NCBI GenBank assembly: GCA_025934025.1
Contig: JAICYU010000013.1
Coordinates: 1-35,276 of the forward strand
Length of the DNA: 35,276 nt
Reading direction: 5' to 3'
Source: Terriglobales bacterium
GTDB taxonomy: Bacteria > Acidobacteriota > Terriglobia > Terriglobales > Acidobacteriaceae
This document shows, in pieces, positions 1-35,276 of the stretch. Position 1 is the first letter of the stretch. The number at the start of each line of letters is the position of its first letter. Made by a program: the position numbers and the translations under genes. The notes below the pieces were generated by a model, which was not told the origin of the DNA, ran no database searches, and saw nothing but the letters and a program-made list of their open reading frames with translations.

Positions 1-1749
1 CTTCAGCAGGATGGGTCGCGCAAGCTGCGCTTCAGCGTGAAACGCGTGATGATGATCGCGCAGCGGCTCTATGAAGGCATCGAACTGGGCGATGAGGGTT
101 CGGTCGGTCTCATCACTTACATGCGTACCGACTCGGTGCGCGTTTCCAATGATGCGGTGGCCGAGGTGCGGCAGTTCATTGACGGCACATACGGCAAAGA
201 GTTCCTGCCCGATTCACCGAATGCTTATAAGTCAAAGAAGGAGGCGCAGGAAGCGCATGAAGCCATCCGTCCGACCTCGGTGACCCGCCATCCGGACGAG
301 ATCAAGAAGTACCTGGGCGAAGACGAATACAAGGTTTATAAGCTGATCTGGCAGCGCTTTGTGGCATCGCAGATGATGCCCGCAGTGTTCGACCAGACGA
401 GCGTGGACATTGAAGCGAAGTCGGGCAATGAGTCGTTCACGTTCCGTGTTACCGGGTCCATCCTGAAGTTTGAAGGCTTCCTGAAGGTTTACGAAGAGGC
501 CAAGGAAGCGAAGGATGAAGAAGATGAAGCGCTCAAGCACAAGCTGCCGCCGCTGGAAATCGGCCAGAGGCTGACCCTGCGCGAACTGAAACCGGAGCAG
601 CACTTCACTGAGCCGCCGCCGCGCTACAACGAAGCGTCGCTGGTGAAGGAGTTGGAAGAGCGCGGGATCGGGCGGCCGTCAACTTACGCCACCATTCTCT
701 CTACTATCCAGGAGCGGCAGTACGTCACCAAAACCGGCGGCAAGTTTGCGCCGACGGAAATCGGGTTGGTCGTGACTGATCTGCTGGTGGAAAACTTTGC
801 CGACATCTTCGATCCCCAATATACCGCGCGCCTCGAAGAGGAACTGGACGAGATCGAAGAAGGTAAGGAGAAGTGGAAGGACGCGCTAGGTGAGTTCTAC
901 AAGAAATTTGAAAAGGACCTCCGCTATGCCCAGAAGCACATGGAAAACATCAAGCGGATGGAGAAGCCCACGGAAGAAAAATGCGAGCGTTGCGGCTCTC
1001 CGCTGGTGCTCAAGTGGGGCAAGCACGGGTCCTTCTATGCTTGCAGTGCCTATAAAAAGGACGATCCCAATAGCTGCACCTTCACCAAAGAGAATCCAGT
1101 CAACCTTCCCGATCTGGACACGGCGGAAATGCCCGAGACCGGACAGGATGAATACTGCGAGAACTGCGGCCGTGTAATGGTGCTGAAGCGCGGTCGCTTT
1201 GGCCAGTTCATGGCCTGTACCGGCTACCCCGATTGCAAGACAACGCGCCGGTTGGATCAGGGAAAGAAGGTCCCCGACATCGCCATGGAAGAGACCTGCC
1301 CGCAATGCGGACGCAATATGGTGCTTCGGCATGGCCGTTACGGCGAGTTCATCTCGTGCAGCGGCTATCCCGAGTGCAAGTACATCAAGCAGAACTTTAT
1401 CGGGGTGAAATGTCCGCAGTGCAAAGACGGCGAGCTGGCGGAAAAGAAGGCGCGCCGGCGCGGCAACATCTTCTACGGATGCTCGAATTATCCCAAGTGC
1501 GATTTCACCTCGGCGTACAAGCCTGTGGCCGAGAAGTGTCCGGAATGCGGCAGCCCGTACCTGCTGGAAAAGCATTTGAAGTCGGGGTCCATGCTGGTCT
1601 GCCCGAACAACACGAAGAAATCGGCCGACGAGGAAGAAGCTAAGCCGAAGCGGGGCAAGAAAGGCAAACCTGCCAAGGAAGAAGCCGCACCCGCTACAGT
1701 CAAGTGCGATTACTCGCGTCCGATCCCTGCGCCGGCAGTTGTGGCGTGA
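1..1749 (+). CDS. topA: DNA topoisomerase I, 3' part (5' end outside window)
   Basis: Type IA topoisomerase, which relaxes negative supercoils by cutting one strand through a phosphotyrosine link. The frame is open from base 1, so the N-terminal Toprim domain lies outside the window; the GTG at 37 is internal. Window codon 40 is the tyrosine of the GLITYMRTDS motif, the expected catalytic residue. The rest of the type IA core follows to about residue 310 (ERGIGRPSTYATI, the conserved gate segment). The C-terminus carries topoisomerase zinc ribbons beginning near residues 328, 386, 433, 471 and 513. The first four show a CxxC pair followed by a later Cys pair (for example CTGYPDC, CSGYPEC, CSNYPKC); the fifth lacks the last cysteine. 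A Lys/Glu-rich tail follows. Several ribbons are usual for bacterial TopA. It ends 6 bp from the convergent TPR gene, with no obvious terminator between. Confidence 0.97.
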   Translation, partial: LQQDGSRKLRFSVKRVMMIAQRLYEGIELGDEGSVGLITYMRTDSVRVSNDAVAEVRQFIDGTYGKEFLPDSPNAYKSKKEAQEAHEAIRPTSVTRHPDEIKKYLGEDEYKVYKLIWQRFVASQMMPAVFDQTSVDIEAKSGNESFTFRVTGSILKFEGFLKVYEEAKEAKDEEDEALKHKLPPLEIGQRLTLRELKPEQHFTEPPPRYNEASLVKELEERGIGRPSTYATILSTIQERQYVTKTGGKFAPTEIGLVVTDLLVENFADIFDPQYTARLEEELDEIEEGKEKWKDALGEFYKKFEKDLRYAQKHMENIKRMEKPTEEKCERCGSPLVLKWGKHGSFYACSAYKKDDPNSCTFTKENPVNLPDLDTAEMPETGQDEYCENCGRVMVLKRGRFGQFMACTGYPDCKTTRRLDQGKKVPDIAMEETCPQCGRNMVLRHGRYGEFISCSGYPECKYIKQNFIGVKCPQCKDGELAEKKARRRGNIFYGCSNYPKCDFTSAYKPVAEKCPECGSPYLLEKHLKSGSMLVCPNNTKKSADEEEAKPKRGKKGKPAKEEAAPATVKCDYSRPIPAPAVVA

Positions 1750-1755
1750 AGTGGA

Positions 1756-2268
1756 TCAGTCCCGCAGAAGCGGCGGAGCATCGCTGAATTCGAATTCTTC
1801 CTTCTCCTGCGCGCCCTCGGGAATGGATTGCATCAATCGCAGGCAGCGGTTCCAGCGCAGCAGGGCGTCGTCATTTCCTGCGGGGCGGACCTTCTCCGCC
1901 TCGTCAAAATATTCCATTGCTCTTTGAAAGCTGGCGAGCATGCTGTGCGCCATGTGGCCGGCGCGCATTTGAGCCTTGGCATGGCGCTCATGCAGAATGC
2001 CCAGATAGTATGCGCGTTCATAGGCACTGCCGAGCTTCTCAAAGCAGGACCGGGCTTCGCTGTGGCGGTCGGCCATGGCGCCGGTGAACTGGTCAGTGAT
2101 GGCCAGGCCGAGCAGGCGCAGAGCCATTTGATGTTCGGGATCCACGGCGAGAATGTCGCGGCAGATGGATTCCGCTTCTTCAGCCTGGTTCAGATAGCGG
2201 TAGTGCTGCACTTTGGCCAGCGCTTCAGGGATCGAATTTTTGGAGATGGTCTTGAACTCACGTTGCAT
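1756..2268 (-). CDS. TPR-like helical protein, function unknown
   Basis: A 170-aa soluble, alpha-helical protein without signal peptide. Residues about 14-47 look like a tetratricopeptide repeat (LNQAEEAESICRDILAVDP), and further helical pairs around 65-145 (FEKLGSAYERAYYLGILHER, AMEYFDEAEKVRP) resemble degenerate TPRs. TPRs are protein-interaction scaffolds; no enzymatic motif is visible. The start is supported by GGAGG seven bases before ATG. It lies 23 bp downstream of sdhB in the same direction, so it is probably the last gene of the sdh transcript. A role in complex II assembly is only a guess from position. Confidence 0.8.
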   Translation of the reverse strand: MQREFKTISKNSIPEALAKVQHYRYLNQAEEAESICRDILAVDPEHQMALRLLGLAITDQFTGAMADRHSEARSCFEKLGSAYERAYYLGILHERHAKAQMRAGHMAHSMLASFQRAMEYFDEAEKVRPAGNDDALLRWNRCLRLMQSIPEGAQEKEEFEFSDAPPLLRD

Positions 2269-2291
2269 GATCCAGCCTCCGCTGAACTATT

Positions 2292-3035
2292 CTAGTCCGG
2301 CTTGGGCGCGCCGCGAATCTTGCGGACGAGTTTGAGAATGGGATCGTAGAACTCATCCACCACGCGCTCTTTCAACGGGATGATGGCATTGTCAGTGATA
2401 TGGATCTCTTCCGGGCAGACCTCAGTACAGCACTTGGTGATGTTGCAGTAGCCGATCCCAAGCTCGTCCTTCAGCAACCGCGCGCGATTGCGCGAATCGA
2501 GCGGGTGCATCTCCAATGCAGCGGTACGCACAAAGAAGCGTGGCCCGCCAAATTCCTCTTTCTTGTTGTGGTCGCGCAGCACATGGCAGACGTTCTGGCA
2601 GAGAAAGCATTCGATGCACTTGCGGAACTCTTGCCCGCGCTCCACGTCTTCCTGATACATCTTCCATTTCGCGTCGGGCTTGGGCGCGAAGGCCGGAATC
2701 TTTTTGTTGACGCGGTAATTCCAGGAGACGTCGGTCACCAAGTCTTTGATGACAGGGAAACTCTTCATGGGATAGACGGTGATCGGCTTATCTTGCGGGA
2801 GCGAATCCATGCGGGTTTTGCAGGTAAGCCGTGGACGGCCATTGACTTCGGCCGAGCAGGAGCCGCACTTGCCGGCCTTGCAGTTCCAGCGGACGGCGAG
2901 ATCAGGTTCAAGATGTCCTTGGACGTAATGCAGCGCGTCGAGCACGACCATGCCCGGCGCAATCGGAACGGAGTATTGCTTCGCGCCGCCCGATTCGCGA
3001 TCGCCTCGAAATACCTCAAGGATTGCCTCTGCCAT
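2292..3035 (-). CDS. sdhB: Succinate dehydrogenase/fumarate reductase iron-sulfur subunit
   Basis: A 247-aa electron-transfer subunit of complex II, passing electrons from the flavoprotein to the membrane anchor. Residues 52-72 carry the plant-ferredoxin-type [2Fe-2S] motif (C52, C57, C60, C72). C140, C143, C146 and C150 (CIECFLCQNVC) and C197, C202, C203 and C207 before a proline (CCTEVCP) supply the [4Fe-4S] and [3Fe-4S] ligands of the C-terminal domain. Length is normal for SdhB. The start is well fixed by AGGAGG four to five bases upstream of ATG. It follows sdhA but is separated from it by a small 84-aa gene, an unusual arrangement. Confidence 0.96.
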   Translation of the reverse strand: MAEAILEVFRGDRESGGAKQYSVPIAPGMVVLDALHYVQGHLEPDLAVRWNCKAGKCGSCSAEVNGRPRLTCKTRMDSLPQDKPITVYPMKSFPVIKDLVTDVSWNYRVNKKIPAFAPKPDAKWKMYQEDVERGQEFRKCIECFLCQNVCHVLRDHNKKEEFGGPRFFVRTAALEMHPLDSRNRARLLKDELGIGYCNITKCCTEVCPEEIHITDNAIIPLKERVVDEFYDPILKLVRKIRGAPKPD

Positions 3036-3054
3036 GGATCCTCCTGCTGGTTTG

Positions 3055-3309
3055 TCAGGCTCTGGAAACGAACTTCAAATTGTCGAAATCATATTCAGCG
3101 TGTTCAATCTGATCGGCAGCTATGAACAAGCTCCCGAATTCTGGAGTGTCAGAGATCATGATCCCGCCCCCGAATTCGGTGAAATACCAGTTCATCGCTG
3201 GATCTTCCTGCTCTCCTTCAACTACGAATTCGATCTTTCCAGGTTTGCCATGCAATTGAACCAGATCACCCGCCCTGATTTGTTCACCCGATTTGTACGT
3301 GAACGGCAT
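3055..3309 (-). CDS. Small conserved-looking protein between sdhA and sdhB
   Basis: An 84-aa acidic soluble protein. It begins MPFTYKSGEQIRAGDLVQLH, then GKPGKIEFVV and a C-terminal part with FGGGIMISDTPEFGSLF. The beta-rich pattern with GD-hydrophobic-xxxGxxG spacing resembles small SH3-like barrel proteins; I do not recognise a named family with certainty. A GTG lies one codon upstream of the chosen ATG and could be the start. No clear Shine-Dalgarno sequence is visible. It ends 19 bp before sdhB and so is probably co-transcribed with it. No function can be assigned from sequence. Confidence 0.65.
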   Translation of the reverse strand: MPFTYKSGEQIRAGDLVQLHGKPGKIEFVVEGEQEDPAMNWYFTEFGGGIMISDTPEFGSLFIAADQIEHAEYDFDNLKFVSRA

Positions 3310-3321
3310 CACGCTTATACA

Positions 3322-3374
3322 GGGGCTAAAGCCCTCCGTTTAACATCGTCTACGGCACGAGTAAACTCGTGCCC
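3322..3374. repeat. Twin palindromes, REP-like intergenic element
   Basis: Two perfect palindromes sit in the 144-bp gap between sdhA and the 84-aa gene. The first is GGGCT-AA-AGCCC at 3323-3334. The second is GGCACGAGT-AA-ACTCGTGCC at 3354-3373, a 9-bp arm with a two-base centre. Paired GC-rich palindromes with a short spacer are the pattern of REP/BIME-type dispersed elements. In the leftward mRNA they would form two stable hairpins, which could limit readthrough or protect upstream mRNA. Neither hairpin has a T-run on the minus strand, so simple intrinsic termination is unlikely. Confidence 0.6.
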
Positions 3375-3453
3375 TGACCCGTCTTGCACATGGACATGGA
3401 ATCGACGAACGATGCTGTTCTTTTTCTTCAGCTTCGGATTTCAATCACAAAAG

Positions 3454-5196
3454 CTATTTCGCCGCTCCCAGCGTCGCTTCCTCGGCTAACAGTTGCTTCA
3501 AGTCGTCAGGCAATTCTTTCACCGGCACCTGACGCAGCTTCATCACGCCCGCTTCGCGTGAAGTGACGTTGTTCTGACGGCCCCACTGTTCATCGTAGCC
3601 GGGAAAATCAATCCGGCTGTGAGCGCCGCGGCTTTCCTTGCGGGCCAATGCGCTGCGCGTGACTGCTTCCGAGACAGTGAGCATGGATTTGAGATCGCGG
3701 GCCAGGTGCCATCCTGGGTTAAACATCCGCGATCCTTCAACACGTACGTGCGCTGCGCGCGCCTTCAGCTTTTCGAGTTCATTGAGCGCCTTGGTCATGT
3801 CTTCTTCCGTACGGAAGATGCCAACCAGGTTCTGCATCACTTCCTGAAGGTCGCGATGGACGGAGTACGGGTTTTCTCCGGGAGAACGGTCAAATGGAGC
3901 GAGCATTTCGCGCTCAGCCTCGGCAATCTGTTGCTGGTCAATCACGCCGTGAGCCGTGGATTTGGCATGCTGCGTGGCCGAGAGACCAGCGCGGCGACCG
4001 AAGACCAGCAGATCGGATAGCGAGTTGCCGCCCAGGCGGTTGGCGCCGTGCAATCCGGCGGCAGCTTCGCCGGCGGCAAAGAGGCCAGGCACAGATGCCT
4101 GAGCCGTCTCGGCCTCCACGCGAATGCCCCCCATCATGTAGTGGCAAGTAGGCCCAACTTCCATCGGGCCTTTGGTGATGTCCACATCAGCCAATTCCTT
4201 GAACTGGTGGTACATGCTGGGCAGTTTCTTCTTCACGTACTCGGCAGGCTTGTGCGAGATATCGAGAAACGCGCCGCCATGCTCGCTGCCGCGGCCTTCC
4301 TTAACTTCGGTGTAGATTGACCGCGCAACTACATCGCGGGTGGAAAGTTCCATGCGCTTGGGATCGTACTTTTCCATGAAGCGCTCGCCATTCTTGTTGC
4401 GCAGAATCCCGCCTTCGCCGCGCACCGCCTCGGTCACCAGGATGCCTTGCACGCCAGGAGGCCAGACCATGCCGGTGGGGTGGAACTGGACAAACTCCAT
4501 GTCCTGAAGGTCGGCGCCTGCTTCATAGGCCAGCGCCATGCCGTCTCCGGTGTACTCCCAAGAGTTGGAGGTCACGCGATACGCTTTGCCGATGCCTCCG
4601 GTGGCAATAACGATCGCTTTCGCGCGAAACACGACGAAGCGGCCCTGCTCGCGCCAGTAACCGAACGCGCCCGAGATACGGCCATCACTCGTAAGCAACC
4701 GGATGATGGTGCACTCCATGAAGACGTCGAAGCCCTGCTGCACTCCGCGATCCTGGAGAGTGCGGATCATCTCCAGGCCGGTGCGGTCGCCGACGTGGCA
4801 GAGCCGTTTGAAACTATGGCCGCCGAAAGCGCGCTGAAGGATTTCGCCGTCAGATGTGCGATCAAAGAGTGCGCCCCACTGCTCCAACTCGCGCACCCGG
4901 TCAGGAGCCTCCTGAGCGTGGAGCTGCGCCATGCGCCAGTTGTTGAGGCGCTTGCCTCCGTTCATGGTGTCACGGAAGTGGGTCTTCCAGTTGTCGGCTT
5001 TGTCCACGTTAGCCATGGCGGCCGCGATGCCGCCTTCAGCCATCACGGTGTGAGCTTTGCCGAGAAGCGACTTCGATACCACGGCAACGCGTGCGCCCTG
5101 GGCCAGCGCTTCAATGGCAGCGCGCAGTCCGGCGCCGCCCGCGCCGATGATCAAGACATCGTACTCGTGAGTTTCGTACTTGGAAATGTCAGTCAC
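3454..5196 (-). CDS. sdhA: Succinate dehydrogenase/fumarate reductase flavoprotein subunit
   Basis: A 580-aa catalytic subunit of complex II (succinate to fumarate). Visible features are the N-terminal Rossmann FAD motif IIGAGGAG (about 16-23), the segment AHTVMAEGGI in which H49 matches the covalently flavinylated histidine of SdhA/FrdA, the substrate region around QFHPTGM and EAVRGEGG, and the C-terminal FAD segment HGANRLGGNSLSDLLVFGRRAG. The reading frame continues upstream inside sdhC, but the family N-terminus fits the GTG at 5196. That GTG overlaps the sdhC stop by four bases (GTGA), implying translational coupling, with AAGGA about 12 bases upstream. Confidence 0.96.
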   Translation of the reverse strand: MTDISKYETHEYDVLIIGAGGAGLRAAIEALAQGARVAVVSKSLLGKAHTVMAEGGIAAAMANVDKADNWKTHFRDTMNGGKRLNNWRMAQLHAQEAPDRVRELEQWGALFDRTSDGEILQRAFGGHSFKRLCHVGDRTGLEMIRTLQDRGVQQGFDVFMECTIIRLLTSDGRISGAFGYWREQGRFVVFRAKAIVIATGGIGKAYRVTSNSWEYTGDGMALAYEAGADLQDMEFVQFHPTGMVWPPGVQGILVTEAVRGEGGILRNKNGERFMEKYDPKRMELSTRDVVARSIYTEVKEGRGSEHGGAFLDISHKPAEYVKKKLPSMYHQFKELADVDITKGPMEVGPTCHYMMGGIRVEAETAQASVPGLFAAGEAAAGLHGANRLGGNSLSDLLVFGRRAGLSATQHAKSTAHGVIDQQQIAEAEREMLAPFDRSPGENPYSVHRDLQEVMQNLVGIFRTEEDMTKALNELEKLKARAAHVRVEGSRMFNPGWHLARDLKSMLTVSEAVTRSALARKESRGAHSRIDFPGYDEQWGRQNNVTSREAGVMKLRQVPVKELPDDLKQLLAEEATLGAAK

Positions 5197-5957
5197 AGAA
5201 TTCTGAAGTCCTTGATAGCGCCGGTGGCGACCATGCGAATGTAAAAGTCGGCAAAACCGACCCAGAACAAACTCAGCCAGGCATAGAGCATATGATGGGC
5301 GTTGAGCCAGCTTATACCTCGCCATCCGCTGTGGCGCGTTTGGTTGAAGGCAGAGCAGGAGAAGCAGTCCAGCCGGCCGCCGATCAAGTGCCGCAGCGAG
5401 TGGCAGGAGAAAAGATAAACGGTGAGCAGGATGATGTTTACCAGCAGCACCAGCGTGCCCACGCCGATGCCGAAGTGCCCATTCCACCAGAAGGCGCGAA
5501 CCACGTCAGACCAGAGGAAGACAAGAAACACGACGGCTACGTAAAGGAAGTAGCGATGAATGTTCTGCCACAGAAATGGGAAGCGCGTCTCGCCGGAGTA
5601 GTGGCGGTGACGGCGCTCGCTTACCGCGCATGCCGGCGGATCGAGGAAGAACGCTCGATAGTAAGCCTTGCGGTAGTAGTAGCAGGTAACGCGAAAGCCC
5701 AGCGGGAAAATGAGGATGATCAGGGCGGGAGAAATCAGCCTGGGTATCCATCGGTGCTGAGCATCAATCAGCGGTGAGTAAAACGGGGAGAGATACGGGC
5801 CCCACTGATAGTACGCGCCTTCGAATGCCCGCAGCGTGGCGTAGATGGCGAATGCGCCCAAGCCCACGACCACAGGAAGAACTTCCCACCACCAGGCGTC
5901 GCGGCGCAAGGTGCGCCCGAATCCCTGCGGGACGACAGAACTTCTTAGTTCGGCCAA
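5193..5957 (-). CDS. sdhC: Succinate dehydrogenase cytochrome b-type membrane anchor
   Basis: A 254-aa integral membrane protein anchoring SdhAB and delivering electrons to quinone. About five hydrophobic segments can be seen near residues 23-45, 70-95, 128-150, 160-182 and 225-245. Histidines in or near membrane segments (for example NIHRYF, SCHSLRHLIGG, NAHHMLYAW) are candidate haem ligands. The single five-helix subunit resembles the fused-anchor type rather than the separate SdhC/SdhD of E. coli. The start is a TTG supported by GGAGG six bases upstream. First gene of the leftward sdhC-sdhA-84aa-sdhB-TPR cluster. I saw no convincing promoter in the 99 bp before it, so readthrough from mlaEF is possible. 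Confidence 0.88.
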   Translation of the reverse strand: MAELRSSVVPQGFGRTLRRDAWWWEVLPVVVGLGAFAIYATLRAFEGAYYQWGPYLSPFYSPLIDAQHRWIPRLISPALIILIFPLGFRVTCYYYRKAYYRAFFLDPPACAVSERRHRHYSGETRFPFLWQNIHRYFLYVAVVFLVFLWSDVVRAFWWNGHFGIGVGTLVLLVNIILLTVYLFSCHSLRHLIGGRLDCFSCSAFNQTRHSGWRGISWLNAHHMLYAWLSLFWVGFADFYIRMVATGAIKDFRIL

Positions 5958-6056
5958 AACCAGCCTCCAGGGCGGATCTGACTACTTGCGTTTGCGAGGG
6001 ATAAGTGTAGCAAAGGAATGCAAGTGGGCTGTTCGGAAAACTGGGGACGGTGCAGT

Positions 6057-6899
6057 TCAGGAGATATATTCCCGGATATACGGATCCTGGATTTGCGCCA
6101 GATCGTGGGCGGTGCCATCGAAGATGACTTTCCCGTCGCGTAGGACCATGAAGCTGGTGTGGACATCGCGCATCGGGCGGCCATTCACCGGTTTCATCGA
6201 GTGAGTGGCAGGATCGTAGTAATGGCTGGCCAGCATAAAGCCATCCTGCAAGCGATGGCTCACCAGCAGCGCGCTGGTGCGGGCCACGTCACGCTGCTTC
6301 ATGATCAACTCAATAATCGTGGTTGAGGTGATGGGATCGAGCCCGCCAGTAGGGGAATCATAGAGCAGCACCTCGGGATGGGTGATGATGGCCCGGGCAA
6401 TGCCAACGCGGCGCCGCATGCCGCCGGAGAGCTCCGATGGAAATTTATCAATCGCCTCCTCCAACTCGACAAAGCTGAGCGCCTCGCGAACGCGGCGGTC
6501 TACCTCAACTTCCGGCAGGTGCTCCTCCATAAGCCTGAAGGCAACGTTCTCCCGTACCGTCAGCGAATCGAACAGAGCGCTCTCCTGGAAGACGATGCCG
6601 ATCTGGCTGCGAAGGTCGAACAGTTCCTCTTCCCGCATGGCAGTAATGTCGTGTCCTAGGACATAGATGTGCCCGGAATCGGGCCGCAGCAGGCCCAGGC
6701 AGAGCTTCAGCATCGTGCTCTTGCCCGAACCAGCCACGCCGAGCACAACTTTTGTTTCGCCGCGCTTCAGTTCGAACGAAATCCCGTTCAGCACCTGGAG
6801 GTCTTCAAAACTCAAAGAAACGTCATCAAAGATGATCGTCTTGTGGACCGTATCCGGGCCGGGAGAAACCTGAACGGGCTGCTCTTCAAAGGGACTCAT
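6057..6899 (-). CDS. mlaF: MlaF/Ttg2A-type ABC transporter ATPase
   Basis: A 280-aa ATPase that would energise MlaE-type lipid transport at the inner membrane. Seen in order: Walker A GVAGSGKST (54-62), Q-loop Q105 (GIVFQESALFDSLTV, typical of the MlaF family), signature LSGGM (157-161), Walker B VLLYD (177-181), D-loop GGLDP and H-loop H215. The residue after the Walker B aspartate, normally the catalytic glutamate (DEPT), is serine here (DSPT, S182; codon TCC on the minus strand). A 20-residue N-terminal extension precedes the ABC fold. It starts three bases after the mlaE stop. No MlaD (MCE) gene is in the window. Confidence 0.93.
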   Translation of the reverse strand: MSPFEEQPVQVSPGPDTVHKTIIFDDVSLSFEDLQVLNGISFELKRGETKVVLGVAGSGKSTMLKLCLGLLRPDSGHIYVLGHDITAMREEELFDLRSQIGIVFQESALFDSLTVRENVAFRLMEEHLPEVEVDRRVREALSFVELEEAIDKFPSELSGGMRRRVGIARAIITHPEVLLYDSPTGGLDPITSTTIIELIMKQRDVARTSALLVSHRLQDGFMLASHYYDPATHSMKPVNGRPMRDVHTSFMVLRDGKVIFDGTAHDLAQIQDPYIREYIS

Positions 6900-6902
6900 G
6901 AA

Positions 6903-7676
6903 TCAGCGCAGCTCCAACAGGAATTGCGTCAGCACGACATCAATCGCCAAAATCAGCACGGAAGCCGCCACCACGGCCTGAGTGGTGGAGCGGCCCACCC
7001 CCTGCGTGCCTCCTTTGGTTTTCATGCCGTAGTAGCAGCCGATCGTCGCAATGATAAAGCCAAAGAAAATCGGCTTAACAAGCCCGGTGATTACGTCGTT
7101 GAACACGAGCGCCTGGTAGGCCGTGTTCCAGTACTGATAAGTATTTAGCTTCAGCTTAAAGAATGAAATGATGTACCCGCCAAAGAGTCCCACCAGGTCA
7201 GAAAGAATGGTGAGGAAAAAAAGCATGAAGATGGTGGCAATCACGCGCGGCGTCACCAGCTTTTTCATTGGATCGGTCCCCAGCGCGCGCATGGCGTCAA
7301 TCTGCTCCGTCACGCGCATGGAACCAAGTTCGCTGGCCATGCCGGAAGCGTTGCGCCCCGCCACCATCAAGCTGGTGAGCACGGGGCCAAGCTCGCGCAC
7401 CATGGAAAGTGAAACCAAGTTGCCGGTAAGTGAAAGCGATCCGAATCGCTCCAGCGTAGGCGAATAGTTCAGCGCCAGCACCATTCCGGTGAAAGTTCCG
7501 GTCAGCACCACAATGGGAAGGGAGCCAACGCCGATGAGGTCGGCCTGCTGGATGGCGTCAGCAAGGTAGAGCGGCTGGGCAAAAAGATTGGCCAGCGCCC
7601 GCGCGGAAAGCAACGAGTATTCCTGCACCGCCAGCAGGCTGCGCTTTACGTAATCGCCGGGGTGAAGGAGTTTCAT
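6903..7676 (-). CDS. mlaE: MlaE-type ABC transporter permease
   Basis: A 257-aa multi-pass permease of the MlaE (DUF140) family, the membrane core of the Mla/Tgd/Mce lipid transporters. Family hallmarks are GTFTGMVLALNY, the MVRELGPVLTSLMVAGR block, the SELGSMRVTEQIDAMRALG loop that contacts the ATPase, and the final VGRSTTQAVV segment followed by a C-terminal membrane helix. Length matches the family. It is the first gene of the mlaE-mlaF pair. There is no Shine-Dalgarno sequence; a promoter ending ten bases upstream (see entry at 7686) would give a 5' leader of only about three bases. Confidence 0.95.
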   Translation of the reverse strand: MKLLHPGDYVKRSLLAVQEYSLLSARALANLFAQPLYLADAIQQADLIGVGSLPIVVLTGTFTGMVLALNYSPTLERFGSLSLTGNLVSLSMVRELGPVLTSLMVAGRNASGMASELGSMRVTEQIDAMRALGTDPMKKLVTPRVIATIFMLFFLTILSDLVGLFGGYIISFFKLKLNTYQYWNTAYQALVFNDVITGLVKPIFFGFIIATIGCYYGMKTKGGTQGVGRSTTQAVVAASVLILAIDVVLTQFLLELR

Positions 7677-7685
7677 CCCAAAAGC

Positions 7686-7714
7686 ACTATAACAAATGCC
7701 CGATTACTTGACAC
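7686..7714 (-). promoter_or_regulatory. Predicted sigma70 promoter of mlaE
   Basis: On the minus strand, -35 GTGTCA (7709-7714) and -10 TATAGT (7686-7691) are separated by 17 bp. The expected transcription start is about three bases before the mlaE ATG, which would explain why that gene lacks a ribosome-binding site. The -35 box overlaps the -35 box of the divergent promoter at 7708. Confidence 0.5.
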
Positions 7715-7737
7715 TCAGCGCCCGCCGCTTGCAGAAT
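7708..7737 (+). promoter_or_regulatory. Predicted promoter of the selenoprotein gene
   Basis: TTGACA (7708-7713) is a perfect -35 box, followed after 18 bp by CAGAAT (7732-7737), four of six matches to TATAAT. Transcription would start at about 7744-7745, the first base of the in-frame ATG at 7745, giving a leaderless message. It shares its -35 region with the opposite mlaE promoter, so the two genes may compete for or share control. Confidence 0.4.
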
Positions 7738-7744
7738 GTGCCGC

Positions 7745-8275
7745 ATGGCGGAATCGTTCAGCAGCAGGTTGGCCAACATTACCCTCCCCGATGTGGATGG
7801 CCGTCCCGTTCGCCTGGGATCGCTTTGGAGTGACGCGCCCGCAGTGGTGGTATTTCTGCGCCATTATGGTTGAATTTTCTGCGGAGAGCACGTCGCGCAG
7901 TTGCGCGATCACGAGCAGGAATTTCGCAGCAAGGGAGCGCGGCTAGCCGCAGTTGGTTTGGGCGATCCGAACTACGCGCGACTCTTCCGCGAGAAGACAG
8001 GAATCACGTTCCCTCTTTTAATAGATGAGAACCGGCAAGCATATAAAACCATTGGTCTGCGCAGCGCCTCTTTGTTGCATCTCCTTCGCCGCGACAACAT
8101 GCGGGCCCGCAAGCGCGCCAAAGCGGCCGGACACAAGCAGCACCGGCTGGGGAAGGATCCCTTCCAACTTGGCGGAAGCTTTGTGTTTGCACCGGGGGAC
8201 GTGGACCGCTTCGTCCATTTGAGCAAAACGTTCGGCGACAACGCTTCACCTACGGACCTGCTGACCGCGATCTGA
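7745..8275 (+). CDS. Peroxiredoxin-like (AhpC/TSA_2) selenoprotein, UGA read as Sec43
   Basis: A 176-aa thioredoxin-fold protein if the TGA at 7871-7873 is read as selenocysteine. Frame continuity is exact on both sides: upstream LPDVDGRPVRLGSLW and AVVVFLRHYG, then TGA, then IFCGEHVAQLRDHEQEF, AAVGLGDPNYARLFREKTG and the C-terminal LGGSFVFAPG and FGDN segments. These match the AhpC/TSA antioxidant family (PF13911/PRXL2-like), whose active site is a CxxC after FLRHxG. The TGA takes the first Cys position, giving UxxC with C46. Such proteins are thiol oxidoreductases or peroxidases. ATG 7745 is preferred; ATG 7736 is also in frame, and the frame is closed upstream by TGA at 7709. No Shine-Dalgarno sequence. 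The stop abuts the convergent rsmB stop. Alternatives are a sequencing error or a pseudogene, but no other lesion is present. Confidence 0.82.
7874..7900 (+). promoter_or_regulatory. Candidate bacterial SECIS hairpin just after the UGA
   Basis: Immediately downstream of the in-frame TGA the mRNA can fold CTGCGGA (7879-7885) against TCGCGCAG (7893-7900), seven pairs with a single bulged G at 7895, leaving a seven-base loop GAGCACG (7886-7892). Bacterial SECIS elements are coding-region hairpins shortly 3' of the UGA with a guanosine among the first two loop bases and often a bulge, and they bind SelB. This hairpin has those features. The UGA-to-loop distance (12 bases between) is at the short end of what is expected. 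It was folded by eye only. Confidence 0.5.
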
Positions 8276-9589
8276 TCAGTTCTTTTCCATGATGGCGGCG
8301 AAGAAACCGTCGCAGAGATGCACACCGGGTATGGTGCGCAAGAAGTCTTCGCGAACCAGGGTCGCAGTATCCCGCCAAACGAGTTCTCCTGATCTGCGCA
8401 ACCGTTGCAGCTCTTCGGATACCGCGATCAGGTGAAAATCAGCCTTTGCCTTGAGGCACTCCGCGACCACTTCTTCGTTCTCTTCCGTTTCGAGTGAGCA
8501 AGTGGAGTAGACCACGCGACCGCCGCTCGCCACATGCTTCATAGCTGCGTTGAGGATGGCGATTTGTCGAGCACGAAGATTGGGGATGTCCGCCGGCCTA
8601 AGCCGCCATTTGATCTCCGGATTGCGTGCCAGCGTGCCTGTGCCGGAGCAAGGAACGTCTGCCAGTACGCGGTCAAACTCCGCTGAGAAGGGAAGCTGCA
8701 GCGCGTCCGCGGTGAGCACCCGGACGTTCTGCTGCGGAGCCATGCGCCGCAGCAGGCGTGCGCGATGAGGATGCAGCTCTGCGGCGACGATCTCCGCTTC
8801 AGGAAGCCGCGTCGCCAACGCAGCCGTCTTTCCTCCAGGCGCAGCACAGCAGTCGAGAATTCGCTTGCCGCTGCCCACAAGAGCGGCCACAAGCTGTGAG
8901 CCTTCATCCTGGATAGCGACTTTGCCCTCCCGAAACGCAGAAATGCGCGTCACATCGCCCGCTATCACGCGGCGGGCATCATGCAGGAGAGATCCCGCCG
9001 TCGTCTGAATGCCCTGTTCACCCAGCAAAACCTCATCATCAGGATTCGTGAGCCGCAGAACCGTAGCCGGAACCTGCTGATTGTAAGCGCATATCCCGGT
9101 CGCAAACTCACCCAACTGCGCTTGCCAGCGCTGAACCAGCCATTCCGGATGAGCGAATCTCTGGGCCAGACTACCTGCCGAAGCAGCTTTCTCGCGAGGC
9201 GCCGGATGCACGGCCAGCTTGCGCGCGATGGCGTTCACCATGCCCGCAGCAGAGCGTTTGCGAGCGCGCTTCACCAGGTCTACCGTGTCGTTTACCACCG
9301 CGTGGGACGGGACCCGGCTGAGGAATGAAAGCTGGTAGGCCGCGGTTCGAAGCGCAGTAAGAACTTCAAGATCAAACCTGGCGAGCGGCGCCGAGCTGAA
9401 GTTCGAGATCTGCTCATCCAGAAATGACCGCCAGCGCAGCACGCCCATTACGATTTCAGTTGTCAGATTGCGATCAGGCTCTGAAAGCTCATCCAGCAAT
9501 GCGGAGTGCAGCAACTCGACAGCATAGGCCTGCTCGCGTTCCACCCGTAGAAGAATGTCAAAAGCGGCGGTGCGCGCGGGAGCAGGCAT
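8276..9589 (-). CDS. rsmB: 16S rRNA (cytosine-967-C5)-methyltransferase
   Basis: A 437-aa RsmB/Sun protein. Residues 1-130 form the NusB-like RNA-binding domain (LLRVEREQAYAVELL, VLTALRTAAYQL, VPSHAVVNDTVDLVK). The SAM-dependent domain shows DCCAAPGGKT (246-255), DVPCSGTGTLARNPEIKW with C314, and YSTCSLE with catalytic-type C364, the two-cysteine signature of RNA m5C methyltransferases. The frame runs 30 codons further upstream inside fmt, but the family start is the ATG at 9589, one base after the fmt stop. Last gene of the aroC-def-fmt-rsmB cluster. Its stop directly abuts the stop of the convergent selenoprotein gene, leaving no space for a terminator between them. Confidence 0.95.
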   Translation of the reverse strand: MPAPARTAAFDILLRVEREQAYAVELLHSALLDELSEPDRNLTTEIVMGVLRWRSFLDEQISNFSSAPLARFDLEVLTALRTAAYQLSFLSRVPSHAVVNDTVDLVKRARKRSAAGMVNAIARKLAVHPAPREKAASAGSLAQRFAHPEWLVQRWQAQLGEFATGICAYNQQVPATVLRLTNPDDEVLLGEQGIQTTAGSLLHDARRVIAGDVTRISAFREGKVAIQDEGSQLVAALVGSGKRILDCCAAPGGKTAALATRLPEAEIVAAELHPHRARLLRRMAPQQNVRVLTADALQLPFSAEFDRVLADVPCSGTGTLARNPEIKWRLRPADIPNLRARQIAILNAAMKHVASGGRVVYSTCSLETEENEEVVAECLKAKADFHLIAVSEELQRLRRSGELVWRDTATLVREDFLRTIPGVHLCDGFFAAIMEKN

Positions 9590-9590
9590 G

Positions 9591-10520
9591 TCAGCCAAAA
9601 TGCTCGCCGGCAACCGGACGGTATCCGTTAATGAACTCGCGGGCGGACATTGCCTTCTTTCCTTCCGGTTGAATTTCAAGAAGCTCGAGCGAGGTCTTGT
9701 CGCTACACCCGGCGATTAGACGATCCGAGGAGACGAGCAGCTCTCCCGAGGAAAGTTTTTCGTTTTTAATTGGCCGTGCTGTAATCAATTTGAATCCCTT
9801 GCCGCGAAACTGTGCCGTAGCTCCAGGCCACGGCTGAAATCCGCGCATGCGATTGTAGATTTCCTCTGCTGAGCGGCTGAAATCCACCAGTCCATCTTCT
9901 TTCTTCAGCAGTGGAGCCAGCGTCGCTTGTGAGTTGTCCTGCGGAATCGGATGAACGCTCCCGGATTCTAGTCCGTGAAGAGTTTCCACCAGCAGGCTGG
10001 CGCCGAGTTCGGCAAGCCGCGGAGACAGAGAAAGCGCCGTGTCTTGCTTCTCAATCGCAACCTCCCGCTGCAGCAGAATGTCACCGGTATCCAGGCCCTG
10101 GTCAATTCGCATGGTGGTAACGCCGGTGACGGTCTCACCGCTTGCAATGGCCCACTGAATTGGCGCCGCGCCGCGATACTTGGGCAGAAGGGAAGCATGA
10201 ACGTTGATGCTGCCGAGCAGCGGAAGTTCCAACATCCAGGGCGGAATGATGCGGCCATAAGCCACCACGATGATCGCGTCCGGTTTCAGTGATGTGAGCT
10301 GCTGCTGAAATTCTGGATTGTTCTTGATCTTTTCCGGCTGGATCACTGGCAATCCCAGTTGCTGCGCTTTCTGCTTTACTGGAGGAATGCTCAATTCTAG
10401 CCCACGACCCTTGTGCCGGTCCGGCTGGCTTACCACGAGTTGAATTTCAAAACCGGCATGGGCCAGCCGTTCCAGCGAGGGCACGGCAAACTGCGGAGTC
10501 CCGCAGAAGACCAGCTTCAT
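9591..10520 (-). CDS. fmt: Methionyl-tRNA formyltransferase
   Basis: A 309-aa enzyme that transfers a formyl group from 10-formyl-THF to Met-tRNA(fMet). The N-terminal formyltransferase fold begins MKLVFCGTPQFAVPSLERL. The catalytic triad residues are N106 and H108 (INVHASLLPKYRGAAPIQWA) and D144 (QGLDTGDILL). The C-terminal domain (about 205-309) includes MRGFQPWPGA. An upstream in-frame GTG exists two codons earlier, but ATG 10520 overlaps the def stop by four bases (ATGA) and gives the standard N-terminus. Its pairing with def is classical: the two enzymes act at opposite ends of the formyl-methionine cycle. Confidence 0.97.
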   Translation of the reverse strand: MKLVFCGTPQFAVPSLERLAHAGFEIQLVVSQPDRHKGRGLELSIPPVKQKAQQLGLPVIQPEKIKNNPEFQQQLTSLKPDAIIVVAYGRIIPPWMLELPLLGSINVHASLLPKYRGAAPIQWAIASGETVTGVTTMRIDQGLDTGDILLQREVAIEKQDTALSLSPRLAELGASLLVETLHGLESGSVHPIPQDNSQATLAPLLKKEDGLVDFSRSAEEIYNRMRGFQPWPGATAQFRGKGFKLITARPIKNEKLSSGELLVSSDRLIAGCSDKTSLELLEIQPEGKKAMSAREFINGYRPVAGEHFG

Positions 10521-11029
10521 GCCCACTCGCCGGCGCGCACCAGCTTCTTGATCTTGCGTTTCATCAGATCACGTTTGAGTGCGCTTACATGGCTGATGTA
10601 AAGCTTTCCATTCAGATGATCCGTCTCGTGCATCAGTGCGCGGGCCATCAGTTCTTCACCGCTGGTCTCAAACCACTTGCCATCCAGGTCCTGCGCCCGC
10701 ACGGTCACAATATTTGGTCGGGTAACATCCTCGCGAAATTCAGGCAGGCTCAGGCATCCTTCGCTTCCGCGCTGCTTCCCCTCGGTGCGTATGACTTCGG
10801 GATTAATCAGCACCAGTTTGTCATTGGGATCTTCCTTGAAGTTGATATCAATCACGACGATTCGTTTGCTGATGCCGATTTGCGGCGCGGCCAGTCCGAC
10901 TCCGTGCGCGGCATACATGGATTCAAACATATCGTCTGCGAGCTGCTTCAGCTCCTCATCAAAATGAACGATGGTTTCTGCCGGTTTCTCCAGGACGGGG
11001 TCGCCGTACTTCACGATGGGATAGATCAT
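10517..11029 (-). CDS. def: Peptide deformylase
   Basis: A 170-aa metalloenzyme that removes the N-formyl group from nascent peptides. All three family motifs are intact: GVGLAAPQIG (43-52), EGCLSLP with metal ligand C92, and HETDHLNG with H134, E135 and H138. It starts MIYPIVKYGDPVL, eight bases after the aroC stop, with AAGGCAG just before ATG. The C-terminal extension is Lys/Arg-rich (MKRKIKKLVR). It is translationally coupled to fmt by a four-base overlap. Confidence 0.97.
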   Translation of the reverse strand: MIYPIVKYGDPVLEKPAETIVHFDEELKQLADDMFESMYAAHGVGLAAPQIGISKRIVVIDINFKEDPNDKLVLINPEVIRTEGKQRGSEGCLSLPEFREDVTRPNIVTVRAQDLDGKWFETSGEELMARALMHETDHLNGKLYISHVSALKRDLMKRKIKKLVRAGEWA

Positions 11030-11037
11030 CTGCCTTG

Positions 11038-12210
11038 TTAGAAATTCTTGAGTTGTTGTTTGTATCCTTCAAAGTTCCGCAGTGTCTCCAGCATGGAGTC
11101 GCCGCCGAATTTCTCAAGTGCGCAACGGGCGAGCGTCAACGCGACCATTGCTTCCGCGGCCACACCGGCAGCCGGAACAACGCAAACATCCGAGCGCTCA
11201 TAGGCCGCCTTCACCAGCTCGCGCGTTGCGAAGTCCACCGATGCAAGCGGACGACGCAGCGTGGAGATCGGCTTAAGGTAGCCGCGTACCAGGATGTCCT
11301 GTCCGTTGGAGACGCCACCCTCGATTCCACCAGCGTGGTTGGATGCGCGGGAAAACCCGGTAAATGCGCCGCCTGCATAGCCGATTTCATCATGCACCGT
11401 GGATCCGAAAGAGAAAGCCGATCCGACGCCAGTCCCAATCTCCACAGCCTTCACCGCCTGCAACGACATCACAGCCATTGCCAGTAGTCCGTCCAGCCGC
11501 TCGTCCCATTGCGCATACGTGCCCAGGCCGGGAGGAACGTTGTGCGCGACGACTTCAAAAACTCCGCCCACCGAATCGCCTGTGCGCAACGCCTGATCTA
11601 CTTCGGCCTTCATCCGCTGCTCGGCATCAGCATCAGCACAGTTGAGAACGACTTCGTCTTTCAGGCTCACTTTGGCGATCCTTTGCCATTCGATTTCCGT
11701 GTTCTCCAGGCGCGCTCTGCCTACGGCAATTACGTGGCTGAGCACCTCGATGCCGAGTTCGTGGAGGAACAGCTTGGCGATTGCGCCAAGTGCAACGCGG
11801 CCCGTGGACTCGCGCGCGGACGCTCGTTCGAGCACATATCGCGCTTCCGGGAAGTTGTACTTCAACGCTCCTGCCAGGTCCGCGTGCCCCGGGCGCGGAG
11901 AGGCCACGGCCTTATGCTTTTCCTGGTCGCCGGCTGCTACCGGCAACGATTCCTGCCAGTTCTTCCAGTCTTTGTTTTCCAGCAGCATGGCGATCGGTGA
12001 TCCGATGGTCTTTCCGTGGCGAACGCCAGAGATGATGTGCGCCGAATCCCTTTCGATGCGCATGCGTCCGCCGCGGCCAAATCCCTGCTGGCGCCGCCAC
12101 AATTCGCGATCAATGAAAGCCTGATGAATCCCCAAACCGGCGGGCACCCCGGAGAGAAAGGCCATCAAGGCTTCTCCGTGAGATTCTCCGGCGGTGTAAT
12201 AGCGCAGCAT
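11038..12210 (-). CDS. aroC: Chorismate synthase
   Basis: A 390-aa FMN-dependent enzyme for the last shikimate step (EPSP to chorismate). Signatures are AGESHG (7-12), the RRQQGFGRGGRM segment, RPGHADLAG, and RASARESTGRVALGAIAK. The frame extends 15 codons upstream, but MLRYYTAGESHG is the usual N-terminus. The central insertion typical of the longer Gram-positive/Acidobacteria form is present. First gene of the aroC-def-fmt-rsmB operon. No strong ribosome site was seen before ATG. Confidence 0.96.
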   Translation of the reverse strand: MLRYYTAGESHGEALMAFLSGVPAGLGIHQAFIDRELWRRQQGFGRGGRMRIERDSAHIISGVRHGKTIGSPIAMLLENKDWKNWQESLPVAAGDQEKHKAVASPRPGHADLAGALKYNFPEARYVLERASARESTGRVALGAIAKLFLHELGIEVLSHVIAVGRARLENTEIEWQRIAKVSLKDEVVLNCADADAEQRMKAEVDQALRTGDSVGGVFEVVAHNVPPGLGTYAQWDERLDGLLAMAVMSLQAVKAVEIGTGVGSAFSFGSTVHDEIGYAGGAFTGFSRASNHAGGIEGGVSNGQDILVRGYLKPISTLRRPLASVDFATRELVKAAYERSDVCVVPAAGVAAEAMVALTLARCALEKFGGDSMLETLRNFEGYKQQLKNF

Positions 12211-12262
12211 AAGCGTTGGCAGAAACCATTGATTGTAGCTGAAGGCAACGGGCAATAAGAAA

Positions 12263-12282
12263 GCGGGCCATGCCTGGCCCGC
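12263..12282 (-). terminator. Hairpin terminator after the DUF1059 gene
   Basis: A perfect 8-bp stem GCGGGCCA/TGGCCCGC with loop TGCC. On the minus strand it is followed by TTTCTTATT. It would end the DUF1059 transcript and separate it from aroC. The other side (plus strand) has a T5 run eight bases away. Confidence 0.55.
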
Positions 12283-12302
12283 CTCAGTTCTTTTTGTGCC
12301 GT

Positions 12303-12527
12303 TTACGCCGCGCGATGGATCTTGCTGCGGACAAGATTGCGTGTCTTATCGTCAATGTTGGCGAGGTTGTGTTGCTCGCGGCCATGCTGCTCGGCCCGGC
12401 GCAGGATCTCATCTTCACTTGAGGCCCGCGTCTGCCATTGGCACTCGGTGAAGCCCGCATCGGAGCAGCGGAATGAGTAGTCGTCTTTGTTGCCAGATGA
12501 AATGTCTGGTCTCTTAATATCTGCCAT
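12303..12527 (-). CDS. DUF1059 family small protein
   Basis: A 74-aa soluble protein. FRCSDAGFTECQWQTRASSEDEILRRAEQHGREQHN matches the DUF1059 pattern (Cys near the start, C-x-W, an acidic helix and a final HxxxxH-like element). The molecular function of this family is not established. The start is fixed by AAGGAGG six bases before ATG; the frame continues upstream but without support. Expressed alone, with its own terminator. Confidence 0.85.
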   Translation of the reverse strand: MADIKRPDISSGNKDDYSFRCSDAGFTECQWQTRASSEDEILRRAEQHGREQHNLANIDDKTRNLVRSKIHRAA

Positions 12528-12624
12528 TCTTGTCCTCCTTGTTCCATTGTCCGGCGATTCCAGAGCAGGATGGGAAGAATTCGCGAGCTGCCGGTGCTGC
12601 ACCCTGAGCGATTTGGAGCGCGGA

Positions 12625-12654
12625 TTGACACAAAAAAGCGCACGCCCATACAAT
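12625..12654 (+). promoter_or_regulatory. Sigma70 promoter of tRNA-Met
   Basis: TTGACA (12625-12630), 18-bp spacer, TACAAT (12649-12654): a consensus -35 and five of six -10 bases. The start point would be near 12661, about 60 bases before the mature tRNA, leaving a 5' leader for RNase P. Confidence 0.75.
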
Positions 12655-12719
12655 CAAAGTGGCTGCCGATACTTGCTCGTGCAGCATTCTTTTTGTCCCC
12701 CCTGTTTTCTTTCGGCCTT

Positions 12720-12796
12720 GGCGGTGTAGCTCAGGTGGTTAGAGCGACGGTCTCATAATCCGTAGGTCGTAGGTTCGAGTCCTACCGCCGCCACCA
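12720..12796 (+). tRNA. tRNA-Met (CAT), elongator type, CCA encoded
   Basis: A 77-nt cloverleaf. Acceptor GGCGGTG pairs with CGCCGCC (one U-G). The D arm has GCTC/GAGC. Anticodon loop CTCATAA gives anticodon CAT, with a U-U mismatch at the base of its stem. The T arm is GTAGG-TTCGAGT-CCTAC, and the 3' ACCA is encoded. A Watson-Crick first pair rules against initiator tRNA-fMet, which has a mismatch there. A tRNA-Ile2 with lysidine-modified CAT is possible, but the overall shape favours elongator Met. Confidence 0.95.
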
Positions 12797-12851
12797 ATTA
12801 ATGGAATATTGCGCATACGGTAGCCCGTCCACATCCTAAACAGTTAAGAAC

Positions 12852-12875
12852 AAAATTTCCATTTTCGGAAATTTT
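12852..12875. repeat. AT-rich inverted repeat after the tRNA
   Basis: AAAATTTCC and GGAAATTTT form a 9-bp stem around ATTTTC. It lies 55 bases after the tRNA, with the stem's own T-run at its 3' side. It may be a weak terminator of the tRNA transcript or a binding site ahead of the next small gene. Confidence 0.45.
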
Positions 12876-12924
12876 GCCGTCTCCATGTTGCAAATACTAT
12901 TTTTTCTGCGAAGATTTTTTGATA

Positions 12925-13128
12925 GTGGAGAAGGAGCCCCAACGAGTTTCCGTGTCGCATCAAGAATTCGTACATTCCGTCAACAATCAACTGGCTCTGC
13001 TTGTGGCCCGGGCAGAGATTCTAAGTATGAGCGCCGATGCTCAAGCTGCGGAAAACTGCAAGCTGATCAAAGCTGCGGCGTTGAAAATCGGCAAACTTGT
13101 GAATGAGTTTGCCCGTCGCTGTGCCTAA
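12925..13128 (+). CDS. Small histidine-kinase DHp-like protein
   Basis: A 67-aa helical protein from GTG 12925; TTG 12874 or GTG 12952 are alternative starts, and none has a clear ribosome site. The core HQEFVHSVNNQLALLVARAEIL resembles the phospho-acceptor helix of histidine kinases (H-x-x-x-N then a G/A-AEL pattern), and the second half (CKLIKAAALKIGKLVNEF) looks like the returning helix of a dimerisation hairpin. There is no ATP-binding domain and no membrane segment. It might be a stand-alone phosphotransfer or kinase-binding module, or a remnant. It lies 55 bp before the PilT-like gene in the same direction. Confidence 0.5.
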   Translation: MEKEPQRVSVSHQEFVHSVNNQLALLVARAEILSMSADAQAAENCKLIKAAALKIGKLVNEFARRCA

Positions 13129-13183
13129 TTCCCCCCAGAACTGCCGATCTTAAGTTGCTGCCATTTTTGAGAGGACTAATTTT

Positions 13184-14416
13184 ATGCCAGATGATTGCAA
13201 GAGTGTGTCCGGCGAAGCTGCTGCTCCTGGGCGGAACGCTCCCGCGCCCCTGCCTGCCCCGATTCCCACCAACGTTCTTCTTTCGGCCATGCTTCAGGTT
13301 TCAGCCCACGTGAGCGATTTAATTTTCTCCCCGGGGCGTCCGCCGCAGGTGGAACTGAGCGGCAAGCTGGCAGGAGTGAAAGTCGGAAGCCTTGCGGTAC
13401 TCACTGATGCGGACACGCAACGCATCGCCGCCGACCTGATGGCGGGAAATCAACTGGCAGATGACCTGCTGCGAAGCCAGGGCGCATGCGATCTTTCGTA
13501 CAGCCTAGCCGGAAAATCGCGCTTCCGCGTGAATATCTTTCGCCAGCGCGGGACGTGCGCCATCGTGATGCGCGTGATCGCGGGCGATGTGCCGGGGTTT
13601 GAGACGCTGAATCTGCCTGTCCAGCTTAAGGAAATCACTCAGCTCAAGAATGGAATCGTTCTCGTAACAGGTCCAACAGGCTCGGGCAAATCTTCAACCC
13701 TCGCGGCGATCATTGATCTCATCAATGAAACTCACGCTTACCACATTGTTACCATCGAAGATCCGATTGAGTTCATCCATCGCCATAAAAAGAGCACCGT
13801 GCATCAGCGTGAGTTGCATAGTGACACGCCCACCTTCAGCCTTGCTCTGCGCGCTGCTCTTCGGCAAGCTCCCAAGGTTATTCTGGTGGGCGAGATGCGC
13901 GACCGCGAAACCATTGAGATTGCGCTGGAAGCCGCTGAAACGGGCCATCTCGTCCTCTCCACTCTGCATACGGTTGATGCCCCGAAAACGGTGGAGCGCA
14001 TCCTGGGCGCATTTCCTCTGTCCGAGCAGCAACTGATCCGCACCCGCCTGGCGAATTCCTTCCGCTGGATCGTTTCACAACGCCTGGTCCCGCGCAAAGA
14101 CCAGCCTGGACGAGTGGCTGCCATTGAGATCCTGCGCTCCAACCAGCGAACGCGAGAATACCTGGAAAAAGGCGAGCGGGAAGGGAAGTCGCTTCTCGAT
14201 GCGATCCGCGACGGCAACCTTGAGGGCATGCAGTGCTTCGACAGCGAACTTGAGAACCTGGCCCGGAAAGGACTCATCGGAATTGATGCTGCACTCGCTT
14301 ATGCCAGTAATCAGGGCAATCTACGGCTGGCGCTCTCCGATTTGATTGAGGAGATTGGGACGCAATCTGCCGAACCCAGCAGCAACAACAAACATAACGG
14401 TTTCGCTCTGGTTTAG
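13184..14416 (+). CDS. pilT: PilT-family twitching motility ATPase
   Basis: A 410-aa secretion-superfamily ATPase that would power type IV pilus retraction. A Pro-rich N-terminal stretch (about 1-30) precedes the PAS-like N domain (FRVNIFRQRGTCAIVMRVI). Walker A is GPTGSGKSS (163-171), the Asp box IEDPIE, Walker B VILVGEMRD (232-240) and the His box TGHLVLSTLHT. It is longer than canonical PilT, mainly at the N-terminus and C-terminal tail. No other pilus genes are nearby, so it is an orphan PilT paralogue; the substrate pilus is unknown. GAGAGGA lies about nine bases before ATG. Confidence 0.92.
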   Translation: MPDDCKSVSGEAAAPGRNAPAPLPAPIPTNVLLSAMLQVSAHVSDLIFSPGRPPQVELSGKLAGVKVGSLAVLTDADTQRIAADLMAGNQLADDLLRSQGACDLSYSLAGKSRFRVNIFRQRGTCAIVMRVIAGDVPGFETLNLPVQLKEITQLKNGIVLVTGPTGSGKSSTLAAIIDLINETHAYHIVTIEDPIEFIHRHKKSTVHQRELHSDTPTFSLALRAALRQAPKVILVGEMRDRETIEIALEAAETGHLVLSTLHTVDAPKTVERILGAFPLSEQQLIRTRLANSFRWIVSQRLVPRKDQPGRVAAIEILRSNQRTREYLEKGEREGKSLLDAIRDGNLEGMQCFDSELENLARKGLIGIDAALAYASNQGNLRLALSDLIEEIGTQSAEPSSNNKHNGFALV

Positions 14417-14570
14417 GGCCCTCAGCTTTCGATTCTTCCGGGCCAACCTCGTCCGTACTGCGGCAATCCAACAAGACAAGGATCACTCTTTGCCTCTTTG
14501 TGCGCCGCAGGAACCCCTGTGACGCTTGGTGTTTTTTAGAGGTGATTCTTCGACGAAAGGAAAGGGACGA

Positions 14571-15140
14571 ATGAAAAACCTCATGAGAATTGCAATGTTG
14601 GTGGCACTGGGCGGTGGTATGGCTCTGGCACAAGGCATGCCGCAGCGCTCGCCGGCCGGAACTCCGCCGACGTTCCCGCAATCGCAGCAGCAACCGCAAA
14701 CGCCTCCAGACCAGACGCAACCCGGAACCCAGCCGGCCACACCTCCGGACCAGACACCGCAAGGTACGCAGCCTTCGACTGCCCCGGACCAGACACCACA
14801 GCAGCAGCCTTCAACTTCCGATCCTGGAAGCAAGATGCCGCAGAACGACACTTCAGCCGGAATGGCCAGCAGCCCCAATGATGTGCAGAACAGCATTGAA
14901 TCTGCCATCAAGCAGGACCCCAACCTTGCCAGCAGCAACGTGCAGGTAAAAGTCACTGATAAGAAGGTCGAACTTTCCGGCGATGTGAGCAGCAAAGACC
15001 AGAAGAAAGCAGCAGAGAAGATCGCGAAAGACAACGCTGGTGGTCGTAAAGTAAAGGACCACATTAAAGTCGCGAACAACTCAATGAACAATCCGAGTAA
15101 CGATCAGAGCAAGAACCCTGGCGCTTACCCGAAACAATAA
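14571..15140 (+). CDS. Secreted BON-domain protein with Pro/Gln repeats
   Basis: A 189-aa exported protein. The signal peptide is MKNLMRIAMLVALGGGMALA with cleavage likely before Q21. Residues 22-100 are a Pro/Gln/Thr-rich linker with three tandem 12-13-residue units (45-82). Residues about 103-168 form a BON domain (VQNSIESAIKQDPNL, VELSGDVSSKDQKKAAEKIA), a fold linked to membrane or periplasmic association. The ATG at 14571 is preferred over an upstream in-frame GTG because it begins the signal peptide and follows GGAAAGGGA. A terminator follows. Probably envelope-associated; the exact role is unknown. Confidence 0.88.
   Translation: MKNLMRIAMLVALGGGMALAQGMPQRSPAGTPPTFPQSQQQPQTPPDQTQPGTQPATPPDQTPQGTQPSTAPDQTPQQQPSTSDPGSKMPQNDTSAGMASSPNDVQNSIESAIKQDPNLASSNVQVKVTDKKVELSGDVSSKDQKKAAEKIAKDNAGGRKVKDHIKVANNSMNNPSNDQSKNPGAYPKQ
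14703..14816 (+). repeat. 39-bp coding tandem repeat
   Basis: Three imperfect units encode PPDQTQPGTQPAT, PPDQTPQGTQPST and APDQTPQQQPST, each starting at a (C)CxGACCAGAC core. The copies differ at synonymous sites, so the repeat is not very recent. Confidence 0.75.
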
Positions 15141-15162
15141 GTGATCGAAACCCGCAGAAGGA

Positions 15163-15188
15163 GCGGCCCAAAGACAGGGCCGCTTTTT
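15163..15188 (+). terminator. Rho-independent terminator of the BON gene
   Basis: GCGGCCC (15163-15169), loop AAAGACA, GGGCCGC (15177-15183), then TTTTT. The T-run touches the stop codon of the convergent cupin gene. Confidence 0.85.
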
Positions 15189-15547
15189 CATTGGTCGCGA
15201 CGCACTGTCATCGGTGAGAACGCTGGCAAGCAGATGGCGACGTATTCAGTTGCCTCGCTTGGCGTCGAATAGCGGACCCACTCGCCCGGCTCGCATACCA
15301 AGGCCTGGCCGGCACTGACCTCGAAATCTCCGCTTTCATACTCCACCCGGAGTCGGCCGCTCAGGACAAGGGTGAACTCGCGGAACTCGGGCCTCTGTCC
15401 CGGCTCTCTCCATCCTGCCGGGCTTCTCATGCGGGCAATGCTGATTCCCGATTCCTTCGTGTTCAGGGCTCCCACAAATTCATCAATGATCTTGGGCATG
15501 TTGCCGGCCGCAGGTACACGCGTGGGTGATGCGATCAAAGTTGGCAC
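15188..15547 (-). CDS. Single-domain cupin protein
   Basis: A 119-aa beta-barrel protein. The cupin core shows PEFREFTLVLSGRLRVEYESGDFEVSAGQALVCEPGEWVRYSTPSE-type spacing; the metal-binding histidines of motif 1 are replaced (EFREFTLVL), so metal binding is uncertain. Small cupins include sugar isomerases, dioxygenases and ligand sensors; nothing here selects one. The GTG start is supported by AGGAGG eight bases upstream. Confidence 0.8.
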   Translation of the reverse strand: MPTLIASPTRVPAAGNMPKIIDEFVGALNTKESGISIARMRSPAGWREPGQRPEFREFTLVLSGRLRVEYESGDFEVSAGQALVCEPGEWVRYSTPSEATEYVAICLPAFSPMTVRRDQ

Positions 15548-15658
15548 GCTGCCGTCCTCCTCAACCGAGAATTATTTGCTGCGCTATCGCCACGCGACAA
15601 GGTACCATAGCGGGTTTTCACAGCTGCTCTCATTCCATTGCGACGGACGGAGATTTCA

Positions 15659-17518
15659 ATGAAACCTGCTGTTTATTCCGCACTTCTTTTGATTGTGCTC
15701 ACGCCGTTGGCGCTGGCGCAAACAGTGAGTGAGCGCCTCACCGTTGATGCCACTGACGCTCCGCGAAACATCCTGCACTCGACGCTTACTGTTCCGGTGA
15801 GCGCAGGCCCTGTGACCCTGGTATATCCCAAGTGGATTCCCGGCAATCATCGGCCTACCGGCCCGATACAAAATCTCACCGGGCTGCACATTCGCGCCAA
15901 TGGACAGGAGATCGAGTGGCAACGCGATCTGGTGGACATGTGGGCCTTTCGTTTGCAAGCGCCGGCAGGAACCAAAGATCTCCAAGTTTCGTTTGACACA
16001 ATTACCTATAACGGAAAGAATTCTGCCGCTTCCAGCAAAGTCCTCGATCTCATTTGGAATCAGGTTGTGCTTTATCCTCAGGGAATGGCGACCGACGCGG
16101 TGCAGATAACCGCGTTAGTGCATCTGCCCGAAGGTTGGAAATTTGGAACTGCGCTGACTCCCTCCGGGCAATCTGGGAGCACAGTGAACTTCCAGCCCGT
16201 GAGCCTTACGCGGCTTGTGGATTCGCCTCTGATCGCGGGCGCCTATTACCGGCAGGTTCAACTTTCGCCTCCGGGCGAATCTCCGGTGCATGTGATTGAT
16301 ATGGTTGGCGAGAGCGAAGCGGCTCTGGATATTACAGACAAAGATCTGGCCAGCTACAAGCAACTTGTGCAGGAGACAGGCAAGCTGTTCGGCGCGCGGC
16401 ACTACACCAAGTATCATTTTCTGCTTACGCTGAGCGATGAAACGGCCCACCACGGGCTGGAGCATCATGAATCCAGCGACAACGGGGCCGCAGAAAATAT
16501 GTTCAGCGATCCCGCAGAGCACAACCTTGAGGCTGATCTTCTGCCGCACGAGTTCACGCATTCCTGGAATGGAAAATACCGTCGCCCGGCCGGGCTTGCC
16601 ACGGCCAATTACCAGGAGCCAATGAAAGGCGACCTGCTATGGGTGTATGAAGGCATGACCGATTTCTGGGGCAATATTCTGGCTGCGCGAACCGGGCTGC
16701 GCTCTCCGGAACAGTTCCGCGAGAACCTGGCCTATACTGCCGCCATGCTCGATCACCGAGCGGGACGCACATGGCGTTCGCTCCAGGACACGGCGACTTC
16801 CGTACAAATCCTCTACGGCTCGCAACGGGAATGGCAGAACTGGCGCCGCAGCGCCGATTACTACCCCGAAGGCTATTTGATCTGGCTGGAAGTGGATACG
16901 ACCATTCGCAGGCTGAGCAATGGGCAGAAGTCTCTCACCGATTTCTGCCGGCTTTTTTATGGCGGCCAGAGTGGCCCGCCAAAAGTTGTGACGTACAAGT
17001 TCGAAGATGTTGTTGCCGGTCTGAATCAGGTCGTGCCGTATGACTGGGCCAAATTGCTGCGCGAGAGATTGGATTCAAAATCGCCGCACGCGCCAATGGG
17101 TGGCATCGAAAGTGGCGGCTGGAAGGTGATCTACGACGATCAGAAGAACACCACGATGGAAGCCGTTGAGAAAGCAGGAGGCGGTCTGGACCTTAGCTTC
17201 TCGCTGGGTATGATCCTGGCGAAAGAAGGCGATGTTCGCGATGTGATTCCCGGCTCGACGGCCTATGCCGCCGGACTCGGCCCGGGAATGAAGGTGATTG
17301 CAGTGAACGGCCGCAAATTCTCCAAAGATGTGATGCGTGCTGCGTTGAAGGCGTCTGTGCATTCGCAAGAGCCCATCGCGATCCTGGCAGAAAACGGCGA
17401 ATACTACAGCACCTATCCGGTGAACTACCACGGAGGGGAAAGGTACCCGCATCTGGCGCGCGATGAGAGCAAGCCGGACCTGCTGGGGGAGATCATTACG
17501 CCGTTGGCGGCGAAATAA
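15659..17518 (+). CDS. Secreted M61 family peptidase with PDZ domain
   Basis: A 619-aa exported metallopeptidase of the glycyl-aminopeptidase (M61) family. The signal peptide MKPAVYSALLLIVLTPLALA is followed by a beta-sandwich N-terminal domain (to about 200), the zinc motif HEFTH at 297-301 with E331 (YEGMTDFWG) as likely third ligand, and a helical catalytic domain. A PDZ domain at about 535-600 (DVIPGSTAYAAGLGPGMKVIAVNG) probably binds substrate C-termini. ATG 15659 is chosen over an upstream ATG because it opens the signal peptide and follows GGACGGAG at good spacing. It likely degrades peptides in the periplasm or outside the cell. It stands alone. Confidence 0.93.
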   Translation: MKPAVYSALLLIVLTPLALAQTVSERLTVDATDAPRNILHSTLTVPVSAGPVTLVYPKWIPGNHRPTGPIQNLTGLHIRANGQEIEWQRDLVDMWAFRLQAPAGTKDLQVSFDTITYNGKNSAASSKVLDLIWNQVVLYPQGMATDAVQITALVHLPEGWKFGTALTPSGQSGSTVNFQPVSLTRLVDSPLIAGAYYRQVQLSPPGESPVHVIDMVGESEAALDITDKDLASYKQLVQETGKLFGARHYTKYHFLLTLSDETAHHGLEHHESSDNGAAENMFSDPAEHNLEADLLPHEFTHSWNGKYRRPAGLATANYQEPMKGDLLWVYEGMTDFWGNILAARTGLRSPEQFRENLAYTAAMLDHRAGRTWRSLQDTATSVQILYGSQREWQNWRRSADYYPEGYLIWLEVDTTIRRLSNGQKSLTDFCRLFYGGQSGPPKVVTYKFEDVVAGLNQVVPYDWAKLLRERLDSKSPHAPMGGIESGGWKVIYDDQKNTTMEAVEKAGGGLDLSFSLGMILAKEGDVRDVIPGSTAYAAGLGPGMKVIAVNGRKFSKDVMRAALKASVHSQEPIAILAENGEYYSTYPVNYHGGERYPHLARDESKPDLLGEIITPLAAK

Positions 17519-17527
17519 CGGGAGCCT

Positions 17528-17950
17528 TCATTTCATTTTTGAAAAGGGGTTTGAAATTCGGATTCCGTCAATTTCGCGGGTGTCTTGGAAATCCTCGGTC
17601 AACAGTACTGCGCAGCCAGCCTCTTTCGCTGAGCGAAGGATTAAGGCGTCCCAAAACGAAAATCCATGAAGCCGGTGCAGGTCAATTGCGGCTAAAACAT
17701 CGCCAACACTTGGAGAAGCGACATCGAACTCCGCAAACAATTCTACTTTTCTCCGCGCTGTGCGATCGTCAATGCGCAACTTTCGAGTGACCGTAACGAA
17801 ATATTCCTGCAAGACCTGGAGAGAAACTACTCCGGTTCGGGCCCGCCGGTGTTCCGCGATCAGATCCAGGGCTCGGCGCTGCTTCGCCGGCAACGCTTCA
17901 TCGTCGGAGTAGACAAGGATATTTGTGTCCAGAAAACTACGAGCGCTCAT
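17528..17950 (-). CDS. vapC: PIN-domain toxin VapC
   Basis: A 140-aa ribonuclease toxin. The PIN acidic residues are D8 (FLDTNILVY), E49 (VLQEYFVTV), D101 (SFWDALIL) and D120 (LLTEDFQD). VapC enzymes cleave specific tRNAs or rRNA; the target is not predictable here. ATG 17950 overlaps the vapB end by 14 bases; another ATG three codons upstream (17959) is also possible. Antitoxin first, overlapping toxin second is the standard arrangement. Confidence 0.9.
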   Translation of the reverse strand: MSARSFLDTNILVYSDDEALPAKQRRALDLIAEHRRARTGVVSLQVLQEYFVTVTRKLRIDDRTARRKVELFAEFDVASPSVGDVLAAIDLHRLHGFSFWDALILRSAKEAGCAVLLTEDFQDTREIDGIRISNPFSKMK

Positions 17951-18158
17951 GAATCTCATTTCGGTTGAAGCGCCAACCGCGCGAGTGACCGTGACCTGAT
18001 AGCCGGCGAAGTTCCTCGATGCTTTTTTCGGGATCGTCGCCGCCGGCCAAGCTTTGCAAATAATCCCGGACCAGTTGATTCAAGCTCTTACCCAGCGACT
18101 CGGCCTTCTTCCGGGCGCGTGACACAACACGCTCGTCAACGGAAAGAGTCAGATTCAT
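17937..18158 (-). CDS. vapB: VapB-type antitoxin
   Basis: A 73-aa protein beginning MNLTLSVDERVVSRARKKAE, a ribbon-helix-helix-like DNA-binding start, with a flexible charged C-terminus (SIEELRRLSGHGHSRGW) that would wrap the toxin. ATG 18158 is preferred: the upstream ATG at 18179 falls inside the promoter, and transcription is predicted to begin at 18158 itself. VapB proteins repress their own operon with VapC. Confidence 0.88.
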   Translation of the reverse strand: MNLTLSVDERVVSRARKKAESLGKSLNQLVRDYLQSLAGGDDPEKSIEELRRLSGHGHSRGWRFNRNEIHERS

Positions 18159-18160
18159 TA

Positions 18161-18193
18161 ACACAGTATATGTGTACATGTATTACGTGTCAA
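18161..18193 (-). promoter_or_regulatory. vapBC promoter with operator palindromes
   Basis: Minus strand: TTGACA (18188-18193), 17-bp spacer, TATACT (18165-18170), near consensus. The expected start is at about 18158, the A of the vapB ATG, so the mRNA would be leaderless. Palindromes overlap it: ACACA-GTATA-TGTGT (18161-18175) over the -10, and TACATGTA (18175-18182) in the spacer. They are suited to binding a ribbon-helix-helix dimer for autorepression. Confidence 0.75.
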
Positions 18194-18330
18194 TCAAAGA
18201 GCATTCGAACCCGAGGAAAATGCGACGAATGACTAATGCATAAGAGAGACTCTCGATTCATTCCCGCTTCGGGCGAACCCTGAACCGAGGGGCGACCATC
18301 ACAAAAACGGCGGTTCTCTCGCTCCGGCAA

Positions 18331-18522
18331 ATGAGGATGAACGACGGCACTAAGCACAAGCATCCGCGACCTTTATCGGTTGAAGAACAGCACCATGAGG
18401 CCAGCCAGGACGATACGGGCAGGCTGGAGCGCTATTTGCGCCTTGCAGACAAGATGCTGGAAAGCGATGAGCATGAAGGCGAGCACCAGTCAGATGTCCG
18501 CCACATTCCCAAAGCAGCCTAG
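18331..18522 (+). CDS. Possible small hydrophilic protein
   Basis: A 63-aa (or 61-aa from the second ATG) reading frame rich in His, Asp and Glu (LSVEEQHHEASQDDTGRLERYLRLADKMLESDEHEGEHQ), with one predicted helix. There is no convincing ribosome site and I recognise no family. It ends on CTAG, sharing bases with the stop of the convergent 1156-aa gene. It may be real because composition is protein-like and it fills an otherwise empty gap, but it could be chance. Confidence 0.35.
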   Translation: MRMNDGTKHKHPRPLSVEEQHHEASQDDTGRLERYLRLADKMLESDEHEGEHQSDVRHIPKAA

Positions 18523-21500
18523 CGAACCTGTTCGGCGTGGATCTGCGTAACGCCGGCAGTGCGCTCCAACTTGTCCCAGGAAAACGGCTTTCCATCTACA
18601 GCACGCTTCACCGTTTTGATCAGGACCGCGGAGAACAGTTGCCGATAAGAGAAGCGCTGCAGCCAGAGATGCAGGAGAAGCTGGAAATCCTCGCCGCGTC
18701 CTTTTTCCCTCCGCTCCAAAAGAAATGCAAGAGCTGATGCAATGAAATCAATCGCCAGAAAGAGGACAAAGAACAGCACCAGTTGCTCAAAGCTGCGCGG
18801 ATCGGCGCTTTCCGGGTGGAAGAAGCGCGTGAGCAGATACATCACGGTGCTGAACGCGAACATGATGTCTATGAACGGCGAAAGCAGCGGGAGCAGAATC
18901 TGAAAGATGATGATGTTGGGCAACGCAATCCAGCCCAGCCGGCTGCGGCGACGAATGGTTGCTCCGTGTTTCCAGACCGCCTGGAGGATGCCAAACGACC
19001 AGCGGAAGCGCTGCCGCATCAGCCCCCGCGCTGTAGTGGGAGCTTCAGTGAAAGCGAGCGCACGATCTTCGTTAATGACGCGCCAGCCGCTCTCCAGCAA
19101 TGACATGGTGAGGTCGGCATCTTCCGCGACCGTGTCAGTGTGATAGCCTCCGGCGGCGCGAACGGCAGCCGTGCGCCAGGCCCCGATGGCTCCAGGAACG
19201 ACGCTGACCGCGCCGAATACGTTGAGGGCGCGGCGTTCAAAGTTCTGGCTGGTGATGTATTCAAGCGCCTGCCAGCGTGTCCACAGGTTCACGCGGTTCC
19301 CGACCTTCGCGTTTCCGGCAACGGCGCCGATTTTCGCGTCGGCAAAGTGCGGCACCAGCAGAGAAATGGCGTTCGGCGCAATCATTGTGTCGGCATCAAT
19401 GCCGACGTAGATTTCATCATCAGTAAACTTCAGCGCGTGATTCAGTGCTTCGGCCTTGCCGCCATTTTGCTTGGTGAGGAGCAGCACGCGTCCTGAAGCG
19501 ATTTCCGCGCGAAACTTCTTGCGTACCACCTCCGACGTTTCGTCGCTTGAGCCGTCATCAACCACGATAGTGCGCAACCGCGGGTAATCGGAGGCCAAGA
19601 CCGAACGGACCGTGTGCTCAATGACCTTCTCTTCGTTATAAGCGGGCACGATGACCGTCACCGCAGGCATGTAGCCCGGATCAGCCGCAGATGACGATTG
19701 CCGCAGCCGGTCATAAGTAGCCAGAGCGCCAATCCCCAGCAGTCGCCCGCTCATCAACACGTCGCCCAGAAAGAACACCAGGGCAATGAAATAGCCGAGC
19801 GCGTTTACCATGGTGAAAGTGGCGTCCTGAAGCCGCGCGGAGAGCACCTCGTCTGGCCCAAGCTCCGGCATCACATCGGCTCGAGTTTTGCCCATCAGCT
19901 CACTGAGCGGCACAATCTGGAAGCCTTGCGCGCGCAAGCCTTCGATGATGCGGGGAAGCGCAGCCACTGTGGCATCGCGGTTTCCGCCGCCATCGTGCAG
20001 AAGAATGATGTTGCCGCAAACGTCCGGCTGTCGGTCTTTGCAGGCGCTCGTGGCAAAGATGTTGGCCTGCTGCAGTACCGAGTTAACAATCTGGTCCGAC
20101 GTTCGGCCGCGCTGCCAGTCATTGGGGTCAATTTTCGAGCCAATCGTGATGTATCCCAGCTTCTGCACCGCTTCCACCGGTCGCACCTGGTCCGCAATAT
20201 CGGGCTCCTGATCAATCGAATAGGGCGGGCGAAAGAAGAGCGGCTTCACTCCCAATTTGCTGGCGAACAGACGTTCCGTGAGGTTCAGCTCAAAATCAAT
20301 GTAGCGTTGCGAGACTTCGCTGATGTCAGGATGGGTGAAGGTGTGGTTTCCGATGGTGTGGTCTTCTTCATAAACTCGCCGGGCAAGACGAGGAAATTTC
20401 TCGACTTCCAGACCGATCATGAAAAACGTGGCAGTCGCATTTTCGCGCTTGAGCACATCGAGAATGCGCGGTGTATTGGCCGGATCAGGCCCATCGTCAA
20501 ACGTAATGGCCACCTGCTTCGGGTGTGATCCGTACTGGTTAAGCTGGTACGGTTGCGGCAGCTCCAGCATCTTTTCCGAGGTTGCGAGCTTCGTGTCAGG
20601 ATCAATCGCAACCTGCCGCTCGCCCGCTTTGGGCTGGTGCTCAACGTAAAGAATGTCGCCATAACCTTCGCGATCTACATCCTCTCCGGCCGGCACGGCC
20701 GCCAATTTCTGCGCAGCATCAGGCTCGCCCGGATTGTCCCAGATCGTCCATAGCGAGCGGTCTTCCGAACCGAGCCGCCACAAGGCAAAGGTGCGGATTC
20801 CAAGCTGGCGTGCTGCCCGCATCTGGTTCATCGCAGTCACCGCATCCAGAAACCAGACCTGGTGCTCAACGCCGTCGTCTTCCACATAGCCGAAGTGTGG
20901 GTTCAGCGCGTCGGAGTGAAGGTCAATATCAGACTCGGATTCCGAGGCATGGAGCCATGCTTCCTGAACGTTATCGGTTTCCACGCTCTGGACCTTCCGG
21001 CTCTTTCCTTTGAGCGCCCAGTCATAGCCGTAATTTCCGACGGCGCAGATGATCTTGTTCTTTGGAATGTCTTTCAACGCCTGCTTCAGATTGGACATGA
21101 ACCAACTCTGGGCCGCGATCGGGCCCGGGCCGCTGGTGGTCTGGTGCTGGTCATAGTTCATGATCACCAGCCCATCAGAGCTCGCCGCCAGCCGCGCGTA
21201 ATCAAAGTCGCGATCGGAAACAGGAACGTTCACGTACAGCTTGAGATTGCGCGCGTGCAGGTCGCGGCCAAGCTCGTCAATCAGAGCCAGGAAGCCAGGC
21301 TGGGCGGCGAGAGGAATCTCTTCCAGATCAACCGAGGCGCCCTTGAAACGGTCGCTCGCCAGGTAGGCGAGAAGCTGAGAGCGGAAAGTCTGGCGCGCCG
21401 CCGGCGAATTGAGGAAGTCGCCCACATTGAGCCACTGCTTTGCGACAGGATCGAAGTTGTTGATCAGCGGGAAGACGTCTACGTTCGCTTTTTCCGAATG

Positions 21501-21989
21501 CAGGAATGGCATCACGCGATCATCGGCCGAGCGCACGTGTCCGTTCTGGATGACGGGAAAAAGGCGGTTAGTTTCATCCACGCTCTGAATGGCGCCATCA
21601 GGGCTTAACACATGCAGCCATTCGGGAAAGAGAATGTCTATCTGAGGGTAATATTCCTTGAGCGAGACAAAACTCGCCGCGTCCCAGGTGACGTAATAGG
21701 CCGCGCGGATGCCTTCATCTTCGTTCAGCACCACTTCAGAAGCGGCCCGGCCGCTCTTGCGATGCGTGCTCTTGGCCGCGGTTTTGTGGCGGCGCTCCCG
21801 TTCCTTCAATGACCGCAGGTTCTTCTTCTGCGCCGGCATGAGCAGCGGCGGCAGCGTCTCCGGCTGGAAGATTACTGTGACAGCAAAAAAGAGGACCAGC
21901 CCGGTGATGACCGCGCCGGCAATGTTGAAGAGCCAGCGCAAGCGCCCCCATCGCTTCCGCCCGGGATCATAAAAAACCTGTTTTGACAT
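18519..21989 (-). CDS. GH18-like / polysaccharide deacetylase / GT2 synthase fusion
   Basis: A 1156-aa membrane protein with three catalytic modules. An N-terminal helix (about 18-42) and a basic linker are followed by a GH18-like barrel (about 85-430; GASVDLEEI near 215-223 carries the DxxE-like acids). Next is a NodB/CE4 deacetylase (about 490-690; TFDDGPD near 497, GNHTFTHPD near 547, FRPPYS, LLHDGGGNRD), then a membrane helix (about 735-755). The GT2 domain (about 770-1000) shows VIVPAYNEE, VVDDGSSDE, DAD near 866, EDADLT near 956 and QRFRW near 995, the processive-synthase signature. C-terminal membrane helices follow. The order resembles a fusion of PgaB-like and PgaC-like activities, suggesting export and partial de-N-acetylation of a beta-linked hexosamine polymer. 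This is inferred, not shown. Confidence 0.9.
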   Translation of the reverse strand: MSKQVFYDPGRKRWGRLRWLFNIAGAVITGLVLFFAVTVIFQPETLPPLLMPAQKKNLRSLKERERRHKTAAKSTHRKSGRAASEVVLNEDEGIRAAYYVTWDAASFVSLKEYYPQIDILFPEWLHVLSPDGAIQSVDETNRLFPVIQNGHVRSADDRVMPFLHSEKANVDVFPLINNFDPVAKQWLNVGDFLNSPAARQTFRSQLLAYLASDRFKGASVDLEEIPLAAQPGFLALIDELGRDLHARNLKLYVNVPVSDRDFDYARLAASSDGLVIMNYDQHQTTSGPGPIAAQSWFMSNLKQALKDIPKNKIICAVGNYGYDWALKGKSRKVQSVETDNVQEAWLHASESESDIDLHSDALNPHFGYVEDDGVEHQVWFLDAVTAMNQMRAARQLGIRTFALWRLGSEDRSLWTIWDNPGEPDAAQKLAAVPAGEDVDREGYGDILYVEHQPKAGERQVAIDPDTKLATSEKMLELPQPYQLNQYGSHPKQVAITFDDGPDPANTPRILDVLKRENATATFFMIGLEVEKFPRLARRVYEEDHTIGNHTFTHPDISEVSQRYIDFELNLTERLFASKLGVKPLFFRPPYSIDQEPDIADQVRPVEAVQKLGYITIGSKIDPNDWQRGRTSDQIVNSVLQQANIFATSACKDRQPDVCGNIILLHDGGGNRDATVAALPRIIEGLRAQGFQIVPLSELMGKTRADVMPELGPDEVLSARLQDATFTMVNALGYFIALVFFLGDVLMSGRLLGIGALATYDRLRQSSSAADPGYMPAVTVIVPAYNEEKVIEHTVRSVLASDYPRLRTIVVDDGSSDETSEVVRKKFRAEIASGRVLLLTKQNGGKAEALNHALKFTDDEIYVGIDADTMIAPNAISLLVPHFADAKIGAVAGNAKVGNRVNLWTRWQALEYITSQNFERRALNVFGAVSVVPGAIGAWRTAAVRAAGGYHTDTVAEDADLTMSLLESGWRVINEDRALAFTEAPTTARGLMRQRFRWSFGILQAVWKHGATIRRRSRLGWIALPNIIIFQILLPLLSPFIDIMFAFSTVMYLLTRFFHPESADPRSFEQLVLFFVLFLAIDFIASALAFLLERREKGRGEDFQLLLHLWLQRFSYRQLFSAVLIKTVKRAVDGKPFSWDKLERTAGVTQIHAEQVR

Positions 21990-22095
21990 GCGGAGTTCTT
22001 ACTCTCAATCGTAAGCTGCTGGTGCTAGACGGTCAATTCAACGAAAGCCGTAGAACGCCCGGTGCAGGGAAACTGCTACACTGGCCTGCCCTTCC

Positions 22096-23475
22096 ATGAA
22101 AAAGCTGCTGGGATTGCTGCGTGAACACAAGCTGTTCTTTCTGCTGGCCACGCTTGCCGCTCTGGCTTTACGGCTGCTCTTTGTCTTTCGCTTCCCGCAC
22201 GTCTCAGGCGACACCTTCATTTATGGCGACATCGCAAAAAACTGGCTGGAGCACGGGATTTATGGTTTGAGCGAAAGCGGCGCGATCCGTCCGACTCTCA
22301 TCCGTCTGCCCGGTTACCCGGCATTTCTGGCAGCGATCTTTGCCATCTTTGGCCGCGAGCACTACACGGCCGTGATGGTGGTGCAGGCGCTGATTGACAC
22401 CAATACCTGCCTGGTGATCGCCGCGCTGGCTTTGGAACTGATGAACGCACGGGCAGCCTTGGCGGCATATCTGATTGCGGCTGTTTGTCCTTTTACGGCG
22501 AACTACACTGCCGCTCCTCTGGCGGAGACGCTGGTGATTTTCTGCACCGCGCATGTTCTTTATTACGGAATAAGAGGACTGAAGGGAATTGAGAGCGGAG
22601 GGCGGCCGACCGCGCTCTGGGCAATTGCCGGCGCATGGAACGCGGCCGGCATCCTGCTGCGTCCTGATGGCGTGCTGTTGCTGGTTCCATTTGTGGCGGC
22701 ACTGATTTATCTGTTTGGTCGACATGTGAATCGAAAGCAGATCACCGCTGGGCTCGCCGCTTTTGTGCTCATCAGCCTGGCTCCGCTGGCCCCCTGGACT
22801 GTTCGCAACTGGTGGACGTTTCATGCTTTCCAACCATTGGCGCCACGGTATGCGACCGATCCGGGCGAGTTTGTGCCCTTGGGGTTCAATCGCTGGGTCA
22901 AGACATGGCTCGTAGAGTATGTTTCGGTCGAAGAGGTTTTTTGGAGCGTTCCGGGAGACAAGATTGATATTGATGACATCCCACAACGCGCCTTCGATTC
23001 CCGCGCGCAGTGTGACGAAACCGATTCCCTGCTTGACGACTACAACAGCCAGCTCACCCTTGGCCCGGAACTGGATACCCGCTTCGCGCAGTTGGCGCAG
23101 GAACGTATTTGGCACAATCCGTTTCGTTATTACGTGTGGCTGCCGTTCTTGCGGATTGCCGATATGTGGCTACGTCCTCGAACCGAACTCCTGCCCGTCG
23201 AAAGCCTATGGTGGGAGTTCCTCGAGGATGTGAAGAACAGTCTCTTTTCCCTGTTCTGGGCCGTCATTGATTTGTTGTACCTGCTGCTCGCTCTGCGCGG
23301 CTGGATGAACTGGCGCCTGGGGTTGTGCGGCGTAGTGCTGGTGGGATTTGTCCTGCTCCGCTCAACCTTTTTGGGCACTCTCGAAAATCCCGAGCCGCGT
23401 TACGTGCTGGAATGTTTTCCGGTGGTGCTGGCCTTTGCAGGGGCAGCATTCAGCAGGCATGGCGAGCGGGGTTAG
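22096..23475 (+). CDS. GT-C (PMT/ArnT-like) membrane glycosyltransferase
   Basis: A 459-aa polytopic membrane protein resembling family GT39/83 glycosyltransferases that use polyprenyl-phosphate sugars. The N-terminal helix leads to a first loop with GDTFIYGDIAKNWLEHGIYG, containing the acidic catalytic-type residue, then the RLPGYPAFLA motif, and about ten further hydrophobic segments. A soluble loop (about 255-350) and a final membrane helix follow. The acceptor could be protein, lipid A or a surface polymer. There is no clear ribosome site; a TACACT -10-like box lies about 17 bases before ATG. Divergent from the large fusion, sharing a 106-bp intergenic region. Confidence 0.85.
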   Translation: MKKLLGLLREHKLFFLLATLAALALRLLFVFRFPHVSGDTFIYGDIAKNWLEHGIYGLSESGAIRPTLIRLPGYPAFLAAIFAIFGREHYTAVMVVQALIDTNTCLVIAALALELMNARAALAAYLIAAVCPFTANYTAAPLAETLVIFCTAHVLYYGIRGLKGIESGGRPTALWAIAGAWNAAGILLRPDGVLLLVPFVAALIYLFGRHVNRKQITAGLAAFVLISLAPLAPWTVRNWWTFHAFQPLAPRYATDPGEFVPLGFNRWVKTWLVEYVSVEEVFWSVPGDKIDIDDIPQRAFDSRAQCDETDSLLDDYNSQLTLGPELDTRFAQLAQERIWHNPFRYYVWLPFLRIADMWLRPRTELLPVESLWWEFLEDVKNSLFSLFWAVIDLLYLLLALRGWMNWRLGLCGVVLVGFVLLRSTFLGTLENPEPRYVLECFPVVLAFAGAAFSRHGERG

Positions 23476-23517
23476 AAGCGACCAGCGAAGGGTGACAACA
23501 ATAGCACAGTCATACAT

Positions 23518-23556
23518 AAAGATGGAGCAGCGGTGTACCGTGCTCCATCTTTTTTA
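23518..23556 (+). terminator. Strong Rho-independent terminator
   Basis: AAAGATGGAGCA pairs with TGCTCCATCTTT (12 bp, with an inner CGGT/ACCG extension) followed by a T-run. It ends the GT-C gene transcript and may also act for the leftward 80-aa gene. Confidence 0.88.
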
Positions 23557-23569
23557 ATACCAGCTCTGG

Positions 23570-23812
23570 TCAGACAGCCATACGCGGCCGGGTTTCCACG
23601 GTAACGCGTTGGCGCGGTCCTGGTGCCGGCGGCTGAATGCAATAAAGGTCATCAGGGCTCGGCCATGGGACATCAGATGCGGCATTTTGATGGTAGAGCG
23701 CCAAAGCGAGCCGCAACTGTTTCAAGTCTTCCGGCGTGAGTGCGGACTTCAGGTATTCAAGGTCCTGTTCGATTCCTGCTGCTGCCTCGAGCCACTTCTG
23801 TGAATCATCCAT
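23570..23812 (-). CDS. Small hypothetical protein
   Basis: An 80-aa soluble protein with no recognised family. Residues 1-45 are predicted helical (MDDSQKWLEAAAGIEQDLEY, LTPEDLKQLRLALALYHQN); the C-terminus is Pro-rich (PPAPGPRQRVTVETRP). AAGGAC lies about eight bases before ATG, which supports expression. It is isolated between a terminator and a 204-bp AT-rich gap in which I see no gene. Confidence 0.6.
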   Translation of the reverse strand: MDDSQKWLEAAAGIEQDLEYLKSALTPEDLKQLRLALALYHQNAASDVPWPSPDDLYCIQPPAPGPRQRVTVETRPRMAV

Positions 23813-24016
23813 TGCTTTGTCCTTGAGGAGTTTTTACATCCAGCGTGCAACATTTGCTCGAACAAACTCATTGCCGTCGAAGAGCATCTCTCTTTATTTT
23901 TCAATCAGTTAGAGCTGAAATCCTTTTCTGATTGCTTACTAAATAAGGGTAAGGCGATGCCTTCGAAAATATAGGAGTAGCACTCTGGTAACCAAAATTT
24001 TCGTGCTGAAGGACTC

Positions 24017-25483
24017 TTAGAGTTGAGAGAAATCAATATAACCGCGCTGGGGGTCTGCGCTGATGAGCTTCACGCGCAATTTGTCCCCAACGTCGAGGCC
24101 GTGAGCATGAACCAGCAGTCCTTCAACCTGTGCCTGAAGGGCGCGGACAAACGTCCCTCCTGGAGTGACTCCAGTGACAATCGCGTCAAAAGTTTCGCCG
24201 ATGCGGTGCATCATCGTAACCGCCGCAATGCGCTTTGACATCGCGCGCTCAACTTTGCGGGCTGCGTCTTCTTTTTCGGTGCAATTCCGAGCAACAGATT
24301 CGAGCTCGTCCTCGGAGTACGGACTCGGTCGCCCGGACAGCATGCTCTTGACGAGGCGTTGCGCCACCATATCGGCGAATCTGCGGTTGGGAGCAGTGGA
24401 GTGCGTGTAATTCTGTACTGCGAGACCAAAGTGGCCAGGGGCGGGCTCGCCCGGACGTTCCACGACGTACTCGCCAGGCCCGATCAGTTTGATCACAGCC
24501 AGTGAGAGATCGGCAAAGCGATCGGGATCAGCCGCCTTTTGCTGGACCAAAAAGTCATTCAATGCTTTTGAATCCGGCTGAGTTGGCAGTTTGGCTCCAT
24601 GCTGCGAGGCCAGCTCCACGATTCTGTCCCACCGCTCCGGAGTTTTGACCACGCGGCGTATGGAAGGGATGCGGCTCGCTTCCAGTTGCTGCGCTACCGC
24701 ACCATTTGCCGCGATCATAAAATCCTCAATCAGTTCTGTAGCACGGTTCTTTCGCTGCTTCTCCAGGCCGACTGTGTGATCGCTGAGTAAAATCGGATGG
24801 AGTTCGCTGGTCTCAAGGTTGAGAGCGCCGTGGCGGTAGCGCTCCCGCTTCAAGAGCTGTGCCGCTTCATCCTGCAACTTAAGCTGTGCCTGTAGCTCCG
24901 GCGACACTGCGACTTTTGTTGGCGCGGGTGCGCTGCCTTCCAGCCATGCGCCAACGGCGTTGTAGGCGAGCTGCGCGTGATTGCGTACCAGGGCACGATA
25001 GAAGCTCTGGCCATGAACTTCTCCGCCATCGTTCACCACCAATTCCGCGACCACGCACAGATTGTCGCTGTTTTCGAGAAGAGAGGTGGCTCCAGTGCTC
25101 AGCTGCTCCGGCAGCATGGGAAAGTTGCGAACACCGGCGTAGATGGTGGTTGTTTCCCGCGCCGCATGCTGGTCAATGGGGGAGCCCTTTTCGACGAAGG
25201 CGTCCACGTCCGCAATCCCGATCATGACTTTGATTGAGCCGTCGCTCTGCCGTTCTGCTACCTCAATCTGGTCCAGATCGCGGGAGGTGTCATTATCAAT
25301 GGATGACCAGAGAAGGTTCCGTAAGTCCTTCGCGTCAGTAGCATTGCTTGCCGGTGAGGGCCGATGCTGAAGCCGCGCCAATTGCTCTTGCACTTCGGGA
25401 GAGAAATCCGGCTGGAATCCGTTCTGGAGCATTACTTGGCGCGCGATAGCCTGAAGATCAAAGTGGTTCGTGTGATTGTTCAT
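24017..25483 (-). CDS. RNase II/R-family (RNB) exoribonuclease, short form
   Basis: A 488-aa 3'-5' exoribonuclease-like protein. The RNB domain begins near residue 50: SSIDNDTSRDLDQIEV (61-75) carries the metal-binding aspartates D63, D69 and D71. HFGLAVQNYTHSTAPNRRFADMVAQR (about 350-375) is the conserved C-terminal RNB motif including the invariant arginines. A short beta-rich C-terminal S1/OB-like domain (about 430-488: TGVTPGGTFVRA, GDKLRVKLISAD) follows. The N-terminal cold-shock domains of RNase II/R are absent, and the fourth aspartate of the cluster is Q72. This short form occurs in several non-proteobacterial lineages. No Shine-Dalgarno sequence is evident. Confidence 0.88.
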   Translation of the reverse strand: MNNHTNHFDLQAIARQVMLQNGFQPDFSPEVQEQLARLQHRPSPASNATDAKDLRNLLWSSIDNDTSRDLDQIEVAERQSDGSIKVMIGIADVDAFVEKGSPIDQHAARETTTIYAGVRNFPMLPEQLSTGATSLLENSDNLCVVAELVVNDGGEVHGQSFYRALVRNHAQLAYNAVGAWLEGSAPAPTKVAVSPELQAQLKLQDEAAQLLKRERYRHGALNLETSELHPILLSDHTVGLEKQRKNRATELIEDFMIAANGAVAQQLEASRIPSIRRVVKTPERWDRIVELASQHGAKLPTQPDSKALNDFLVQQKAADPDRFADLSLAVIKLIGPGEYVVERPGEPAPGHFGLAVQNYTHSTAPNRRFADMVAQRLVKSMLSGRPSPYSEDELESVARNCTEKEDAARKVERAMSKRIAAVTMMHRIGETFDAIVTGVTPGGTFVRALQAQVEGLLVHAHGLDVGDKLRVKLISADPQRGYIDFSQL

Positions 25484-25744
25484 TGGGTCTTAAATTGAAA
25501 AGAGAAAGACTAACATGCGGCTCGAGAGTAGCAGCATCCCCGCAGTTAACAAATTTTTACAAAACGCATGTTTCCAAACTGTACGCTTTGAACTACAACG
25601 CAACGTGGGACAACTTTGAACCAGAAGAGTTTGGCGTGCGAGCCGATGATGATCTCAGGACGCGGCTCTTTTGTGCAATACAGCCGGTGCAGGAGAGAGG
25701 TAAACTACCGGACAACTGGGGAAGGAGACGATTAAGCATCAGCT

Positions 25745-26878
25745 ATGGTCGTGCTTGCCGCGATACTGTCAATTCTGCTCGCCGGCTCGTGGGTTTACTG
25801 CGTGCTCATTGTTCTTGGAGCGCGAAAGTATCTTGCCGTTGTGCCCGCTGTTCCCACGGAACTCCAGCCCATCAGCGTCCTGAAACCTCTCTGCGGAGAA
25901 GATGAAGGGCTTGAACAAAACTTGCGCAGCTTCTTCGCGCAAGATTATCCGGAGTTCGAAATTATTTTTGGCGTGCATAGAGCTGATGATCCTGCCGCCG
26001 CGCTGGTGAACCGGTTGATTACGGAATATAAAAACCAGGTCCACGCGCGGCTTGTAATCACTGGTGAATCGCTCATCCCGAATGGAAAAGCGCACAATCT
26101 CAACCGTCTGGTGCGTGAGGCCAGGTATGAGCTTCTGGTGATGAGTGACAGTGATGTGCGGGTCCGCCCTGATCTTCTCTCAACGATTGCACGCGAATTC
26201 CAGGATGCGAGAGTGGGACTGATTACGTGCCCTTATCGTGCCGTAGCGGGAAGGAGTTTTTGGTCGCAAACCGAAGCGATCGGGATGAACACTGAGCTGC
26301 TTGGTGGGGTGCTCGTTGCCCGCATGATTGAAGGCATGAGGTTTGCTCTTGGGCCAACCATGGCGGTGCGACGCAGCCTGTTGGAAGAGATCGGCGGTTT
26401 TGCTTATCTTCAGGAATTCCTGGCGGAAGATTTTGTCATCGGACAGCGGGCGGCCGAGTTAGGGCACGAAGTTGTGCTCTCGTCGTCGGTCATCGAGCAC
26501 CGCATCGGGACGCAGTCTATGGCGCGCAATCTCAGCCACCGCCTCCGCTGGGCACGCAGCACGCGGCGGTCCCGTCCGGCGGGGTACTGGGGCCAGATTT
26601 TCACCTATCCTATGGCGCTCGCAATCGTCCTTCTGGCAGCTTGGCCTGCTGCATGGAGTCTGGTGCTGTTCACACTGATTTTGCGCAGCGTCGCAGCCTT
26701 TGCAACGGCGGAGTCTTTATTGTGCGATCCATTATTCCGGAAGCGCTGGTGGCTCCTTCCGGTCCAGGATGTCTTGGGGTTCTGCGTGTGGATGGGAGGA
26801 TTCCTTGGGGACACTATCATCTGGCGCGATCGCAAATGCACCGTTCTCCGCGACGGCCGCCTGCACGTGAATCCCTGA
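25745..26878 (+). CDS. Ceramide glucosyltransferase/HpnI-like GT2
   Basis: A 377-aa membrane glycosyltransferase. An N-terminal helix (2-25) is followed by a GT21-type domain: ISVLKPLCGEDEGLEQNL, FFAQDYPEFEIIFGV, NGKAHNLNRL, VMSDSDVRV (the DxD-like site), AEDFVIG and HRLRWARSTR (the Q/RxxRW-like motif). Three C-terminal hydrophobic segments complete it (about 285-360). The closest families are eukaryote-like ceramide glucosyltransferases and bacterial HpnI, which adds N-acetylglucosamine to bacteriohopanetetrol. No hopanoid cluster is visible here, so the lipid acceptor is open. An in-frame stop just upstream fixes ATG 25745; GGAAGGAG is 17 bases away, too far to be ideal. The 261-bp upstream region shows nothing else. 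Confidence 0.87.
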   Translation: MVVLAAILSILLAGSWVYCVLIVLGARKYLAVVPAVPTELQPISVLKPLCGEDEGLEQNLRSFFAQDYPEFEIIFGVHRADDPAAALVNRLITEYKNQVHARLVITGESLIPNGKAHNLNRLVREARYELLVMSDSDVRVRPDLLSTIAREFQDARVGLITCPYRAVAGRSFWSQTEAIGMNTELLGGVLVARMIEGMRFALGPTMAVRRSLLEEIGGFAYLQEFLAEDFVIGQRAAELGHEVVLSSSVIEHRIGTQSMARNLSHRLRWARSTRRSRPAGYWGQIFTYPMALAIVLLAAWPAAWSLVLFTLILRSVAAFATAESLLCDPLFRKRWWLLPVQDVLGFCVWMGGFLGDTIIWRDRKCTVLRDGRLHVNP

Positions 26879-26891
26879 GCTTTTCACCGGC

Positions 26892-26920
26892 AAAAGAAAA
26901 CCCCGCATTCCTGCGGGGTT
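26892..26920 (-). terminator. Terminator of the Ser/Thr-rich secreted protein gene
   Basis: AACCCCGCA/TGCGGGGTT, a 9-bp stem with TTCC loop (26899-26920). On the minus strand it runs into TTTTCTTTT (26892-26900). The hairpin may also slow plus-strand transcription from the GT2 gene. Confidence 0.82.
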
Positions 26921-26939
26921 GAAGCAGATTGCGCAGGTG

Positions 26940-27557
26940 CTATTTCGTGGTGCTGCAGCTGCTGGAAATCATCTTCACCTTTTTCACCGTGAAGCTTGGA
27001 GAAGAAGAGGATCCGGTCGTGGAAGAAGAACCGGCTCCGGGTTGCTGCGAACCGGAAGTGGAACTCGTTCCGGAAGCAGAGCTTGAGCCAGCGCCCATGC
27101 CGCTTGAAGCAGACGCCGATCCGTTGTCAGAGCTGGAGCCCATGATCCGTACCTCATGCCCAACGTGCGCGCTCAGCTTGGAGGTATCACCGGTCAGGTT
27201 GTAGGTCTTGCCGGAATTATCGGTAAGCGTGTAGTTGCCGGATGAACCGTTCAGACAGCCTTCAATCGTGTCTTTGTCGCCCTTGGTGGACGTGGTGGTT
27301 GTCTGGCTGCTTGTGGTCGTCGTTGAGCTGGTGTCTGGAGTCTGCGATGTGCTGCTGGGGCTCTGGGTTTGAGGGCTGCTCGTGTCAGGAGTGGTTGATT
27401 GCGTCGAAGGTGACGCGCTGGTGCTGCTGCTGGGACTGGCCGACTGTGAACTTGTGTCGGGTGTCGTTGACTGCGGCGTAGTTGGCGAACTGCTCTGCGC
27501 AACCACCCAAACCGCTGAAAGCAGCAGAATCGCTGGGATCAGGGATAGCTTTCTCAT
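26940..27557 (-). CDS. Secreted Ser/Thr-rich protein with DUF5818-like core
   Basis: A 205-aa exported protein. The signal peptide MRKLSLIPAILLLSAVWVVA is followed by about 70 residues of Ser/Thr/Pro/Gln low complexity. The folded core at about 95-140 (DTIEGCLNGSSGNYTLTDNS, YNLTGD, LSAHVGHEVRIMG) matches the OB-like DUF5818 pattern seen in acidobacterial secreted proteins. A second Ser/Gly-rich stretch and a C-terminal VKKVKMISSSC motif follow. AGGAGG six bases before ATG gives a strong start. Function unknown; a surface or cell-wall role is plausible. Confidence 0.85.
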   Translation of the reverse strand: MRKLSLIPAILLLSAVWVVAQSSSPTTPQSTTPDTSSQSASPSSSTSASPSTQSTTPDTSSPQTQSPSSTSQTPDTSSTTTTSSQTTTTSTKGDKDTIEGCLNGSSGNYTLTDNSGKTYNLTGDTSKLSAHVGHEVRIMGSSSDNGSASASSGMGAGSSSASGTSSTSGSQQPGAGSSSTTGSSSSPSFTVKKVKMISSSCSTTK

Positions 27558-27740
27558 TTACATCCTCCTAAAATTACTTTCGGCCTTCGCTCCGGCCTGA
27601 AGCATTTTGGAAGTGGCGTCAGTCCGTTAGATATCCTCCGGTAGCGCGGGTTTGCCTCATCTGCCTCGGTTTCGTAAGGAAACGAGAGACTCGCAAAGAA
27701 GGGAGTAAGGGGATTAAGTGATTTGCTCTTGCAGGTCCCG

Positions 27741-28643
27741 CTATTTTCTGGCGTCAGACTCGGGAACTGCACTGCGACCATTCGCGGAGACAGGTTCTCT
27801 GTCCTTCTCCAACAGGTTGTAGGCTTGTGCAATGGTCAGTTGGTTTGACACAGGCTGAAAATCGCGAAAAGTCTCATGCTCTCTCACAGTGAGGGTCTTG
27901 AAAATAACCGCATGGCCGGTCATGTTCACATCCAGGCTCACGACTTCCCAGTGATCAGGGGCGACTTCCTTCTGTACAACGTTGAATGTGCCCCCTTTAT
28001 TTAAGCGGCCCAGCAGTCCCCATCCGAATGTCACATCTTCAAAAAGCGTGCCATCAATCCGGGCGAGATGCTTCGCCAGCGGATCAATCCACATCTTCCC
28101 ACTGAGCGAACGAAAGACACGAAGTTCGCGCGTGGGAGCATCGTAATGCGGATTGGGAAAGAACGTCAGCCGGACCAGGTTGCTGTCAAATCCGTCATAT
28201 TTGAAGACGAACGCGTCGGGAATTGCCTTCAGCATTTGCTTGGCTTTATCGGCATCATCTTTCTTGCGTTTGTTCCGCTTTGCGCGTTCATCCGGATCGG
28301 AAACCAGTTTGCGCATTCTCGCTTCATCCTGCTGCCGCTGGTCCGCGGTGAGAGGCTGTCCGTTCCTCAACAACTCGCGCGCAAGCTCGCCATCTTTGGT
28401 TTCAATCACGTCCCGTTCGTAGCTGCTTTTCTCATCCGCGTGAACGTAAAGGTAACGCCAGTAGGATTGGTCGGTGTCGTCGAGCTTTATCTCATGCTGG
28501 ATGACTTCGGCCACAAACCGGGTCGCGTCGCTGGGAAGCTGCGGAGTGGTTTGCTGCTGGGCCGGCAGCTGCGACAGGGAAGCAAGGACGAAGCTGACCA
28601 GACACAAAATCCCCGCGCCTCGTTGGGAGGTCTTCAGAAGCAT
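27741..28643 (-). CDS. Secreted protein of unknown function
   Basis: A 300-aa exported protein. The signal peptide is about 1-29 (ILCLVSFVLASLSQLPAQ). A charged, probably helical segment at about 100-150 (RQQDEARMRKLVSDPDERAKRNKRKKDDADKAK is all charge) is followed by a beta-rich C-terminal half (FKYDGFDSNLVRLTFFPNP, GTLFEDVTFGWGLLGRLNKG, SLDVNMTGHAVIFKTL). The second half has the feel of LolA/VioE-like lipid-binding sheets, but I cannot assign a family. AGGTGA lies five bases before ATG. A 183-bp gap separates it from the next leftward gene. Confidence 0.8.
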   Translation of the reverse strand: MLLKTSQRGAGILCLVSFVLASLSQLPAQQQTTPQLPSDATRFVAEVIQHEIKLDDTDQSYWRYLYVHADEKSSYERDVIETKDGELARELLRNGQPLTADQRQQDEARMRKLVSDPDERAKRNKRKKDDADKAKQMLKAIPDAFVFKYDGFDSNLVRLTFFPNPHYDAPTRELRVFRSLSGKMWIDPLAKHLARIDGTLFEDVTFGWGLLGRLNKGGTFNVVQKEVAPDHWEVVSLDVNMTGHAVIFKTLTVREHETFRDFQPVSNQLTIAQAYNLLEKDREPVSANGRSAVPESDARK

Positions 28644-28753
28644 TCAATCACCTGGTTCCTTGTTACTGTTAGACGCATTCCATCCAGCAGCTAGTTGCAT
28701 TCTAGCGCAGCCGGCCAGTCCATAGGCGCATGCCGGGAAAGAGAGTGTTAGGC

Positions 28754-28787
28754 AAAAAACAAAGGCGGCCTGCAATCAGCCGCCTTT
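28754..28787 (-). terminator. Orphan minus-strand terminator
   Basis: AAAGGCGGC/GCCGCCTTT, a 9-bp stem, on the minus strand followed by GTTTTTTG. No protein gene ends in front of it, which implies a short non-coding transcript coming from the right. Confidence 0.7.
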
Positions 28788-28905
28788 GCGCCGACCTCTT
28801 CGGAAAAGGCAGTCCCATTGGCTCAAATCGCCGCGACTTCGGAACCGCTGTTCCCCTGGTTTTCGGTCCCGTCCTGCGCCGCGACATTTCCGTCCCGGTC
28901 GGACA
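28788..28905 (-). ncRNA. Candidate small structured RNA
   Basis: The sequence directly upstream of the orphan terminator can be closed by CCGACC/GGTCGG (28897-28902 with 28791-28796). It contains an internal hairpin GGAAC-AGCG-GTTCC and a repeated GTCGCGGCG word. It is G+C-rich compared with the AT-rich DNA to its right, where a promoter would sit. I recognise no known RNA family; a 6S-like or lineage-specific sRNA is possible. Inferred from pattern only. Confidence 0.3.
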
Positions 28906-29235
28906 CGTTACTAAAATGCAAACATAAGGCCAAACTCCTGAAATCTGCGAAAAATACGGCAAAAGCGTAAACCGCTGAAAGATTTAGGTTTGTTGCCGCT
29001 CCAGTAACTGTTAACTGTAAAGTAAATATCAGGCGAAAGAATGCCGGGAGGAAAGGTGGGCATCCCGATGCCACCTATAGGCATGCGGCTTCTGCGAGGT
29101 GTCACTCCCAGAGTAACTATTGTGGAGCAACGAGCGAGAGTACACTTCGTGCAGCCGCAAGAAGTTCTGATCCAGCTCACGATGACGTGAGTCCGCCTCA
29201 GTTCGGAAACAGATCAACCAAGGAATGGTGAAAAA

Positions 29236-29802
29236 ATGTGGAAAGCACGCCCAGAAGATGAGAAGCCGATGCCTCTCGGTTCCAGCATGAACTCACAAAC
29301 CTCCGCTGCGCCGGTCGCGCCGGTCAGCGCCGCAAAAGAAAACCCCCGGCCTGCTCCTTCCTATTCGGAGCGCGCCGATGTAGGACATATCGGCAAATCC
29401 GTAGTGATTCGCGGTGAGCTTTCCGGCAGCGAAGATCTTTACCTGGACGGAGACATCCAAGGCACGATTGATCTGCGTGACCACAAGCTTGTGATCGGGC
29501 CGAATGGAAAGATCAAGGCAACGGTCAGCGCGCGCGAACTCGTGGTGCACGGCAAAGTTGAAGGAAACATCAGCGGCAGTGAGCGAGTAGAGCTGAGGAA
29601 ATCCTGCAGCGTTGTGGGAGACATCAACACGCAACGAATCGTGATTGAAGATGGTGCGTTCTTCAAAGGCGCCATTGATATCAAAGAGAATGCGCCGCGC
29701 AAGGCCATAGCAGCATCTGCGTCCGCGGGTTCAAGTGCAACGCACAGCTTTGCTTCGGCCGGCAGCAGCGGCTCCCAGAGTTCCTTTTTGGAAGCCAAGT
29801 GA
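29236..29802 (+). CDS. Bactofilin
   Basis: A 188-aa polymer-forming cytoskeletal protein (bactofilin, PF04519). A disordered N-terminal tail (1-50, Ala/Pro-rich) is followed by the beta-helix core at about 50-152, with regular 17-18-residue turns (IGKSVVIRGELSGSEDLYLD, GDIQGTIDL, GKVEGNISG, VVGDINTQRIVIEDGAFFKG). The C-terminal tail is Ser/Ala-rich. Bactofilins polymerise without nucleotide and organise envelope growth or polar complexes. AAGGA lies about ten bases before ATG. The following methyltransferase-like gene starts 16 bp later, so the two probably form an operon. Confidence 0.94.
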   Translation: MWKARPEDEKPMPLGSSMNSQTSAAPVAPVSAAKENPRPAPSYSERADVGHIGKSVVIRGELSGSEDLYLDGDIQGTIDLRDHKLVIGPNGKIKATVSARELVVHGKVEGNISGSERVELRKSCSVVGDINTQRIVIEDGAFFKGAIDIKENAPRKAIAASASAGSSATHSFASAGSSGSQSSFLEAK

Positions 29803-29818
29803 GATAGAGTAAGGGAGC

Positions 29819-30493
29819 ATGGGCTCCCCAAGCGACAGTTTCAGGCGATGGTTTCGCGGAGCGGGCAGCTCGCAATCGCGGAGCGAGGAGAAAAATGTCT
29901 CCGCTCCGCGCACCTCCCGACGCTCCACAGCTCTGGGCGATTTCATGCGCGGATTGAAGCCGCAAGGGGAGCAGAAGCTCCATGTGCTTGATCTGGGTCC
30001 CACGTCCCCCAACAACATCGCTTTTCTTACTGAGCTGGGAATGCGCGTGTACAACGAGGATGTGCTGCGGGCATCGCAGGACGCTTCGTACCGGGTCGCC
30101 GGAAAGGAAGGAGCTGAGCAGTTCGACGAGTCTCGCTTCTTCGCTGACAACCTGGCCTACGGCTCAGACCACTTTGACGCTGTCCTGTTCTGGGACACCT
30201 TGGAGTACCTGCCTGAGCCGCTCGTCGTCCCTCTAGTCGAGAAAATCCAGGGGATGGTGAAGCCGCACGGCACGCTTTTAGCGTTCTTCCACACCAAGGA
30301 TGCAGGGCCGGAGTCTTCCGCTTACCGGTACCACATCGTTCAGCCGGATACCATTGAACTTGAGCCGAAGCCGGGAATCCGGCTGCAAAGAGTGTTTCAG
30401 AACCGGCACATCGAGAATCTTTTCAAGAACTTTGCTTCGCGCAAGTTCTTCCTCGGCCGCGACAATATCCGAGAAGTAATCCTTGTCCGTTGA
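29819..30493 (+). CDS. Methyltransferase-fold protein downstream of bactofilin
   Basis: A 224-aa soluble protein with a class I SAM-methyltransferase-like layout: LHVLDLGPTSPNNIAFL (motif I, degenerate GxGxG), FDAVLFWDTLEYL (motif IV-like) and VKPHGTLLAFFHT (motif VI-like). The N-terminal 40 residues are basic and Ser-rich. Loss of the glycine pattern makes catalysis uncertain; it might only bind a ligand. AGGGAGC sits just before ATG. Close spacing to bactofilin suggests a joint role in envelope or cytoskeleton function. Confidence 0.75.
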   Translation: MGSPSDSFRRWFRGAGSSQSRSEEKNVSAPRTSRRSTALGDFMRGLKPQGEQKLHVLDLGPTSPNNIAFLTELGMRVYNEDVLRASQDASYRVAGKEGAEQFDESRFFADNLAYGSDHFDAVLFWDTLEYLPEPLVVPLVEKIQGMVKPHGTLLAFFHTKDAGPESSAYRYHIVQPDTIELEPKPGIRLQRVFQNRHIENLFKNFASRKFFLGRDNIREVILVR

Positions 30494-30774
30494 TCTTACG
30501 TTATTGAGCAGATAACCAATTGTGCTCAAAAGTGGTATCCAGATGCCCACACTGGTACCGGCTACTCCGATATCATATCGGCTAAGCTGCCACTTCCGCG
30601 CAGTTGCAAGATCCATCGTGCGCATTAAAGCCATTATTTCCAAACTGTTATAAGCTTCGCAAGATTTGACCTTGGCCTGCGTTCTTTGGGCAACCAGATT
30701 GCTTCGGTAATTGTGTGCCACTTCTGATTGCAGAAGTACAGACCCTCAACGGGCAGAAAAGAGGTAGATCGAGA

Positions 30775-31290
30775 ATGGCAAGCTTCTTCCAGGGCGTTAT
30801 CGAAAATATGGCGATTTTTGCTCCAGCGACAGAAACGAAGGGAGCGGAATACAGCGAGATCTACAACGAGCACTGCCACAGGATTTATTCTCTGGCTTTT
30901 TGGATGACCGACCATGAACTTGCGGCTGAAGAATTGGCCGCCCATACATTTCTTCGTGCGTTCTCATCAGGAACAGCGCCAAGCACCGAACAAATTGATC
31001 AGGCTTTCTTAAACGAAGTACGTGAGCTAACCGTAATCGGCAACCTTACCCTCAACTCCCCCATCTCCCCCGAGCTTCCCAGTATTCGCGGCAATGTAAA
31101 GCGAGTTCATCTGGAGCGGGCAGTGGTCCAGCTACCCGCCACGGAAAAACTGGTATTCCTGCTTCACGACGTCGAAGGGTATCAGCACGAGCGGATTGGC
31201 AAACTGCTCGGGATCACAGCAGACGAATCGAAATTTGGGTTGCACCAGGCGCGGGTACAGATCCGCGAGTTGGTGGCCCGAATGCAGTAG
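30775..31290 (+). CDS. ECF-like RNA polymerase sigma factor
   Basis: A 171-aa protein. Region 2-like helix: YSEIYNEHCHRIYSLAFWMTDHELAAEELAAHTFLRAF (about 26-64). Region 4-like helix-turn-helix: LPATEKLVFLLHDVEGYQHERIGKLLGITADESKFGLHQARVQIREL (about 120-167). The linker is short, and the DNA-melting part of region 2 is poorly conserved. GTG 30715 upstream and ATG 30808 are alternative starts; AGAGG lies ten bases before ATG 30775. No anti-sigma gene is adjacent. A terminator follows, so it is monocistronic. Confidence 0.8.
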   Translation: MASFFQGVIENMAIFAPATETKGAEYSEIYNEHCHRIYSLAFWMTDHELAAEELAAHTFLRAFSSGTAPSTEQIDQAFLNEVRELTVIGNLTLNSPISPELPSIRGNVKRVHLERAVVQLPATEKLVFLLHDVEGYQHERIGKLLGITADESKFGLHQARVQIRELVARMQ

Positions 31291-31324
31291 AAATCACTTC
31301 ATCTCCTCTCTCCTTGAAGCTCTC

Positions 31325-31356
31325 ACCCCTCAAAGATTTTTTTGAGGGGTTTTTTC
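31325..31356 (+). terminator. Terminator of the sigma-factor gene
   Basis: ACCCCTCAAA/TTTGAGGGGT, a 10-bp stem with GATTTT loop, followed by a T6 run and C. Classical intrinsic terminator 35 bases after the stop. Confidence 0.9.
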
Positions 31357-31699
31357 TTGCCTGACCAGCAAACCTTGCGTTCATGTTCTTCAGTTGGTCA
31401 TGTGTTTCCCTTCCGCATTCGCGCTGGGTCGCCTCTCTCGCTCGCTTGCGCCTCCATTTCCGACGGCTTGATCTGCTCGGATCATTAGAACCATTAATTT
31501 GCGCTTAACACATCTTTAATATCCAGACGATTAACTGCATACATCGCACTACGACGGTCGCACGACGACGAGTAAGCAGCGGCAGAGAAAGCAAAAGCCC
31601 TTCCGGGTCTCAGCCAGACAAGAACAAAAAGATTTAACAACGGCCAGTTCTGCTGACTGAACAGGAGCCGTCTGTTTCGGGCACTACCAGGAGAACATC
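31357..31699 (+). other. 343-bp gene-free leader region
   Basis: No gene is seen. An AT-rich patch near 31490-31525 (TTAACACATCTTTAATAT) could hold a promoter, but I could not place -35/-10 boxes with normal spacing. A hairpin with ACGGC/GCCGT and inner GTTC/GAAC stems (31640-31671) lies about 30 bases before the next start codon and could regulate its translation. There are traces of GCAAAAGCCC-type words near 31590, but no known riboswitch core. Confidence 0.45.
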
Positions 31700-32107
31700 A
31701 TGATTTCTGCACGGCACATTGTCCGCGCGTTGTGTCTCATTGTCGCGTCTTTGGTCTTGAGCGCCTTCGCGGCGCCGGCCGGCGGCTTCAGCGGCAGCTA
31801 CAAACTCGGGACCGCCACGGCTTCAGAGAGCGGCGTCCAGCTCACCATTTCGCTCGCCATTTCCAACAACACTTCCAGCGCCATCAGCAATGCCACTATC
31901 TCGCTGCACGAGCCACGGGCTGCGCGCGTGATTTACGGGCAGCTCAATGGCGTGGCGTTGCCGGCGGGCGCGCGCACTGCGGTGAGCGGTTCTTTCACCG
32001 TGCCGCAGGAGCTTTACGACTCCTGGAAAAAAGGAAGTTCTCCGGCCATGAGCGTCAGCTTCACTGACGCGAAGGGCAATCCGGTACGGGCCTTTATCGA
32101 GTTCTAG
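31700..32107 (+). CDS. Small secreted Ig-like protein
   Basis: A 135-aa exported protein. The signal peptide MISARHIVRALCLIVASLVLSAFA is followed by a beta-rich domain (VQLTISLAISNNTSSAISNATISL, then ARTAVSGSFTVPQELY and SVSFTDAKGNPVRAFIEF) that looks like one Ig-like/CARDB-like sandwich. There are no catalytic motifs. AGGAG six bases before ATG gives a strong start. It lies 26 bp before the large surface protein and is probably co-transcribed with it. Confidence 0.82.
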   Translation: MISARHIVRALCLIVASLVLSAFAAPAGGFSGSYKLGTATASESGVQLTISLAISNNTSSAISNATISLHEPRAARVIYGQLNGVALPAGARTAVSGSFTVPQELYDSWKKGSSPAMSVSFTDAKGNPVRAFIEF

Positions 32108-32133
32108 CAAAGATTCTGTGGGGGAGGCGCGCC

Positions 32134-35100
32134 ATGCGGGCGGCTAAAAATATTTTCGTCTCAAAAACACAATCGGCAACAGCAAAGATCTTCAACGCCG
32201 GGGCGTATTCGCTGCTGGCTGTTCTGTTGCTTGTGGCATTCGTGTTTCCATCCAGCGCTCTGGCGCAGACCAGCTACGTTTATGTGAACAACCAGACGTC
32301 CAGCAACGCGGTCTCGATTTACCGCGTTTCCGCCACAGGCAGCCTCTCTGCCGTGGGTTCTCCCGTATTGACGGGCGGCATCGGCGCGAATGTTGTTTGC
32401 TACGGATTGAACCGGATCGCACTCAACCAGGCCAAGAACCTGCTGTTCGTCGCCAACACGGGCGATCGCACCATCACTGCATTTCAGATCAATCCCGCCA
32501 CGGGAACGCTGACGCGCACCGCGGGTTCGCCTTTCCCCAGCGGACTCACGGCCGATAGTTGCCAGGGCATGTCGCTGGCGGTCACGCCCGATGGCCAGTT
32601 CCTGATGGCATCCAGCAACGGACAGATTCGTGCTTTTACGGTCGCAGCCAACGGAGCACTGAGCTTCTTGAGCAGCACTGCGAACTGCTGCTCGCCAAAT
32701 TCCGGCATGACGATCTCTCCGGATGGGCGGTTCCTGGCGGTTTCCAACGAGACCAGCGTTTCGATGTTCACGATCAGCGGCGGCGTGCTCACTCCGGTGC
32801 TGGGTTCGCCATTCCCCAGAACAGGCACGGGCAATATTTCCGGCCTCGATTTCAGTTGCGCTGCAGACCGCCTCTATGCGGGCGAAGCCACAGGCAGTCC
32901 GGCGCAGGCCGATGGATGGACGGTGGACCTTAACGGTGTGCTGAGCGCGGCTCCTCTGTCTCCATTCCAGAGCTCGGGCAGCAACTCCAACATGGTGCTC
33001 TATAGCCCGGACAATACGCTGCTGTTCCAGAGCAATCAGTTCAGCAACAGCGTGAACTCATTTGTGGTAAACAGTGACGGCAGCCTCACCAATGCCGGCA
33101 AGTTCGGCGGCTCAACCCAGGTACACACGCCGGTGGGAATGGCAACAGACTCTACCGGCACATTCCTATTTGTGGCGGACGATAACTTCGGTGTTGCCGC
33201 TTTCAGAATCGGCAACGGTGGCGTGCTGGCATGGTTGAGTGATCTTGCCATCACGCGCCCGGGCGAAATCCAGGACCTCGCAGTTTATCCAGCGCGCTCT
33301 TGCGCCAGCGCTGATCTCGCGTTGACGATGACGGCGGTCCCGAATCCCGCACCAGCCGGCGCTCCCATTCAGTACACATTAAACATCACCAATAACGGTC
33401 CGCCCGCGGCATCTGCTGTGGTTGCGGATACGCTTCCGCCCACGCTTTCTGCGGGCGGCAGCGCTGCGATTGCGAATCCCAGCGGAGCGCAGCGCGTTAA
33501 TACAGTTTCCGGTACCACCGTGAGCGGCGTTGTTACGATTACGACGACCGTTCCGCACCAGCTTGTTGTGGGTCAGAGCGTAACAGTGGGATCAGTGCCT
33601 GCTCCCACCACTCCGAATCCAATCCAGCAAGGTTCGTTCCTTACCGATCCCAGCTTTAACGGAGTGGTGAAGGTCACGTCTGTCCCCAGCCCCACCAGCT
33701 TTACTTACAACCAGACACTTCAGCTTTCGCAGTTCCCCAAGCCCTCGCTGAACATCGTGGCCACAACCGGCGCGCAACGTTTGGCCGGAACCGTGACCAT
33801 CACGGCGACGGGGCCATTCCAGCTTGCGCCGGGAACTCTGATGACGATCACCGGTGTGGCCAACACGAGCTTCAACGGAACTTATGCCGTAGCCTCGCAG
33901 CCTTCGCCCACAACCTTCACCTATTCACAGACAGGATTGGCAGATGCCACGAGCGGCGGCGGATTAGCCACTGCGCCGGTCAACGTTCCGGCGACCGATG
34001 TTGCCGGAGGCGGCAGCATGAGCAGCGCTGCCTGCCAGGTGACGGTTGGCGTCGGGGCTTGCGGAACCGCCAGCTTTGCTCCCCGCCCGCCGATCGTGAC
34101 AGCCGTTCGCGCGAGCAATGTTGTGACAATCACAACACCCGTTCCGCATCAGCTCTTCCCTGGTCAGAAAATCACCATTCAGGGAGTAGCGGACGCCAGC
34201 TTCAACGGCTCATTCACGATTCTTGATACCCCTTCAGCGACTACGTTTACGTACAACCAGACCGCGTCCGACGCCAGCAGCAAGAGCGGCGCCGTCCTCG
34301 CGGCGGGAACCGTCGCGCAGTTGATTACGTTCAACGCCATCCAATCCGGCGAGACGCGCACCGCGGTGATTAACGCCACTTCTTCAGGAACCGCTGCAAA
34401 CGGCACGGTCATCAGCAACACCGCTGTTATCAGCAACAAATCCGTGGTTGATCCGAACCCGGCCAACAACTCGGCGACGGTGGATGTGACCATCGGCGCG
34501 GCAAGCGGAACCAGCCTTACGGTTCCGACCGCTACCGGCCCCTACGGCGGAGTGGCTGTAGTGAGTGCGATCCTTAAAGACAGCACAGGCGCGCCGATCG
34601 CGGGAGAAACCATCGGCATCAACTTCAACCAGAACAACAGCCACTACAACGCGATTACAGATGGCACTGGAACGGCCACTGTTTCTGTTCCACTTGGCTT
34701 CACCACGGTGGGCACGCACGCAGCGGCGTTTACAGCCACCTTTGGCGGCGATGCCAGCTTCTCCGCCAGCAGCGCAACCGGCGATCTGATCGTCACCAAG
34801 GCGCAGTTGACGGTGACGGCAGACAATCAGTCGCGGCTTTATGGCGACCCGAATCCGCCGCTCACCTACACCATCACCGGCTTTGTGAACGGCGATACCA
34901 TCGCGGTGGTGAGCGGCGCGGCTGATTGTTCCACCACAGCCACGCTGAGCAGCCCGGTTGGCGCTTATCCCATCACTTGCGCCATCGGCACACTGGCCGC
35001 GCAGAACTACGTCTTCGCCTTTGTGCCCGGAACGCTCACCGTTAATCCGGCGCCTCTAACGGTGAATGTAGACAACGCAACTCGCGCCTATGGCGACCCG

Positions 35101-35276
35101 AATCCTGCCTTCACCGGCACGATCACCGGAATCAAGAACGCTGACAACATCACGGCCACTTACAGCACAGCCGCGACGCTCACCAGCCCGGTTGGGACTT
35201 ACCCGATCACTGCGACTCTGTCTGACAACGGCACCGGCGCGCTGGCGAACTACACGGTCACCATCAATAACGGAAC
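32134..35276 (+). CDS. Large secreted repeat protein (beta-propeller, DUF11, FCCH-like, Ig-like, MBG), 3' end outside window
   Basis: Open frame to the window end (over 1,040 residues), checked line by line for stops. GGGGGAGG precedes ATG. A long signal peptide ends SALA before Q46. Residues about 47-388 form a lactonase-like seven-bladed propeller (TPDGQFLMASSNG, SPDGRFLAVSNE, DSTGTFLFVADD). Residues about 392-445 begin a DUF11 domain (LALTMTAVPNPAPAGAPIQY). Three repeats ending in SFNG..FTY follow (about 455-730), after which the DUF11 domain resumes (VVDPNPANNSATVDV, about 770-787). Next come an Ig-like domain (about 790-888) and two MBG repeats (LYGDPNPPLTY and AYGDPNPAFTG). Likely a surface adhesin or matrix protein. 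Confidence 0.9.
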   Translation, partial: MRAAKNIFVSKTQSATAKIFNAGAYSLLAVLLLVAFVFPSSALAQTSYVYVNNQTSSNAVSIYRVSATGSLSAVGSPVLTGGIGANVVCYGLNRIALNQAKNLLFVANTGDRTITAFQINPATGTLTRTAGSPFPSGLTADSCQGMSLAVTPDGQFLMASSNGQIRAFTVAANGALSFLSSTANCCSPNSGMTISPDGRFLAVSNETSVSMFTISGGVLTPVLGSPFPRTGTGNISGLDFSCAADRLYAGEATGSPAQADGWTVDLNGVLSAAPLSPFQSSGSNSNMVLYSPDNTLLFQSNQFSNSVNSFVVNSDGSLTNAGKFGGSTQVHTPVGMATDSTGTFLFVADDNFGVAAFRIGNGGVLAWLSDLAITRPGEIQDLAVYPARSCASADLALTMTAVPNPAPAGAPIQYTLNITNNGPPAASAVVADTLPPTLSAGGSAAIANPSGAQRVNTVSGTTVSGVVTITTTVPHQLVVGQSVTVGSVPAPTTPNPIQQGSFLTDPSFNGVVKVTSVPSPTSFTYNQTLQLSQFPKPSLNIVATTGAQRLAGTVTITATGPFQLAPGTLMTITGVANTSFNGTYAVASQPSPTTFTYSQTGLADATSGGGLATAPVNVPATDVAGGGSMSSAACQVTVGVGACGTASFAPRPPIVTAVRASNVVTITTPVPHQLFPGQKITIQGVADASFNGSFTILDTPSATTFTYNQTASDASSKSGAVLAAGTVAQLITFNAIQSGETRTAVINATSSGTAANGTVISNTAVISNKSVVDPNPANNSATVDVTIGAASGTSLTVPTATGPYGGVAVVSAILKDSTGAPIAGETIGINFNQNNSHYNAITDGTGTATVSVPLGFTTVGTHAAAFTATFGGDASFSASSATGDLIVTKAQLTVTADNQSRLYGDPNPPLTYTITGFVNGDTIAVVSGAADCSTTATLSSPVGAYPITCAIGTLAAQNYVFAFVPGTLTVNPAPLTVNVDNATRAYGDPNPAFTGTITGIKNADNITATYSTAATLTSPVGTYPITATLSDNGTGALANYTVTINNG

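Follow-up and report, generated by a model that had tools for sequence, protein, structure and literature searches.

The gene described here lies in a 35,276-nucleotide stretch of DNA from a Terriglobales bacterium (hereafter the window; contig C230 of the draft genome) and is, as far as sequence comparison can tell, very probably an intact bacterial selenoprotein gene of the SelL-related or peroxiredoxin (Prx)-like family, because an in-frame UGA at codon 43 replaces the first cysteine of a CxxC pair, a conserved hairpin follows that codon, and tRNA-Sec, SelB and SelA are present in the same genome (Table 1). The finding restores in full a gene of which ordinary callers of open reading frames (ORFs) keep only the last 124 residues, adds to Acidobacteriota a well-supported selenocysteine (Sec) gene and gives a comparison of Sec and Cys inside one bacterial family with a structurally solved human relative; knowledge of Sec decoding itself is unchanged by it.

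Table 1. Positions, in window coordinates, of the predicted selenoprotein gene and the features belonging to it
Feature	Position	Strand	Remarks
Predicted selenoprotein gene	7745..8275	+	176 residues, Sec at 43; SelL-related (NF040769); AhpC-TSA_2 domain
In-frame UGA, codon 43, predicted Sec, first residue of UxxC	7871..7873	+	TGA in orthologs, Cys in family
Cys46 codon, putative resolving cysteine of UxxC	7880..7882	+	Ortholog alignment; Cys47 of human prostamide/prostaglandin F synthase (PM/PGFS)
Predicted SECIS-type mRNA hairpin	7893..7908	+	6-bp stem 7893-7898/7903-7908, loop AGUU 7899-7902
C-terminal ORF, TTG start, 124 aa; no separate gene	7901..8275	+	Standard ORF list
Terminal ordinary stop (TGA) of the selenoprotein gene	8273-8275	+	
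Alternative candidate start, in-frame ATG three codons upstream of ATG 7745	7736..7738	+	

Reading the frame from the ATG at 7745 to its terminal TGA confirmed the statement of the original prediction that a lone TGA breaks an otherwise continuous frame, since codon 43 is the sole internal stop, and the sequence around it is FLRHYG-U-IFCGEH, i.e. a UxxC pair. The expectation that a gene caller would give only a C-terminal piece starting at 7901 also proved correct, that piece being an entry of the standard ORF list. The candidate start upstream of ATG 7745 recurs in four of the ortholog loci (L027, L029, L031 and L051). Openness of the frame was considered as evidence for Sec and rejected: across the six frames of the window there are 45 stops with at least 40 open codons before them and at least 100 after, 28 of which are TGA (the one at 7871 included), so that the openness seen here is not above chance. 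The claim that the gene is read through with Sec rather than broken must accordingly be divided, as the argument that no other lesion exists fails against these 45 similar stops, whilst comparison across genomes upholds read-through; the signal rises above chance because the TGA is conserved at the same codon, and not because the frame is open.

Among 397 genomes of the order, the gene found a match at E<=1e-20 in 24 (its own genome included), and in 24 of the 25 match rows there is a single stop, always a TGA; the remaining row, which lies wholly 3' of codon 43, comes from a gene divided between two contigs, of which it is the downstream piece. No match at this threshold among the 397 genomes reaches codon 43 without the TGA. 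At the level of individual loci, related genomes were found to carry TGA at the identical codon in 26 of the 26 loci that reach it, a count that includes the window's own locus, comprises 25 distinct loci (L051 repeats L029) and leaves out L049, where codon 43 is not reached. In each ortholog the TGA was chosen by its best surrounding context, with 16-18 of 18 letters alike, and that context reads [FL]LRH[YW]GUIFC throughout the 26 loci. Alignment of 24 rows (alignment A2, from which L049, L050 and L051 were left out) places the 23 other proteins at 55-77% identity to the window protein, and positions 43 and 46 are its only invariant Cys/Sec columns. A scan of named genome contigs returned two relatives, both Acidobacteria metagenome genomes, at 76% and 74% identity.

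Beyond these orthologs, the NCBI model NF040769 gave 66 matches in 61 of 396 genomes of the phylum, with a match over cut-off in 36 genomes. One TGA interrupts 42 of the matches, two TGA interrupt four, and 20 are free of stops; neither TAA nor TAG occurs in any of the 66, all 46 interrupted matches being interrupted by TGA. All 20 stop-free homologues have Cys (TGC/TGT) at the Sec column, which is the residue that the original prediction called for. Of these, 18 were found by a motif search that admitted only U or C at the column and could not show other residues, and two (L100 and L106) were read separately with the residue left free; all of the places lie in family context. One stop-free form, L100, is CxxS, with Ser in the second place. 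Loci were also fetched for 24 of the 44 rows of distant TGA-bearing members (besides G000 and G041), and TGA sits at the column in all 24, three of which (L062, L065 and L073) are UxxU. Members of NF040769 in Acidobacteriota carry UxxC, UxxU or CxxC in the same place. It had been proposed that the column be read in homologues of PF13911; Cys was indeed found, but PF13911 matches residues 53-159 only, so the CxxC column must be read in NF040769 (residues 11-175) or in homologues.

The match of the window protein to NF040769, named SelL-related redox protein, is marginal: with Cys standing in for Sec, residues 11-175 score 121.4 bits against a cut-off of 120, and the six-frame scan gave 112.3 bits, below it. 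Matches to PF13911 (61.8-61.9 bits, cut-off 27) and PF00578 (51.9-52 bits, cut-off 26) are clear of their thresholds. What the gene shares with the NF040769 members is a UxxC, UxxU or CxxC pair at the same place, and its subgroup differs from some of them in having UIFC, not UxxU. SelL is a UxxU protein. Assignment to SelL in the strict sense was rejected, as UxxC is found in all ortholog loci (26 reaching the codon) and the second position is Cys in 24 of the 24 aligned rows; by NCBI naming, SelL is nevertheless a related family.

The protein family is already known, NF040769 being curated by NCBI and Prx-like bacterial selenoproteins with UxxC or UxxU being in print, and the gene is a further member of it. 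Tables in two papers (PMC9312934, PMC13188914) include a Prx-like thiol:disulfide oxidoreductase (PF00578, UxxC/UxxU) among prokaryotic selenoproteins and name WP_010940744.1 as its example; as far as these table entries go, the window gene is like it in its UxxC and its PF00578 match. The table of PMC9312934 further has an AhpC/TSA family selenoprotein (PF13911) with UxxS, which resembles the window gene in the PF13911 match and differs from it in the motif, UxxC in the latter. SelL is named a Prx-like protein in a passage of PMC2398784. For the phylum, passages of a 2006 survey (PMC1794560) give Acidobacteria four selenoproteins of three families, and an entry in a 2025 tool paper (PMC12013277) gives Occallatibacter riparius (Acidobacteriota) three known selenoproteins. 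The word 'acidobacteri' has no occurrence in the texts of PMC9312934 and PMC13188914, and the open-access literature searched yielded no paper devoted to this acidobacterial gene.

A bacterial SECIS element is a hairpin that closely follows the UGA and carries a G in the loop. The hairpin predicted here fits this rule in both respects and draws its support from synonymous constraint and covariation. Its stability in the window alone does not exceed that of shuffled sequences (z -1.33; 21 of 200 shuffles fold as well). Across 24 orthologs (L050, half a gene, and L051, which repeats L029, were left out), codon entropy over codons +1 to +12 falls to 0.42 of expectation in 9 columns, compared with 0.87 in 44 others (Mann-Whitney p 4e-4). 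For the Leu encoded at the loop, 23 of the 24 use TTG and one uses TTA, although TTG makes up 79 of the 509 Leu codons in these genes overall, and the loop is AGTT or GGTT in 25 of 25 orthologs. Covariation within the close orthologs alone is weak, its score being reached by 10 of 500 shuffles and its number of paired cells by 70 of 500. In a set of 36 sequences, neither 500 shuffles nor any slid version matched the stem covariation score, and changes on both sides occur in five of the six stem pairs, a number reached by 3 of 500 shuffles. The signal became strong only in this enlarged set, which takes in those distant Sec members (11 of 24) that have AGTT at the loop place, a choice made by loop letters that leaves the stem unselected.

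The hairpin is conserved in only part of the family, because its register is not shared by 13 of the 24 distant Sec members: the loop letters are absent there in those 13, and are present in none of 18 Cys forms. At the register, 79 of 144 cells are paired among the distant Sec members and 68 of 108 among the Cys forms, a comparison that counts against the hairpin. Mean folding energy is -10.5 in 25 ortholog Sec sequences, -10.4 in 24 distant Sec sequences and -8.7 in 18 Cys forms (p 0.004 and 0.02), a difference that carries little weight because the sequences are related; L051 was left out of both the energy and the register comparisons.

Structural modelling suggests that the product folds as a peroxiredoxin-like or PRXL2 protein. 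In the AlphaFold model, computed with Cys replacing Sec (pLDDT 92.4, pTM 0.89), residue 43 lies just before a helix spanning residues 44-55. Human PM/PGFS (PRXL2B) is the best match in the PDB both by fold (9us9 and 9usa, TM 0.81/0.88) and by sequence, when searched with the ortholog profile (E 4.6e-14), and chains of ResA, Bcp and AhpE rank next in fold and sequence matches. Residues 43 and 46 of the model align with Cys44 and Cys47 of the human enzyme, the pair given as mutated in the title of 9usa, so that the predicted model has both the PRXL2 fold and its placement of the CxxC pair. Identity in the fold alignment is 26%, and the human protein has Cys where Sec is predicted in the window protein.

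From this a catalytic cycle may be outlined. SelB would bring Sec-tRNA to the UGA of codon 43 owing to the hairpin, and translation would continue past it to the real stop, which is also a TGA. The selenolate of Sec43 would then attack a peroxide or a disulfide, Cys46 would resolve the intermediate by forming a selenenyl-sulfide with Sec43, and a thioredoxin-type reductant would regenerate the enzyme. Such a cycle is proposed because residues 43 and 46 match Cys44/Cys47 of PM/PGFS and are the only invariant Cys/Sec columns. A peroxide or lipid peroxide is the somewhat favoured substrate, and a disulfide is the poorer candidate of the two. Within the selenoprotein reading, it is possible, if rather unlikely, that the protein is mainly a thiol-disulfide oxidoreductase like ResA and not a peroxidase: UxxC is a thioredoxin-type arrangement and ResA chains are among the best matches by fold and by sequence, whereas the top match in both searches is PM/PGFS, itself the reductase of an endoperoxide. 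A more ambitious proposal, to be taken as speculative, is that the gene encodes a selenium form of the prostamide/PRXL2 family in which Sec has been kept throughout the lineage, which reduces lipid peroxides or endoperoxides, and which is decoded via an AGUU-loop hairpin common to UxxC and UxxU members.

The selenoprotein reading was also set against the Sec machinery of the genome, a draft of 3,656,311 bases spread over 362 contigs, with a completeness of 97.3% and a contamination of 3.4%. Of the components whose presence was to be checked, tRNA-Sec (74 bits, cut-off 47; anticodon tca), selB (375 bits, cut-off 242; seemingly whole) and selA (499 bits, cut-off 268; truncated at a contig end) all exceed their cut-offs. 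The remaining one, selD, was not found in the 362 contigs: three matches below cut-off are ThiL, PurM and HypE by far better matches, and SelD of the same genus, used as a query against this genome, matched only the ThiL place. The gene next to selD in the relative G041 also occurs in this genome, where it is divided between the ends of two contigs, C30 and C327, and synteny with G041 revealed no selD beside it. The two contigs (C327 as locus L103, C30 as L104) share the middle of the split gene and are probably adjacent, since one gene runs over both ends with a shared middle part. Absence of selD is the main result against the Sec reading, and is most likely an assembly gap.

One must consider, however, that the strain may have lost Sec synthesis recently, with selD gone and the UGA now poorly read. 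This alternative is improbable. It accounts for a draft in which neither selD nor a piece of it was found and in which the selD neighbour known from G041 is assembled with no selD beside it, and the assembly, at 3.66 Mb, is small against the 3.7-6.9 Mb of eight other same-genus genomes with the gene. Against it, selB and tRNA-Sec seem complete, a contig end is all that truncates selA, the draft is in 362 contigs at 97.3% completeness, and no second stop has appeared in the window gene or in two further TGA-bearing redox frames of the genome.

Machinery and gene also go together across genomes. Of 24 genomes that carry the gene, 19 have a tRNA-Sec over cut-off, versus 5 of 20 that lack it (Fisher p 6e-4), and selD is in 20 of 24 versus 4 of 20 (Fisher p 5e-5), p values that are rough because the 20 gene-less genomes of this 44-genome sample are the first listed in the order scan and the genomes are related. 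At the thresholds used, tRNA-Sec was unseen in 5 and selD in 4 of the 24 gene-bearing genomes, and neither was detected in the Cys-form genomes G016, G029 and G030, whose genus holds five more Cys-form genomes. Several details of the machinery were noted in passing. Two tRNA-Sec matches exceed the cut-off in each of three genomes (G119, G135 and G396), and in G028 tRNA-Sec is present with selD absent at the threshold used. In relatives, selD is itself interrupted by one TGA in 23 of 25 selD rows, with AGUASK around the TGA in that of G041 (L101 2667-3704, minus strand), and G343 has two selD matches, one with a TGA and one without.

Less probable still, and very unlikely in absolute terms, is a pseudogene or sequencing error, with a Cys codon changed to a true stop in a gene that no longer works. 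The missing selD, which leaves the Sec pathway of this assembly incomplete, lends it some colour, but a dead gene would sit ill with the same TGA in 26 loci, where the 23 other proteins aligned are 55-77% identical to that of the window, and with interruptions across the family that are always TGA. Last, UGA read otherwise, as a reassigned codon (e.g. Trp) or by plain stop read-through, has the open frame itself and nothing else in its favour and is the least probable of all, as the gene's own stop and that of the convergent neighbour (8276-8278, minus strand) are both TGA, the 20 stop-free family matches carry Cys and not Trp, and a tRNA-Sec with anticodon tca is present.

Gene neighbours do not tell the substrate of the predicted selenoprotein. 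Those in the window, which from their sequences are taken to be MlaE, MlaF and RsmB, were sought in 27 ortholog loci (L001 and L027-L052, each with roughly 1.5 kb of flank, or 3 kb for two of them) and occur only in L001, the window's own. A protein of the SDR family (its identity named for L027) lies upstream in 8 of 26 loci (L027-L029, L031-L033, L050 and L051) and gives no functional clue.

Elsewhere in the same genome, a second TGA-bearing redox frame (L002 1150-1968; G000:C31:11808-12626) reads FYRGYWUPFC and matches PF00578 at 103.9 bits; 9 of 100 genomes of the family, its own included, match it at E<=1e-40, each with exactly one TGA. A third such frame, peroxiredoxin-like (L003 1381-1935; G000:C127), reads AFTGGUTKEM and matches PF00578 at 136.9 bits, and its closest NCBI model is PrxU, at 82.8 bits against a cut-off of 270. 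Farther along the window, an ORF of 1156 aa on the minus strand (18519-21989) gives the impression of combining, in a single chain, a part resembling glycoside hydrolases with a polysaccharide deacetylase and a glycosyltransferase of family 2.
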